DNA of 55,908 nt from Pseudomonadota bacterium (lineage in GTDB: Bacteria > Pseudomonadota > Gammaproteobacteria > Steroidobacterales > SZUA-146), in contig JBCCHD010000024.1 of NCBI GenBank assembly GCA_039028935.1, forward strand, positions 1 through 55,908. Reading direction: 5' to 3'. The notes below the pieces were generated by a model. It was given only the letters and a program-made list of their open reading frames with translations, had not been told where the DNA came from and made no database searches. Shown here piece after piece: positions 1 through 55,908 of this stretch. Positions within the stretch are counted from its first letter, which is position 1; every line of letters begins with the position of its first letter. A program made the translations under genes and the position numbers.

Positions 1-13
1 GCTCTTCCGATCT
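1..13. other. Sequencing adapter remnant at contig edge
   Basis: The window opens with GCTCTTCCGATCT, identical to the last 13 bases of the common Illumina adapter. It sits exactly at the edge and has no biological reading, so it is best treated as untrimmed adapter. Real sequence begins at about position 14. Confidence 0.9.
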
Positions 14-22
14 ATTGAATAA

Positions 23-38
23 TGCACAAAATAGTGCA
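23..38. repeat. Short palindrome, TGCAC-N6-GTGCA
   Basis: A perfect 5-bp inverted repeat flanks AAAATA. It resembles NtrC-type enhancer sites (TGCAC-N7-GTGCA), but the spacer is one base shorter. It lies downstream of hemW and may belong to a gene beyond the left edge. Function unproven. Confidence 0.3.
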
Positions 39-86
39 AATAGCCGCTTTCCCGATAGCCTCAAAAACCGATGTGCATAACTGCGT

Positions 87-126
87 AAAGTCAACCCTGT
101 TGGTCGTTAAAAAGTCAACGGTGTTG
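87..126. repeat. Two 16-bp direct repeats
   Basis: Positions 87-102 and 111-126 share AAAGTCAAC-NN-TGTTG with only the two central bases differing (CC versus GG). The repeat period is 24 bp. They sit in the short non-coding stretch downstream of hemW. They could be tandem regulator sites for a gene off the left edge, or part of a repeat array cut by the contig end. Confidence 0.4.
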
Positions 127-144
127 CATTTGTGTAACACGCGG

Positions 145-1269
145 TTAGGGCAGGAAAATTTCCTGTAGATCGTTTAGGAAACGCGTGCCCAGGGCGGTTT
201 TTGACCAGCCTCCGTCGGGTTGCTGTATCAGCAGTTTTTTGGACGAGGCCCGATCGAACTTTGCCCCGAACTGGCCCTCGGCATAGCCGTCGATGGCATT
301 GAGCTCTTCGGTCGTTATGGTCGAGTTGAGTCGAAGACGGTTGAGCATGAATTCAAACAGCACATCGTCTTCGCTCGAGGTCTCTAGCGTTATGGCGGTT
401 GGTTCCAACAGATACTGTTTGGGGTGTTTGGGTTTGTGCGTGCGATGTGTTTGTCCGGCCTGCGAGATTTTGCCGTGAGCGCCGGCCCCGATACCCAGGT
501 AGTCCCCAAACGTCCAATAGTTGAGATTGTGTCTACCGGGCTCGGCGCGTGTATAGGCAGACACCTCGTACTGTGTGAAGCCGTTGTCGGCGAGCCGATT
601 TTGACATTCGTTTTGCATATCAAAACTCGCCTGGTCGTTGGGTAGCTTGGGCGGTCGCAGAGCGAACATTGTGTTGGGTTCGAGCGTGAGTTGATAATGA
701 GATAGATGCGTCGGCGCAAGTGCGATGGCGGTGTCGATGTCGGTTAACGCCATGTCGAGCGTTTGCTCGGGCAGCGCGTACATCAAATCGAGATTAAGCT
801 CAGGAAATCCCGCCTCTTGCACGGCAACGACGGCGCGACGTGCTTCGTCCGCCGAGTGAATACGGCCCAAACGCGCAAGCTGCTCGGTGGCAAAGCTCTG
901 CACGCCCAACGAAATGCGGTTGACGCCGGCGGTTCGATAGTCGCTAAACCGGCCATGTTCAATGGCCCCCGGGTTGGCTTCCAGCGTGATTTCCGCGTCG
1001 GCTTCGATGCCAACAACGCGTGCCGCGGTATCCAATACGCGTTCAATGAACGGGGCGTCGAACAGGCTTGGCGTGCCGCCGCCGAAAAAAACAGAGCCAA
1101 ATGGGGAGGGCGCAAATCGACCCGCCTGGTGCTCAAGATCCGCACAGAGAGCGGCGGTGTAGTCATCATAAGGCGGGGTGCCGCGCACGGCATGGGAGTT
1201 GAAATCGCAGTAAGGACACTTGCGAATGCACCAGGGTAGGTGAACATACAAGCCTGGCAAGCGACGCAT
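145..1269 (-). CDS. hemW: Radical SAM heme chaperone HemW
   Basis: 374 residues, close to the 378 of E. coli HemW. The N-terminus carries the radical-SAM cluster motif CIRKCPYC (Cys14, Cys18, Cys21), followed by GGGTPS at 63-68, the SAM-binding signature of this family. A HemN-type C-terminal domain follows. HemW proteins were long annotated as oxygen-independent coproporphyrinogen oxidase, but they lack that enzyme's extra N-terminal region and are thought to bind heme and deliver it to acceptor proteins in the cytoplasm. The gene is last in a minus-strand run of PP2C phosphatase, rph, rdgB and hemW. Its start codon lies 2 bases past the rdgB stop, so the two are almost certainly co-transcribed. 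Confidence 0.93.
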   Translation of the reverse strand: MRRLPGLYVHLPWCIRKCPYCDFNSHAVRGTPPYDDYTAALCADLEHQAGRFAPSPFGSVFFGGGTPSLFDAPFIERVLDTAARVVGIEADAEITLEANPGAIEHGRFSDYRTAGVNRISLGVQSFATEQLARLGRIHSADEARRAVVAVQEAGFPELNLDLMYALPEQTLDMALTDIDTAIALAPTHLSHYQLTLEPNTMFALRPPKLPNDQASFDMQNECQNRLADNGFTQYEVSAYTRAEPGRHNLNYWTFGDYLGIGAGAHGKISQAGQTHRTHKPKHPKQYLLEPTAITLETSSEDDVLFEFMLNRLRLNSTITTEELNAIDGYAEGQFGAKFDRASSKKLLIQQPDGGWSKTALGTRFLNDLQEIFLP

Positions 1270-1271
1270 GA

Positions 1272-1880
1272 TCAGTGCTGTCGGAGAAAATCGTGCAGTC
1301 GCGACGTAAGTTGCTGAAGCGCCAGAGCACGATGGCTCAGTCGACTTTTCTGTTCGGCCGACAGTTGCGCTGCCGAACCAATCGCGTCGCTCGGTAAAAA
1401 CACAGGGTCGTACCCAAAGCCGTTTTCCCCTTTGGGCTCAATGGCGATATGACCTTCCCATTTGCCCTCACAGATTAGCGGCGCGGGATCATCCGCGTGG
1501 CGTAATACCACGAGTGTGCATCGAAAGCGCGCGGTGCGTTCAGCATGCGGCACGCCATCGAGTGAGTCTAACAGTTTGATGATGTTTTGCTGATCAGTCG
1601 CCTCTGGGCCTGCGTAGCGTGAGGAATAAATGCCGGGCGCGCCGTGAAGCGCGTCGACCTCCAGTCCCGAGTCGTCGCCTAGTGCCGCGCAGTGTGTTTG
1701 TGCGCAGGCTGAGCGGGCTTTCAGTAACGCGTTTTCGACGAAGGTCAGACCGGTCTCGTCGACATCATCCAGGCTCAATTCGCCGCTGCTGCGCACCTCG
1801 AGTGCGAGTCCATCAAGCAACTGCACCAGCTCCTTGCGCTTGCCGTCGTTATGCGTGGCGATAATCAGCTTGGATGTCAT
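1272..1880 (-). CDS. rdgB: XTP/dITP diphosphatase (non-canonical purine NTP pyrophosphatase)
   Basis: 202 residues (E. coli RdgB has 197). The N-terminal nucleotide-binding signature ATHNDGKRKE (8-17), the acidic GDDSGLEVDAL segment (68-78, with the catalytic Asp pair at 69-70) and the C-terminal SHRALALQQL are all present. The enzyme hydrolyses XTP, dITP and ITP to monophosphate and pyrophosphate, keeping deaminated purines out of DNA and RNA. It lies between rph and hemW, a common gammaproteobacterial order, with a 42-bp gap from rph. Nothing unusual is seen. Confidence 0.95.
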   Translation of the reverse strand: MTSKLIIATHNDGKRKELVQLLDGLALEVRSSGELSLDDVDETGLTFVENALLKARSACAQTHCAALGDDSGLEVDALHGAPGIYSSRYAGPEATDQQNIIKLLDSLDGVPHAERTARFRCTLVVLRHADDPAPLICEGKWEGHIAIEPKGENGFGYDPVFLPSDAIGSAAQLSAEQKSRLSHRALALQQLTSRLHDFLRQH

Positions 1881-1922
1881 AGAGAGGCTCGTTGGTGTGT
1901 CGGTAGTGATTCGCCCAACAGA

Positions 1923-2657
1923 CTAACCGCTCCTGTCCAGCGCCTCACGCTGCACCGCCATGAGTTGGCGATTGCCGAGCGAGGCTAGATCGAGCAGCGA
2001 ATTGAGTTCATCGCGTGAAAAAGCATGGCCCTCGGCGGTTCCTTGTACCTCAATAAAATGCCCCGCATCGTTCATCACGACATTCATATCCGTTTCGGCG
2101 CTCGAATCTTCTGCGTAGTCCAGATCCAGAACAGGTAGGCCCTCGAAAATACCCACTGACACCGCGGCGATCTGGCCGTGCACGGGGTTATTCTTAATCT
2201 TGCCTTTGGCAACCATCCACTGTGTGGCGAGTTGCAGCGCGACGAACGCGCCGGTGATCGACGCCGTGCGCGTGCCGCCGTCGGCCTGCAGTACGTCGCA
2301 ATCAAGTGTGATCGTGTGTTCGCCAAGCGCCGCCAGGTCCACGGCAGCGCGCAAGGAGCGGCCTATGAGCCGTTGTATTTCCAGAGTGCGACCGGATTGC
2401 TTACCACGCGCGGCTTCGCGCGCGCTGCGCGAATGGGTTGAACGTGGCAGCATACTGTATTCCGCCGTCACCCACCCCTTGCCGGTGTTGCGCAAAAAGG
2501 GTGGCACGCGACTCTCGACGCTGGCGTTGCACAGTACGCGTGTGTCACCGCAACTGATGAGCACAGAGCCTTCGGCGTGCCGTGTGAACGGTTGTTCGAT
2601 GCTGAGTGTGCGCAGCGCGTCAGGCGCGCGTCCACTGGGTCGTTTATTCGATGACAT
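1923..2657 (-). CDS. rph: Ribonuclease PH
   Basis: A phosphate-dependent 3'-5' exonuclease that trims tRNA 3' ends and other structured RNAs. The protein starts [15 protein letters not shown], the classic RNase PH N-terminus, and includes the phosphate-binding arginine region and a [15 protein letters not shown] segment typical of the family. I chose the ATG at 2657 (244 residues; E. coli 238) because GGAACAC sits just before it as a ribosome-binding site. An in-frame ATG at 2675 would add six residues with no family support. It is the second gene of the minus-strand group, about 60 bp after the PP2C phosphatase gene. Confidence 0.94.
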
Positions 2658-2717
2658 AGCGTGTTCCATCAGCACTAGAGGGCTGGTTGTGTGGTTAGAA
2701 TGTAGCGCGTTGCGCCG

Positions 2718-3470
2718 TTAGTCGGCCTGAAAATGAATCACAGCGGCACTGGTGTTGTCACTGTGTGGGGCCTCGGCATCGATCGCGGCCTCCATGAGGG
2801 TGCGCAGATTGCTCAGTAGATCCAGCTCGGCAAACCCGCTTGGAAAGCACTGGGCGATGTCTTTGTCGTCGGTGCCTCCCCAGAGTCCGTCACTACACAG
2901 CAACAGCACATCGTTTCGTTCGAGCGTTTTCGCACCGGCAACGCTGCAAAACGGTTCACGTGGTTCGCCGCCAATACAATGCTCAACGTAGTTGCGCAAC
3001 GGATGCTCGCGATATTCGTCTTCGGTAATGAGTCCTTCTCGAAGCAAGATTTCGATATGGCTGTGATCACGTGTACGGGCGATCATCTTGCGGCTGCGCA
3101 AATGATAGATTCGACTATCGCCGACATGCGCCCAGTACGCTTTTTCATTCTGTACCAGTGCCAGCGCACAGGTGGCGCGGGGCCGTGCATCAACGGACTG
3201 ATCCTTACCCATTTCCACCAGCGCCTCGTGCGCTTTTTCAATACATTGCACCAAGAATTCGCGCGGGTGATAGATGGGTTTGTCGGCCTCATCGAACAGG
3301 TCGAAGATGACGGTCAGCGCAAGCTCGGCGGCCCGGGCGCCCTCGTTATGGCCACCCATGCCGTCGATGACAACCGCAAAGACGACCGCGTCGTGTTGGC
3401 GCACACCAACCCGATCCTGGTTCTCCTCTCGATGCCCAATCAAACTCAGGCTGGCGGTTTCAGTTGGCAC
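2718..3470 (-). CDS. PP2C-family serine/threonine protein phosphatase
   Basis: 250 residues with the metal-binding motifs of bacterial PP2C (Stp/PrpC type): GHREENQDR near residue 12, DGMGGHNEG at 36-44, HVGDSRIYHLR in the middle and LLLCSDGLW near residue 190. These Asp residues would hold two Mn or Mg ions for hydrolysis of phospho-Ser/Thr. It is a soluble cytoplasmic protein. It is the first gene of the minus-strand group with rph-rdgB-hemW and divergent from yicC, with about 150 bp between for both promoters. No partner kinase gene is visible here, so its substrate is unknown. Confidence 0.9.
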   Translation of the reverse strand: MPTETASLSLIGHREENQDRVGVRQHDAVVFAVVIDGMGGHNEGARAAELALTVIFDLFDEADKPIYHPREFLVQCIEKAHEALVEMGKDQSVDARPRATCALALVQNEKAYWAHVGDSRIYHLRSRKMIARTRDHSHIEILLREGLITEDEYREHPLRNYVEHCIGGEPREPFCSVAGAKTLERNDVLLLCSDGLWGGTDDKDIAQCFPSGFAELDLLSNLRTLMEAAIDAEAPHSDNTSAAVIHFQAD

Positions 3471-3620
3471 GACTAAGGGTTTTTACTCATCGAAAAGGGA
3501 ATGCTGCCCGTTTGTTTTCGTGTCAATTCCAAAGTACTCTCATCGCCACTCAAACACGGTGGGTAGTGTGCCAAGATAGCTTTCAAAAAGCGACCACCAT
3601 AACGCGCTTAGGGGTATCGC

Positions 3621-4484
3621 ATGACGCATAGCATGACCGGATTTGCACGACAGGATCAACAGGCGCCGTGGGGCGAGCTGGCGGTTGAAGTGCGTGCGGT
3701 CAACCACCGTTACCTGGAGATGAGCCTGCGTTTGCCTGAGGAACTGCGCGCGCTCGATCCGTCTTTGCGTTCGCTAGTGGGTCACAAGCTTAGCCGCGGC
3801 AAAATCGACGTGAGCGTTAAGTTAACAACGACCCGATCACCGGATGAAACGATTAGCCTCAATCATGCCTTGGTTGATCAGTTAGTGAGTACCGTTTCCC
3901 AGCTGGAAACACAGCTCGGGGGAGGGCGTCTACGGCCGATGGACGTGTTGCGCTGGCCGGGTGTGGTGGTCGAACCCGAACGGGATCTCACCCCGATTCA
4001 ACAGTCGGCGGTTGCACTCGTCGAAGAGGCGCTTAAACAGTTGGTCGACAGTCGGGCCAGTGAGGGCGCTCGACTCGATGCCATGATTCGTGAACGTTGC
4101 GCGGCGATTTCGGACCTGGTCACGACGACGCGTGATCGTTTACCGGCCATTCGTCAGGCTATCCAAGACAAGCTGCGTGCACGTCTGCACGATTTGGCGG
4201 TCAATGCGGATGAAGGACGACTGGAAACCGAGATTGCGCTCTTATTGAACAAGGCGGATGTCGACGAAGAGCTCGATCGACTAGACAGTCACGTCATCGA
4301 GGCAACTCGAATTCTCGACTCGTCCGAGCCGATCGGGCGACGACTCGACTTTCTCATGCAGGAATTCAATCGCGAGGCCAATACGCTGGGCTCGAAAGCG
4401 CAGGACGCCGATACCACCAAAGTGGCGATGGAACTCAAAGTACTCATCGAGCAAATGCGTGAGCAAGTTCAAAACATTGAATAG
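3621..4484 (+). CDS. yicC: YicC family endoribonuclease-like protein
   Basis: 287 residues, matching the YicC family length (E. coli 287). It begins THSMTGFAR, the hallmark N-terminus, and ends with the conserved block containing GRRLDFLMQEFNREANTLGSK. E. coli YicC has been reported to act as an endoribonuclease on small RNAs; family members were earlier linked to stationary-phase survival. The C-terminal part is strongly helical with heptad-like leucines. It stands directly ahead of gmk-rpoZ-spoT, its usual location in gammaproteobacteria, and faces the divergent PP2C-rph group. Confidence 0.9.
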   Translation: MTHSMTGFARQDQQAPWGELAVEVRAVNHRYLEMSLRLPEELRALDPSLRSLVGHKLSRGKIDVSVKLTTTRSPDETISLNHALVDQLVSTVSQLETQLGGGRLRPMDVLRWPGVVVEPERDLTPIQQSAVALVEEALKQLVDSRASEGARLDAMIRERCAAISDLVTTTRDRLPAIRQAIQDKLRARLHDLAVNADEGRLETEIALLLNKADVDEELDRLDSHVIEATRILDSSEPIGRRLDFLMQEFNREANTLGSKAQDADTTKVAMELKVLIEQMREQVQNIE

Positions 4485-4537
4485 CGGTTCGAGCTACAGT
4501 GATCTGGCAATGGCTGCAAAAGGGATGGCGTCAATTT

Positions 4538-5164
4538 ATGGGTAGCTCGACAACCCCTCAGCTTTATGTTGTCGCGGCGCCATCAGGCGCCGGCAAAACA
4601 ACGCTGGTTAAAGCGCTGCTCGAACAGCACGAGGGACTGCGCATGTCCGTGTCGTTTACGACCCGATCAAAGCGCAACACGGAAGTGCACGGACAGGATT
4701 ATTGGTTCGTGACCGTCGAAGAAATCCAGCGACTGGCCGATGAAGGAGGGTTGCTCGAACACGCACAAGTGTTTGATAACTATTACGGCACTGGGCGAGA
4801 TCAGGTGCAGGCCCTACTCGATCAAGGTTATGACGTGCTGCTGGAGATCGATTGGCAAGGGGCTCGCCAAGTGCGCGCAGCGATGCCGGAGAGCGCCAGT
4901 ATTTTCATCCTTCCACCGTCCCGCGCGGAGCTTGAGCGGCGGCTGCGAGGGCGATCTACGGACTCCGACGAGGTCATCGCCCGCCGATTGCGTGATTCGG
5001 TGAGCGACATGTCTCACTGGAACGAATTCGATTACGTCATCGTGAACGATGATTTTGATAATGCTGTCAGTGACTTAAGTCATATAATCGATGGCGCCGG
5101 TCAGGCTTTTCGGGCCGATCGCGAGTCGCTTGCGCCCCTTATCGACGAATTGCTCGCTCGCTGA
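4538..5164 (+). CDS. gmk: Guanylate kinase
   Basis: Phosphorylates GMP to GDP with ATP, an essential step in GTP and ppGpp precursor supply. The P-loop APSGAGKTT lies near residues 14-22, followed by the GMP-binding SVSFTTRSKR and GxDYWF blocks and the lid region ELERRLRGR. I prefer the ATG at 4538 (208 residues; E. coli 207), preceded by AGGGATGG. A GTG at 4499 in the same frame would add 13 residues that the family does not have. It lies about 50 bp after yicC and upstream of rpoZ. Confidence 0.94.
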   Translation: MGSSTTPQLYVVAAPSGAGKTTLVKALLEQHEGLRMSVSFTTRSKRNTEVHGQDYWFVTVEEIQRLADEGGLLEHAQVFDNYYGTGRDQVQALLDQGYDVLLEIDWQGARQVRAAMPESASIFILPPSRAELERRLRGRSTDSDEVIARRLRDSVSDMSHWNEFDYVIVNDDFDNAVSDLSHIIDGAGQAFRADRESLAPLIDELLAR

Positions 5165-5328
5165 CCGCTCATCCGGGCGCAGCGGCGTAAAATCGCGGAC
5201 GCCGAATTGGGCATTTCCAATCCGCTGATCTAGCGAAAGCCCGGCTAAATGCAGTAAACTCTGGCCCCTTGCACTTTAAACAGCGCAGCGCGTTCGTGCG
5301 CTCGCCAAACTCAACGTCAGGAATCAAG

Positions 5329-5613
5329 ATGGCCCGAATTACCGTAGAAGACTGCCTTAATCATGTCGACAACCTGTTCGATCTGGTATTGATCGCCGCC
5401 AAGCGCGCGCGTCGGATCGCCAATGGGGCAGAAGTGCTCGTCGACGAGGACAACGACAAGCCGACCGTCATTGCGCTTCGCGAAATTGCCGGTGGCCTGA
5501 TCAACGCCGATATCCTGAACGAAACCGAAGTGGACTACACGGAGGCGGAAGAAGAGGAAACGGAAGCTCGGTCTGAGATCGCGCCGCCTGCGCCCCCGCT
5601 CACTTCAAGCTGA
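5329..5613 (+). CDS. rpoZ: RNA polymerase omega subunit
   Basis: 94 residues (E. coli 91). It starts ARITVEDCL and contains the conserved [13 protein letters not shown]-like segment (here [14 protein letters not shown]) and the [11 protein letters not shown] helix that clamp the beta-prime C-terminus. Omega stabilises RNA polymerase and forms part of a ppGpp-binding site, which fits the neighbouring spoT. The start at 5329 is fixed by family alignment; the reading frame stays open for 20 further codons upstream with no homology. The C-terminal tail is rich in glutamate. Confidence 0.94.
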
Positions 5614-5674
5614 GACCATGCCTGACGACGGACCGCTAACGTTGTTCCAGATTGGGCGCTGTATGCGCTCTGCC

Positions 5675-5694
5675 GACCGCGTTCGAGCGCGGTC
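5675..5694 (+). other. Stem-loop between rpoZ and spoT
   Basis: GACCGCG (5675-5681) pairs perfectly with CGCGGTC (5688-5694) around a 6-base loop. No T-run follows, so it is not a standard terminator. It could tune rpoZ-spoT messenger stability or be incidental in GC-rich DNA. Confidence 0.35.
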
Positions 5695-5771
5695 ATGACG
5701 GCCAGCGACGGTTGTCTGCTCCCCTCACTTGACCGGTCGCGCGCCGGCCATCACGCCTTTAGGGCAATGCG

Positions 5772-7940
5772 TTGGACTCGGCCGCCACGTTCCTAGGGCG
5801 CCTGCCCCTCGGGCGCGGCTGGACCCTGGATGGTGCTCGGGGGCTGCTGAATAAGCTACGCACCTATTTGCCTGCTGAGCAAATTTCCATGGTGCGGCGT
5901 GCCTATGCGTTTGGCGCGAAAGCCCACGATGGGCAAACGCGTAAAAGCGGCGAGCCGTACATTTCCCATCCTGTTGCCGTGGCCAGCATCCTGGCGGACC
6001 TGCAGCTCGATTATCAGAGTATCACGGCGGCCATACTGCATGATGTCGTCGAGGACACGCCGACGGCGCTTGAGCAGATTATCGAGGAGTTCGGCGAAGA
6101 GGTGGCGCAGCTTGTCGACGGCGTGAGCAAACTCGATCAGATTCAATTCAAAAGCAAAGCCGAGGCCCAAGCTGAGAGTCTGCGCAAAATGATGCTCGCG
6201 ATGGCACGTGATGTGCGAGTAATCCTGCTCAAACTGGCGGATCGTCTGCATAACATGCGCACTCTGGGCTCAATGCCGCCTGAGAAACGGCGACGTATCG
6301 CTCGAGAAACACTCGAAATCTACGCGCCGATGGCCAATCGTCTTGGCATTAACGATATTCGACTGGAGCTCGAGGATCTTGGTTTTCGTAACCTTTATCC
6401 CAAGCGCTATCAGGTCATCGAGCGTGGTCTCAAGGCGCGATTGGGTGGTCAAAAGCGCATGATCAAGCGCATTGTCAACAAGCTTCGAAAGGTGCTGCTC
6501 GAGCATCATGTGCATGCCGAAGTGACCGGACGGGAAAAGCACATTTATAGTGTCTATCAAAAAATGAAGCGCAAAGAGCTTTCACTTGAGGATGTGGCGG
6601 ACGTGTTCGGCTTCCGCATTGTGGTAGACGACGCCGACACCTGTTACCGCGCGTTGGGTCACGTGCACCGAACGTTTCGGCCCATGTTGGGTCGCTTCAA
6701 AGACTACATCGCCATCCCACGTGTCAACGGCTACCAATCTTTGCACACCACCACGGTAGGGCCGAAGGCCATTCCTTTAGAGGTGCAGATTCGTACGCGC
6801 GATATGGACAATTTCGCCAACTCAGGAATCGCGGCGCATTGGTTGTACAAGACCGAAGAAAACGCAGACGTGGCTCCTCAGACGCGTGCGCGCGAGTGGC
6901 TATCAGGATTGGAGGACTATCAAAGCGACAGCAACTCCGAAGAGTTTCTGGAAAGCGTTAAGATCGATTTGTTTCCAGATAAAGTGTATGTGTTTACGCC
7001 AAGAGGCGACATATTGCGCTTACCTCGCGGGTCGACGCCCGTGGATTTCGCCTATGCAGTGCATACGGATATTGGCAATCGCTGTGTCTCGGCGCGGGTT
7101 GATCGTCGACGCATGCCGCTTCGAACGGTGCTAAAAAATGGCCAGACCGTGACCATTAAGACCGATCGTAACGCGCACCCAAACCCGGGTTGGATGAATT
7201 TTGTTGTTACCGCCAAGGCGCGCGCGGCGATTCGGGCGTATCTGAAAGAGCTGCGCTCGGAAGACGCGATTAAAATGGGTCGGCGACTGCTCGAATACGC
7301 GCTCGTCGAATTTAAGACAAAGGTGCGACATATCAAGTCGGATCGCATGGACGAACTGCTTGCGACGATGGGCCTGGAATCACGGGACCTGCTGTATGAG
7401 CAAATCGGATTGGGGCACCAGCTCGCGCCGTTGGTCGCGCGGCGACTCGTGGCGGGCGCCGAAGAAACGGGCGAGATCGATGATGATGGCACGACCGAGC
7501 TGTTCATCAGTGGAGCCCAGGACATGGTGGTGAGCTATGCCAAGTGTTGCTACCCCGTACCTGGTGACGCTGTGATGGGTCATTTGAGCTCAGGGCGTGG
7601 TCTCGTGGTGCATCGTCAGCAGTGCGGAAATCTGGCGGAGTTTCGCAAGCAGCCTGATAAGTGGATCAATGTGTCGTGGGAGGCGGGTATTGAGTCCGAC
7701 TTTGTGGTGGCCATCCGCGTGGAGGCGCTCGATAAAGTGGGGGCATTGGCCTCCGTGGCGACACGAATTTCCAGCGCGGGTTCGAATATCGATCATGTTG
7801 AAGTGGTCGATACGGATGGTGATGCGTCTAGCCTTCAATTTACGATCCGAGTGCGTGACGCGGATCACTTGCGCCGTGTCATGAAGCAAATCGATGGCAT
7901 GCCTGACGCGTTGCTGGTTGAAAGGGTGATCGCCTCGTAG
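5772..7940 (+). CDS. spoT: Bifunctional (p)ppGpp synthetase/hydrolase SpoT
   Basis: 722 residues. The N-terminal hydrolase domain retains the metal-binding HDVVEDT (90-96). The synthetase domain follows (about 245-360) with RFKDYIAIP and NGYQSLHT, the RxKD form typical of bifunctional enzymes. A TGS domain (about 400-460) and a C-terminal ACT domain (about 645-720) complete the Rel/SpoT architecture. It makes and degrades the stringent alarmone. The only plausible start in frame is TTG at 5772: an in-frame TAG lies four codons upstream, and AGGG at 5761-5764 is well placed as a ribosome-binding site. It belongs to the gmk-rpoZ-spoT-ridA-recG order. Confidence 0.95.
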
Positions 7941-7995
7941 TCCAATAGGGACCGATTCGATTGCCCACCGATCCATTGTTTTTGACGAGGTTTGC

Positions 7996-8376
7996 ATGTC
8001 CCGTAAAATCATCAATACGCCCGATGCGCCCGCCGCCATCGGCACCTATTCTCAGGCCATTCAGGTTGGCAACATGGTCTATGTGTCGGGCCAGATTCCG
8101 CTTGATCCCCACACATCTGAGATTGTGGATGGCGATATCGAGACCCATGTTCGCCGCGTGTTCGACAATTTGAAAGCCATCGCTGAAGCGGCCGGCGGCA
8201 CACTCAACAGCGCCGTGAAATACAACGTATTTCTTACCGATCTTGGGCATTTTGCAATCGTAAATAAAGTGATGGAGGAATACCTCGACGCGCCTTATCC
8301 AGCGCGCGCCGCCGTGCAGGTGGCCGCTCTGCCCAAAGGGGTGGAAGTCGAAGTGGATGCGATTCTCGCGCTGTAA
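7996..8376 (+). CDS. ridA: RidA family reactive enamine/imine deaminase
   Basis: 126 residues, the normal length. Family motifs include [12 protein letters not shown] near the start, the VSGQIPLDP block and the C-terminal [21 protein letters not shown] stretch, with the Arg that binds the substrate carboxylate. RidA hydrolyses the 2-aminoacrylate released by PLP-dependent serine/threonine dehydratases, protecting PLP enzymes. It lies 55 bp after spoT and just before recG, its common position in this lineage. Confidence 0.94.
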
Positions 8377-8388
8377 GTCCCCGATTCG

Positions 8389-10485
8389 ATGACTCATGTG
8401 GCGACCTCAACGCGTGCGTCTTCGGCACAACCGGTGACGGCATTGTCCGGCGTTGGGCCTGCGCTCGCGGAAAAGCTCGCGCGTTTGGGCATCGGACAGA
8501 TTAATGATCTGTTGTTTCATGTGCCGATGCGCTACCAGGATCGCACTCGCGTCTATCCCATTGGCGGCGTGCAGGTCGGTCAGCAGGTTGTGGTAGAGGG
8601 CGCTATCGAGCTGGTCGATGTGGTCTATCGCGGTCGACGCACCTTGTTGTGTCATATCAGCGATGGTTCCGGCGTGATGGTGCTGCGCTTTTTTTATTTT
8701 TCCAATGCACAAAAAGCCATGCTCAAGAGCGGCGCGCGTATTCGGTGCTTCGGCGAGGTGCGCTACAGCAACGCGCGTCCGGAGATGATCCATCCTGAGT
8801 ATCGCGTGGTAAAAGACGATGAGGCCTTCGAGTCGGCGGACGCGCTCACCCCGTTTTACCCGGTGACCGAGGGGCTGCAGCAAGTGCGCATGCGTCAGCT
8901 GATCGAACGAGCGTTGGCGTTTGTACAGGGTGCGCCTCTGCCAGACTGGATACCCGCTTCAATTCTGCAAACGCTTGAGTTTCCCGATATCGACGAGGCT
9001 GTGCAGCTGATACATCGACCTTCCCTCGATCTGAATTTGACCGAGCTCAACGAGGGCGCACATCCCTGTCAGCGTCGTTTGGCGTTTGATGAATTGGTGG
9101 CGCACCAGCTCAGTTTGCGTGTGCTGAGACAGCGACTACAGCATGATCCGGGTGTCGCATTGACGGGCGACTGCAAGCTTATGACGGCTTTTATTGCGTC
9201 ACTGCCCTTTACGTTAACCGATGCGCAACGGCGCGTCATTGACGAGGTGGCGCATGATTTGAGTCTCACACGTCCCATGCTGCGTTTAGTGCAAGGTGAT
9301 GTGGGTTCGGGCAAGACGGTCGTGGCGGCGGCAGTTGCCCTCCGTGCCATCGAGCAGAAACATCAAGTCGCGTTTATGGCGCCGACGGAGTTGCTTGCCG
9401 AACAGCATTTGCGCTCGTTACGCGGCTGGCTTGAACCATTGGGTGTTCGGGTGGCGATGCTCACCTCCAAAATGCCGAGCAAGGATCGCCGTAATACGCT
9501 CGACGGACTCGCAAGCGGCGATGTGCAGCTCGCGGTTGGTACGCACGCGTTGTTTCAGGAAAACGTGCACTACCATCGCCTAGCGCTGGCGATAATCGAT
9601 GAGCAACATCGCTTCGGTGTGCATCAACGATTGCAGCTCAAGGCCAAAGGTCGAGACGACGCGGTGCCGCATCAGCTGGTGATGACCGCCACGCCGATAC
9701 CCCGCACGTTGGCGATGAGTGCCTATGCTGATCTTGATGTGTCGGTGATCGATGAGCTGCCACCCGGCCGCACGCCCATCAAAACGGTGGTGTTGTCAGA
9801 GGATCGACGGGCCGAGGTGGTGTCGCGGATCGCACTGGCGTGCGCCAAGGGTCAACAGGCCTATTGGGTATGTCCGCTAGTGAGTGAATCCGAAAAGCTT
9901 GAATGTGAGGCGGCCGAAGCGACGGCCGCGGCGTTGCAGGAGGCGTTGCCCGACCTTAGGGTTGGCTTGGTGCATGGTCAACTGACGTCATCGGAAAAAG
10001 AGCGTGCGATGACACGGTTCAGTGCGCACGAACTGGATTTACTGGTAGCGACGACCGTTATTGAAGTGGGTGTCGACGTGCCCAATGCATCATTGATGGT
10101 GATCGAAAACGCAGAGCGCATGGGGCTTGCTCAGCTGCACCAGTTGCGCGGTCGCATTGGCCGAGGCGCCCGGGCGAGTGCTTGCGTCTTACTCTATAAG
10201 CCGCCGCTAAAAGGGCATGCGAAAACGCGGCTGAACGTGATTCGCAGTACAACCGATGGTTTTCTTATCGCCGAAAAAGATCTGGAGATTCGTGGCCCGG
10301 GTGAGGTCCTGGGTACGCGACAGACCGGCCGTCTTCAGATGCGCATTGCCGACGTGGTACGCGACGCCGATTTACTGCCCATCGTGCGGCGTGCGGCGGA
10401 TCTAATGTTACGTGATCATCCGGACAATGTAGCGCCGCTTATCAATCGGTGGGTCGCCGCGGAGGGCCGCTATGGGGGCGTTTAG
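8389..10485 (+). CDS. recG: ATP-dependent DNA helicase RecG
   Basis: 698 residues (E. coli 693). An N-terminal wedge/OB-fold domain, which grips branched DNA, precedes the superfamily 2 helicase core. Walker A is GDVGSGKT (about 304-311) and motif II is DEQH (about 404-407). Motif III is TATPIPRT, and the C-terminal helicase lobe contains QLRGRIGRG. RecG reverses stalled forks and processes Holliday junctions and R-loops. The stop codon overlaps the ubiA start by 14 bp, so the two are translationally coupled. Confidence 0.96.
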   Translation: MTHVATSTRASSAQPVTALSGVGPALAEKLARLGIGQINDLLFHVPMRYQDRTRVYPIGGVQVGQQVVVEGAIELVDVVYRGRRTLLCHISDGSGVMVLRFFYFSNAQKAMLKSGARIRCFGEVRYSNARPEMIHPEYRVVKDDEAFESADALTPFYPVTEGLQQVRMRQLIERALAFVQGAPLPDWIPASILQTLEFPDIDEAVQLIHRPSLDLNLTELNEGAHPCQRRLAFDELVAHQLSLRVLRQRLQHDPGVALTGDCKLMTAFIASLPFTLTDAQRRVIDEVAHDLSLTRPMLRLVQGDVGSGKTVVAAAVALRAIEQKHQVAFMAPTELLAEQHLRSLRGWLEPLGVRVAMLTSKMPSKDRRNTLDGLASGDVQLAVGTHALFQENVHYHRLALAIIDEQHRFGVHQRLQLKAKGRDDAVPHQLVMTATPIPRTLAMSAYADLDVSVIDELPPGRTPIKTVVLSEDRRAEVVSRIALACAKGQQAYWVCPLVSESEKLECEAAEATAAALQEALPDLRVGLVHGQLTSSEKERAMTRFSAHELDLLVATTVIEVGVDVPNASLMVIENAERMGLAQLHQLRGRIGRGARASACVLLYKPPLKGHAKTRLNVIRSTTDGFLIAEKDLEIRGPGEVLGTRQTGRLQMRIADVVRDADLLPIVRRAADLMLRDHPDNVAPLINRWVAAEGRYGGV

Positions 10486-11338
10486 CCAAAAACTGCTGGC
10501 GTATTCGCAGCTGATGCGAATCGAGCGACCGATCGGCGTTCTTCTGTTGCTGTATCCCACGTTGTGGGCGCTGTGGATGTCGTCAGGTGGTCGGCCGTCA
10601 TCCGACGTATTTGCGGTGTTTGTACTCGGTGTCATGGTGATGCGCGCGGCGGGCTGCGTGATTAATGACTTTGCGGACCGCAAAGTCGATGGCGACGTCT
10701 CGCGCACCAAGACTCGACCCTTGGCTGAGAATCGGGTGTCGCCACGCGAAGCGCTCGGTTTGTTTCTTGTCCTTATGGGTGTCGCGCTCGCGTTAGTGCT
10801 GTGGCTCAATCCCGCGCTTCTTTGGCTTGCGGTAGTGGGCGCGTTACTCGCATCGGTGTATCCATTCACGAAGCGCTTTACTCATCTACCGCAATTGTTT
10901 TTGGGGGCCGCGTTTGGTTGGGCGGTGCCGCTCGCCTACGCTGCTCACTATCAGGCGCTTGCTGCCGATTGCTGGTGGTTGTTTGCCGCAACGGTGTGCT
11001 GGGCGGCCGCCTATGACACCGCCTATGCGATGGTTGATCGGGAAGATGATTTGAAGATTGGTGTGAAATCGACCGCGATCTTGTTTGGCCGCTTCGATCG
11101 GTTGGCAATCTTTTTATTTCATTGTGCAACGCTGTTGGCGTTGTGTACCGCTGGTGTACTCAACGGTCTAGGCGGTTGGTACAAACTTGGACTGTTCAGT
11201 GCATTTAGTCTCATTCTTTATCAGCAGTGGCTGATCCGAAAACGTGAGCCTAAAAAGTGTTTTGACGCATTTCTTAACAACAATTGGGTCGGTGCCGCCG
11301 TGCTTTTCGGCCTGGTTTTGGATTACAATTTGGTTTGA
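10472..11338 (+). CDS. ubiA: 4-hydroxybenzoate polyprenyltransferase
   Basis: 288 residues, an integral membrane enzyme with about eight or nine membrane segments. It attaches the polyprenyl tail to 4-hydroxybenzoate in ubiquinone synthesis. Both Asp-rich prenyl-diphosphate motifs are present: NDFADRKVDGD and YDTAYAMVDREDD. The N-terminal RIERPIGVLLLLYPTLWAL is typical of UbiA. It overlaps the 3' end of recG. No ubiC (chorismate lyase) is seen next to it. The quinone product feeds the respiratory chain that ends in the oxidase encoded further on. Confidence 0.95.
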   Translation: MGAFSQKLLAYSQLMRIERPIGVLLLLYPTLWALWMSSGGRPSSDVFAVFVLGVMVMRAAGCVINDFADRKVDGDVSRTKTRPLAENRVSPREALGLFLVLMGVALALVLWLNPALLWLAVVGALLASVYPFTKRFTHLPQLFLGAAFGWAVPLAYAAHYQALAADCWWLFAATVCWAAAYDTAYAMVDREDDLKIGVKSTAILFGRFDRLAIFLFHCATLLALCTAGVLNGLGGWYKLGLFSAFSLILYQQWLIRKREPKKCFDAFLNNNWVGAAVLFGLVLDYNLV

Positions 11339-11403
11339 GAGGCAACGCCGCGCATGGACCGTGCTGGGTTGTTGCCGTAACTTGGCATGATTGGAGAATA
11401 TTC

Positions 11404-11892
11404 ATGAGTTTGTTTGGATTTGTAAAAGACATCGGCCGTCGCGTGTTCAATAAAGATGAAGAAGCTGCCGAAAAAATCACCGAAATGATTGAGGCCAATA
11501 ACCCCGGCATCAAAGACCTCGAAGTGATTTACGATAACGGATTCGTGGAGTTGTGCGGCGAATGTTCGTCGCTTGAGGCGGTGGAGAAATCGGTGTTGAT
11601 GGTGGGCAACGTCGAAGGTGTAAAAGACGTGAGCGTGCGCAAATTGACGCTGAGCGAGGAAGCAAAAGCCGCCGCCGCTGCCGAAGTCGCCGAAACACAG
11701 GCGGCGGTCGAAGCCGCAGAGGTGGAGTACTACACAATCGAAAGCGGCGATTCGCTGAGTAAAATCGCCAAGCATTTCTACGGCGACCCGATGAAATACA
11801 AAGAGCTGTTCGAGGCCAATCGCGAAGTGATCGAAGACCCCGATAAGATTTTCCCGGGTCAAAAGATTCGCATTCCGAAGAACCTTGGCTGA
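11404..11892 (+). CDS. kbp: BON/LysM-domain protein, Kbp (YgaU)-like
   Basis: 162 residues. An N-terminal BON domain (about 20-85) is joined by an alanine- and glutamate-rich linker to a C-terminal LysM domain (about 108-160, YTIESGDSLSKIAKHFYGD). The start SLFGFVKDIGRRVF resembles E. coli Kbp, a cytoplasmic potassium-binding protein once labelled a peptidoglycan-binding LysM protein. There is no signal peptide, which agrees with Kbp. I chose the ATG at 11404; the frame stays open upstream but overlaps ubiA. A strong terminator follows. The trkAH potassium uptake genes lie 15 kb away. Confidence 0.87.
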   Translation: MSLFGFVKDIGRRVFNKDEEAAEKITEMIEANNPGIKDLEVIYDNGFVELCGECSSLEAVEKSVLMVGNVEGVKDVSVRKLTLSEEAKAAAAAEVAETQAAVEAAEVEYYTIESGDSLSKIAKHFYGDPMKYKELFEANREVIEDPDKIFPGQKIRIPKNLG

Positions 11893-11938
11893 TTAGTGGA
11901 TACGCGCAAACGCGCGTTAGCTGGCAGGTGGAACATAA

Positions 11939-11965
11939 CCCTCGGCGTACGCGCCGGGGGTTTTT
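11939..11965 (+). terminator. Rho-independent terminator after kbp
   Basis: CCCTCGGCG (11939-11947) pairs with CGCCGGGGG (11952-11960), with one G-T wobble and a TACG tetraloop, followed by TTTTT. It closes the yicC-to-kbp plus-strand run, just ahead of the convergent comF stop. Confidence 0.9.
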
Positions 11966-11992
11966 CGTTTCAGCAGCGTATGCGTCGTTCTG

Positions 11993-12763
11993 TCATGGTG
12001 TTGCCGACGAGTGCGCTGAAGCCAATGAGCGATGAGCGCGCAGACACGCCCACACCGTGACGTCACGCGCGCCGGCTTCGAGTAAACACCGCGACGCGGC
12101 ACGTGCCGTCGCGCCCGACGTCACCACATCGTCGATCAAGGCGATACGACAACCGCTCACGTTGTTCGAAACCCGAAAGGCTCGGCGTACGTTGGTGGCA
12201 CGCTGACGGGGTGTCAACGTGGTTTGTGAGCGCGTTCGTTGTGTTCGACGAAGTGCGGGCTGCACGCTCAGGGAAAGAGATTGCCCGACGCATTGGGCGA
12301 GCAGCATGGCTTGGTTATATCCGCGGCGAACCTGTCGCGTCCAATGAAGCGGCATCGGCACAATCAGATCGATGTTTGATGAGGATTGATGTGCGCTGTC
12401 GATATCGTCGCGCCGCTGAATCGCATCCACAAGCAGTGCTGCTAGGGCGGGTGCAGTAACCAACTGTTGATGATACTTGAGGCGGGCGATCAGTCCGTCA
12501 AACGGGGCGCTGTACGGCGCAGCACAAACAAGTTCGTGCCACACGGGTGGTTTGAGTAGGCAAGGACCGCACCGTGTGCCGTGATGAATGGGTAACGCAC
12601 ACGTATGGCATACGGCGTGAAGCCGTGGCAGGTCGGCCAAGCACAGATGACACAGGTTGTGTCGTTCCGCCGACGCCTGGCAAATAACACACAGGGTGGG
12701 CACACGAAGCCACGATCGAAGCGCGTGTTTGGGGCAAAATGGGGTCGACGATAGGATGCTCAT
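11993..12763 (-). CDS. comF: ComF family protein (phosphoribosyltransferase-like)
   Basis: 256 residues. The N-terminal part carries four Cys pairs (25/28, 38/41, 52/55, 65/68), as in the zinc-finger region of ComF. The C-terminal half is a type I phosphoribosyltransferase fold with the signature IALIDDVVTSGATA. ComF/GntX proteins are linked to DNA uptake and use of DNA as a nutrient. The ATG at 12763 gives the usual family length. The frame continues about 157 codons further upstream without homology and into the divergent methyltransferase gene, so that extension is rejected. comF beside a bioC-like gene is a familiar gammaproteobacterial arrangement. Confidence 0.88.
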   Translation of the reverse strand: MSILSSTPFCPKHALRSWLRVPTLCVICQASAERHNLCHLCLADLPRLHAVCHTCALPIHHGTRCGPCLLKPPVWHELVCAAPYSAPFDGLIARLKYHQQLVTAPALAALLVDAIQRRDDIDSAHQSSSNIDLIVPMPLHWTRQVRRGYNQAMLLAQCVGQSLSLSVQPALRRTQRTRSQTTLTPRQRATNVRRAFRVSNNVSGCRIALIDDVVTSGATARAASRCLLEAGARDVTVWACLRAHRSLASAHSSATP

Positions 12764-12918
12764 GCGGTGACTGTCGCGCAAAAACAGGCACCGACACCAG
12801 GTTCTAATTTGGCGATTGTCGTCACATTCAACGACGTTGCTCCAGCGCGCTGACTGGGGGTCTTCGTCTCGCCGGCGTGCTGTGCTTAACACAATGGGAC
12901 GGGTGCTACACTCTCGCC

Positions 12919-13821
12919 ATGAGCCTCTTTGATGTTCGCACATTACGTCGGCACCGCGACCGATTTTCTGCACGATATTTTCAGGCAACTGAATTGCCCA
13001 AAGACGTCGAGCAAGAATTGGTTGACCGATTGTCGATTGTGACCATGGACGCCCAGGACGTGCTGGTGCTGGGCGTCGCACACCCCGAGACGCTCGCGGC
13101 TTTGGCGCGGCGTTTTGATCAAGCTGCTTTTGTCGTGGCGGACTGTTCGTCGGCGATGTTGGCGGCACTTGAGCGTGCATTACCTGGAGAACTGCGGACT
13201 CGGGTGACGACACGCTGTATTGATCACGATGCACTACCTTTCAAACGCGATACGTTTGATCTGCTGTTCAGCAGCTTTTATTTGCCCCTCTACGATGAAT
13301 TGAACGCGGTGTTTGCGTCCTGGCAATCCGTGCTCAGAGCAGACGGTTGCGCGCATTTTTCAACGCTCGGACCGGATACGTTCCGGGAATTGAGAGCGGC
13401 TTGGCAAGCGGCTGATCCAGAGAATCCGTACCACGCAATCGAACCGCTGGATATGCACGATGTGGGTGACGGATTGGTTCACGCGGGATTCAAAGAACCC
13501 GTGATGGACCGTGACAGTGTCACCATCACCTATTCGGATGCTGAAGCGCTGCTGCGCGATTTGCGTTGCCATACGATTGGCAACGGCTTTTCCGCACGGG
13601 CGCCGGGGATGATGGGGCGGCGCATTTGGCGCAATTTTGTGGCCGCGTTAGAAACCGCGCGCCTGGATGGACGAGTGTCGTTGAGCGTGGAGATCGTCAT
13701 GGGTCACGCTTGGTGTGGGCAGGGCGCCAGTCAACGGCGTCGAGAAGATGGTACCGTGGACATTGCGTTTGACAGCGTGGTCGCGGAGCTGCGTAAAGGC
13801 AAAACGGGTTCTGAGCGGTAG
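12919..13821 (+). CDS. BioC-like methyltransferase with degenerate SAM motif
   Basis: 300 residues. The middle and C-terminal parts match BioC (malonyl-ACP O-methyltransferase, first step of biotin synthesis): FSTLGPDTFRELR, DMHDVGDGLVHAGF and a late VEIVMGHAW. Where motif I of class I methyltransferases should read like LDLGCGTG, this protein has VLVLGVAHPETL (48-59), lacking the glycine-rich loop. It may therefore bind SAM differently or be inactive. No other bio gene is visible in the window. The ATG at 12919 aligns with the family; an in-frame ATG at 12877 adds 14 unconserved residues. It is divergent from comF. It could also be an NDUFAF5-like hydroxylase/methyltransferase relative. Confidence 0.7.
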   Translation: MSLFDVRTLRRHRDRFSARYFQATELPKDVEQELVDRLSIVTMDAQDVLVLGVAHPETLAALARRFDQAAFVVADCSSAMLAALERALPGELRTRVTTRCIDHDALPFKRDTFDLLFSSFYLPLYDELNAVFASWQSVLRADGCAHFSTLGPDTFRELRAAWQAADPENPYHAIEPLDMHDVGDGLVHAGFKEPVMDRDSVTITYSDAEALLRDLRCHTIGNGFSARAPGMMGRRIWRNFVAALETARLDGRVSLSVEIVMGHAWCGQGASQRRREDGTVDIAFDSVVAELRKGKTGSER

Positions 13822-13928
13822 AGGTGACGTCATTTGGTTGTGCTGACCGATGACCAATGGCATGTCAGAACGATTGATATGTGATGCGATGAACGAGGCC
13901 GGAATGTTGGAGGGATTGAAGGGTACAA

Positions 13929-14462
13929 GTGAGTAAATTATTTAAATTCGCTGTTTTTTTGGGTGTGCTGTACGGCGCCTATCTTCTATTCCTGCAGCCT
14001 GAGTGGGTGTCGGTCGGCTCAGCAGAGGAGGGATTCACGGTCGAGTTTCCTCACAACCCGAAGCGAACGTCCTTTCGCCAAAATATACCGTCTCTGGGTC
14101 TGACGACCGTCACGAATTTTCAGTACCAAGAAGGCTACTCTGGGTTTTCGGCGACTCGTCTAACCAGCCGCGCAATCGACCAGGGGCGGGTGAATTCTCG
14201 CGCGATGGAGGACGCCGCTGAGCATATGTTGACCAAACTCTACGGGGGTCGCATTGTTTCGAGCGAAAGCGGCACCTACCGGGGCGAACCGTACGTGGAG
14301 ATTGAAATGCGCCTAGACGATGCGGGTTCCACGGTCCAGTCGCGCTTATTTGTTAATGAGAGCGGACTGTATTTCTTCACCGCACTTTCACACACCGTCA
14401 CGCGAACGATTGGCGGGCAGGGCCGTTTCTTTCGGTCAATTCGGTTTGACGAGAACGGGTGA
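13929..14462 (+). CDS. Membrane-anchored protein of unknown function
   Basis: 177 residues, GTG start with GGAGGG about 12 bases upstream. One N-terminal membrane segment (about 4-22) is followed by a soluble, probably periplasmic domain beginning EGFTVEFPHNPKRTS. This looks like small surface or periplasmic domains of the PsbP/DUF1795 kind, but I cannot assign it to a family with confidence. It has no cysteine lipobox. It stands alone between the BioC-like gene and the oxidase operon, on the same strand, with about 280 bp before the next gene. Confidence 0.7.
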   Translation: MSKLFKFAVFLGVLYGAYLLFLQPEWVSVGSAEEGFTVEFPHNPKRTSFRQNIPSLGLTTVTNFQYQEGYSGFSATRLTSRAIDQGRVNSRAMEDAAEHMLTKLYGGRIVSSESGTYRGEPYVEIEMRLDDAGSTVQSRLFVNESGLYFFTALSHTVTRTIGGQGRFFRSIRFDENG

Positions 14463-14745
14463 TCGGGTCTCACGTCGGTTGGGCCGCACGGCCGGATTTG
14501 GCATTATTTGCCCAGAAACCCCGCCAATTTGTCGCCGTGTCGCCAACAGAATCAATAGGTTGGAATTGACTGGTCGTTGGGGGCTGCATTTGACCTTTTT
14601 GACGCTCAGGTAGGCATCCGTTTGACTGCTCTAAGTTATTGTTATTGAAATGATAATTATTCCGAACTGAGGGTTCCACGCATTGCCTTTTCGACTTTCA
14701 TACAGTAGCATTCTGCTTCCCAGACCGGCTTAGAATGAGTCAAAT
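14463..14745. other. Non-coding stretch upstream of the oxidase operon
   Basis: 283 bases without a convincing gene. An A+T-rich patch at about 14634-14662 contains AATGATAATTATT, which partly resembles a Fur site (about 12 of 19 consensus positions). The oxidase operon promoter is expected here, but I see no clear -35/-10 pair. Confidence 0.4.
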
Positions 14746-15270
14746 ATGCACGAGGCAGCACACGCCGTTGCCAGCGCCGAAAAGACCGACCCGCTCACGG
14801 TGTTGAGTCTGGCCCCAAACTGCGCGTTGAGTGAACAACAGGCGCGGCTGTTTATGGGCTCGTTAGTGTTTGGCACATTGCTCGTGTCAGGCAGTATCGC
14901 GCTGGCGGGGTTTTGGCTCGTGCTGCCCTTTGCGGGCTTGGAGCTGCTGGCCGTGGGCTACGCCTTGTCACTTTCAATGCGCAGAGGGCGCTATCAGGAG
15001 GTGTTACGCGTATTTAATGAACAACTAGTCGTGGAGAAAGGCGTACAAACCGTCGAAGAACGGGTAGAATTCCCACGCTACTGGACGACAGTCAAGCTTG
15101 TGCCGTCCCGAGTGGCTTCATACCCCAGTCGGCTTGTGGTGAGCTGCATGGGTAAATCACTTGAAATTGGCGCATTTCTGACCGAGCCAGAACGGGTTGG
15201 TCTTGGAAAGCGCCTGTCTGCATTGGTCGGGCCAGTTCAGACACTGCCGACAATATCGGCAGAGACGTAA
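14746..15270 (+). CDS. DUF2244 family membrane protein
   Basis: 174 residues. The family core NCALSEQQARLFM leads into two adjacent membrane segments (about 40-60 and 62-80) and then a soluble C-terminal domain with VLRVFNEQLVVEKG. DUF2244 genes repeatedly sit directly upstream of coxB in proteobacteria, suggesting a role in aa3 oxidase expression or assembly; the biochemical function is not known. The coxB start follows 77 bp later on the same strand. Confidence 0.82.
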   Translation: MHEAAHAVASAEKTDPLTVLSLAPNCALSEQQARLFMGSLVFGTLLVSGSIALAGFWLVLPFAGLELLAVGYALSLSMRRGRYQEVLRVFNEQLVVEKGVQTVEERVEFPRYWTTVKLVPSRVASYPSRLVVSCMGKSLEIGAFLTEPERVGLGKRLSALVGPVQTLPTISAET

Positions 15271-15347
15271 GGGCCGACAGAAATTCAAGGGGCAATCCCT
15301 TAAAACCTGACCTTAATAAACTGGTTTGTAGAGTAGGAGACCAGTCG

Positions 15348-16289
15348 ATGATGACAACTTTGTTCGGGCGAGGTGTTCAGCGCACTTTGGTAATACTGGC
15401 CGCGGCATTGGCGTGGCCTGCGCAGGCGGACTGGGACCTCAATTTTCAGCGTAGCGTGACCGACGTTGGGCAGGACATTTACGACCTGCACATGCTGATT
15501 TTTTACATCTGCTGCGCGATTGGCGTTGTGGTGTTCGGCGCCATGATCTATTCGATTATCCGACATCGGAAATCGGTACACCCAGAGCCGGCCACCTTTT
15601 CACACAGCACGGTTGCGGAAATTGGTTGGACGACAGTGCCGATTATTATTCTCGTGGCGATGGCATTTCCTGCGGCGAAAGTATTGGTTGAGTTGGAAGA
15701 CAACAGCAACGCCGATCTGACTGTCGAAGTCACCGGCTACCAGTGGAACTGGCACTACAAATATCCTAAGGACGGCGTTGCGTTTTTCTCGAAACTCGAC
15801 GATGCCTCCTCCATGGCGCGTCGCGCGGCGAACAACATTGATGTGAACACCGTCGAAAATTATTTGCTTGATGTTGATCGCCCGATGGTCGTCCCGGTGG
15901 GCAAGAAGGTTGTGCTCAAACTCACGGCGAACGATGTGATTCACGCGTGGTGGGTGCCGCAGTTAGGCGGCAAGAAAGACGCGATCCCCGGCTTCATCAA
16001 CACGATGTGGTTCAAAGCGAACGAGATCGGAACCTATCGCGGGCAGTGCTCTGAGCTGTGCGGTCGCGATCACGGCTTTATGCCTATCGTGGTTGAGGTG
16101 GTCAGCGAAGCAGACTATGCCAGTTGGGTGCAAGCGAATACCACTGACGCGGATACGCGGGTGGCAGCGGTCGCCCCGGCGGGTGCGGTGGAGGCGCCCA
16201 AGCCCAAGGCGGTTAAGCGGGGCGCAGTGGAAGGCGCCGCCTCAACCGAAGCGGCGAGTGACGCCGCCGGCGAGCGCTCGGGCGAGTGA
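15348..16289 (+). CDS. coxB: Cytochrome c oxidase subunit II
   Basis: 313 residues. An N-terminal signal-like segment is followed by two membrane helices (about 45-65 and 85-105) and the periplasmic CuA cupredoxin domain. The CuA ligand cluster CSELCGRDHGFM is present, with Cys234 and Cys238 plus the His and Met. The aromatic electron-entry patch YQWNWHYKYP precedes it. CuA accepts electrons from cytochrome c and passes them to subunit I. The last 50 residues form an Ala/Lys/Pro-rich tail of low complexity beyond the usual end. It is part of the DUF2244-coxB-coxA-ctaG-coxC unit. Confidence 0.96.
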   Translation: MMTTLFGRGVQRTLVILAAALAWPAQADWDLNFQRSVTDVGQDIYDLHMLIFYICCAIGVVVFGAMIYSIIRHRKSVHPEPATFSHSTVAEIGWTTVPIIILVAMAFPAAKVLVELEDNSNADLTVEVTGYQWNWHYKYPKDGVAFFSKLDDASSMARRAANNIDVNTVENYLLDVDRPMVVPVGKKVVLKLTANDVIHAWWVPQLGGKKDAIPGFINTMWFKANEIGTYRGQCSELCGRDHGFMPIVVEVVSEADYASWVQANTTDADTRVAAVAPAGAVEAPKPKAVKRGAVEGAASTEAASDAAGERSGE

Positions 16290-16375
16290 GCGCACATTCC
16301 TACACTTATTCAAGCAACGGCGTCGCGGACGCTGGTGTGGCTGCGAGACGCAGCAACTAACGGAGACCGAAGGCT

Positions 16376-17956
16376 ATGACCACTCACGCAGCAGACGCTC
16401 ACGATCATCACGACCACGGCCCTGAGAAGGGTTGGCGTCGATGGGTTTTTGCGACCAACCATAAAGACATCGGCACCATGTACATGGTGTTTGCGCTCGC
16501 CATGTTCTTTGTGGGCGGCGCGATGGCTTTTGTTATTCGAGCTGAACTCTTTCAGCCTGGGCAGCAGTTCGTCGACCCGGGTTTCTTTAATCAGATGACC
16601 ACCATGCATGCGCTGTTCATGATTTTCGGTGGTGTCATGCCGGCCTTCGTGGGTTTGGCAAACTGGATGATTCCTCTGCAGGTTGGGGCGCCAGACATGG
16701 CTCTGCCGCGCATGAATAACTGGAGCTTCTGGATTTTGCCGTTCGCTTTTTCGATGTTGTTTTCGACGCTCTTTATGGCAGGTGGCGCGCCAGCGGGTGG
16801 TTGGACAATGTACCCGCCGCTGGTACTGCAAACCGGGAATGCCTTTCCGTTTTTGATTTTGTCGGTCCACCTGATGGGTATTTCGTCGATCATGGGCTCG
16901 ATTAATGTGATTGTGACCATTATGAACATGCGCGCACCGGGCATGACAATGCTCAAAATGCCGCTGTTTACATGGACCTGGCTCATCACCGCTTACCTAC
17001 TGATCCTGGCCATGCCTGTGTTGGCCGGTGCAGTTACCATGCTGCTCACCGACCACTACGCAGCGACGAGCTTTTTTAATGCGGCGGGCGGCGGCGATCC
17101 GGTTATGTTCCAGCACATTTTCTGGTTCTTCGGACACCCCGAGGTCTATATCATGATCCTGCCTGCGTTCGGCATTGTATCGGAGATCATTCCAACCTTT
17201 GCCCGCAAGAAATTGTTCGGCTACTCGGCCATGGTGTACGCCACCGCCAGCATCGCGTTTCTGTCTTTTATTGTTTGGGCACACCATATGTTCACGGTGG
17301 GTATGCCCCTGTCTGGTGAGCTGTTCTTTATGTTCGCCACGATGATGATTGCGGTACCCACGGGCGTTAAGGTGTTTAACTGGGTGGCCACCATGTGGCG
17401 CGGCTCAATGACCTTCGAAACGCCGATGCTGTTCGCTGTGGCGTTCGTGTTCTTGTTCACGATTGGTGGATTTTCGGGACTGATGCTCGCGATTGTGCCG
17501 GCGGATTTCCAATACCATGACACCTACTTTGTCGTGGCGCACTTCCACTATGTGTTGGTGCCTGGCGCAGTATTTAGTATCTTCGCTGCCGTCTACTATT
17601 GGTTACCGAAGTGGTCGGGCAATATGTACGATGAACGGCTCGGTAAAATCCATTTCTGGATGTCGACGATTTTTGTCAACGTGACGTTTTTCCCGCAGCA
17701 CTTTTTGGGTCTCGCCGGCATGCCCAGACGCATCCCGGACTACGCGACGCAGTTTACCGATTTCAATGTGATTTCGAGTGTGGGCGCCTTTTTCTTCGGC
17801 ACAAGTCAGCTACTGTTTGTTTACATCGTGTACAAATGTGTGCGCGGCGGCGAAAAAGCGAGCGATCGCGTGTGGGAAGGCTCGCACGGTCTTGAATGGA
17901 CACTGCCATCGCCTGCCCCATATCACAGCTTTGAAACGCCACCTCGCATCGACTGA
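16376..17956 (+). CDS. coxA: Cytochrome c oxidase subunit I
   Basis: 526 residues with about twelve membrane helices. It carries the heme a/a3 and CuB ligands: the CuB/cross-link motif [17 protein letters not shown], the His pair in WAHHMF, and [10 protein letters not shown] near the C-terminus (heme a3 and a ligands). The conserved D- and K-channel elements of type A heme-copper oxidases appear intact. The extreme N-terminus is His-rich ([12 protein letters not shown]). This is the catalytic subunit that reduces O2 to water and pumps protons. It follows coxB by 86 bp. Confidence 0.97.
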
Positions 17957-17977
17957 GTTGAGGTAGAGACGTCGAGG

Positions 17978-18112
17978 ATGGATGCGGTGACTGATCATCA
18001 CAAAACGGCACGGGCAGCCGCCGTGAAGCACGCTATTTGGCTGTTCGGCGCCGCGTTTGGCATTTTTGCGACATACCTCGTGTACGTGTACGTGTACACG
18101 ATCAACATGTAG
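17978..18112 (+). CDS. Small cytochrome oxidase-associated membrane protein
   Basis: 44 residues. It starts DAVTDHHKTARAAA and has a single membrane segment (about 20-40, LFGAAFGIFATYLVYVYVY), then ends TINM. A GAGG sits immediately before the ATG. A short single-helix protein between coxA and ctaG is a recurrent feature of proteobacterial aa3 operons, annotated as a small oxidase assembly protein. The run VYVYVY is encoded by a GTGTAC tandem repeat. Its position in the operon and its topology support a real gene; the function is inferred. Confidence 0.75.
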   Translation: MDAVTDHHKTARAAAVKHAIWLFGAAFGIFATYLVYVYVYTINM

Positions 18113-18123
18113 GGCGGATTGTT

Positions 18124-18666
18124 GTGACTGCAACACACAGCCGTGGGCGATTAACGCTGTCATTGGTGACCCTAGCCGCAGCCATGTTTGGTTTTGGCTA
18201 CCTGTTAGTGCCGCTCTACGACATTATCTGCGACATCACGGGGCTCAACGGCAAAGTGTCGAACGAAGCGGCGATCGTTACCGAAGCGCCTGATACGAAT
18301 CGGCTGGTGAGTATCGAGTTCATGTCGTCGATCAATGCGGGTGGCGCGTGGGAATTTGAACCGGTGGTTACGCAAATGGACGTGCATCCGGGCAAGCTCT
18401 ACACCATCGAGTACAAGGCACGTAATATTCTGGCACACGGGCGGGTTGGACAAGCAGTGCCAAGCGTTGCGCCCGGCGTTGCGGCTCGTTACTTTCAGAA
18501 AACCGAGTGTTTCTGTTTTACCGAACAAGCGTTTGAGGGCGCGGAAGAGCGCCTGATGCCCGTGACATTTATTGTCGACCCGGAGCTGCCGGGCGATGTT
18601 GATATGATCACCTTGTCATACACTTTTTTCACCAAGAAGCCGTCGCAGCTGGCGGCGAGCAGGTAA
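18124..18666 (+). CDS. ctaG: Cytochrome c oxidase assembly protein CtaG (Cox11)
   Basis: 180 residues from a GTG at 18124. One N-terminal membrane anchor (about 10-32) ends in FGFGYLLVPLYDIICDITGLNGK-type sequence, the Cox11 signature. The copper-binding CFCF (Cys129, Cys131) lies in the periplasmic immunoglobulin-like domain. Cox11 inserts copper into the CuB site of subunit I. The open frame extends upstream to 18037 but would overlap the small membrane protein gene, so I use the GTG that begins 11 bp after that gene's stop. coxC starts 9 bp after its own stop. Confidence 0.93.
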   Translation: MTATHSRGRLTLSLVTLAAAMFGFGYLLVPLYDIICDITGLNGKVSNEAAIVTEAPDTNRLVSIEFMSSINAGGAWEFEPVVTQMDVHPGKLYTIEYKARNILAHGRVGQAVPSVAPGVAARYFQKTECFCFTEQAFEGAEERLMPVTFIVDPELPGDVDMITLSYTFFTKKPSQLAASR

Positions 18667-18675
18667 GGACTAACC

Positions 18676-19542
18676 ATGTCTGACTCTCCACAAAAGTATT
18701 ACGTCCCGCACGGCAGTCAGTGGCCGATCATTGGTTCCATTTCTCTGTTTTTGATGGCCTTTGGCGCAGGCTCTTGGCTCAACGGCAGCGATTTTGGCAA
18801 GTACATGACGTTCGCTGGGCTCGCCGGTATTTTGTACATGATCTTTGGCTGGTTTGGCGAAGTGATTCGCGAAAGCGTCAAGGGCATGTTTCAGGCAAAA
18901 GAAGACGTCTCATTTCGCATGGGCATGATCTGGTTCATCATGTCGGAAGTGATGTTTTTCGCCGCCTTCTTTGGCGCATTGTTCTACGCAAGACAGCTCG
19001 TCGTGCCTTGGCTGGGTGGTGAGGGCAGTAATTTCTTCACCAACCTGTTGCTCTGGTCGGGCTACGAAGCGGAGTGGCCGACGAATGGCCCGGATGGTCT
19101 TGGCGGAGAGTTTAAAACCATGAGCTGGGCAGGCTTGCCGCTGATCAACACGCTGCTGCTGCTCACCAGCTCGGTGACCATTACGATCGCCCATCATGCG
19201 CTGTTGCGAAACGATCGCCGCTGGTTAAATATCGGCCTCTTTTTGACCTTTGCGTTGGGCTTCATATTTTTGTACTTCCAGGTGCTCGAGTACGCCCACG
19301 CCTACAATGACCTCAACCTGAAGCTGTCAACCGGTATTTACGGCTCGACGTTCTTTATGCTGACCGGATTCCACGGTGCGCACGTGACCTTGGGTTCCAT
19401 CATGCTCGTGGTGATTTGGCTACGGGTACTCAAAGGCCATTTCAGTCCCGATAACCATTTCGGTTTTGAGGCGGTGGCGTGGTACTGGCACTTTGTGGAT
19501 GTGGTTTGGCTTGGCCTGTTTATATTTGTCTATATCTTATAG
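18676..19542 (+). CDS. coxC: Cytochrome c oxidase subunit III
   Basis: 288 residues, seven predicted membrane helices. Family motifs include FRMGMIWFIMSEVMFFAAFFG and the late GFHGAHVTLGSI and AVAWYWHFVDVVWLGLF, which hold the lipid- and subunit I-contacting residues. A hydrophilic loop (about 110-150) separates helices three and four. Subunit III has no cofactors and stabilises proton uptake by subunit I. It closes the structural cox operon, 35 bp ahead of a strong terminator. Confidence 0.96.
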   Translation: MSDSPQKYYVPHGSQWPIIGSISLFLMAFGAGSWLNGSDFGKYMTFAGLAGILYMIFGWFGEVIRESVKGMFQAKEDVSFRMGMIWFIMSEVMFFAAFFGALFYARQLVVPWLGGEGSNFFTNLLLWSGYEAEWPTNGPDGLGGEFKTMSWAGLPLINTLLLLTSSVTITIAHHALLRNDRRWLNIGLFLTFALGFIFLYFQVLEYAHAYNDLNLKLSTGIYGSTFFMLTGFHGAHVTLGSIMLVVIWLRVLKGHFSPDNHFGFEAVAWYWHFVDVVWLGLFIFVYIL

Positions 19543-19576
19543 GGCCTCAATACGCACTCATTGCCTGAGCAATTGT

Positions 19577-19605
19577 AAAAGGCGCTACCTCTGGTAGCGC
19601 CTTTT
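19577..19605 (+). terminator. Rho-independent terminator after coxC
   Basis: A perfect 13-bp stem, AAAAGGCGCTACC (19577-19589) with GGTAGCGCCTTTT (19593-19605), and a 3-base loop. The A/T-rich outer arms let it work in both directions. It ends the cox structural operon. Confidence 0.95.
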
Positions 19606-19692
19606 ATGTCTGCGAGCGGTCGTCCGGTCAACGCGATCACCATCGGCGAGGGCCAGGTTAGGCAAGACAAGCCGTTCGATACGAAAGAGATG

Positions 19693-19710
19693 GGCCCGCT
19701 AGAGCGGGCC
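19693..19710 (-). terminator. Stem-loop downstream of the DUF2909 gene
   Basis: GGCCCGCT (19693-19700) and AGCGGGCC (19703-19710) form a perfect 8-bp inverted repeat with a 2-base centre. On the minus strand a pyrimidine-rich TCTCTTTC follows. It may act as a weak terminator for the small minus-strand gene ending at 19761. Confidence 0.45.
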
Positions 19711-19760
19711 TAGACGGCATGACCGCACAGGAGCAAGGCGACACATCGCGACGACTGACG

Positions 19761-19973
19761 CTAGAAAAAATCGATCGGGTGCGGTTCGATCCAGCCCATA
19801 TAGGCGGCGAGAACCACCATGGCAAACAACGCGACAGACAAGCCGATGCGCCATGTGAGCGCGCGCACCATGCGTTTTGGGTCATCGTTCTTGCCCCGCG
19901 CCATATGAAAAAGCGCCGAGCCCAACGTGTAGAGAATGACAAGCAACACGAAGATGAAAAAGAGTTTGAGCAT
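19761..19973 (-). CDS. DUF2909 family twin-transmembrane protein
   Basis: 70 residues with two membrane segments: LFFIFVLLVILYTLGSALF near the start and SVALFAMVVLAAYMGW near the end. The loop between them, MARGKNDDPKRMVRALTWRIG, matches the DUF2909 pattern. Such genes are typically found in opposite orientation between coxC and surf1 in gammaproteobacteria, as here. I chose the ATG at 19973, which gives the usual family length; an upstream in-frame ATG would add 16 unconserved residues. Function unknown, presumably linked to oxidase assembly. Confidence 0.82.
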   Translation of the reverse strand: MLKLFFIFVLLVILYTLGSALFHMARGKNDDPKRMVRALTWRIGLSVALFAMVVLAAYMGWIEPHPIDFF

Positions 19974-20087
19974 GCCGCGGCACCGAATAAAAGCGGAAGT
20001 TGAGTGTGAAGCAAAGCCCACACCCGATCAAGACGTTCCGTTCGGTGGCACGCCAGTAATCACATGTGCAGAACGGTTGCGATCGTG

Positions 20088-20795
20088 ATGAAGCTTCGCG
20101 TGTCGCTCCCCCTGACGATCATCGTGCTGTTGCTGCTGGCCATTATGATCCGTTTGGGGTTTTGGCAGCTTGGTCGAGCGGAAGAAAAGCAGGTGCGGCT
20201 TGACGCCTATGCCGCAGGGGTTGAGCTGGATCACGTGACATTGGATCGCCTACCCGAACGCTATGGTCGCGTTTCAATTGAAGGACGGTTCGATGACTCG
20301 CGACACGTCATTATGGATGGGTTTTCTGTCGACAAACGGGCCGGCTATCAGGTGCTGACACCGTTTTTAGTGGGCGACACCGTGCTCATGGTCAATCGCG
20401 GCTGGCGGGTCTGGCATGGGGACCGTGGAGCGATTGAAGGACTGGAGGTGGATCGTAAGCTGCGCACCCTAACCGGTCGCGCGGAGCCTTTCTGGCGCCC
20501 TGGGATGGTGTTGGGGGAGGGTAATGCCGGCGAATCGGCGAGCTGGCCGCGGATTGTTGTATACCCGCAGCACGACGAGATTCAGACATGGATGCAGCAG
20601 GCCGTTGCACCGTGGCAGCTGCTGCTGGAGCCGGATGAGGCCAATGGATTTTATCGTGATTGGCAACCCACCGGGCTACCACCGGAACGCCATAAGGGGT
20701 ACGCCGTGCAGTGGTTTGCCCTGGCGCTCACATTGTTTGTGTTGTACTGCGTCATTACCGTGAAGCAGTCGAGGTCCGTAGGAAACGAAGAATGA
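20088..20795 (+). CDS. surf1: SURF1 family cytochrome oxidase assembly protein
   Basis: 235 residues from the ATG at 20088 (an ATG at 20064 would add eight). Two membrane segments, near residues 5-23 and 212-230, enclose a periplasmic domain, as in SURF1/Shy1. The signature RLGFWQLGRAEEK follows the first helix, and VNRGWRVW lies in the middle domain. SURF1 helps install heme a in subunit I. The stop overlaps the start of the next gene (ATGA), so the two are coupled. The gene is divergent from the DUF2909 gene. Confidence 0.92.
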   Translation: MKLRVSLPLTIIVLLLLAIMIRLGFWQLGRAEEKQVRLDAYAAGVELDHVTLDRLPERYGRVSIEGRFDDSRHVIMDGFSVDKRAGYQVLTPFLVGDTVLMVNRGWRVWHGDRGAIEGLEVDRKLRTLTGRAEPFWRPGMVLGEGNAGESASWPRIVVYPQHDEIQTWMQQAVAPWQLLLEPDEANGFYRDWQPTGLPPERHKGYAVQWFALALTLFVLYCVITVKQSRSVGNEE

Positions 20796-21400
20796 ACGCG
20801 AGTGATTCTCAACAGAACGTTTCAACTGAAGAGCGCAATCGGGGCCGTTGGTCGTTCATCGTCCTGGTGGTGATTTTCTTTGCCCCGCTGATTGCCGCGT
20901 GGCTTATGTACTTTGGCGTCATTGATTGGAAGCCCGAAGGTATCAAGGCCAATGGAGAATTAGTGGATCCCCCGGTGCCGATCGACATTGTCGCGCCGGA
21001 TTATCTGGTGGCGTCGCAAAGCGATCAGCTGCTGCGCGACACGTGGACACTGGTTTATGTGGCAGATGAGTGTTTGGAGGATTGCGAAGCATCACTTGTG
21101 CTCATCCGACAGGTGCGATTGTCCCTGGGTCGCTATCTTGATCGCATCAGCCGCACGCTCATAGTGACCCAAACACCACCGGACGTAACGCGTCTGGCCG
21201 AGGCCTTCCCGGGTATGGATATTATTCACAGTGACCAGATGGCGCGTCAGATTCTCGATGCCGCGTCGCAAGAGGCCGGTGAGAGAATTTACCTGGTCGA
21301 TCCGCTGGGCAATCTGACACTGATGTTTGCGCGCGACAGCGAACCGCGACCGATCTACAACGATTTAAAACACCTACTCAAACTCTCGAGGATCGGGTAA
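20792..21400 (+). CDS. Membrane-anchored protein in the oxidase assembly cluster
   Basis: 202 residues. One membrane segment (about 20-40, FIVLVVIFFAPLIAAWLMYF) is followed by a soluble domain with the order of a thioredoxin/SCO-like fold: TWTLVYVADECLEDC, then a helix with RQVRLSLGR, then IYLVDPLGNLTLMF. The two cysteines in ECLEDC lie where SCO proteins carry CxxxC, so copper or thiol chemistry is possible. The gene overlaps surf1 by four bases and ctaA by one, so it is firmly within the assembly operon. Homologues sit in the same place in Pseudomonas-type clusters. The assignment is partly inference. Confidence 0.75.
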   Translation: MNASDSQQNVSTEERNRGRWSFIVLVVIFFAPLIAAWLMYFGVIDWKPEGIKANGELVDPPVPIDIVAPDYLVASQSDQLLRDTWTLVYVADECLEDCEASLVLIRQVRLSLGRYLDRISRTLIVTQTPPDVTRLAEAFPGMDIIHSDQMARQILDAASQEAGERIYLVDPLGNLTLMFARDSEPRPIYNDLKHLLKLSRIG

Positions 21401-22419
21401 TGAAGCGCTATCACCAGGCCGTCCTGTTCACCACGCTGCTGACCTTATCGGTCATTGTGGCCGGTGCTTGGGTCCGATTGACCGACGCTGGACTTGGCTG
21501 CCCCGACTGGCCGGGGTGCTATGGGCAACTCTTGGTGCCCGAGGCGCAAGAAGAAATCGATCGCGCGAATTCGGCGTTTCCCGAGCGCCCGGTCGAAACA
21601 GGCAAGGCCTGGCGCGAGATGATCCACCGGTACATGGCCAGCCTACTGGGGTTATGCATTGTCGGTCTGGCGGTCGCCGCCCTCATTCGGCGCAAACGCG
21701 ATCCACTTCAACCCGTGGTGATTCCTGTGTTGCTGGTCTTCTTGGTTATCTTTCAAGGCATGCTCGGCATGTGGACGGTTACACTATTGTTAAAGCCGCT
21801 CATCGTGATGGGGCATCTGATCGGCGGAATGACGACACTCAGCCTGCTGGTTTGGTTGGCATGGCAAACCCGGTATCCAGAGGCGGTTAAGCTGGGTTCG
21901 ACTGAGCAAGACCGGCGACGACCCATGACGCGACTCGCGACGATCGGGCTGGGCGTGTTGTTTGTCCAGCTCATGCTTGGCGGCTGGACATCCACCAACT
22001 ACGCTGCGATGTCCTGCCCCGATTTTCCCACCTGTCAAAATCAATGGTTGCCCGCCGGTGCGGACTACGCCGAAGGGTTTGTGCTGTGGCGTGGGCTGGG
22101 TGTCGATTATGAAGGCGGTGTGCTCGAGCACCCAGCGCGTGTGGCGATCCATTTTGTGCATCGACTTGGCGCGATTGTCACTACGATTGTGCTGCTGTGG
22201 ATGGCCATTGCGCTGATGCGCGTCGGCGGTCCACCGGCCCGGCGCAGTGCTCTGGCCACTAAGGTTTTTTTGGCCGCGCAAATTGCGATAGGAATCATCA
22301 TCATAAAGCTCGCCCTGCCGCTGAGCTGGGCGGTGGCGCATAACGGAAATGCGGCCCTCCTGCTCATTGCGGTAATCAGTGCCAATTTCTGCGCGCGCCG
22401 ACTGCCCATGGTGCGATAG
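21400..22419 (+). CDS. ctaA: Heme A synthase
   Basis: 339 residues, eight predicted membrane helices in two pseudo-repeats of four. The conserved first loop GAWVRLTDAGLGCPDWPGCYG and the corresponding second-half MSCPDFPTCQNQW carry the cysteine pairs of the Cox15/CtaA family. Heme-ligand histidines occur in MIHRYMAS, MGHLIGG and IHFVHRLGA. The enzyme oxidises the C8 methyl of heme O to the formyl group of heme A for the aa3 oxidase. Its ATG overlaps the stop of the upstream gene by one base. Confidence 0.94.
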   Translation: MKRYHQAVLFTTLLTLSVIVAGAWVRLTDAGLGCPDWPGCYGQLLVPEAQEEIDRANSAFPERPVETGKAWREMIHRYMASLLGLCIVGLAVAALIRRKRDPLQPVVIPVLLVFLVIFQGMLGMWTVTLLLKPLIVMGHLIGGMTTLSLLVWLAWQTRYPEAVKLGSTEQDRRRPMTRLATIGLGVLFVQLMLGGWTSTNYAAMSCPDFPTCQNQWLPAGADYAEGFVLWRGLGVDYEGGVLEHPARVAIHFVHRLGAIVTTIVLLWMAIALMRVGGPPARRSALATKVFLAAQIAIGIIIIKLALPLSWAVAHNGNAALLLIAVISANFCARRLPMVR

Positions 22420-22462
22420 CATAGGGGCCTGACACGCCGCGGGCGAAAACCGAGCACGATCC

Positions 22463-23362
22463 ATGTCCAGCACGACCGTTTTTGACAGCTACTTTGAACT
22501 CACGAAGCCCCGTGTGGTGGCGCTGATCGTGTTTACTGCCGTGGTGGGCATGGTCTTGGCCACTGAATCTGAAGTGCCTTGGCTCGCGCTCGTTTTTGGC
22601 ACGCTCGGCATCGGTTTGGCGGCTGCTTCGGCGGCCGTGATCAATCATGTGATCGATCGCCGCATTGATGAAAAAATGCATCGCACGCATCGTCGCCCGC
22701 TTCCTACCGGTCAACTCCCTGCGCGCAATGCCATGGTGTTCGCGCTTGTGCTGGGTGTGTTGTCAATGGCGACGCTCGTGTGGCTAGTCAATCCGCTGAC
22801 GGCCATTTTGACCTTTGCGAGTCTCATCGGCTACGCCGTGATCTACACGGTGTATCTCAAACATGCGACCCCCCAGAACATCGTCATCGGCGGTGCGGCA
22901 GGCGCTGCCCCGCCGGTGCTCGGATGGGTCGCTGTGACCAACTCGATTGATGCCAATGCCTTGCTGCTGTTCTTAATTATTTTTGCCTGGACGCCGCCAC
23001 ACTTCTGGGCGCTTGCCATTGCGCGCAAGGAAGACTATGCCAATGCGGGGGTGCCGATGTTGCCGGTGACCCATGGCGTTAAGTTCACGAGTCTTCAGGT
23101 GATGCTGTATACGGTAATCTTGATCGTGATCACGGTGTTTCCCTATCTCACCGGTATGAGCACATTGTTTTATCTGGTTGGTGCGCTGCTGCTTGGTGCC
23201 TGGTTTTTGTATTACGCGTGGCGCATGCTGTCTGACCAAGGGTACGAACTGTCTATGAAAACATTTACTTTTTCGATCACGTATTTGATGTTGCTGTTCG
23301 GGTTGCTGCTCGTTGATCATATCGGGTCGTTACTGTTCGCAGCAAAGGCGGGAGGCTCATAA
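22463..23362 (+). CDS. ctaB: Protoheme IX farnesyltransferase (heme O synthase)
   Basis: 299 residues, a UbiA-superfamily membrane enzyme with about nine helices. It starts [23 protein letters not shown]-like and has the prenyl-diphosphate site [21 protein letters not shown] and the second loop [18 protein letters not shown]. It joins farnesyl to heme B to make heme O, the substrate of CtaA. It lies 43 bp after ctaA and overlaps the start of the following unknown gene by one base. Confidence 0.95.
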
Positions 23363-24330
23363 TGCGTTGGCTAATTTTGATTGCCGCGGTGTTGATCGTT
23401 GGCGCCTGGGGCGTGTCTGTGCTCACCGCCAAGGACGATTCGCCTGTGACCGACGTGCCCGGTGCGCCGATAACCGATGTGGATGACGTTGTGCCGGCCG
23501 AGGCCGAGGTGGTCGCGGAGGTTGAGCCGTTGGTCGACACGGACGAGGAGGCGGGGCCCCGCCGCATTATCGTCGACGATCCAGGTAACTTTTTTGGGCT
23601 GATGGAAACGATTGGTCTGGATAATATGGAGCAACGCTTTTCAAATTGGTCGCTCGAGCATGGTTACCCGTTCTCCGACCAAACCGGCGTGCTGTTACTC
23701 GAGCAACCCTACAATCAGTACGACGATGAGACGCTGCGCGCGTTCGCAGAAAATGAAGACATGTGGGCGCAGCAGTTTCTGGCCAAGCGTCTTGAGCGCA
23801 CGCGACCGGCAGAGGCGATCGACTGGTATCGCAAAGCGGCGATCAACGGCTCGCTTTATGCGATGGATCAACTAACGGCGCTCTACGGTCGGCTTGGTCG
23901 CGCGCGGGCGGACGGCCGCAACACGGACGGCGAATACAAAGAACAATTACTGGCTGTGCGCGACAGCGTTGAATCAACGGACGAGATGAGTTTTGCTTGG
24001 TCGATGGCGTCGGTCATGGCGGGAGGAGACCCGGGCCGTAATCGCATTATGCTCGATACGCTGGGGCGCAATTTTGACGATGATCAACAGCAGCGCGCCT
24101 GCGATATGGCCAGCAGTTTATACTCTGACTTGGCCGGGCAGCGCCAAAGCCGAGGGCTAGAGGACTTCTCGCGACAACCGCCACCCTTGATGATGGGGAC
24201 ATTCTCGGATATTTCGGCCCTCCCATGCGGTGGGGGAGCCGCCGTTCCCCATATCGACACCACGTCTTGCGAAGAGGTGGTGATGGTTATGGGGGGCACC
24301 GAGAACGAACTCGTGGTGTGTGGAGGCTGA
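23362..24330 (+). CDS. Unknown protein with Sel1-like segment
   Basis: 322 residues. It has an N-terminal membrane anchor or signal segment (about 3-20), then an acidic Asp/Val/Glu-rich spacer (25-65) and a helical domain. The helical domain has a Sel1/TPR-like segment, AEAIDWYRKAAINGSLYAMDQL, near residues 150-170. The C-terminus has two cysteines in a compact tail (TSCEEVVMVMGG and VVCGG). It shares one base with the ctaB stop, so it is translated in the same unit. Other gammaproteobacteria often have a SCO1/SenC gene here; this protein does not resemble SCO. Function not recognised. Confidence 0.75.
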   Translation: MRWLILIAAVLIVGAWGVSVLTAKDDSPVTDVPGAPITDVDDVVPAEAEVVAEVEPLVDTDEEAGPRRIIVDDPGNFFGLMETIGLDNMEQRFSNWSLEHGYPFSDQTGVLLLEQPYNQYDDETLRAFAENEDMWAQQFLAKRLERTRPAEAIDWYRKAAINGSLYAMDQLTALYGRLGRARADGRNTDGEYKEQLLAVRDSVESTDEMSFAWSMASVMAGGDPGRNRIMLDTLGRNFDDDQQQRACDMASSLYSDLAGQRQSRGLEDFSRQPPPLMMGTFSDISALPCGGGAAVPHIDTTSCEEVVMVMGGTENELVVCGG

Positions 24331-24452
24331 GCATGCCCAGGATGAGAACGATGCCGCCGGGACAGACGCATGAGAATGGTTCGTTCTTGATCTGGCATGG
24401 GGTGGGGTGTTACGCACAAGTCGCATTGCGCCTCGTGAGCTAATCCGCTTCG

Positions 24453-26681
24453 ATGAGCGACTTTCTTTCGAATCAAGATGACGCCGGTGCCACTGCGGCA
24501 CCTGGCAGCACAGCATTGCTCGAACTGAATCCTCAGCAGCAAGAGGCGGTATCGGCTGACTTGCGACCGGTACTTGTTCTGGCGGGCGCAGGTAGCGGTA
24601 AAACGCGAGTTTTGATTCATCGCATTGCGTGGCTGATGCTTGAAAAGAGTGCCTCACCGCACAGTATTCTCGCCGTCACGTTTACAAATAAAGCCGCGGC
24701 CGAAATGCGGCATCGCATTGAGATGCTACTGGGCATGCCCTCCGCGAATCTTTGGGTCGGCACCTTCCATGGTATTGCGCATCGTTTGCTCAGGCTGCAT
24801 TACCAGCAAGCGGCTTTGCCGCAGGCGTTTCAGATTATGGATGCCGACGACCAGCTGCGGTTTATCAAACGACTCATCAAGAACGAGGGTCACGAGGATG
24901 GCAACTGGGATCCGAAAGAGGTTCGCAGCTACATCAATCACCAAAAGAGTGAATGTCGTCGAGCGCATGATATCGCACCCGATGCCGACCCCAATAAACG
25001 CCAGCTCGCGCGATTTTATCAAACCTATCAGGAAGCGTGTGATCGGGCGGGTGTTGTCGATTTTGCCGAACTCTTACTGCGCGCTTTTGAGTTATGGCGT
25101 GATAATCCGCCGTTGCTCGCGCACTATCAGAAGCGATTTCAGTATTTACTCGTTGATGAGTTTCAAGACACCAATACCATTCAGTATCGCTGGCTGCGAC
25201 TTTTGGCGGGCAAGCAGGGCATTCCGTTTGTCGTCGGCGACGATGATCAGTCAATCTACCGCTGGCGCGGCGCGCGCATTGAGCATATCTATCGTTTTGA
25301 AAAGGACTTTCCCAACGCCCAGATCGTTCGCCTCGAACAAAATTATCGTTCTACCGGCAACATACTGGATGCGGCGAATGCCCTAATCGCGCGCAACGAG
25401 TCGCGCATGGGGAAAAACCTTTGGACCGAGGGGAGGCGTGGCGAGCCGCTACGTGTGTATGCAGCCTACAATGAACGCGACGAAGCGGAGTTTGTGGTGG
25501 CGCGTATTCGCGATTGGATCGAACAAGGCAATCGACGCAGCGAAGTGGCCATTTTGTATCGCTCCAACGCGCAATCCCGTGTGTTTGAAGAGTATCTGAT
25601 TAACTTGCGTATTCCCTATCGTGTGTATGGGGGGCTGCGTTTTTTCGAGCGTGCGGAAATTAAGGACGCGCTGGCCTATCTGCGTTTGGCTACGAGCCAC
25701 GACGACGACACGTCATTCGATCGCATTGTCAATATGCCGACACGCGGTATAGGCGCCAAATCGGTCGATCGTATCCGTGCGCACGCGAAGGAGCAGGCTT
25801 TATCGCTGTGGGCCGCAGCTGAAGCGCTGGCCAAAAACGGCTTCGCCGCCCGCACAGCGAATGCCGTGAGTGGCTTTATCGCTCTGATCAGAAAACTCCG
25901 CGACGATATTGCCGAGTTGGAACTGCATGAGCAGGTCGAGCACGTTATCCATGAGAGCACGTTGCTCGCGCATTACGAAAAAGATCACAGTGAGAAAGGT
26001 GAGGCGAAGGTCGAAAACCTGCATGAATTAGTCAGCGCGGCACGAGGCTTTGATCCGGAACAAATCGAAGACGAGCTGCCGCCACTGGTTGCATTTCTAG
26101 CGCACGCCAGCCTTGAGGCCGGCGAAGGGCAGGGAGCGGCATGGGAAGACTGTGTGCAAATGATGACGCTTCATTCTGCCAAGGGCCTCGAGTTTCCGTT
26201 GGTGTTTATGGTGGGTATGGAGGATGGCCTATTCCCGCACCAGCGATCGCTGCAGGATACCGTCGGACTCGAGGAGGAGCGCCGACTTTGCTATGTGGGG
26301 GCGACACGTGCGATGCAGCAGCTTTACCTGTCGTACGCCGAACAGCGACGCCTGCACGGTATGGATAATTTTTCCGCGCCGTCGCGCTTTTTGTCCGAAT
26401 TACCGGCCGAACTGCTCGAGGAAATTCGGCCGCAGGTCCAAATTAGTCGGCCCGTATACCGACCGGGTCACGTGGCGGGTCGCCAGTCTGTTACGCCAGG
26501 TCTTGGCGCCACTTCGCATGACAAATTCTCCCTCGGTCAACGTGTCCATCACAAGAAATTCGGTGAGGGCGTGATTCTCAATTTTGCCGGGCAGGGGGCG
26601 CAAACGCGCGTTGACGTCAACTTCGCGTCTGTGGGCATGAAACAGCTCGTTTTGTCCTATGCAAACCTCGAAGTGTTGTAA
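24453..26681 (+). CDS. uvrD: DNA helicase II UvrD
   Basis: 742 residues (E. coli 720), a superfamily 1A helicase. Motif I is LAGAGSGKTRVL (about 50-60), motif Ia VTFTNKAAAEMR, motif II LVDEFQDTN, motif III DDDQSIYRWRGA and motif VI VGATRAMQQLYL. The C-terminal extension ends with the short Tudor-like UvrB/RNA polymerase-contacting fold (GQRVHHKKFGEGVILNF). It unwinds DNA 3'-5' in nucleotide excision and mismatch repair. It stands 120 bp after the heme cluster and 36 bp before trkA. No convincing ribosome-binding site precedes the ATG. Confidence 0.96.
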   Translation: MSDFLSNQDDAGATAAPGSTALLELNPQQQEAVSADLRPVLVLAGAGSGKTRVLIHRIAWLMLEKSASPHSILAVTFTNKAAAEMRHRIEMLLGMPSANLWVGTFHGIAHRLLRLHYQQAALPQAFQIMDADDQLRFIKRLIKNEGHEDGNWDPKEVRSYINHQKSECRRAHDIAPDADPNKRQLARFYQTYQEACDRAGVVDFAELLLRAFELWRDNPPLLAHYQKRFQYLLVDEFQDTNTIQYRWLRLLAGKQGIPFVVGDDDQSIYRWRGARIEHIYRFEKDFPNAQIVRLEQNYRSTGNILDAANALIARNESRMGKNLWTEGRRGEPLRVYAAYNERDEAEFVVARIRDWIEQGNRRSEVAILYRSNAQSRVFEEYLINLRIPYRVYGGLRFFERAEIKDALAYLRLATSHDDDTSFDRIVNMPTRGIGAKSVDRIRAHAKEQALSLWAAAEALAKNGFAARTANAVSGFIALIRKLRDDIAELELHEQVEHVIHESTLLAHYEKDHSEKGEAKVENLHELVSAARGFDPEQIEDELPPLVAFLAHASLEAGEGQGAAWEDCVQMMTLHSAKGLEFPLVFMVGMEDGLFPHQRSLQDTVGLEEERRLCYVGATRAMQQLYLSYAEQRRLHGMDNFSAPSRFLSELPAELLEEIRPQVQISRPVYRPGHVAGRQSVTPGLGATSHDKFSLGQRVHHKKFGEGVILNFAGQGAQTRVDVNFASVGMKQLVLSYANLEVL

Positions 26682-26717
26682 ACTTCAGGTCTGGATTGCC
26701 AGCCAAAGGCCCTTGTT

Positions 26718-28094
26718 GTGAAAATCATCATTCTCGGCGCAGGACAGGTCGGCTCGACCGTGGCGTATTATCTTGCCAAGGAAGAATCCAACGAAGTAAC
26801 GATAGTGGATCTGAACGAAGAAGTGCTGCGTGATCTGCAGGACCGTCTCGACGTGGGCACCGTTCAGGGTCATGCGGCACACCCCGATGTGCTTGAAAGC
26901 GCCGGAGCCAGCGACGCGACAATGATCATCGCACTGACCAACAGTGACGAGACCAACATGATCGCCTGCCAGGTCGCTTACACGCTTTATCATACGCCGA
27001 CCAAAATCGCGCGTATCCGAAGTCTTGCGTATATCAAAAGCGAAAAACTGTTCACCCAAGATGCATTGCCGGTTGATGTGGTCGTCAGTCCCGAGAACTT
27101 GGTGACTGAATATATCGAACGCCTCATTCATTACCCGGGTGCTTTACAAGTGCTGGAGTTTGCCGAGGGGAAAATACGCCTCGTCGGTCTGCGCGCCCAC
27201 AAAGACGGTCTGTTAGTCGGTCAAGAGCTCAACACCCTGCGAGAACACATTCCCAATACCGATACCCGCGTTGCCGCGATTTACCGAGATGGAAAGAGCA
27301 TTCGACCGGAAGGCGATACCGTCATTCGGGAGGACGACGAAGTGTTTTATATTGCTGCGCGAAAAGATATTCGAGTGGTGATGAGTGAAATGCGTAAGCT
27401 TGAAGCACCGGTGCGTCGCGTGGTGATCGCGGGTGGTGGCAATATTGGCTTTAATCTCGCGCGCACGCTTGAGCGGACGAATCAGGTGAAGATTATTGAG
27501 CGCGACCGAGAACGCGCGAAGTGGGTGTCAAAACATTTGGATAACGCCATTGTGCTCACCGGTGATGCGGCCGATCAGGAACTGTTGGTGGAGGAGAATA
27601 TCGATCACGTCGATGTGTTCGTGGCGGTAACGAATGCCGAGGAGGCCAATATTCTGTCGGCCATGTTGGCCAAGCGCATGGGAGCCAAAAAGGTGATGGC
27701 GCTGATCAATCGACCCGCCTATGCCGATTTGGTTGAGGCCGATACGATCGACATCGCATTGTCGCCACAGCAGATCACTCTGAGTTCTCTACTGGCGCAT
27801 GTGCGACGTGGTGATGTGGCGAAAGTGCATACCTTGCGTCGTGGCGCAGCTGAGGCGCTCGAAGCAGTCGCGCACGGCGATAGCAAAAGCTCGAAAGTGG
27901 TTGGCAAGGCAGTCGAGGACATCGAGTTGCCCCCGGACGTTCAGATCAACGCGATTGTGCGAGGCGACGAGGTGATCATTGCCCATCACGACACGGTCAT
28001 TGAGGCCGACGATCACGTCATTTTGTTTGCCACTGACCGTAAACAAATTCCGCGTGTGGAAAAACTCTTCCAGGTAGGCGTTACGTTCTTTTGA
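26718..28094 (+). CDS. trkA: Trk potassium uptake regulator TrkA
   Basis: 458 residues from a GTG start (E. coli 458). It is a tandem duplication of RCK-N (Rossmann) and RCK-C domains. Each half has an NAD-binding glycine loop: ILGAGQVGSTVA at the start and IAGGGNIGFNLA near residue 237. TrkA is the peripheral cytoplasmic NAD/ATP-binding subunit that gates the TrkH potassium channel. trkH follows 15 bp later. Confidence 0.96.
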   Translation: MKIIILGAGQVGSTVAYYLAKEESNEVTIVDLNEEVLRDLQDRLDVGTVQGHAAHPDVLESAGASDATMIIALTNSDETNMIACQVAYTLYHTPTKIARIRSLAYIKSEKLFTQDALPVDVVVSPENLVTEYIERLIHYPGALQVLEFAEGKIRLVGLRAHKDGLLVGQELNTLREHIPNTDTRVAAIYRDGKSIRPEGDTVIREDDEVFYIAARKDIRVVMSEMRKLEAPVRRVVIAGGGNIGFNLARTLERTNQVKIIERDRERAKWVSKHLDNAIVLTGDAADQELLVEENIDHVDVFVAVTNAEEANILSAMLAKRMGAKKVMALINRPAYADLVEADTIDIALSPQQITLSSLLAHVRRGDVAKVHTLRRGAAEALEAVAHGDSKSSKVVGKAVEDIELPPDVQINAIVRGDEVIIAHHDTVIEADDHVILFATDRKQIPRVEKLFQVGVTFF

Positions 28095-28109
28095 TGGCGG
28101 CGGATTCGC

Positions 28110-29561
28110 ATGAACTTTGATGTGATTCAGCGCATTCTGGGGCTGCTGCTGATCATGTTCAGCGTGACCATGCTGCCCCCGCTTATTGTCAGCGCTATTT
28201 ATTTCGAAGATACCTGGCTGGCCTTCGTAAAGTCGTTTGCACTGATCGTGGCGCTTGGCCTGATCATTTGGTATCCCGTGCGCGATCATCGGCGCGAATT
28301 GCGCTTGCGCGACGGGTTTATTGTGGTGGCCTCTTTTTGGTTGGTATTGGGCCTGGTTGGCGCGTCACCCTTGTATTTTGATACACGTTTGAATCTCTCA
28401 CTAACGGATGCGGTGTTTGAATCAATGTCGGGTCTGACGACTACCGGCGCTACCGTGATCGTGGGCCTCGACGAATTACCGAAAGCGCTGTTGTACTATC
28501 GCCAGCAACTCCAATGGCTGGGTGGCATGGGCATTATTGTGCTGGCTGTGGCTATTTTACCGATGCTCGGGGTGGGTGGCATGCAGCTTTATCGTGCTGA
28601 AACACCAGGACCGATCAAGGACTCTAAGCTCACCCCGCGAATCACTGAGACAGCCAAGGCGCTTTGGTATATCTACCTCGGCATTACAGTGTTTTGTGCG
28701 GTTGCTTTTTGGTCGGCCGGGATGTCGGTCTTTGACGCCATATCGCATAGTTTCAGCACGGTCGCTATCGGTGGGTTTTCCACGCATGATGCGAGCATTG
28801 GGCATTTCGATAGCGCCGCTATTGAGTGGATCACTATTTTCTTTATGCTCGTTGCCGGCGTGAACTTTTCACTCCACTTTGTGGCGTGGCGCGAAGGTAA
28901 GCTCACGGCCTATTTATTCGATCCGGAATTTCGTGCGTATATCGTCGTTTTGAGCACCGTATCGGCGATTGTGTTTGGCGCACTAACGTACTTAAACGTG
29001 TTTAATTCGGTGCCCGAAGGGGTCACCAAGAGTGTTTTTCAGGCCGTGTCGATTGGCACAACCACCGGGTTCTCTACGGCTAATTTTTCGGCTTGGCCCG
29101 GTGCCATTCCGCTGCTATTGATTCTGACGAGTTTTATTGGTGGCTGCGCGGGCTCCACAGGTGGAGGCATGAAAGTTGTACGCTGGCTGCTCATTTATAA
29201 GCAAGGCGTACGCGAGATGTTTCGTCTGGTGCATCCGAGCGCAGAAACGCCGGTTAAGCTTGGCACCAAAGCCGTACCCGATCGGGTGACCGAGGCAGTG
29301 TGGGGTTTCTTTTCGGTTTATGTGGTGATTTTTGCCATTATGATGCTGATTCTCATGACAACGGGGCTTGATCAGATCACCGCGTTTTCGGCGGTGGCGG
29401 CCACGCTCAATAATCTGGGCCCAGGTCTTGGTGGTGTGGCGAGTAATTTCGCGTCGGTAAACGATGTAGCGAAGTGGGTATCGATCATGGGGATGCTGCT
29501 CGGTCGACTTGAGATTTTCACCTTGCTGGTGTTGTGTACACCGTCCTTCTGGCGTCGATAA
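28110..29561 (+). CDS. trkH: Trk potassium uptake transmembrane subunit TrkH
   Basis: 483 residues (E. coli 483), with ten or more membrane helices arranged as four channel-like M1-P-M2 repeats. Selectivity-filter segments are recognisable: SMSGLTTTGATVI, STVAIGGFST, SIGTTTGFSTANF and AATLNNLGPGLG. The intramembrane gate GGCAGSTGGGMK is also present. It forms the potassium-conducting pore with TrkA. It is translated directly after trkA. Confidence 0.96.
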   Translation: MNFDVIQRILGLLLIMFSVTMLPPLIVSAIYFEDTWLAFVKSFALIVALGLIIWYPVRDHRRELRLRDGFIVVASFWLVLGLVGASPLYFDTRLNLSLTDAVFESMSGLTTTGATVIVGLDELPKALLYYRQQLQWLGGMGIIVLAVAILPMLGVGGMQLYRAETPGPIKDSKLTPRITETAKALWYIYLGITVFCAVAFWSAGMSVFDAISHSFSTVAIGGFSTHDASIGHFDSAAIEWITIFFMLVAGVNFSLHFVAWREGKLTAYLFDPEFRAYIVVLSTVSAIVFGALTYLNVFNSVPEGVTKSVFQAVSIGTTTGFSTANFSAWPGAIPLLLILTSFIGGCAGSTGGGMKVVRWLLIYKQGVREMFRLVHPSAETPVKLGTKAVPDRVTEAVWGFFSVYVVIFAIMMLILMTTGLDQITAFSAVAATLNNLGPGLGGVASNFASVNDVAKWVSIMGMLLGRLEIFTLLVLCTPSFWRR

Positions 29562-29572
29562 AGGAACATACG

Positions 29573-30316
29573 ATGAGCGACAACAAACAAACCGATGCAA
29601 TACCGACCGCACGACCAAAAACGTCTTCACTCGACCACGCCATGCTCAGTCGCGAGTCTTGGAAAATATTTCAAATCATGGCCGAATTTGTCGATGGCTT
29701 TGAAAAGTTATCGGGTATTAGTCCGTCGGTCAGCGTATTCGGTTCGGCACGCACGTCTCCAGATGATCCAAACTATGCGCTCGCCGAGGACATCGGGAGG
29801 CGTTTGTCGGATGCGGGCTTTGCCGTGGTGACGGGCGGTGGCGGCGGTATTATGGAGGCGGCGAATAAGGGGGCATTTGGCGGGAAATCGAGCAGTGTCG
29901 GACTCAATATCGTGCTACCGAATGAACAAAAACCGAATGATTACCAAGATATCGCGCTCGTTTACCGACATTTTTTCTCGCGCAAAGTCATGTTTGTTAA
30001 ATACGCGTCGGCGTATGTTGTGCTGCCCGGTGGTTTTGGCACCATGGATGAGTTTATGGAAATCTTGACGCTCATTCAAACCGGTAAATCGCGTGGCATA
30101 CCCATTGTGTTAGTCGGACGCAAATTTTGGGAAGGTCTAATCCAGTGGTTTCGTGATTCGTTGCTCGCTCACGGCACGATTGCCGAAAAAGATTTTGACT
30201 TGTTCCATCTCGTGGATGAGGCGGCCGACGTGCTTGATGTTATTCAAGCCCATTATCGCGAGCGCGATGATTATGGTCCCTCCCTGGAAGAACGCGAGGT
30301 GATGTTAGGCCTGTGA
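29573..30316 (+). CDS. LOG family (TIGR00730-type) Rossmann-fold protein
   Basis: 247 residues. It contains the nucleotide-binding GGGGGIMEAANKGAF and the family hallmark PGGFGTMDEFMEI (PGGxGTxxE), as in lysine-decarboxylase-like and LOG cytokinin-activating phosphoribohydrolases. Some bacterial members are nucleotide 5'-monophosphate nucleosidases (PpnN type), but the physiological substrate here is unknown. The ATG at 29573 is preceded by AAGGAAC; a longer open frame from 29534 overlaps trkH and is rejected. The stop overlaps the dctQ GTG start by four bases. Confidence 0.88.
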   Translation: MSDNKQTDAIPTARPKTSSLDHAMLSRESWKIFQIMAEFVDGFEKLSGISPSVSVFGSARTSPDDPNYALAEDIGRRLSDAGFAVVTGGGGGIMEAANKGAFGGKSSSVGLNIVLPNEQKPNDYQDIALVYRHFFSRKVMFVKYASAYVVLPGGFGTMDEFMEILTLIQTGKSRGIPIVLVGRKFWEGLIQWFRDSLLAHGTIAEKDFDLFHLVDEAADVLDVIQAHYRERDDYGPSLEEREVMLGL

Positions 30317-30864
30317 GTCGCGTGCTGCTATCCATGGCCAACGCTATCGATGCGGTGAGTTGCGCAGTGGGGCGAATGGTGTCTTGGGGCACACTGTTAA
30401 TGGTGCTGACAACCGCAGCGGTTGTAGTGCTACGTCATGGTTTTGACATCGGCTGGATTTGGCTACAGGAAGTCAGTGTTTATCTGCATGCGCTCGTGTT
30501 CCTCCTCGGTGCGGCCTATGCATTGAGCGGTGATGAGCATGTGCGAGTCGATGTGTTTTATCGCGGGTTTACGCCCGAAGGTCGCCGTTGGGTCGATACG
30601 CTTGGCACGCTCTTTTTGTTGTTGCCGACGATGGTCTTCGTTTTTTGGTCGACCTGGCACTACGTCATGCGCTCATGGATAGAAGCCGAGAGTTCACATG
30701 AAACGGGCGGACTGATTTATCCTTTTCCGTCGCTGCTGAAAACAAGCATTCTTGTGGCGTGCGCTCTGTTGGTCTTTCAGGGGCTGGCAATGACCCTTCG
30801 TGCGTGGCGTGGTAATCCGCGTGCGAACACGCAAGACGAAACACCCCACGGCGGGGCGCTGTGA
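30313..30864 (+). CDS. dctQ: TRAP transporter small permease (DctQ type)
   Basis: 183 residues with four membrane helices (about 18-40, 55-75, 97-117 and 140-160). Between the second and third lies the family motif GDEHVRVDVFYRGFTPEGRRWVD. DctQ pairs with DctM to form the membrane part of a sodium-driven TRAP importer for carboxylates. The GTG start overlaps the upstream LOG gene by four bases, and the stop overlaps the dctM start, so all three genes are coupled. The binding protein is encoded separately on the other strand, about 1 kb beyond dctM. Confidence 0.9.
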   Translation: MSRVLLSMANAIDAVSCAVGRMVSWGTLLMVLTTAAVVVLRHGFDIGWIWLQEVSVYLHALVFLLGAAYALSGDEHVRVDVFYRGFTPEGRRWVDTLGTLFLLLPTMVFVFWSTWHYVMRSWIEAESSHETGGLIYPFPSLLKTSILVACALLVFQGLAMTLRAWRGNPRANTQDETPHGGAL

Positions 30865-32246
30865 TGGAAGCGGCCTTTTTTCCTCTGCTTTTGTTTATTG
30901 CGGTGATCGTTACGCTCATGGCAGGCTATCCCGTTGCGTTCACGTTGTCGGGCGTGGCGCTCATTGTTGCCGGTATCGGGCTACTCACCGGGACGTTCGA
31001 CGCGACGCTGCTGGGCACCATCCCGAGTCGCATTTATGGCAACGTCATGAAAAATGAGATTCTCGTTGCCGTACCGATGTTTGTGTTCATGGGTGTAATG
31101 CTCGAGCGCGCTCGCATTGCCGAAGAACTCCTCGATACGTTGGGCTTGTTGTTTGGGCGCGTGCGGGGCGGATTAGGGATTGCGGTGACGCTCGTGGGCA
31201 TGCTGCTCGCAGCGAGTACAGGCATCGTTGGCGCCACCGTTGTGACGATGGGGCTATTGTCGCTACCGACCATGTTGAAGCGCGGCTACGATCCGAGAAT
31301 TGCCAGTGGCACGATCTGCGCTTCGGGTACGCTGGGGCAGATTATTCCACCGTCTATTGTGCTCGTGCTGCTTGGCAGCGTGTTGTCGTCGGCCTATCAA
31401 GAGGCACAGCGGCGGCAGGGGAGCTTTACGCAGGACGCGGTGTCGGTGGGCGACCTATTCATGGGTGCGTTGTTGCCGGGCTTACTGTTGGTGCTCCTTT
31501 ACATGGTGTATTTGATCGGCATGGCCTGGCTCAAACCGCAGTCTATGCCAGCGGTTGAACGCAGCGATATGAGTGGTGGGGAGTTGGTGATTCGCGTTGT
31601 GCGCGTATTACTGCCGCCACTGATCCTGATCCTTGCCGTGCTGGGGTCGATTATTGCCGGAATCGCCTCGCCCACTGAAGCGGCCGGTGTTGGCGCGCTC
31701 GGTGCGCTGCTATTAGCGATCCTCGGCGGCAAGCTGAATGTCTCAAGACTTCAAGACGTGATGCAAAGCACCACCAAAGTCAGTGCCATGGTGTTTATGA
31801 TTTTGCTGGGCGCGTCGATATTCTCGTTAGTATTTCGCGGCTTTGGTGGCGATGATGTGGTGCATGACGCGCTGACTAACCTACCAGGCGGAAAGGTCGG
31901 TGCACTCGTCGTTGTGATGCTCGTGATGTTTTTGTTGGGTTTTGTGCTCGATTTTATTGAGATTGTGTTTGTGGTTGTGCCCATCGTCGGACCGGTGTTG
32001 CTAGCCATGGGTGTCGATCCTGTCTGGCTGGGCGTGATGATTGCGATCAATTTACAGACGTCATTTCTTACGCCGCCGTTCGGCTTCTCGCTTTTTTATT
32101 TACGCGGCGTCGCGCCAGTCGATATGCCCACAAAAGCGATTTACCAAGGCGTAATGCCTTTTGTCTTTATTCAGTTGTTGCTGTTGCTGATACTCGCACT
32201 ATGGCCAGAGCTCGCCACCTGGCTGCCTCAGAAAATATACGGATAG
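30864..32246 (+). CDS. dctM: TRAP transporter large permease (DctM type)
   Basis: 460 residues, about twelve membrane helices. Family features include GTLGQIIPPSIVLVLLG and SPTEAAGVGALGALLLAILGG, which hold the sodium-binding and elevator-domain elements. The late LQTSFLTPPFGFSLFYLRGV is also present. DctM is the transport subunit of TRAP systems; with the binding protein at 33262-34362, the resemblance is to the TakP/mannitol-chloroaromatic subgroup. A GTG three bases earlier is an alternative start. About 260 bp of non-coding DNA follow, with no clear terminator. Confidence 0.93.
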   Translation: MEAAFFPLLLFIAVIVTLMAGYPVAFTLSGVALIVAGIGLLTGTFDATLLGTIPSRIYGNVMKNEILVAVPMFVFMGVMLERARIAEELLDTLGLLFGRVRGGLGIAVTLVGMLLAASTGIVGATVVTMGLLSLPTMLKRGYDPRIASGTICASGTLGQIIPPSIVLVLLGSVLSSAYQEAQRRQGSFTQDAVSVGDLFMGALLPGLLLVLLYMVYLIGMAWLKPQSMPAVERSDMSGGELVIRVVRVLLPPLILILAVLGSIIAGIASPTEAAGVGALGALLLAILGGKLNVSRLQDVMQSTTKVSAMVFMILLGASIFSLVFRGFGGDDVVHDALTNLPGGKVGALVVVMLVMFLLGFVLDFIEIVFVVVPIVGPVLLAMGVDPVWLGVMIAINLQTSFLTPPFGFSLFYLRGVAPVDMPTKAIYQGVMPFVFIQLLLLLILALWPELATWLPQKIYG

Positions 32247-32506
32247 CTGGCCGTCGACGGCAATTGTTGATACGTGAGGACGTGTCGGTTACGTGTCTTA
32301 ATACCGAGCACCGGGTGCATCGCTCTTTGCGTATACGGCGCTGTAAAGGAACCGAGTTAACCTGGATGAGTCGGGTTGTTGCTTGCCTTTGCGCGCGCAT
32401 TGATCAACTGGAAAGATCGGCCAAACAGGCAGACGGTGTGGAAACAGTCGATCACGGGCCAGTGGTGTGCTGTGACCCACCTGGCGTCCAATGCGGCTTG
32501 ATCGGA

Positions 32507-33211
32507 TTAAACGCGTATTCCCAGTTTCTTCTTGAGGTAATCGCTGGTCAGGTGCTTGGCTATATCGGTTGGTTCGCAGTTGCCGTCCGGATCGAAATCG
32601 ATTGGACCGATTTTTTTGGCAACCTTTAAGGCGGCGGCATTGAGTTTTTTAGTGCGTTTTCCGATGCCCATCAGTGCACTGCCCATCGCCATGAGTCCAT
32701 CGATGGACTGCGATGGATACGTCTTGTCGATGTGCGCAATATGGGCGAGAAAATACGCTTCATCCGGTGCCGTCTTCTTCTTACTTTTCGATATCTCGTA
32801 CAGCAGGCCATAACCACATCGTCGGCGCACGGGATCCTTGCTCTTGGTCCATGTGTCAGCGAGCTCAATAACAAAGGGTGTTTTGGCAAGCGTCGCATCG
32901 CACGACGAAAATACGTGTGCGAGATGACCGCCCTGCAATTGTTCGACCTGCGTCTCGGCCTGTTTGATCGTGATGCTCTTCGGGTCATCAATCAATAACG
33001 CGATGATTTTCATTTCGTAGATGGCGGATGCCCAGAGCTTTTTGGCCAGTATCGGATCTCGGCCAATTGTTTTAGCAAACCGACGTAGCGTCGTGAGGCC
33101 AAGTCCGTAGCCTCTCAGCCCTCCAGTCTTCTCGCCCAGCGCTTTCCAATGCGCCATGCCGCGTGCGTCTTTATGCGCTTTCAAATACTCGAGTACGTCC
33201 GATTTGGTCAT
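32507..33211 (-). CDS. DNA alkylation repair protein (AlkD-like)
   Basis: 234 residues made mostly of HEAT-like helical repeats, as in AlkD/AlkC glycosylases that excise positively charged alkyl bases without base flipping. Supporting segments are GLRGYGLGLTTLRRFAKTIGRD, ALLIDDPKSI and SKDPVRRRCGYGLLYE. The exact catalytic Asp and Trp set of AlkD cannot be confirmed from inspection. The Lys-rich C-terminus is typical of a DNA-binding protein. It lies between the TRAP permease genes and the TRAP binding-protein gene, on the strand of the latter, 50 bp after its stop. Confidence 0.83.
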   Translation of the reverse strand: MTKSDVLEYLKAHKDARGMAHWKALGEKTGGLRGYGLGLTTLRRFAKTIGRDPILAKKLWASAIYEMKIIALLIDDPKSITIKQAETQVEQLQGGHLAHVFSSCDATLAKTPFVIELADTWTKSKDPVRRRCGYGLLYEISKSKKKTAPDEAYFLAHIAHIDKTYPSQSIDGLMAMGSALMGIGKRTKKLNAAALKVAKKIGPIDFDPDGNCEPTDIAKHLTSDYLKKKLGIRV

Positions 33212-33261
33212 GGGTCGATGTCCGTTTTGTTATTGCATGGGCAGATCGAAGTGGCGTCGCT

Positions 33262-34362
33262 CTATTTGCGAGCGTTATAGTAAGACAACTCAGACACTTC
33301 GTGGAACGGCTGCACCTCACCGAAAAATGCCGAATAGGACGCATAGATCTCGTTGAAATCGGCGTCGCTGTTGGACAGCTCTTGAAGCACCTCATTTGAG
33401 ATCGCCTGCAGTCGCTTGAGTACGTCGCGAGGGAACTCACGTAATTCGACGTTGTGCTCATTAATGAGCGTGCGCAACGCACGCGGATTGTTGCGCGTGT
33501 ACTCGGCATGCATGCGTAGGGTGGCTGAGTCACACGCGAGCTGTACGATCTGTTTGAGATCGTCCGGCAACGCGGTAAAGGCGTCTTTGTTCACGATGCA
33601 TTCCAGCGCCGCATTGGGTTCATGCCAGCCTGGGTAGTAGTAGTATTTTGCCGCCTTATAAAACCCAAACGATAAGTCGTTGTAGGGTCCGACCCACTCG
33701 GTGGCGTCAATGTCGCCGGTTTGAAGCGCCGTGAATATCTCGCCGCCTGGGCGATTGACCGATACGCCGCCAGCCCGCGTGAATACTTCCCCGCCCAGGC
33801 CCGGGATACGCATTTTGAGACCTTTAAGATCATCAACCGAATTGATTTCTCGATTGAACCAACCACCCATTTGAACACCCGTGAAACCGGCAAGAAACGG
33901 CACGAGATTAAAGCGGTCATACAGTTTCATGTAGAGTGCCTGACCGCCCCCCTCATACAGCCAGCCGGCATATTCGGCAGCGTTCATGCCAAACGGAACG
34001 GCGCCAAACAGTTGTGTGGCGGGGGATTTGCCTTTCCAGTAATAAGCCCCGGTGTGTCCGATCTGCGCCGACCCGCTGGAGACCGCATCGAAGACCTCGA
34101 GCGCTGGAACCAATTCACCTGCCGCGTAGACTTTTACTTGAATACGGCCACCGCTGGCCGATTCGATCGTACGACCCAGGTAATCGGCTGCGGTGCCGAG
34201 GCCGGGGAACATCGGCGGCCAAGAGGTCACCATGTTCCACTTAATGGGTTTGCCCGTGAGTCCGGGGCCGCAGTCGGTGGTGGTGTCGGCTTGCGAACAA
34301 GCCGCGATCGAGGTGGCCAGGGAACCGAGCCCCAGGCCGGCGACAAAATCTCTGCGTTTCAT
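33262..34362 (-). CDS. dctP: TRAP transporter substrate-binding protein (TakP-like)
   Basis: 366 residues from the ATG at 34362. The N-terminus is KRRDFVAGLGLGSL, a twin-arginine signal, and it runs into a lipobox IAAC, so the mature protein is probably a Tat-exported lipoprotein. The DctP-fold body has the typical DLKGLKMRIPGLGGEVF, the ALQTGDIDATEWVGPYND substrate-site segment and YYYPGWHEPN. TakP-type proteins bind 2-oxo acids or related carboxylates; the ligand here is inferred. Its partners dctQ-dctM are on the opposite strand beyond the AlkD-like gene. tatABC is encoded in the same window. Confidence 0.9.
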   Translation of the reverse strand: MKRRDFVAGLGLGSLATSIAACSQADTTTDCGPGLTGKPIKWNMVTSWPPMFPGLGTAADYLGRTIESASGGRIQVKVYAAGELVPALEVFDAVSSGSAQIGHTGAYYWKGKSPATQLFGAVPFGMNAAEYAGWLYEGGGQALYMKLYDRFNLVPFLAGFTGVQMGGWFNREINSVDDLKGLKMRIPGLGGEVFTRAGGVSVNRPGGEIFTALQTGDIDATEWVGPYNDLSFGFYKAAKYYYYPGWHEPNAALECIVNKDAFTALPDDLKQIVQLACDSATLRMHAEYTRNNPRALRTLINEHNVELREFPRDVLKRLQAISNEVLQELSNSDADFNEIYASYSAFFGEVQPFHEVSELSYYNARK

Positions 34363-34458
34363 GGTGGCCTTCGTGTTGACAAAAACAGCCACATTATTAA
34401 CAGATGAGTCGCCGAATTCCCACTACTCGCGCAATGCTCGGAGTGGCGGTCAGGACGG

Positions 34459-34818
34459 TTAGAACGGGATATCGTCCTCGGGAATAGGCGGCTGTTCGTC
34501 CCACATCGGCGGCGCATCAGAGTCCTGTATTCCCGCCTGCTCGGCTCGCTCCACGCGCCACGCCTTGACATCGGTGTACCAGCGGCCGTTGTACTCGCGA
34601 CTTTCAAGATCGAAATGCACCGTGAGATCATCGCCTTGCGTGATCTTGAACTGATCGATTTTGTCGCCCCAGACCATGAAACAAACCGATTTGGGGTAGT
34701 CGCCGGTGATCTCGATGACATATTCCTGTTTACGCCAAGGACCGCGTGAAGACGTGCCGGACTTTTCGTCGAGTACGTGCGTGATTTTGCCTTTGAGTTC
34801 CAATTTTTCCCCCGTCAA
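34459..34818 (-). CDS. DUF3127 family OB-fold-like protein
   Basis: 119 residues. The whole protein aligns with the DUF3127 pattern: ELKGKITHVLDEKSGTSSRG, then WRKQEYVIEI, YPKSVCFMVWGDKIDQF and ESREYNGRWYTDVKAW. The C-terminus ends in an acidic, Pro-rich tail with DDIPF, similar to single-stranded DNA-binding protein tails. From general knowledge this family is found mainly in Bacteroidetes, so acquisition by transfer is possible. The biochemical function is not known. It has no close operon partner; the next minus-strand gene is 170 bp upstream. Confidence 0.85.
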   Translation of the reverse strand: MTGEKLELKGKITHVLDEKSGTSSRGPWRKQEYVIEITGDYPKSVCFMVWGDKIDQFKITQGDDLTVHFDLESREYNGRWYTDVKAWRVERAEQAGIQDSDAPPMWDEQPPIPEDDIPF

Positions 34819-34988
34819 TGCTCGTGCAAAGCGCTAAGGCTATCACCGATTTGACCTCAAGAACCACCGGCATATCCAAAAATATCAGGTGGAAATGCCG
34901 GATGGTTACCACCATCTGAACGCCGTTGTGTGAGCGCAAAGACGGACGGTGCGGATGAGGCCCGATGTTTCTGGCCGTGGTGCAGCCA

Positions 34989-35414
34989 CTACCGGCTAAA
35001 CGGCTCCTTCCGATCGCTGCGCGTCTCTTGCGAATTTTCTGGGCGTTGGATGGCATCGTCCGTGTAGGTGTAGGCAAACCGGCTTTGACCAAGCTGGTGG
35101 ATCACATACATATTGAAAAAATGCGCGATGCCTAGCACAACCAACACAAGTCCGATTCCGGAGGTTTGGTAGACGATGAGTTGACTGAATTGTTCGATGT
35201 GGGCATCCGTGCGCATGCGCAACAACACGAAACCCAGATTGACCAAATAGAAACCCACGACCAATAGGTGGTTAGTCGCCACAGCCAGCTCGCGGTTGCC
35301 ACGCAGGCCGCGCTCCAAGAAGGGCAGTCCGTTGCGGCTGAGCGTGCGCGAGACGTACACCGTAATCAGGATGCTAATAAATAGATAGATAAGATAGTTG
35401 ATTGAATTGAGCAT
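34989..35414 (-). CDS. Small integral membrane protein of unknown function
   Basis: 141 residues with about three membrane segments (5-22, 45-65 and 82-103) and a hydrophilic, charged C-terminal tail. A motif such as NREELAVATN is not strictly present; the related segment here is NRELAVATNHLLVVGFYLVNLGFV. I do not recognise a characterised family. Its promoter region carries direct repeats that look like sites for the adjacent AraC regulator (35567-36592), so the two are probably functionally linked. Confidence 0.7.
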   Translation of the reverse strand: MLNSINYLIYLFISILITVYVSRTLSRNGLPFLERGLRGNRELAVATNHLLVVGFYLVNLGFVLLRMRTDAHIEQFSQLIVYQTSGIGLVLVVLGIAHFFNMYVIHQLGQSRFAYTYTDDAIQRPENSQETRSDRKEPFSR

Positions 35415-35492
35415 GTTCCTCTCCAGATGACCAAAGACTGACGACGAGCGCCACGACCACTATCCAGTCTGACGGTGGTCTTCGGATTGAGC

Positions 35493-35568
35493 CTCCGAGT
35501 TGATCGGTTAGGAATGCTTTTTAATAAAGTATCAAACTTTCAGTGTGTTACAAGTCTCCGAATTGATC
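35493..35568 (-). promoter_or_regulatory. Direct repeats, candidate AraC-regulator operator
   Basis: CTCCGAGTTGATC (35493-35505) and CTCCGAATTGATC (35556-35568) differ by one base and are 63 bp apart, six helical turns. A partial third copy (TCGGATTGA) abuts the first. On the minus strand a possible TTGTAA/TACTTT promoter lies between them, facing the small membrane protein gene. Confidence 0.5.
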
Positions 35569-36592
35569 ATTTCGGCATTTTCTCTTTGCCTAGTTGTTCT
35601 TTTCGATACGCGGCCGGCGAAAGACCTACACGCTCACGAAACGCGGCATAAAAACTCGACTGCGAGCCGAAGCCCACTGTAAGGCCAATGGAGAGGGCTG
35701 AGGCTTCCGGCTGTTCGAGCAAGAGTGATTTGGCATCGTTAATGCGGTGGTCTTTCACCAGGCGTGAGAAGCCCATTTTGAATTCGGTGTTGATCAACTC
35801 AGACACTTGATGTGTCGATAGATCAAGCGCTTGGCTTAACGTCGTCAAATTGAGCGTTTCGAAACGGTGCAGTTGCTCCACTTCAAAGAGCCGCTTGACC
35901 TGAGCTGTCACTTGCTCGACGTTGACGTTGCCAAGGGTTGAGGCGGCATAAGCAGACCGCGCGGTTTCGTCGATATCGATCAGGACATGAGGAAAGGCTA
36001 TGACAACAAACGTCACTAACGCCACCGAAACACCAATCGCGAGTGCATAGCTTGTGTAAAAGAGTTCAGGCCCTATCCAAGGGGCAGCGAGTACCAGCGC
36101 GAGTACCGCCACGGCGATAAGCGCGAAGAGACCGAAAAAAAAGGCTTCGAATTTGAAACGATTGATGTGTTGGCGCAAGCGGACCACTACGGTGACCAGC
36201 CAGATGGCGTAGGCCGCGCCCACAACGAACGCAATGGTCAACGCCACCCTGCCGCTAATAAACGGCGTGGCGGCAACGGGAATGAAATGTAGGGCGTCGG
36301 TCCAACGCAGGGATTGGTGTTTAATGAGAAGGGAGCGACTGAATAAGAAAAACAGCGCGGGTGCGAGTAAAAGGCCGGCCGCGTAAGCCTTCGATACGAG
36401 CAAGTTTTGCTCGCGATTGAAATAGTCGATATGGGCAATCTGAAGACCAACGAGAACCATGACCAACGCAGTGCACGAGATGGCCGACCATGTTGATCGC
36501 ATCACAGGTGGCATGAAAAAGAGGTAGGCGACCAGAAGCAGTGGCAGTGCAACAATCGAAAAGCCGACCACAATGTTAGTGAGTAACTCCAT
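35567..36592 (-). CDS. Membrane-anchored AraC family transcriptional regulator
   Basis: 341 residues. The N-terminal two thirds contain about seven membrane helices in place of a soluble ligand domain. The C-terminal 100 residues are an AraC double helix-turn-helix: LDLSTHQVSELINTEF, then DHRINDAKSLLLEQ, then SIGLTVGFGSQSSFYAAFRERVGLSP. This layout suggests sensing of a membrane or envelope signal and direct transcriptional output. The probable target is the adjacent gene 34989-35414, between which and this gene matching direct repeats are seen. The second repeat overlaps this gene's stop codon. Confidence 0.87.
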   Translation of the reverse strand: MELLTNIVVGFSIVALPLLLVAYLFFMPPVMRSTWSAISCTALVMVLVGLQIAHIDYFNREQNLLVSKAYAAGLLLAPALFFLFSRSLLIKHQSLRWTDALHFIPVAATPFISGRVALTIAFVVGAAYAIWLVTVVVRLRQHINRFKFEAFFFGLFALIAVAVLALVLAAPWIGPELFYTSYALAIGVSVALVTFVVIAFPHVLIDIDETARSAYAASTLGNVNVEQVTAQVKRLFEVEQLHRFETLNLTTLSQALDLSTHQVSELINTEFKMGFSRLVKDHRINDAKSLLLEQPEASALSIGLTVGFGSQSSFYAAFRERVGLSPAAYRKEQLGKEKMPK

Positions 36593-36764
36593 CCATTACG
36601 CATTCCACACTAACGCCGTCACGAAGTCCATTGAAGGGGCAATGGGCAGGTGCCATCGTCAAACGACGCCGACAATGCGCGCTCATCGCCGTGGCGTATT
36701 CTGGTCGCCACGGTCTGACGGAGAAAACGTTGTTCGCTTAGATAGACCCACAGTATGTCAATAA

Positions 36765-36793
36765 GAAAGGCCGACCTTGATGGGTCGGCCTCT
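36765..36793 (-). terminator. Terminator of the secreted repeat protein gene
   Basis: AGGCCGACC (36768-36776) and GGTCGGCCT (36783-36791) form a 9-bp stem with a 6-base loop. Read on the minus strand the stem is followed by TTCTTATT. It lies about 60 bp past the stop codon at 36853. Confidence 0.75.
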
Positions 36794-36852
36794 CAGTGAC
36801 CTTACATCGCCCCTGAGGGGAGAGACGGGCGAAGCAAAGTGTGTGACAGCGA

Positions 36853-37794
36853 TTAGAAAATCTCCGGATCGGGATCCACCGTGCGACCGGAATCGTTGGG
36901 TCGATCGTCGCTGTCCGTAATCAACCAGTTGCAGTGGTTCGATTCAGGACTGGCCGTCAAGGGACACGCACCATAGTGTCCGGCGGTTGGTTTTTTAGAA
37001 TACATGAGCCGCGGTCCAACCTGAGTGGGGTTATTCGGGTCGAACCCATCGACGACAATGGGAAACAGACCGCTTGCCTCAGTCGGCACCGTGCCTTGTT
37101 GAGTGCCATTGTTTGGTGTGTTGAACATCATGTTAGCGTTGCCGGTGCCGGCCGGCGCAAGCTCTGCAATACTCTTGTCGGCAATCCCAGCGCGATCACC
37201 TTGATTACCAAATGAACCAATGATGGGGTGCGGCGCATTCGCGTCGTCTGGGTTGTACGGTAACGATCCGAACCGAATGGTGGTTTCATCGGTCAGATCG
37301 GTGTAATCATGCAGCATGTCGAATGCCCCGTTCTTATAAAGACCGGGCATATCGACACCGTCGTTGTTCCAATCTCCGGTCATCGGCGTATAGCTCGAAT
37401 CGCCGTACGCCAAAGTCTGAAGGTCTATCCACACCAGCGAGAGATCATAACTGTGCTTGAGCCACCAGGCGCCGTTCTTATAAATGCCAATGTTGTCGTA
37501 ACCGTCGCCATCCCAATCGCCGACCACCGGGGTCCAGCCGGTACCGCCAAAGGTGCCGATGAGGTTGTCCCCCATGTACCAGGTACCTTGTACAAAGCGC
37601 AGCACCAGAGAGGTTTCATCGGTGATGCCAAATTGTTGGGCAATGTCAGGCGGGAAGTTGCCGGTGACATAGCAGTTGTCGACTTCGCCATCGGCGCACA
37701 GGCGGTTGGTGTCAGCGACCGCCGACACGCTACCCGCGGCGATCAGGGCGATGCCGGCCCAGAGGGCAGGCGTTTTCATTCGTGAAATAGTCAT
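36853..37794 (-). CDS. Secreted protein with FG-GAP/VCBS-like repeats
   Basis: 313 residues. A signal peptide (about 1-27, ending VSAVADT) is followed by repeats with the pattern VVGDWDGDGYDNIGIYKNG (about 91-110) and MTGDWNNDGVDMPGLYKNG (about 138-156). A third partial copy is near IGSFGNQGDRAGIADKS. The D-x-D/N-x-DG cores resemble calcium-binding FG-GAP or VCBS blades of beta-propellers. Only three blades are evident, so it would be a partial propeller or a small adhesin-like fold. The N-terminus of the mature protein has a Cys pair (LCADGEVDNCYV). AAGGCC precedes the ATG. It is divergent from the large STAND regulator. Confidence 0.75.
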   Translation of the reverse strand: MTISRMKTPALWAGIALIAAGSVSAVADTNRLCADGEVDNCYVTGNFPPDIAQQFGITDETSLVLRFVQGTWYMGDNLIGTFGGTGWTPVVGDWDGDGYDNIGIYKNGAWWLKHSYDLSLVWIDLQTLAYGDSSYTPMTGDWNNDGVDMPGLYKNGAFDMLHDYTDLTDETTIRFGSLPYNPDDANAPHPIIGSFGNQGDRAGIADKSIAELAPAGTGNANMMFNTPNNGTQQGTVPTEASGLFPIVVDGFDPNNPTQVGPRLMYSKKPTAGHYGACPLTASPESNHCNWLITDSDDRPNDSGRTVDPDPEIF

Positions 37795-37917
37795 ACGAGA
37801 GGCCTTTTGTAATGAAGAAAAAATGCTCTAAGGCATTTGCGTAGAGAATGGTTTCACTAATCGACCCGATTGCTCAAGTAAAGTGGGCCCTGAATGCAGG
37901 GAAAAGGTGTGATTTTT

Positions 37918-37946
37918 TTGTTACCATTTTTGGAACAGAATAGAGT
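37918..37946 (+). promoter_or_regulatory. Candidate sigma-70 promoter for the STAND regulator gene
   Basis: TTGTTA (37918-37923) and TAGAGT (37941-37946) are separated by 17 bp, each matching the consensus at four of six positions. They lie in the 300-bp A+T-rich divergent region ahead of the large regulator gene. The rest of 37795-38102 shows no other clear feature. Confidence 0.35.
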
Positions 37947-38102
37947 GGACATCTAACTGCATGAAAAAAATAGACTTTCCAGATGGATTTGGATTCTGTC
38001 CAAGTTTTTGCATAATGCGTGTCTCAGTGTTTACCCCGAGTTTGCGGTGTTGATTCGCATGGTGACCAGGCACACTCTCGCTACGTATCGAATGGGTGGC
38101 CG

Positions 38103-41100
38103 GTGAGTTATTCAGAAGCCGAGATCTTTAAACTAGGGCCTTTTCGTGTTGAACCTCGCACAGGTCGCATTCTCTTGGACGGTTCTGTTCGTCAGGTGCA
38201 ACCCAAAGTCATGCAACTGCTCCTTTGCCTGGTCGATAACCACGGGCAGGTGGTCAGCAGCGAATATTTACTGGAACACGTTTGGCCTGACGTGTTTGTT
38301 GACGGCGGCGCGCTAAGGCGAGCGATCTATTTTCTGCGCAAGGCACTCTCTACCGACAACAACGACGCAGTGATTGAAACGCTCTCCAAGCGTGGTTACC
38401 GCCTTAACCTTGCGCCAAGCAAAGCCGACGCGTCGCCAGTCGAGGTCTCGGAGACAAGTTTGACGACTACCGCGGCTGTCACGAGTGCGTACCGCGGACT
38501 AAACGTCTTTGATATTGATCATGCTCAGCAGTTTTTTGGTCGTGCAGCACTGACGACATTGGCCTGTGACGCCTTGGCTCGCCAGCTCGATGACGGCCGA
38601 GCGTTCGTGCTGCTACTCGGTGCGAGCGGTAGTGGAAAGTCCTCGCTAGCGCGAGCGGGTGTCCTTCCTGCACTCGTTGAAGAGCGACGACGCCAGGGTC
38701 TTAATCCGGACGTATTTGTGTTGGAGGCGGGTAAGGGACTCAAAGACCCGGTGTTTCAGATCGCCGAAAGCCTGTTGCGAACCTTTGGGGTAACGCGACC
38801 GTTGAATCCGGATGTGATGGCGTTCATCGAGAGACTGTCAGAGGACGCCGAAGAGACGATTGCACAGCTCATTGAGCAAGATCAGGAAGAGGACTCACCC
38901 GTTTGTCGCGCCATTTGGCTCTTGGATCAGTTCGAGCAGTTTCTCACGAGTGCGACGTTGGCGGACGAGCAGCGTACGATGATCTTTTCGGTTATCTATT
39001 CATTGGCGCGTAGCGGCGCGGTGCATATAGTCGCCACCATGCGCAATGAATTTTATCCGCAGCTTATTCATCACGATGCATTGCGCTACCTTAAAGGGCG
39101 ACACGGTATCGTTGACGTGACTCAGCCTGGGGCGGCTGAAATCGGTGACATCGTGCGCAAGCCCGCTGTGTTGGCGGGGCTCGCGTTTGAACAACGCGAA
39201 GACAAACAGCGGCTGGATGTGCGGCTAATCGACGAGGCGACCACGCTCTCCAATAGTCTGCCACTGCTGCAGTTTGCGCTGCGCGAATTGGAACTAAGTT
39301 GCGGCGAATCAAAGCTGCTGAGCTTCGCCCAGTACGACAAACTCGGCAGTTTGAAAGGCTGTCTTTCGCAGCACGCAGAACGCGTGTATCAGTCTCTATC
39401 AGACGAGCAGCAGCGCTGCCTTGCACAGGTGCTGAGTCAGTTAGTGACCGCCGATCCGCGCAATGCGAGCCGTCTGCTCAAGCGCACTGTGCCGCTGTCC
39501 GAGTTTCGTTCCGCACCGGCTCGCGCGTTGATTGAGCGATTTGTGAATGCGCGACTCATGATCAGTTTTCTCGATGCCTATACCAACGAGCCAAGCATCG
39601 AGATCATTCACGAGTCGGTTATGGAGCATTGGCAGCGCGCGCGTGATTGGGCGGAGCGCAGCTACGCCGACCTTCGCTTTCGCAGTTGGCTCACTGAGCT
39701 CAGTGACAAATGGCGCCAGGACGATCATGCTGAAGCGTATCTGCTGCGTGATGGCAAGTTACTCGTCGACGCGCAAAAACTGCTCGGTCGAGAGGGCTTT
39801 TTTGATGAGAACCAACAGCGCTTCGTTCGTGCGTCACTAAAACGAGCCGATCGGGCAAGCCATATCCGACGTGGGGTCATCGCCTCGCTTGCGGCGCTGC
39901 TTGGGGTGTCGTTGATTCTATGGAATCAGGCGATTCGTAATGCGGACAAGGCCGAGCGAGCGCTTGGCCGGGCGAATATCACCAGCAGTTTTATGGCGTC
40001 TATTTTTTCAGATGCGGAGCCTGGTACCCAAGGCGAAGTGCTCACGGCGCTTGACGTGGTCACGTCGGCTCGTGATCGACTCCGCGACGAACCGATAGAC
40101 GATCCGTTAGCGCAGGCCGATTCTCTTCGCACGCTGGGTGAGTTGTTCCTAAAGCTCAATGACTATGAGCAAGCTGGCGCGATGTTTGAGCAGGCGCAGG
40201 CCGTGTATCAACAAGCCGACGAAGACGCACCGCTTTTGGAAGCGCAAATCGCACTTGAGTTGGCGGGTCTTCAGCGTGAGATCGGCGAAATAGAACGTGC
40301 CCGCGAGTATGCGAATCAGGCGTTGGCGGCGGCAGAGCGGGCCGACGATCGGTTTTTGGTCGCGCGCATTCAAAATATGTTGGGTCTGGTCAAACAAGGC
40401 GAGGACGATTTTGAACGGGCCGGCCGCTGGTTCACACAAGCGCTCGATACATTGCTGCCGGTGTATGAGCAGAGCGAGCGAAACGCGCGCCTGTTGTCAC
40501 GTATCCATAACAACATTGGATTGAACTACCTGCTTGCTCGCGACTATGACTCGGCGGTTGCGCCGTTTGAGCATTCGCTGTCGCTACTTGCCGAACGGGG
40601 GCGACAAAATTCCGCTGACTACAACATCACGATGAACAATCTCGGCATGCTGCGACGACGTCAGGGAGAGCATGAAGCGTCCGCGAAGATTTTTTCTGAA
40701 GCGATTGAAACCAGGTTGCGCTATCACCCACTCAGCCATCCCGACGTGATCGCGCTGCACACCAATTTAGCCTCCGCTTATATGAGTCTGGGTGATTATG
40801 CTCAAGTGCTCAACACCGTGCAGCGCGCGTTGAGCGCGGACCTTACTGGCAACGCGTACGATACAACGGCCATACCGCAGCTTCGCGTGCGGCGCGTATC
40901 GGCGCAGCAGCTCGGTGGGCTACCGTCGTCCGGTCAAGATGTTCGCGAGGCCCGCGAAGCGATCGAAGTGCTGGAGCGTGAACTTCGCCCGGGCTCTTCG
41001 ACGGTGCTTGAGTCAAAAATGGCCGTCAATGCCGCCGTTTGGCAGCTGGGCGGTTTACTCGATGACGCGTTAGATAAGCAATGCCAAGAAACCCGCGATC

Positions 41101-41207
41101 TTGTGGCAGAACAGCGCGAGCGGCAATCGCGTAATCCCAGAGTGGTCGAACTCGAGCAAACCATTGCGGGTCAATTAATTAGGTGTGCGGTCGCTGGAGG
41201 CGGCTGA
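38103..41207 (+). CDS. Winged-helix / STAND ATPase / TPR signalling protein
   Basis: 1034 residues from a GTG at 38103 (an in-frame GTG at 38019 would add 28). An OmpR-type winged helix (about 8-98, FKLGPFRVEPRTGRILLDG to SKRGYRLNL) comes first. A novel-STAND NTPase domain follows, with Walker A LLGASGSGKSS (about 170-180) and Walker B AIWLLDQFEQFL. Next come a membrane segment (about 588-608, GVIASLAALLGVSLILWNQ) and then many TPR repeats (about 690-960) on the far side. The plan resembles CadC/ToxR-like one-component regulators with an added signalling ATPase. The target genes and ligand are unknown. It is divergent from the secreted repeat protein gene, a possible target. Confidence 0.82.
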   Translation: MSYSEAEIFKLGPFRVEPRTGRILLDGSVRQVQPKVMQLLLCLVDNHGQVVSSEYLLEHVWPDVFVDGGALRRAIYFLRKALSTDNNDAVIETLSKRGYRLNLAPSKADASPVEVSETSLTTTAAVTSAYRGLNVFDIDHAQQFFGRAALTTLACDALARQLDDGRAFVLLLGASGSGKSSLARAGVLPALVEERRRQGLNPDVFVLEAGKGLKDPVFQIAESLLRTFGVTRPLNPDVMAFIERLSEDAEETIAQLIEQDQEEDSPVCRAIWLLDQFEQFLTSATLADEQRTMIFSVIYSLARSGAVHIVATMRNEFYPQLIHHDALRYLKGRHGIVDVTQPGAAEIGDIVRKPAVLAGLAFEQREDKQRLDVRLIDEATTLSNSLPLLQFALRELELSCGESKLLSFAQYDKLGSLKGCLSQHAERVYQSLSDEQQRCLAQVLSQLVTADPRNASRLLKRTVPLSEFRSAPARALIERFVNARLMISFLDAYTNEPSIEIIHESVMEHWQRARDWAERSYADLRFRSWLTELSDKWRQDDHAEAYLLRDGKLLVDAQKLLGREGFFDENQQRFVRASLKRADRASHIRRGVIASLAALLGVSLILWNQAIRNADKAERALGRANITSSFMASIFSDAEPGTQGEVLTALDVVTSARDRLRDEPIDDPLAQADSLRTLGELFLKLNDYEQAGAMFEQAQAVYQQADEDAPLLEAQIALELAGLQREIGEIERAREYANQALAAAERADDRFLVARIQNMLGLVKQGEDDFERAGRWFTQALDTLLPVYEQSERNARLLSRIHNNIGLNYLLARDYDSAVAPFEHSLSLLAERGRQNSADYNITMNNLGMLRRRQGEHEASAKIFSEAIETRLRYHPLSHPDVIALHTNLASAYMSLGDYAQVLNTVQRALSADLTGNAYDTTAIPQLRVRRVSAQQLGGLPSSGQDVREAREAIEVLERELRPGSSTVLESKMAVNAAVWQLGGLLDDALDKQCQETRDLVAEQRERQSRNPRVVELEQTIAGQLIRCAVAGGG

Positions 41208-41367
41208 TTTCGTTTATTATTCCCCACAAAGCCGACAAAAAAAAGCGTCTAGGCAAAGGTCATTTTCTTTTACAAAGGAAAAGAAGCAATAAGCTGAATA
41301 TTTGACGCAGACTCTACGGAAGTGGGAAATATCGATTTCTTTAACCAGAAAAGCGATTATTCGTGGA
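41208..41367. other. A+T-rich non-coding stretch after the STAND gene
   Basis: 160 bases richer in A+T than the genes on either side. I see no open frame with a ribosome-binding site and no clear plus-strand terminator for the upstream gene. It separates that gene from the convergent minus-strand RNA. Confidence 0.5.
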
Positions 41368-41514
41368 ATAAAAAACCCCAGCACGGTGGCTGGGGTTCAA
41401 AGCCGTCCTGGCAATAGGCGATTGAGTAACCAAATGAAACGGTATCTTCCGTGTCGCGTCCTGCGGCTATGAAATCCTTTTTCCCGTCTCGTGCAGCACC
41501 CTTTCGGGCAACTG
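41368..41514 (-). ncRNA. Candidate CsrB/RsmY-family regulatory RNA
   Basis: Minus-strand transcript of about 147 nt, ending in a strong terminator that no minus-strand gene explains. Reading 5'-3', it opens with a hairpin (GCAG...CTGC around CCCGAAAGGG). It then has five GGA motifs, at plus positions 41482-41484, 41475-41477, 41459-41461, 41448-41450 and 41406-41408. Two of these lie in CAGGACG, close to the CsrB repeat CAGGAUG. GCCAGGACGGC puts GGA in a hairpin loop, and ACGGAAGATACCGT forms another. A weak CATACT -10 lies at 41523-41528. A GacA-like palindrome is centred about 66 bp upstream of the predicted start. Such RNAs sequester CsrA/RsmA. The 5' end is approximate. Confidence 0.62.
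41370..41397 (-). terminator. Rho-independent terminator of the candidate regulatory RNA
   Basis: On the minus strand AACCCCAGC (41397-41389) pairs with GCTGGGGTT (41382-41374) around a 6-base loop, followed by a run of six T. The plus-strand side has no T-run (TTCAAAG), so it acts on minus-strand transcription. Confidence 0.85.
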
Positions 41515-41571
41515 CCGATACAGTATGCGGAAAACCCGCAAAAGATGAATCCAGCGCTTTCCGACAATGCG

Positions 41572-41589
41572 TGTAGGATTTTTCCTACA
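41572..41589 (-). promoter_or_regulatory. GacA/LuxR-type response regulator box
   Basis: The 18-bp palindrome TGTAGG-N6-CCTACA has the same length and spacing as the GacA upstream activating sequence TGTAAG-N6-CTTACA that drives rsmY, rsmZ and csrB genes. It lies about 66 bp before the predicted start of the minus-strand RNA. It could alternatively act towards dtd. Confidence 0.6.
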
Positions 41590-41774
41590 AACTAGTTGGT
41601 GTGTTCAATATTCGCCCATAGAGGGCTTAATAACGGTCGGTTTCTTCGGATAGGCACGTGATCAGTCCTCAGACTAATCCTGCTGAAATCATTGAAAATA
41701 ATGAGAAAACAGGGAGAATCGGGGTGGAGAGCGAACGGTGCTTTCAGGCGAGTGAAACAAACGGTCCTTATTCT

Positions 41775-42218
41775 ATGATTGCATTAATTCAACGCGTGAC
41801 GCAGGCGTCTGTGACGGTGAATGGCGCGACAGTCGGGCAGATTGACGCGGGCCTTCTGGCACTGATCGGCGTTGAGAAGGGCGACAGTCAGGACGAAGCG
41901 ACGCGATTACTCAGGCGGTTATGTGGGTATCGGATTTTTGCCGATGATGACGGCAAAATGAACCGAAGCGTCGCCGATATTGGCGGTGAACTGCTCTTGG
42001 TGCCGCAATTCACTCTGGCGGCCAGCACTCACAAAGGCATGCGGCCGAGTTTCTCTTCCGCCGCCCGCCCTGAAGACGGGGAGCGGCTGTTCGCTCATTT
42101 GGTTGAGGAGGCTCGACACACTGGACTGAAGGTGGATACAGGCCAATTTGGCGCGGATATGAAGGTCGACCTATCGAATGATGGACCCGTGACCTTTTGG
42201 CTGCAGGTCGCACCGTGA
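41775..42218 (+). CDS. dtd: D-aminoacyl-tRNA deacylase
   Basis: 147 residues (E. coli 145). It starts IALIQRVTQASVTV and has the active-site motifs: LLLVPQFTLAAST (SQxT type, here PQFTL) and the C-terminal NDGPVTFWL (NxGPVT type). It cleaves D-amino acids from mischarged tRNA and also removes glycine from tRNA-Ala. I chose the ATG at 41775 by family alignment; a longer frame from 41658 adds 39 unconserved residues over the regulatory region. No strong ribosome-binding site is obvious. tatABC follows on the same strand. Confidence 0.94.
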   Translation: MIALIQRVTQASVTVNGATVGQIDAGLLALIGVEKGDSQDEATRLLRRLCGYRIFADDDGKMNRSVADIGGELLLVPQFTLAASTHKGMRPSFSSAARPEDGERLFAHLVEEARHTGLKVDTGQFGADMKVDLSNDGPVTFWLQVAP

Positions 42219-42273
42219 CGTACCGCACAGTTTCAGTGCCCCCTCACTCAGGCGGTACGCAACTTGATATAAT
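42219..42273 (+). promoter_or_regulatory. Promoter and inverted repeat ahead of tatABC
   Basis: An extended -10 element TGATATAAT (42265-42273) has a perfect TATAAT and TG one base upstream, with no good -35. Just before it, CGTACCGC (42219-42226) and GCGGTACG (42252-42259) form an 8-bp inverted repeat right after the dtd stop. The second arm overlaps the -35 zone, so it could be an operator. Confidence 0.6.
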
Positions 42274-42325
42274 GTAATCGTGCGTCGGAATACCCTGACG
42301 CCGCTCTCGGTATCGGAGAAAGACT

Positions 42326-42553
42326 ATGTTCAGCGGAATCAGCCCCGCCAGCTTGCTGCTTATATTGCTTATCGTGGTGCTCGTGTTTGGCACGCGCAAA
42401 CTCAAGGGCATGGGTTCTGACGTGGGTGGAGCAATCAAGGGCTTCCGAAAAGCCATGAAAGAGGACGATCCGCCTGAAGCCGCCCAAATTGCGCAGAAAG
42501 AATCCTCGACCGATCCCATCAAGCAGTCGTCCGATACGTCGACCAACGGTTAG
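42326..42553 (+). CDS. tatA: Sec-independent translocase subunit TatA
   Basis: 75 residues. One N-terminal membrane helix (about 7-22, [17 protein letters not shown]) is followed by the [26 protein letters not shown] amphipathic helix typical of TatA, and a short polar tail. TatA multimers form the transport path for folded twin-arginine proteins. An AAAG-rich leader precedes the ATG. tatB begins 18 bp after the stop. Confidence 0.95.
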
Positions 42554-42571
42554 GTCCGTTTTTTTCGCTCC

Positions 42572-43132
42572 ATGTTTTTCGATGTCGGCTTTTCCGAGCT
42601 GTTTTTGCTCGCGGTGGTGGGCCTGCTCATACTCGGTCCTGAACGACTTCCGGCGGTCGTTAAAACGCTCGGCGGATGGGTTCGACGCGGTCGGCAGATG
42701 GCTGCCGAGTTTCAGCGTGAGCTCGAAAAAGAGGTCGATCTCAAAGAGCTCAAACAGCTGAAACAAGATGTTGAACAGCCACTCCGTGAAGCGGCGAGCA
42801 CGCTGGATGAAGGACACTCTATTCTTGAGCAAACACGCGACGACGTCGCCAAGCTCGGTGCGCCGATTGCCGCCTCGTCATCGATCGATGATGAGGGTGT
42901 AACGACCGGATCAGTGCCGGAACACGACACGATTGAGCCGCATGCGCCCATGCCTTCCACGGAAGACTCCGACATGGACACGGACGAAGAGGGCATCGCA
43001 TCGATGCGACCGGATTCCACCGATATACCCGCCCATGACTCGATGGCGACACAACGCGTAGAGGCGCAAGGTGCGGCATCATCTCGTTCTCGGGAATCAG
43101 CAAAAACAGACGTCAAGTCGGACGAATTGTGA
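42572..43132 (+). CDS. tatB: Sec-independent translocase subunit TatB
   Basis: 186 residues. The start FFDVGFSELFLLAVVGLLILGPERLP is the TatB helix and FGPERLP-type hinge (here LGPERLP). An amphipathic helix with RGRQMAAEFQRELEKEVDLKEL-type sequence follows, then a long acidic, Ser-rich disordered tail. TatB joins TatC in the receptor complex that recognises RR signal peptides. Its stop overlaps the tatC GTG start by four bases. Confidence 0.95.
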   Translation: MFFDVGFSELFLLAVVGLLILGPERLPAVVKTLGGWVRRGRQMAAEFQRELEKEVDLKELKQLKQDVEQPLREAASTLDEGHSILEQTRDDVAKLGAPIAASSSIDDEGVTTGSVPEHDTIEPHAPMPSTEDSDMDTDEEGIASMRPDSTDIPAHDSMATQRVEAQGAASSRSRESAKTDVKSDEL

Positions 43133-43899
43133 ACACCCCAAAAGACCTGGAAGACGAGCCGCAGACGCTGTTGTTCCACTTGATGGAACTACGCGCGATG
43201 CTGATGCGCAGCGTCATCGTGGTCGTTGTGCTGTTTGCCATGCTTATGCCGTTTGGTAAGCGATTGTTCGAGCTTGCGTCGGCGCCGCTGGCCGAAAAAC
43301 TTCCGACCAATGCGACGATGATTGCGACCAATGTGATTTCGCCGTTCTTGACGCCATTCAAACTGTCGTTTTTTACGGCGCTGTTTTTGGCCATGCCGTA
43401 TATTCTTTATCAGGTGTGGGGCTTTGTTGCGCCGGGCCTGTATAAAAACGAAAAAAAGGCGGCCATCCCGCTCTTGATCAGCAGTATTGTTCTGTTCTAT
43501 CTAGGTATTCTCTTTGTGTATTTTGTGCTGTTTCCGGTCGTATTCAATTTCGTTGTGGCCGTGACGCCTGGCACAGCCGTTATGATGACCGATATCAGTC
43601 AGTATCTGAATTTCATGCTCGCGCTATTTTTGGTGTTCGGCCTGGCGTTCGAAATACCCGTGGCCACAGTGCTCGTCGTCTGGATCGGTCTTACGACGCC
43701 GCAGGCGCTTGCCAAAAAAAGACCCTACATTCTGATTGGTGCGTTTACGCTGGGTATGTTTTTGACGCCGCCCGACATCATTTCCCAGGTGATGCTCGCG
43801 ATCCCGATGTACGCGTTGTATGAGGCGGGACTGTTTATGTCGCGACACATCGGTCGACGAGCGGAAGCGCCCGACGCCGCGGGCGCTTCAATGAAATGA
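43129..43899 (+). CDS. tatC: Sec-independent translocase subunit TatC
   Basis: 256 residues from a GTG start, six membrane helices. Family marks are the N-terminal LLFHLMELRAMLMRS (normally HLxELRxR), the conserved Pro in the LTPFKLSFFTALFLAMPYILYQVWGFVAPGLY region, and a late FLTPPDIISQVMLAIPMYALYE. TatC is the signal-peptide receptor. It is the last gene of tatABC, and the convergent M16 protease gene ends 60 bp away. Confidence 0.95.
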   Translation: MNTPKDLEDEPQTLLFHLMELRAMLMRSVIVVVVLFAMLMPFGKRLFELASAPLAEKLPTNATMIATNVISPFLTPFKLSFFTALFLAMPYILYQVWGFVAPGLYKNEKKAAIPLLISSIVLFYLGILFVYFVLFPVVFNFVVAVTPGTAVMMTDISQYLNFMLALFLVFGLAFEIPVATVLVVWIGLTTPQALAKKRPYILIGAFTLGMFLTPPDIISQVMLAIPMYALYEAGLFMSRHIGRRAEAPDAAGASMK

Positions 43900-43958
43900 G
43901 GGCCAACAGACCGACGTGAGTCTCGCCCCAACAAACGTGCGGTGCTTGTGGGACAGCC

Positions 43959-46922
43959 CTATTTGAATACGTCGTCACCCGGCACAATATCGATCTGTTG
44001 AAAACGCAGCGGCAGCACTTCAATCACCGCGTCCTCTTCGGCCAGTTCAGGTTTTGGGGCGTTATATTCGATCGGTGATCGCCGATCGTCCAGTAACGAT
44101 TCTTTAAGGCCCTTAGCGTCCTTGGCGATAAACACAAACTCCATGTTGTCGGTCTGTAAATTTTCTCGAATAACGCGGTTGACGTCATCGACGGTCAGTG
44201 CGGCTAACTCTTTGCGCACGTAGTCCGTAAAGTTGCCAATACGATAAAAATCACTGTCGATCGCATAACCCAACTGTCTGGATTGTGACTTGGCGAGCAG
44301 GCTTACAAACTTATCAAGAAAATTACGCGATGCTTCAAATTGCGCTGATGTGAGGCCATCATCGATGAGCTTCTGCAGTTCATACATTGCGACTCTGGTT
44401 GCAAAATGGGCGTCCGTATTCGTGCGTAGCGGGCGAATCCACACCTGAAAAATCTGCTGTTGTCGAGCTAGATTGGTGTCCGGATGAAATTGAAACATGC
44501 CAAACGGAAAGTACTCAATGTAGGCGTAGTCGCCGTAGTTCATGCCGCGCTCTTCTCGGATGCGGCCAAAGAGGTGGCTGTTGAAGCTGCGGTGCTCACC
44601 GAGCCACGAGCGCACCAGCCACAGCGCCACCCAGTCTTTGTCACCGCGAACTAGGTCGATTGGAAAGCCAAACGATACCGCGACTGCTTGTGTGTCTTTT
44701 TCGATTATGACGCCGTTACGACCGTTAGAGAGCTGCACATCCTCGAACGCGCTCGTTGCGGCACGTCCGCCGCCGGGTAGTCGTGCCACGTCGGTTTTAA
44801 GCGTGCTTAAAAATGACTCATCATAGCCGCCCGACACACCCACTCGTAACCCGGTGGCAGTGAAATGCTGGTTATAAAAGGCGCGTACGTCTTCCAGTGT
44901 TAGGGCCTCAAGGTCGTCACTGTGGCCACCGTTATAACTACCGTAAGGATGATCCTCGCCGAAGATGCGCTGATAGAGCATCTCCTTACCCAGTTCCTCA
45001 TCGTTATTACCAACAAGATCGGTACGTACGCCATTAATGGCTCGTGTCTTAATGCGATTGAAATCGTCCTCATTGAAGGCCGGTGTGAGTAGCTGACTGC
45101 GCACCAATGCGTACCATGTGTCGAGATTGTCGCGATGCACGCCGCCGTAAAGCGTGGTCATGTCCTTATCGACCCGGGCACTGAATCCCGCCGCAATCGG
45201 GAACATAGCGCGGTTGATTTCCTCGTAAGAAAACGCCTTGGAACCCGCGTCGGTGATCATGGCTGCAGTGAGCATGGCGAGTCCTTTTTTGCCGGGCGGA
45301 TCGTCTGCCGCCCCGGTGTTAAACACGAACGACACATCGATTAGCGGTGACGAGTCGGACGGTAGCAAAACGTAGGAGACGCCACCGCCCGAGCGAGGCA
45401 TTTGTTCAGGGACCCACTTTGAAATTCGTCTTGCCAGATCACGGCTTGTATTGGTCGATTCGGTCGGGTCGACGGCGCCGTCAGAAACACGCGCATCGAT
45501 TGACGTGCGCGTGTCAAACCCCTCCATCGTTTCCCCATTGGCGAGGGTTGCGACGATAAGGCCCTGATCAACAAAATAGTTGTTGGCATGTGTGATGAGA
45601 TCGTCCGGCGTGACCGCGGCGTACTGACGGTAGACCTGATTGATCACTTCGGGGTCGTTATTAAATTGCATGTAACTCGCGAGTAGATCACCAATCGCTT
45701 CGGAGTTATCCAGACCTGCCGCAAATTGGTAGCGCAATCGCGATTTGGTCTGTTCAAGTTTGTCCTTTGCAACGGGCGTAACGCGAGCGTTGGCCAACGT
45801 GTCGGCAATGGCGTCACGCACTGCGCCTGCGTTAGCAATATCTGTCAGGCGCGCACCGATCAGGAGCAAGTTGGGGTCTTTGCGGTCAGGAAAAGAGGGA
45901 AACAGCGCGTCAACTAGGCGCTCTTGCACCACCAATTTTTGATAGAGTTCGGACGATTGAGACAAATACACCGAGCTGAAAATATCCATGGTGGGCATGT
46001 CTTTTTGCGTCGGGTCGAAGCGAGGTCCACGGAATGCCATGACAAGCCAAGGTTGAGTGGGGTTTTCCCAGGCGATGTGTTCATACAGAGGGCCGGATGG
46101 AGGCGGTTCTTGTGGGATGATGTTGGTAAAATTACCTCGCTCCCACGAGCCGAAGTGCTTCTCAACCAGGGCCAGTGCGCTGTCGATTTCGATGTCGCCA
46201 ACCAAAATAACGGCGGCTTTTTCCGGCCGATACCATCGATCAAAAAACACTTTGGAATACTCGAGCTGATTGGGCATTTCTTCGATGTCCCGAAGGTAAC
46301 CCATCGTTGTGTGACCGTAGGTGTGTGTTTTGAAACTGGATTCGCGAATCACCTCGAATAATTTACTCACTGGATTGGAGGAGTTTTTTAAGTATTCGCC
46401 TTTAACCGCCTGCGCTTCTGTGCGGAACACTTCCTCCGAGTATTTGAGGTGTTGAAAACGGTCGGCTTCGATCTCCAGGATTTTGTCTAGGTCCCCTTTC
46501 GTAAACGTCACGTGATAGTTCGTGTAGTCGTCGGTGGTGTAGGCGTTTTGGTCTGCCCCCGCGTTTTTGAGAATTTCGGTGTAGACCTCAGCGGGGTAAT
46601 TGTCCGTCCCCCGGAACATCATGTGTTCGAAAAAGTGGGCAAATCCAGATTTGCCGGGTTCCACTTCGTTGCGCGAACCGGTTTGCACGGGAATCTGCAA
46701 ATTGACGATATCGGGGTAGTCGGTTCGAACCAACAGCACCGTTAATCCGTTGTCTAACGTTTCAAGGCGGTAGGGTGTGGTGAAAATATCTGACGGCCCG
46801 GATGCCTCATCCGATTGATCGGTCGGGATGGTGGTCGGCGAGGTGCCGCAAGCCGTGAGCCCGATGAGCAACAAAAGCAAACCGACGCGTTGCGCGATCA
46901 CCGTCGGAAAAAAACTGTCCAT
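43959..46922 (-). CDS. M16 family zinc metallopeptidase, lipoprotein
   Basis: 987 residues, a full pitrilysin-type duplication. A signal sequence ends in the lipobox LTAC (Cys25). The zinc site HFFEH (His96, Glu99, His100) is followed by Glu176, 76 residues later, as in pitrilysin. The second half contains the R/Y substrate-contact region (late RxxRxxLxY-like segments) and no second zinc motif, as expected. It probably degrades peptides in the periplasm or on the outer membrane. The next gene upstream is the POT peptide transporter on the same strand, 150 bp away with a stable hairpin between. Confidence 0.92.
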   Translation of the reverse strand: MDSFFPTVIAQRVGLLLLLIGLTACGTSPTTIPTDQSDEASGPSDIFTTPYRLETLDNGLTVLLVRTDYPDIVNLQIPVQTGSRNEVEPGKSGFAHFFEHMMFRGTDNYPAEVYTEILKNAGADQNAYTTDDYTNYHVTFTKGDLDKILEIEADRFQHLKYSEEVFRTEAQAVKGEYLKNSSNPVSKLFEVIRESSFKTHTYGHTTMGYLRDIEEMPNQLEYSKVFFDRWYRPEKAAVILVGDIEIDSALALVEKHFGSWERGNFTNIIPQEPPPSGPLYEHIAWENPTQPWLVMAFRGPRFDPTQKDMPTMDIFSSVYLSQSSELYQKLVVQERLVDALFPSFPDRKDPNLLLIGARLTDIANAGAVRDAIADTLANARVTPVAKDKLEQTKSRLRYQFAAGLDNSEAIGDLLASYMQFNNDPEVINQVYRQYAAVTPDDLITHANNYFVDQGLIVATLANGETMEGFDTRTSIDARVSDGAVDPTESTNTSRDLARRISKWVPEQMPRSGGGVSYVLLPSDSSPLIDVSFVFNTGAADDPPGKKGLAMLTAAMITDAGSKAFSYEEINRAMFPIAAGFSARVDKDMTTLYGGVHRDNLDTWYALVRSQLLTPAFNEDDFNRIKTRAINGVRTDLVGNNDEELGKEMLYQRIFGEDHPYGSYNGGHSDDLEALTLEDVRAFYNQHFTATGLRVGVSGGYDESFLSTLKTDVARLPGGGRAATSAFEDVQLSNGRNGVIIEKDTQAVAVSFGFPIDLVRGDKDWVALWLVRSWLGEHRSFNSHLFGRIREERGMNYGDYAYIEYFPFGMFQFHPDTNLARQQQIFQVWIRPLRTNTDAHFATRVAMYELQKLIDDGLTSAQFEASRNFLDKFVSLLAKSQSRQLGYAIDSDFYRIGNFTDYVRKELAALTVDDVNRVIRENLQTDNMEFVFIAKDAKGLKESLLDDRRSPIEYNAPKPELAEEDAVIEVLPLRFQQIDIVPGDDVFK

Positions 46923-47013
46923 GGTGTTGTCTCTCCGTGCGAGAAAGAAGTTGGAGGGTGAGATGAGTGGTCATTTGATGCGGCGACAATGGGTCGCAGA
47001 GGAGTCCATGTGG

Positions 47014-47047
47014 GTATCGGGCGGCACGCTAATGGGCCGCCCGATAC
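47014..47047. other. Perfect 12-bp stem-loop between POT and M16 genes
   Basis: GTATCGGGCGGC (47014-47025) pairs exactly with GCCGCCCGATAC (47036-47047) around a 10-base loop. No T-run follows on either strand. It lies 26 bp past the POT stop on the minus strand. It could be a factor-assisted terminator or an mRNA 3'-end stabiliser. Confidence 0.7.
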
Positions 47048-47072
47048 GCATACCGGCAACAAATAAGGCGAA

Positions 47073-48806
47073 CTAGTCGGCGCCATGCATCCATTTTTTA
47101 ATGATCGGTGAGATCAAAAGCATAAATAGCGCGATGCCGCTGGCTACGTAAGCGACGTTGGTATACACGTCGATATACCCCGCTTTGGCGGCAGCCGCAT
47201 TGGTGAGCTTGCCACCGAGCGTTTCGGCGCCCGTCGCGCGGGCGATGACACCGGCCAAAAAGTTGGATAATCCGCTGTACAAGAACCAGGCGCCCATCGT
47301 CATACCCACAACTCTGACCGGCGCCAGCTTGGTCACCGCGGACAGGCCGACGGGCGACAGCATGAGTTCGCCCATTGTATGGATCCAATAAATTAAGAAG
47401 ATAAACATGACGGGTGTCAGACCATCGACCCCAGAGGCTTTCATGCCGGCGACAAGCGCAAAGAATCCGAGGCCCGCGAAAAAGACACCAAATGCAAATT
47501 TCACTGGCGAACTGGGATTGAGGTTGCGCTTTGCAAGATAAATCCACAGCCACGCCAGGATGGGTGCGAATATGACAATGTAACCCGCGTTTAGAAACTG
47601 AAACACAGGTGCCGGTACCGACCAGCCGAATATCGTCCGATCAACAAGACGATCGGTAAACAGGTTGAGTGACGAACCGGCTTGCTCGAAAAGCGCCCAG
47701 AATGGAATTTGCGCCAGCACAAAATACGTGGCCGCCAGCATCCGATCACGCTCGACCCCTTCACAGTATTTGAACGCGTAAAAGATCAAATACACAAACA
47801 TCAGAATACCCAGCGGCAGTAGGATTTTACCGAAGCCGTCAGGGTGGCTGACGAAGAACATGGACACCGCTACAATCAAGACACCGACCAGATAGCACAT
47901 CCACTCGTAGTTGATGGGCCCGAGGAAGGACTCCTTGAGCTTGGCCGGATTCGGTGGCTCGGCTTTGCCGTCAAGCCAATGCTGATATTTTAAAAAGACC
48001 ACGAGTCCGGCGAACATGCCGATGCCCGCGAGACCGAAACCGTACTTCCAGCCGTAAGTAATCCCAAGAATGCCGCAGGTGATCGACGAGAGAAACGATC
48101 CCAGGTTTATGCCCATATAAAAGATGGAGAAACCCGAATCTCGCCGTGGATCGCCCTCTCCATAGAGTGCACCCACAATCGTGGAGATGTTGGCTTTTAA
48201 GAAACCCACGCCCGCAATAATCAAGGCAAGCGACAGGTACAAAATCTGCTTGTACCGCTCTTCGGTCACAATACGTGACGTGTAAGAGTCGGTCGGAATG
48301 GATGCGGGCAATCCGATGGCGCCGGGGTCGGCCAAGAGCATGTTCTTGCCATCGTCACTAAAACTGATCGCCGTAGTGCCCTGATCGCCGACTAAAATCT
48401 GGTTGGCGTCGCCACCGCGGCCATCCAGTGTGACTTGGTATTCGCTACCGTTGACGGTGATGAGCTCTTTGGACCCGTTGCCCTCAAAGGCCATACCGAA
48501 ATGGCCCAACACCAGCAGGATGGCACCGTAGGTGACGGCCTTTCGCGAGCCAAGATATTTGTCGGCCAACGAACCACCAATGATCGTCATTACGTAAACC
48601 AAAGCGGTATACGCCCCATAGAGAATGGTCGACTTCTCATCAGAGAACAGGAAGTGTTGAGTGAGATAGATAATGAGAAGGCCGCGCATTCCGTAGTATG
48701 AAAAGCGCTCCCACATTTCAGTGAAAAACAGAATCACCAGCCCTCGCGGGTGGCCCAGAATGGTTTTCTCATTGGCCGGTGGCTGGAAGGTGTCGGCTGT
48801 GCTCAT
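47073..48806 (-). CDS. POT family proton-dependent oligopeptide transporter
   Basis: 577 residues; E. coli DtpA has 500. Hallmarks are the proton-coupling ExxER motif in FTEMWERFSYYGMRGLL (about 29-44) and the PTR2 signature FYMGINLGSFLSS. About 14 membrane helices are predicted. An insertion of about 75 mostly polar residues (109-184) sits in the loop after the third helix, presumably periplasmic; it accounts for the extra length. The protein imports di- and tripeptides. It lies between an M16 protease and an M2 dipeptidyl carboxypeptidase, consistent with peptide scavenging. Confidence 0.93.
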   Translation of the reverse strand: MSTADTFQPPANEKTILGHPRGLVILFFTEMWERFSYYGMRGLLIIYLTQHFLFSDEKSTILYGAYTALVYVMTIIGGSLADKYLGSRKAVTYGAILLVLGHFGMAFEGNGSKELITVNGSEYQVTLDGRGGDANQILVGDQGTTAISFSDDGKNMLLADPGAIGLPASIPTDSYTSRIVTEERYKQILYLSLALIIAGVGFLKANISTIVGALYGEGDPRRDSGFSIFYMGINLGSFLSSITCGILGITYGWKYGFGLAGIGMFAGLVVFLKYQHWLDGKAEPPNPAKLKESFLGPINYEWMCYLVGVLIVAVSMFFVSHPDGFGKILLPLGILMFVYLIFYAFKYCEGVERDRMLAATYFVLAQIPFWALFEQAGSSLNLFTDRLVDRTIFGWSVPAPVFQFLNAGYIVIFAPILAWLWIYLAKRNLNPSSPVKFAFGVFFAGLGFFALVAGMKASGVDGLTPVMFIFLIYWIHTMGELMLSPVGLSAVTKLAPVRVVGMTMGAWFLYSGLSNFLAGVIARATGAETLGGKLTNAAAAKAGYIDVYTNVAYVASGIALFMLLISPIIKKWMHGAD

Positions 48807-48845
48807 TTGTGTCCCCCGTGAAAGGTGTTTTTATTGCAGGGCACC

Positions 48846-48989
48846 ATGTCGGACCGTGTGACACCCGCTCAATTAGCGGCCGATTATGGCACAGCTCGCG
48901 GCGCGAGGTTCGTTTTCGAGGCCGGTGGCCCTTATTTCTGTGACACTTTCATCCTGCAGCCGTTCCCATTCGGTGGTCTGCCGTACTAA
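48846..48989 (+). CDS. Possible 47-residue small ORF
   Basis: An ATG preceded by CAGGG opens a frame of 47 codons starting SDRVTPAQLAADYG and ending FPFGGLPY. It lies in the 399-bp gap between the divergent POT and M2 peptidase genes. No family or membrane segment is recognised, and the evidence is only an open frame plus a plausible ribosome-binding site. It may be chance. Confidence 0.2.
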   Translation: MSDRVTPAQLAADYGTARGARFVFEAGGPYFCDTFILQPFPFGGLPY

Positions 48990-49072
48990 GGCCGGTGTTA
49001 TCCGCCTTGAGCGCGCCATCGTGGGTTTTGCGGAAGCTCGCTTTTAGCGCCTCGTTTTTTTTTGTACTCTAG

Positions 49073-49088
49073 CGGCACTTTTGTTGCC
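49073..49088 (+). promoter_or_regulatory. Candidate sigma-54 promoter for the M2 peptidase gene
   Basis: CGGCACTTTTGTTGCC keeps the GG (49074-49075) and GC (49086-49087) cores at the correct 12-bp distance and most of GGCAC and TTGC. It lies about 107 bp ahead of the peptidase ATG after the predicted start. The rest of 48807-49205 shows only the possible small ORF. Confidence 0.42.
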
Positions 49089-49205
49089 ACGGCGGCTGTT
49101 GCCTGGGATTGTCCTGTTCGGTATCGGCCGTAGAACCGGGACTTCATCGACGTCTATTCCTTTGGCGTCGTCGCCAGCCTCGCCCAGTCCAATACGGAGA
49201 ATCTC

Positions 49206-51041
49206 ATGCGATCAATACTCATAGCCTCGGCTGCTCTGGCGCTGGTCGCTTGCGCCAAAGCCGTCGACGATGACGCCAAGTCGATTCAGCCGACAGAAAC
49301 AGCCACAGCGCCCGCGAGCACGGCAGATGCTCAGCGATTTATCGATGGCGTGAACGCCCAAACTGCGGAGCTTGGTCTCAAAATCGCGCGCACCGAGTGG
49401 CTGCGTCAGACGCATATTACGCAAGACACGATCGCACTGGCCGCTGCAGCAGGCGAAGAGGGGCTGGCCTTTGGCAGTCGCATCGTGGAGGAGAGTAAAC
49501 AGTTCGATCATCTCGAGCTCACCGGGGAACTGGGTCGTGCCATGAATTTCATTCGCATCCAAAACACGATGCCCGCTCCCAACAATGCCGATGATCGCGC
49601 CGAGCTTGCCCAAATCGCGGTCGACATGGATTCGATGTACGGCAAGGGAAAGTACTGCAAAGACGATGGCAGTTGCCTAACGCTGGGCGATCTTTCCAAG
49701 ACGCTCGCGACGAGTCGCGACTACGACGAACTCGAAGAAGCCTGGCTAGGCTGGCGGACGATTTCCCGCGATATGCGACCGCTGTATGAGCGATTTGTGG
49801 AGCTCACCAAGGACGGTGCGAACGAATTGGGGTTTGATAATCTCGGCGCGCTGTGGAAGTCCGGTTACGACATGGATGCCGACGACTTTGAGAAAGTGGC
49901 TGAAGATTTGTGGCTTCAAGTGCGTCCGCTTTATGAGCAGCTACACTGTCATGTTCGCGCCGCACTGGCTGAAGAATACGGTGAGGACAAAGTCGCACTA
50001 GACGAACCGATACCGGCTCATCTGCTTGGCAACATGTGGTCTCAGTCATGGGCCAATGTGTATCCATTGGTGGAACCGTATCCCGGTGAAGCGAGTCTCG
50101 ATGTAACCCAGTCGCTGGTCGAACAAGGCTGGGACGCCGTACGCATGACACGTCAGGCAGAAGAGTTTTTCACTTCGTTGGGTATGCCGAGTCTGCCCGA
50201 TTCGTTCTATGAGCGTTCGATGCTCACCAAACCGGCTGATCGTGAAGTGGTGTGCCACGCGAGCGCGTGGCCGATTGACGGCAAAGACGATGTGCGAATT
50301 AAGATGTGCATTGTGCCGACTGCCGAAGAGCTCTATACCGTTTATCACGAGCTCGGACATATTTATTATTACCTGCTCTACCGGGACTTGCCGCCACTAT
50401 TTAAAGGCGGAGCGCATGATGGCTTTCACGAAGCAATCGGCGATACGATCGTGTTGTCAATGACGCCCGACTATCTTGAAAGTATCGGACTAGTAAGCGG
50501 CGTTAAGCCCAATGAACGAGTGGTAATCAATCAGATGATGCTCAATGCGCTCGATAAGATCGCATTTTTACCCTTCGGAAAACTGGTTGATCAATGGCGA
50601 TGGGACGTGTTTTCAGGCAAAACGTCGCCGGAGGACTATAACTCTGCCTGGTGGAACCAACGCAAGACGTACCAAGGTATACGTCCGCCCGTGGCGCGCA
50701 CTGAGGCCGACTTTGATCCGGGGGCAAAGTATCATGTGCCGGGTAATACTCCTTACACGCGTTATTTCTTATCCTTTATTTTGCAGTATCAGTTCCACAA
50801 AGCACTGTGTCATGAAGCCGGTTTTGACGGGCCACTGCATGAATGTTCGATCTACAACAACAAAGAGGCCGGGCAGAAGTTCATGAATATGCTGGCGCTC
50901 GGGCAAAGCCGACCCTGGCAGGAAGCCCTCGAGCAATTGACCGGTAGTCGTGAGATGGATGCCTCGGCGATAATCGAGTACTTCCAACCGCTCATGGAGT
51001 ATCTAAAAGAACAGAACGCCGGCCGCCTTTGCGGCTGGTAA
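49206..51041 (+). CDS. M2 family metallopeptidase (peptidyl-dipeptidase A), lipoprotein
   Basis: 611 residues. It has a signal sequence with lipobox LVAC (Cys16), so it is probably anchored in the outer membrane facing the periplasm. The angiotensin-converting-enzyme-type zinc site HELGH (about 381-385) and the third ligand Glu in GFHEAIGD (about 409) are intact, at the usual spacing. M2 enzymes release dipeptides from peptide C-termini. Such dipeptides would suit the POT transporter encoded just upstream on the other strand. A sigma-54-like promoter precedes the gene and a strong terminator follows. Confidence 0.94.
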   Translation: MRSILIASAALALVACAKAVDDDAKSIQPTETATAPASTADAQRFIDGVNAQTAELGLKIARTEWLRQTHITQDTIALAAAAGEEGLAFGSRIVEESKQFDHLELTGELGRAMNFIRIQNTMPAPNNADDRAELAQIAVDMDSMYGKGKYCKDDGSCLTLGDLSKTLATSRDYDELEEAWLGWRTISRDMRPLYERFVELTKDGANELGFDNLGALWKSGYDMDADDFEKVAEDLWLQVRPLYEQLHCHVRAALAEEYGEDKVALDEPIPAHLLGNMWSQSWANVYPLVEPYPGEASLDVTQSLVEQGWDAVRMTRQAEEFFTSLGMPSLPDSFYERSMLTKPADREVVCHASAWPIDGKDDVRIKMCIVPTAEELYTVYHELGHIYYYLLYRDLPPLFKGGAHDGFHEAIGDTIVLSMTPDYLESIGLVSGVKPNERVVINQMMLNALDKIAFLPFGKLVDQWRWDVFSGKTSPEDYNSAWWNQRKTYQGIRPPVARTEADFDPGAKYHVPGNTPYTRYFLSFILQYQFHKALCHEAGFDGPLHECSIYNNKEAGQKFMNMLALGQSRPWQEALEQLTGSREMDASAIIEYFQPLMEYLKEQNAGRLCGW

Positions 51042-51062
51042 GCGCTCCGATCGCAGGCGGAT

Positions 51063-51090
51063 AAGCCCGGGCTTGGTCCCGGGCTTTTTT
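51063..51090 (+). terminator. Rho-independent terminator after the M2 peptidase gene
   Basis: AAGCCCGGG (51063-51071) and CCCGGGCTT (51078-51086) form a 9-bp stem with a 6-base loop, running into a T-run to 51090. Confidence 0.93.
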
Positions 51091-51264
51091 GTGGGTAGGC
51101 CACCTTACTTCTTGGATCGGGAATGCCGTGGGCTTTAGCAGTGAGCAATGTAACAAACCGCGAAGTTTTCTGGCGTGTACTCGGGAATGCTCTCGGTCAA
51201 TGCTACAATTTCGTGCGCTGGCGTCATCGGCATTTCGTTAGCCAGCTTCAGGGGGAGTGGACAC

Positions 51265-53709
51265 ATGCAGGACTTTGAAAAGCTCGGCTCGTTTTATCTT
51301 GGCAAACGCGTCAACGACGCGGGCGAACTTGCCGATGATTTGGTGCTGTATGACGCCAAGGATCTCACGACGCACGCCGTCATCATCGGCATGACAGGCA
51401 GCGGCAAAACGGGACTCGGGGTGGGTATTATCGAAGAAGCCGCCATGGATAACGTGCCCGTGATCGCCATCGATCCAAAAGGGGATATGGGCAATGTATT
51501 GCTCACCTTTCCTGCGTTGTCGGCCAAAGCGTTTACGCCGTGGGTGGATCCGCAAGCCGCTTCGGGAGCCGGCGAGACTGTCGAAGCGTTTGGGGCGAGT
51601 CAGGCGGCGCTTTGGAAAAAAGGGCTTAAGAGTTGGGGGCAGGACGGTAAACGCATCAAACGGTTGCGCGAGTCCACCGATTTTGCGATTTACACACCAG
51701 GTAGCACGGCGGGGCGGCCTCTCTCGGTGCTCGAGAACTTTAATGCACCACCGGCTGCTGTTATTGAAGACACCGATGTCTACACCGACAAGATTCAGGC
51801 CACGGCGACGGGCATTCTTGCGCTTTTGGGTATCGAGTCTGATCCCATTACGTCACGTGAGCATATTCTTATTTCAAATGTTCTTGATCATTACTGGCGA
51901 CTTGGTAAAAACCTCGACATCAGTGCGCTGATCGGCGCAATCCAACAGCCGCCCATGGACAAAGTGGGCGTGATGGAGCTCGACGCGTTCTTTGATCCTA
52001 AAGATCGTTTTGCGTTGGCGATGAAGCTCAATAATTTGCTTGCTGCGCCTGGATTCACGTCGTGGATGAGCGGCGAGCCGCTCGATACCGCGCGACTGCT
52101 ACACACGCCAGAGGGCAAACCAAAAGTATCGATTGTGTCGATCGCCCATCTATCCGATGAACAGCGCATGTTCTTTGTGACGATGCTTCTTAGCGATATA
52201 TTGAGTTGGATGCGCACACAGCCGGGTACGGGTAGCCTGCGCGCCATTCTCTACATGGATGAGATTTTCGGCTATATGCCACCCACCGCGAATCCGCCGA
52301 GCAAGAAACTCTTTCTAACATTACTGAAACAGGCCCGCGCGTTCGGTCTGGGGTTGGTGCTCTCTACACAGAACCCGGTTGATTTGGATTACAAGGGACT
52401 ATCAAATACCGGCACTTGGTTTATTGGTCGCCTGCAGACGGAGCGCGACAAAATGCGGGTAATGGAGGGCCTGGAGGGTGCCGCAAGTAAGGGTGATTTC
52501 GATCGAGGAAAAATGGAGCAGGTGCTCGCAGGGCTGGGTAAGCGTAAATTCTTGCTTCACAACGTGCATGAGGACGAGGACGTGGTATTCGGTACGCGTT
52601 GGGTCATGTCGTACCTCGCTGGGCCCATGACGCGAGATCAGATTAAGCGCCTCAACGCGCTTAATCCGCCGTCAACGGCGACGGTGGCGCAGGCCACGGC
52701 GAAGGCCGAGGCCTCCGAAAAGGCACACGCGCAGACGGCCATGAAGCAACAAGCGGTGACCGAATCGATGCCGCCAGCGCTCGACCCAAAAATCACACAA
52801 TACTATGTGCCGCAGACCAAGCCCCACCGCGGCACGCTGGTGTATCAGCCCACTGTTGTGGGCGCGGCCGAGGTTGTGTACTCGAGTGCCCGGTATCATA
52901 TTGATGCCGACAAATCGTTTCTGATGATGGGGCATGTTGACGACGCGCCCGTGCCTCTAGAGTGGGAAGAAGCCAGCGCACTTGAGTGTGGTTTTGATGA
53001 TTTGTTGACTGAAGCTGAGGACTACGCAGACTATGCGGAGGTGGATGGGCCGATGGCGAAAGTGCGTAGTTATGCGTCGTGGTCGAAGCTGTACAAACGC
53101 TGGTTGCGCAACGACAACGCGATCACGCTCTATCAATACAAGCCTTTAAAAGCAGTCTCAACATTTGGTGAATCGGAGGGCGACTTTCGTGTTCGCCTGC
53201 AGATAATTGCGAATGAGCAACGAGACCTCGCTGTGGGTAAGCTTCGAGCAAAATACGCCTCAAAGCTTGCCAGCGCGGAGGAACGCGTGCGTAAAGCGCA
53301 GCAGAAATTGGACGTCGAAAAAGAGCAGGCGAAAAAGAAGAAACTCGATTCGGTTCTGGGCTTCGGTGCCGCAGTGATTGGAACGTTGCTGGGTCGCAAA
53401 AAGGTTAGCTACACGTCGGCATCGCGTGTGCGAACGGCAATGGGCCGACTAGGTTCTTCCAAAAAAGAAGCGGCTGACGTTGATCGCGCAGAAGAAACGC
53501 TCGACGTGCTGACTCAGAAATTCAAAGCGCTGAGTGAAGAGGTCGAGCAGGCAGTCGCGGACCTAGAGGGCACGTTTTCGACCAACGGCGTGGAGCTGAA
53601 CGAGATTTCAATCAAACCCAAGTCCACCGAAATTCTGGTGCACTTCGTGGCCTTGGGGTGGGCGCCATATGATCGCGACAGCAAAGGGCGCCTGACGCCC
53701 GTATATTGA
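51265..53709 (+). CDS. HerA-like P-loop ATPase with C-terminal coiled coil
   Basis: 814 residues from the ATG at 51265, which has GGGGGAG just upstream; the frame is open 30 codons further but without support. Walker A GMTGSGKTG lies near 41-49, and VIAIDPKGDMGN near 60-75 is the typical HerA/DUF87 segment. Walker B is AILYMDEIFGYMPP, followed by LVLSTQNPVDLDYKG. The C-terminal third has a charged coiled coil (about 650-700, LASAEERVRKAQQKLDVEKEQ-like) and a short Lys-rich stretch. HerA-type enzymes are hexameric DNA-translocating ATPases; no nuclease partner is adjacent. The role here is unknown. Confidence 0.82.
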   Translation: MQDFEKLGSFYLGKRVNDAGELADDLVLYDAKDLTTHAVIIGMTGSGKTGLGVGIIEEAAMDNVPVIAIDPKGDMGNVLLTFPALSAKAFTPWVDPQAASGAGETVEAFGASQAALWKKGLKSWGQDGKRIKRLRESTDFAIYTPGSTAGRPLSVLENFNAPPAAVIEDTDVYTDKIQATATGILALLGIESDPITSREHILISNVLDHYWRLGKNLDISALIGAIQQPPMDKVGVMELDAFFDPKDRFALAMKLNNLLAAPGFTSWMSGEPLDTARLLHTPEGKPKVSIVSIAHLSDEQRMFFVTMLLSDILSWMRTQPGTGSLRAILYMDEIFGYMPPTANPPSKKLFLTLLKQARAFGLGLVLSTQNPVDLDYKGLSNTGTWFIGRLQTERDKMRVMEGLEGAASKGDFDRGKMEQVLAGLGKRKFLLHNVHEDEDVVFGTRWVMSYLAGPMTRDQIKRLNALNPPSTATVAQATAKAEASEKAHAQTAMKQQAVTESMPPALDPKITQYYVPQTKPHRGTLVYQPTVVGAAEVVYSSARYHIDADKSFLMMGHVDDAPVPLEWEEASALECGFDDLLTEAEDYADYAEVDGPMAKVRSYASWSKLYKRWLRNDNAITLYQYKPLKAVSTFGESEGDFRVRLQIIANEQRDLAVGKLRAKYASKLASAEERVRKAQQKLDVEKEQAKKKKLDSVLGFGAAVIGTLLGRKKVSYTSASRVRTAMGRLGSSKKEAADVDRAEETLDVLTQKFKALSEEVEQAVADLEGTFSTNGVELNEISIKPKSTEILVHFVALGWAPYDRDSKGRLTPVY

Positions 53710-53738
53710 GTCACACGGACGACCGGTCTGTCATCGTT

Positions 53739-54551
53739 TTACTGGCACGATTTAGGCAAAAAGCGCGGTTCGATATCGTCACTAGCACAGCGGTACCGCA
53801 ACACCCGTTCCTCAATGTAGGGTGTGAGTAAAATGGTGCCGTTCGCTACGCTCTGAGCATTCGGCGGTGCGCCTTTCATCACAATCTCGACCACGCCGGT
53901 ATCGGCGTGCGCATACAATATCGCGTAGACCGAATCGACGGGCTCACTCAATCCCAGTTCTTCAAGATCCGCCTCTGTTGGCCATCCATTATCCTGAGCG
54001 AACGCCGCCATGGTTTGTCGAACCGGTGTCGACACGTTCATGCTTTCACCCACCTGCGCTCGCGCGGTGTAATCCTGATAGGCAGGGAGGGCAATTGCCG
54101 CTAACACGCCCGCCATAAACGTGAGCGGAAGCGCCAGCCCGCCGAGCCACAAGAGCAATGTGTTGGGGGGTGGCTTTTTGCCAAATCGGTTCGCACCGGC
54201 GTTGCCGGGTATAAACACAAAGAGCAGATTCACCAGAGGAATCAGCACCAGCACGGACCACCAGCCACTGGCATTGAAATCGTGGCAGCGTTTAATCGTG
54301 AATATAAAGGTAACCACGATCAGCGGGATCATAATTATGGCCGAAGCCGTGCCTTCCGTTACCTCATCGGCAGCCAATCCGAGGCTCACGACGATTAATA
54401 CGCCCACCGCATAGATGAGTGAGGATACCCAGAAGCTGTGGGCTAAGTAGCGAATACGCCCAAAGCGACCTTGAGGGCTAAAGATCTTTACATCGCCATA
54501 GTCCAGTTGGTCCGCGACCGGTGCCGCGGGTGGTGAGTATTCGTCGCGCAT
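53739..54551 (-). CDS. DUF805 membrane domain fused to a pilin-like helix and domain
   Basis: 270 residues from the ATG at 54551. The first part is a DUF805 membrane domain (about 22-125): FSPQGRFGRIRYL, then helices and the family loop KRCHDFNASGWWSVL, ending FIPGNAGANRFG. After one more membrane helix comes GVLAAIALPAYQDYTARAQV (148-167), nearly identical to the distal part of a type IV pilin N-terminal helix. A pilin-like C-terminal region with two cysteines (near CASDD and KSC) follows. The prepilin peptidase site and Glu5 are absent because the helix is internal. The function is unknown; it may be an inner-membrane relic or scaffold rather than a fibre subunit. Confidence 0.8.
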   Translation of the reverse strand: MRDEYSPPAAPVADQLDYGDVKIFSPQGRFGRIRYLAHSFWVSSLIYAVGVLIVVSLGLAADEVTEGTASAIIMIPLIVVTFIFTIKRCHDFNASGWWSVLVLIPLVNLLFVFIPGNAGANRFGKKPPPNTLLLWLGGLALPLTFMAGVLAAIALPAYQDYTARAQVGESMNVSTPVRQTMAAFAQDNGWPTEADLEELGLSEPVDSVYAILYAHADTGVVEIVMKGAPPNAQSVANGTILLTPYIEERVLRYRCASDDIEPRFLPKSCQ

Positions 54552-54719
54552 GTTAGGTCCCCATTTTTTGTTATTCGAAGTACCACGAAAGTGTCGTCGC
54601 ACGCCATGAGAATACCAAGATAGTCTCGGGCGAGACAGCCGCATCGACTAGGTCAGAGAGTGTACTCGAAGACGGGATGGTGTCTGCCGATCGGAACAGT
54701 CCCCGTCGACACGCGCTGG

Positions 54720-55796
54720 TCAGGATTCGAGCTGTTTTACGTTGATCGCAAATTTTTTCAGCGCCGCACGAAGCTGATGGTAGCTCAAGCCTAGCGCGGC
54801 AGCAGTGTGGCCTTGATGGTAGCGATGTTGGGCTAGCGCTTGTTTGATCAGATTCGACTCAATCGTATCGATGTGCGCTTTCAGATCGAGTGGGAAGTCG
54901 GTGATCGATGTGTCGATTGAATTTGGGGGAGAATCGAAAGGCCTATTATTGTCGCTCTGGTCGCTCTGGTCGCTCTGGTCCTCGGGCGGTGAGGGTGTCG
55001 CTACGCGATCGGGTGCCGTCTGCTGAAACGGATTCAAAATAATGTCATCCACTTCTTCGCCGTCGTCGGGTGCGCGATAGACTGAGCGTTCTACTGCGTT
55101 TTTGAGTTCGCGGACGTTGCCAGGCCAGTGGTAGGTCATGAGAGCGTCTTCAGCCTCGGGAGTGAAGCCGGGGAAGAAGGCGCGGCCCAATTCACTGGTC
55201 ATGCCGACCGCGAAATACGTGGCGAGCGTGCCGATGTCTTCTTTGCGTTCGCGTAGCGGTGGCACCCAGATCACGTCGAACGCGAGACGATCCAAAAGAT
55301 CGCTTCGAAATTCATCGTTCGCGGCCAATTTAGGCAGATCGGCATTGGTGGCACCAACGATGCGAACATCAACGCGCACCGTTTCGGTGCCACCCACGCG
55401 TTCGAATTCACCGTATTCGATAACCCGTAGGATCTTCTCCTGCATGCGACGCGGGATCGTGCCCAGCTCATCAAGAAATAGCGTACCGCCATCGGCGCGC
55501 TCAAAGCGACCAATATGGCGTTTTGACGCCCCGGTAAAAGCGCCGGCCTCGTGGCCAAAAAGTTCGGATTCGAGAATGCTCTCGGTCAGGGCCGCGCAGT
55601 TTACTTTGACCAGTGGTTGTTCCCATCTCGGCGAGAGAAAGTGAACGCGGCTTGCAAACAGCTCCTTACCGGTGCCGCGTTCACCGAGAATAAGCACGGG
55701 TTTGGCAAGCTGTGCGGCTCGGGAGGCATGCTCGAGGGCCCGTTGAAATTCGGGTGCCTCGCCCAGGATGTTTTGCTCGGGTCGATTGGCGATCAA
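54720..55796 (-). CDS. pspF: Sigma-54-dependent phage shock protein activator PspF
   Basis: 358 residues (E. coli about 325). It lacks a receiver domain and begins directly with the AAA+ core, as in PspF. Walker A GERGTGKE is at 38-45, GAFTGA (sigma-54 contact loop) at 85-90 and Walker B LFLDELGTIP at about 113-122. A Fis-type helix-turn-helix closes the protein (HTAAALGLSYHQLRAAL). The extra length is a polar linker rich in Asp, Ser, Gln and Pro encoded partly by a 9-bp tandem repeat. PspF normally drives the pspABC envelope stress operon, which would lie to the right, outside the window. Confidence 0.9.
   Translation of the reverse strand: MIANRPEQNILGEAPEFQRALEHASRAAQLAKPVLILGERGTGKELFASRVHFLSPRWEQPLVKVNCAALTESILESELFGHEAGAFTGASKRHIGRFERADGGTLFLDELGTIPRRMQEKILRVIEYGEFERVGGTETVRVDVRIVGATNADLPKLAANDEFRSDLLDRLAFDVIWVPPLRERKEDIGTLATYFAVGMTSELGRAFFPGFTPEAEDALMTYHWPGNVRELKNAVERSVYRAPDDGEEVDDIILNPFQQTAPDRVATPSPPEDQSDQSDQSDNNRPFDSPPNSIDTSITDFPLDLKAHIDTIESNLIKQALAQHRYHQGHTAAALGLSYHQLRAALKKFAINVKQLES
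54951..54977 (-). repeat. 9-bp tandem repeat in the PspF linker
   Basis: Three perfect copies of GTCGCTCTG (plus strand), giving SDQ-SDQ-SDQ-like repeats in the protein linker between the ATPase core and the DNA-binding domain. In-frame units could gain or lose copies without shifting the frame. Confidence 0.85.
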
Positions 55797-55908
55797 GCGT
55801 TACGCTCCTTTATACCCACCGATAAACGCTACGGACCGCTCGGCTCGGTATCTGTCGCACGAGAAGCCGGTTTATCGTTAAGTGTTTTCGTAATAAATAG
55901 CTAAAAAC
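55797..55908. other. Non-coding right edge upstream of pspF
   Basis: 112 bases containing the expected pspF promoter and perhaps the start of the psp operon control region. I see no convincing sigma-54 element here. Confidence 0.4.

Follow-up and report, generated by a model that had tools for sequence, protein, structure and literature searches.

The RsmY and RsmZ RNAs of Pseudomonas are short, box-driven and carry GGA motifs in their loops. For UvrY/GacA, the published consensus site is TGTAAGN6CTTACA, a palindrome of 18 nt (PMC3171408, PMC4682653), with the sequence TGTAGGAGA reported adjoining the site at csrB (PMC4682653, PMC3171408), and rsmZ adjoins fdxA in Pseudomonas (PMC9788540). 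Conservation among CsrA-sequestering RNAs ("sponges") extends to little besides GGA, which makes them difficult to detect.

Here, we analyze a predicted non-coding RNA of ~147 nt on the minus strand (41368..41514) of the window (the whole 55,908-nt stretch of gammaproteobacterial DNA under study), which an earlier note had described as an RNA of the CsrB/RsmY/RsmZ type and which we delimit by sequence features and conservation. The RNA opens with a predicted hairpin at its 5' end (41514-41494) that is not conserved in congeners, and closes with an intrinsic terminator (41368..41398) consisting of a hairpin and T run (41398-41373); the earlier note had claimed both structures, as well as the lack of a minus-strand gene upstream, and indeed no minus-strand ORF of at least 60 aa is found between 41165 and 41918. 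The divergent neighbor is dtd (D-Tyr-tRNA deacylase; 41778..42218, plus strand; Pfam PF02580), and downstream of dtd are ORFs (42326-43899) that by eye resemble tatA, tatB and tatC. On the other side, a protein of 1062 aa containing Trans_reg_C, nSTAND1 and TPR domains (38019-41207) ends ~160 bp from the RNA's end.

Between the RNA and dtd lies a GacA/UvrY-type box that the earlier note had overlooked, a perfect 18-nt palindrome of the form TGTAGG-N6-CCTACA (TGTAGGAAAAATCCTACA, 41589-41572) that differs from the published consensus by one base per half, and that is exact in one congener (L008) and has one mismatch in the other (L009). This is the only box match in the window, compared with 0.09 expected when one mismatch is allowed, and the sole zero-mismatch match in the whole 4.1-Mb genome; three boxes elsewhere in the genome with one mismatch (L004-L006) were rejected as having only 0-4 GGA per 200 nt. 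A -10 element, CATACT (41522..41527, minus strand; CATAAT in both congeners), follows 44 nt after the box. Among 30 related promoters—a set that includes three from a single genus and some further close relatives—11 have a hexamer resembling (C/T)ATAAT (5 or 6 of 6 positions) at precisely this distance of 44 nt from the box, against an average of 0.14 per offset for the remaining 103. The box and the -10 element at this spacing therefore predict a start near 41514, with the box centered ~66 nt upstream of it, in agreement with the 5' end chosen in the earlier note. With a GacA/UvrY palindrome upstream, and with both the promoter and the terminator of a free-standing unit, the locus presents on sequence alone what is looked for in Gac-controlled sRNAs that sequester CsrA or RsmA.

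The five GGA motifs claimed for the RNA are found on the minus strand, with first bases at 41484, 41477, 41461, 41450 and 41408. They comprise ACGGGA (GGA at 41482..41484), AAAGGAUUU (41475..41477), a possible loop of CGC-AGGAC-GCG (41455..41465), ACACGGAAG (41448..41450), and a possible loop of GCC-AGGAC-GGC (41402..41412), the third and fifth belonging to two exact CAGGACG copies (41463-41457 and 41410-41404) that had likewise been reported. As to the statement that a GGA is displayed in a hairpin loop, each CAGGACG copy allows a 3-bp hairpin with AGGAC looped, but such hairpins are absent when the RNA of the window is folded to its predicted minimum energy, the two CAGGACG regions pairing with each other instead. 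Local hairpins do form in the predicted fold of congener L009. At least five GGA are found in 1.0% of minus-strand and 4.0% of plus-strand stretches of 147 nt. Dinucleotide shuffling of the RNA itself reaches this number in 23% of cases, which makes the count weak evidence, and GGA counting as a sole criterion was dropped for its lack of significance against shuffles. Four possible GGA-in-loop hairpins can be drawn (overlapping registers counted), a number reached by 0.6% of shuffles, and the stability of the 147-nt fold is not unusual (z -0.41). What places the locus above chance level is the box, the -10 element and conservation.

Besides the locus itself, both congeners were found, at 80% identity, by a DNA similarity search of 59 genomes, own genome included; a further match from this search (L010) covered the terminator only and was discarded. 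Three-way identity between the window and the two congeners (20-nt bins) reaches 45-60% in the two bins with the box (41600-41561) and 55-85% across 41480-41361; every other bin, those in the 5' quarter of the RNA among them, lies at 0-40%. The box, the GGA sites, the terminator and the 3' three-quarters of the RNA are kept, and congener changes preserve the sites, with the first CAGGACG copy becoming CAGGAUG and ACACGGAAG becoming ACAUGGAUG. Upstream of dtd, where the earlier note would have counted a lack of conserved GGA motifs and terminator in close relatives as refuting it, both are conserved in the two congeners.

The same arrangement occurs beside dtd in other families. Among 80 loci fetched for dtd alone, many of them from betaproteobacterial lineages, three MAG loci (L047, L054 and L057) each combine an exact box with a terminated, GGA-rich RNA that points away from dtd; in L047, an alpha/beta hydrolase gene separates box and dtd. 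A class-wide scan for TGTAGGAN4TCCTACA yielded 42 places in 37 of 369 genomes. The richer side carries five or more GGA per 200 nt in 32/42, a figure inflated by the choice of that side, and the poorer side does so in 6/42; dtd lies inside the ~3-kb locus at 12 of the 42. Distances between box and dtd in 19 divergent cases are either 27-206 bp or 981-1131 bp. Within the window's own order, a slightly looser box was found in 8 of 246 genomes, some of which look like chance. Several boxes in order and class have few GGA alongside, and we set aside L096, L098, L099, L101 and several class places as apparent chance matches. A congener carries L101 (G001 C225:2814) as a second perfect box, flanked by no more than one GGA per 200 nt, which could be either chance or a GacA target other than a Csr RNA.

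We also searched the genome for the partners of such an RNA. Two csrA genes score above the Pfam cut-off, and a gacA-like gene encodes a 214-aa REC-LuxR regulator whose best NCBIfam match is UvrY/SirA/GacA (231 bits, under the cut-off of 280). This gene is one gene away from uvrC, with a uracil-DNA-glycosylase-like gene in between and a pgsA-like ORF beyond (named by eye). The sCache_4 domain of BarA/GacS, sought as a GacS marker, was not found in the genome; the best sensor candidate (L202) is an 877-aa HisKA-HATPase-REC-Hpt protein with BarA as its best match (404 bits vs. a cut-off of 890); for a 1027-aa protein, the first match is TorS and the second BarA.

Collectively, the box variant, the -10 element at fixed spacing, the GGA sites, the terminator, the conservation in congeners, the recurrence beside dtd and the csrA and gacA-like genes support the type assigned in the earlier note, and we give a probability of roughly 0.88 to the reading that this is a small RNA of ~147 nt, switched on by a GacA/UvrY-type regulator, that sequesters CsrA. 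A phosphorylated regulator of this type would bind 41572-41589 and turn on transcription of the RNA, which would be ended by the intrinsic terminator and would present five GGA sites, two of them of CAGGA(C/U)G type that could be displayed in hairpin loops. The RNA would then bind CsrA dimers, and mRNAs under CsrA repression—the presumed regulon—would be freed. The earlier note had gone further and called the locus the switch of this organism, which we infer it may be.

As a test independent of box and gene neighborhood, we used a covariance model of the 3' end, built from 17 loci, that contains the conserved element described below, the last GGA hairpin and the terminator, with neither box nor dtd. 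Training sequences were hand-picked from loci selected by box or dtd, chiefly on account of the element, so that hits among such loci are not independent, and the presence of the element in new hits is by construction. Across the class, 54 of 369 genomes match at E 0.01 or better, in 61 places, of which 30 loci were examined (8 in training, 22 outside). A box lies at most 400 nt upstream in 13 of the 22 non-training loci (six with zero mismatches, four with one and three with two), with no box in the other nine; downstream, no box has one mismatch or fewer, and three loci have one with two, which at L158 and perhaps L159 belongs to a second RNA in tandem. Divergent dtd is found in 8 of these 22, some of which share genera with training loci (G588 with G381; G287 and G427 with G533).

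Within the order, 26 of 246 genomes match the model, in 35 places, 18 of which were examined: each of the four strong new loci has a box with no more than one mismatch, and none of the 14 weaker loci has a box within two mismatches. In families f1, f14 and f16, all 11 sampled genomes match at 1e-7 or better, seven of them via training loci. Nine of the 33 genomes taken via dtd loci also match, the three strong ones being training MAGs, and no box within two mismatches was found at seven weak loci in these genomes. The last two helices show covariation, with changes on both sides, in 9 of 12 pairs (0/500 shuffles as high), in an alignment that was fitted to the structure being scored. A second match in the window's own genome (C2:85636, E 0.005) was rejected, with one GGA in 205 nt and a best box of four mismatches.

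Some matches have features of their own. At L158 (G287), the RNA is followed directly downstream (~1590-1825) by another terminated stretch that bears GGA and has a degenerate box, which probably makes these tandem RNAs, and L159 (G427) perhaps has a second tandem RNA as well, judged by box and GGA counts only. Two strong matches within one genome (G028 C60:58799 and C175:2426) are likely sibling RNAs. A weak match in L220 (G153) is divergent from dtd in the usual position with no recognizable box, and is perhaps a decayed or differently controlled relative.

What is new here is that many related RNAs share an element other than GGA before the last GGA hairpin, raising the question of why a sponge would retain a conserved segment outside its CsrA sites. 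In the window's RNA this is CUCAAUCGCCU (41416..41426, minus strand), and its general form, CUCAAUC(A/G)CCU, is free of GGA and stands directly before the hairpin in many box-selected RNAs. Of 33 box-selected RNAs, 16 carry the pattern ATC(A/G)CC or a near form, picked after viewing the sequences, within their last 110 nt (10/26 from the class, 4/4 from the order and 2/3 from dtd loci), compared with 2.2 expected from shuffles.

By analogy with CsrB, a plausible if tentative reading is that the element is a nuclease entry site setting the lifetime of the RNA. Decay of E. coli CsrB is reported to begin at an RNase E site, an unstructured stretch that immediately precedes the terminator and is guarded by adjacent CsrA sites (PMC5027483), and the present element is similarly near the 3' end and adjoins the last GGA hairpin. 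Unlike in CsrB, however, that hairpin lies between element and terminator, and the ends of CsrB and CsrC are without the element.

A bolder reading, which we regard as doubtful, is that the RNA has a dual function, sequestering CsrA while the element pairs with an mRNA or binds another protein. Besides the excess of its pattern over shuffles, the element shows no complementarity to the body of its own RNA (longest match averaging 3.5 vs. 4.3 in shuffles, 22 RNAs) and is predicted, with assumed 5' ends, to be somewhat more unpaired than the body (0.52 vs. 0.43, with the element ahead in 17 of the 26 RNAs; P 0.01). On the other hand, the pattern was chosen post hoc and 17 of the 33 RNAs are without it, predicted accessibility in the window's own RNA is no higher for the element than for the rest (0.47 vs. 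0.50), and a search for base-pairing targets in the window and 12 loci of the same genome gave one 10-nt antisense match, in a kinase locus, which we take as chance. For the widespread, uncatalogued family of CsrA sponges that these RNAs may form, often beside dtd in gammaproteobacteria, it is rather unlikely that the element acts in trans as a second output; if it did, one Gac signal would both release CsrA and trigger a second regulatory act through the same RNA.

Several observations count against the CsrA-sponge reading itself. The number of GGA is not significant alone, and five are few beside the 22 of CsrB; the box is off consensus by one base per half, and no Rfam family matches; the fold is ordinary, with a minimum-energy form that lacks the two GGA hairpins; the gacA-like and BarA-like scores are below cut-offs, with no sCache_4 found; and the box is rare in the window's own order and missing from 9 of the 22 non-training class loci. 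The scarcity of GGA, and the position of the palindrome upstream of dtd as well as of the RNA, would also suit a base-pairing sRNA or a dtd operator unrelated to CsrA, with GGA incidental. We consider this very improbable, as box and GGA-rich RNA occur together also in loci without dtd (L128, L129 and L209), and in class loci with dtd the side richer in GGA points away from that gene in 11 of 11 cases plus one tie (L121). That the locus is a mere terminator with chance motifs, as the shuffled GGA counts and the ordinary fold would allow, is the least credible reading in view of the box, the -10 element and conservation.

Set against known Csr/Rsm RNAs, the CsrA sponge proposed here is not captured by existing Rfam families. 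In the covariance search suggested in the earlier note, no Rfam family, including CsrB, CsrC, RsmY and PrrB_RsmZ, matches the window or 25 related loci at gathering score; of these four models, RF00166 alone was run on whole genomes. A permissive Rfam search gave nine matches, eight of them over the terminator stretch and none to a CsrA-binding family, all of which we rejected. Conversely, the 3' model matches neither CsrB and CsrC of E. coli nor L190, the sole RsmZ above the Rfam cut-off in the class sample (5.9 bits at best), and the short element pattern has a single loose match in CsrB, far from the 3' end of that RNA. No dtd-linked Csr/Rsm RNA family or element is reported among the literature matches listed, in which subscription journals are thinly covered. 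The combination of box, divergence from dtd and 3' module offers a handle for annotating CsrA sponges in lineages where Rfam found none among those tested.

Shewanella CsrB1/CsrB2, Marinomonas CsrB/CsrC and Pseudoalteromonas Pf1 are likewise known by a GacA/UvrY box and many GGA (PMC3171408, PMC8523701, PMC9927453), with no mention of a dtd neighbor in the portions of these descriptions available to us, and the Shewanella (~420 nt) and Marinomonas RNAs are longer than the window's RNA. E. coli CsrB and CsrC differ in having 22 and 14 GGA versus five here, boxes that begin 191 and 168 nt before the start versus ~75 here, and other neighbor genes. They resemble the present locus in their GacA/UvrY-type palindrome upstream, CAGGA(U/A/C)G sites and intrinsic terminator, and they are reported to sequester CsrA. 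Pseudomonas RsmY and RsmZ (RF00195, RF00166) resemble it in being short and box-driven (PMC2375449). With high probability, the window's RNA would work like CsrB and RsmZ.
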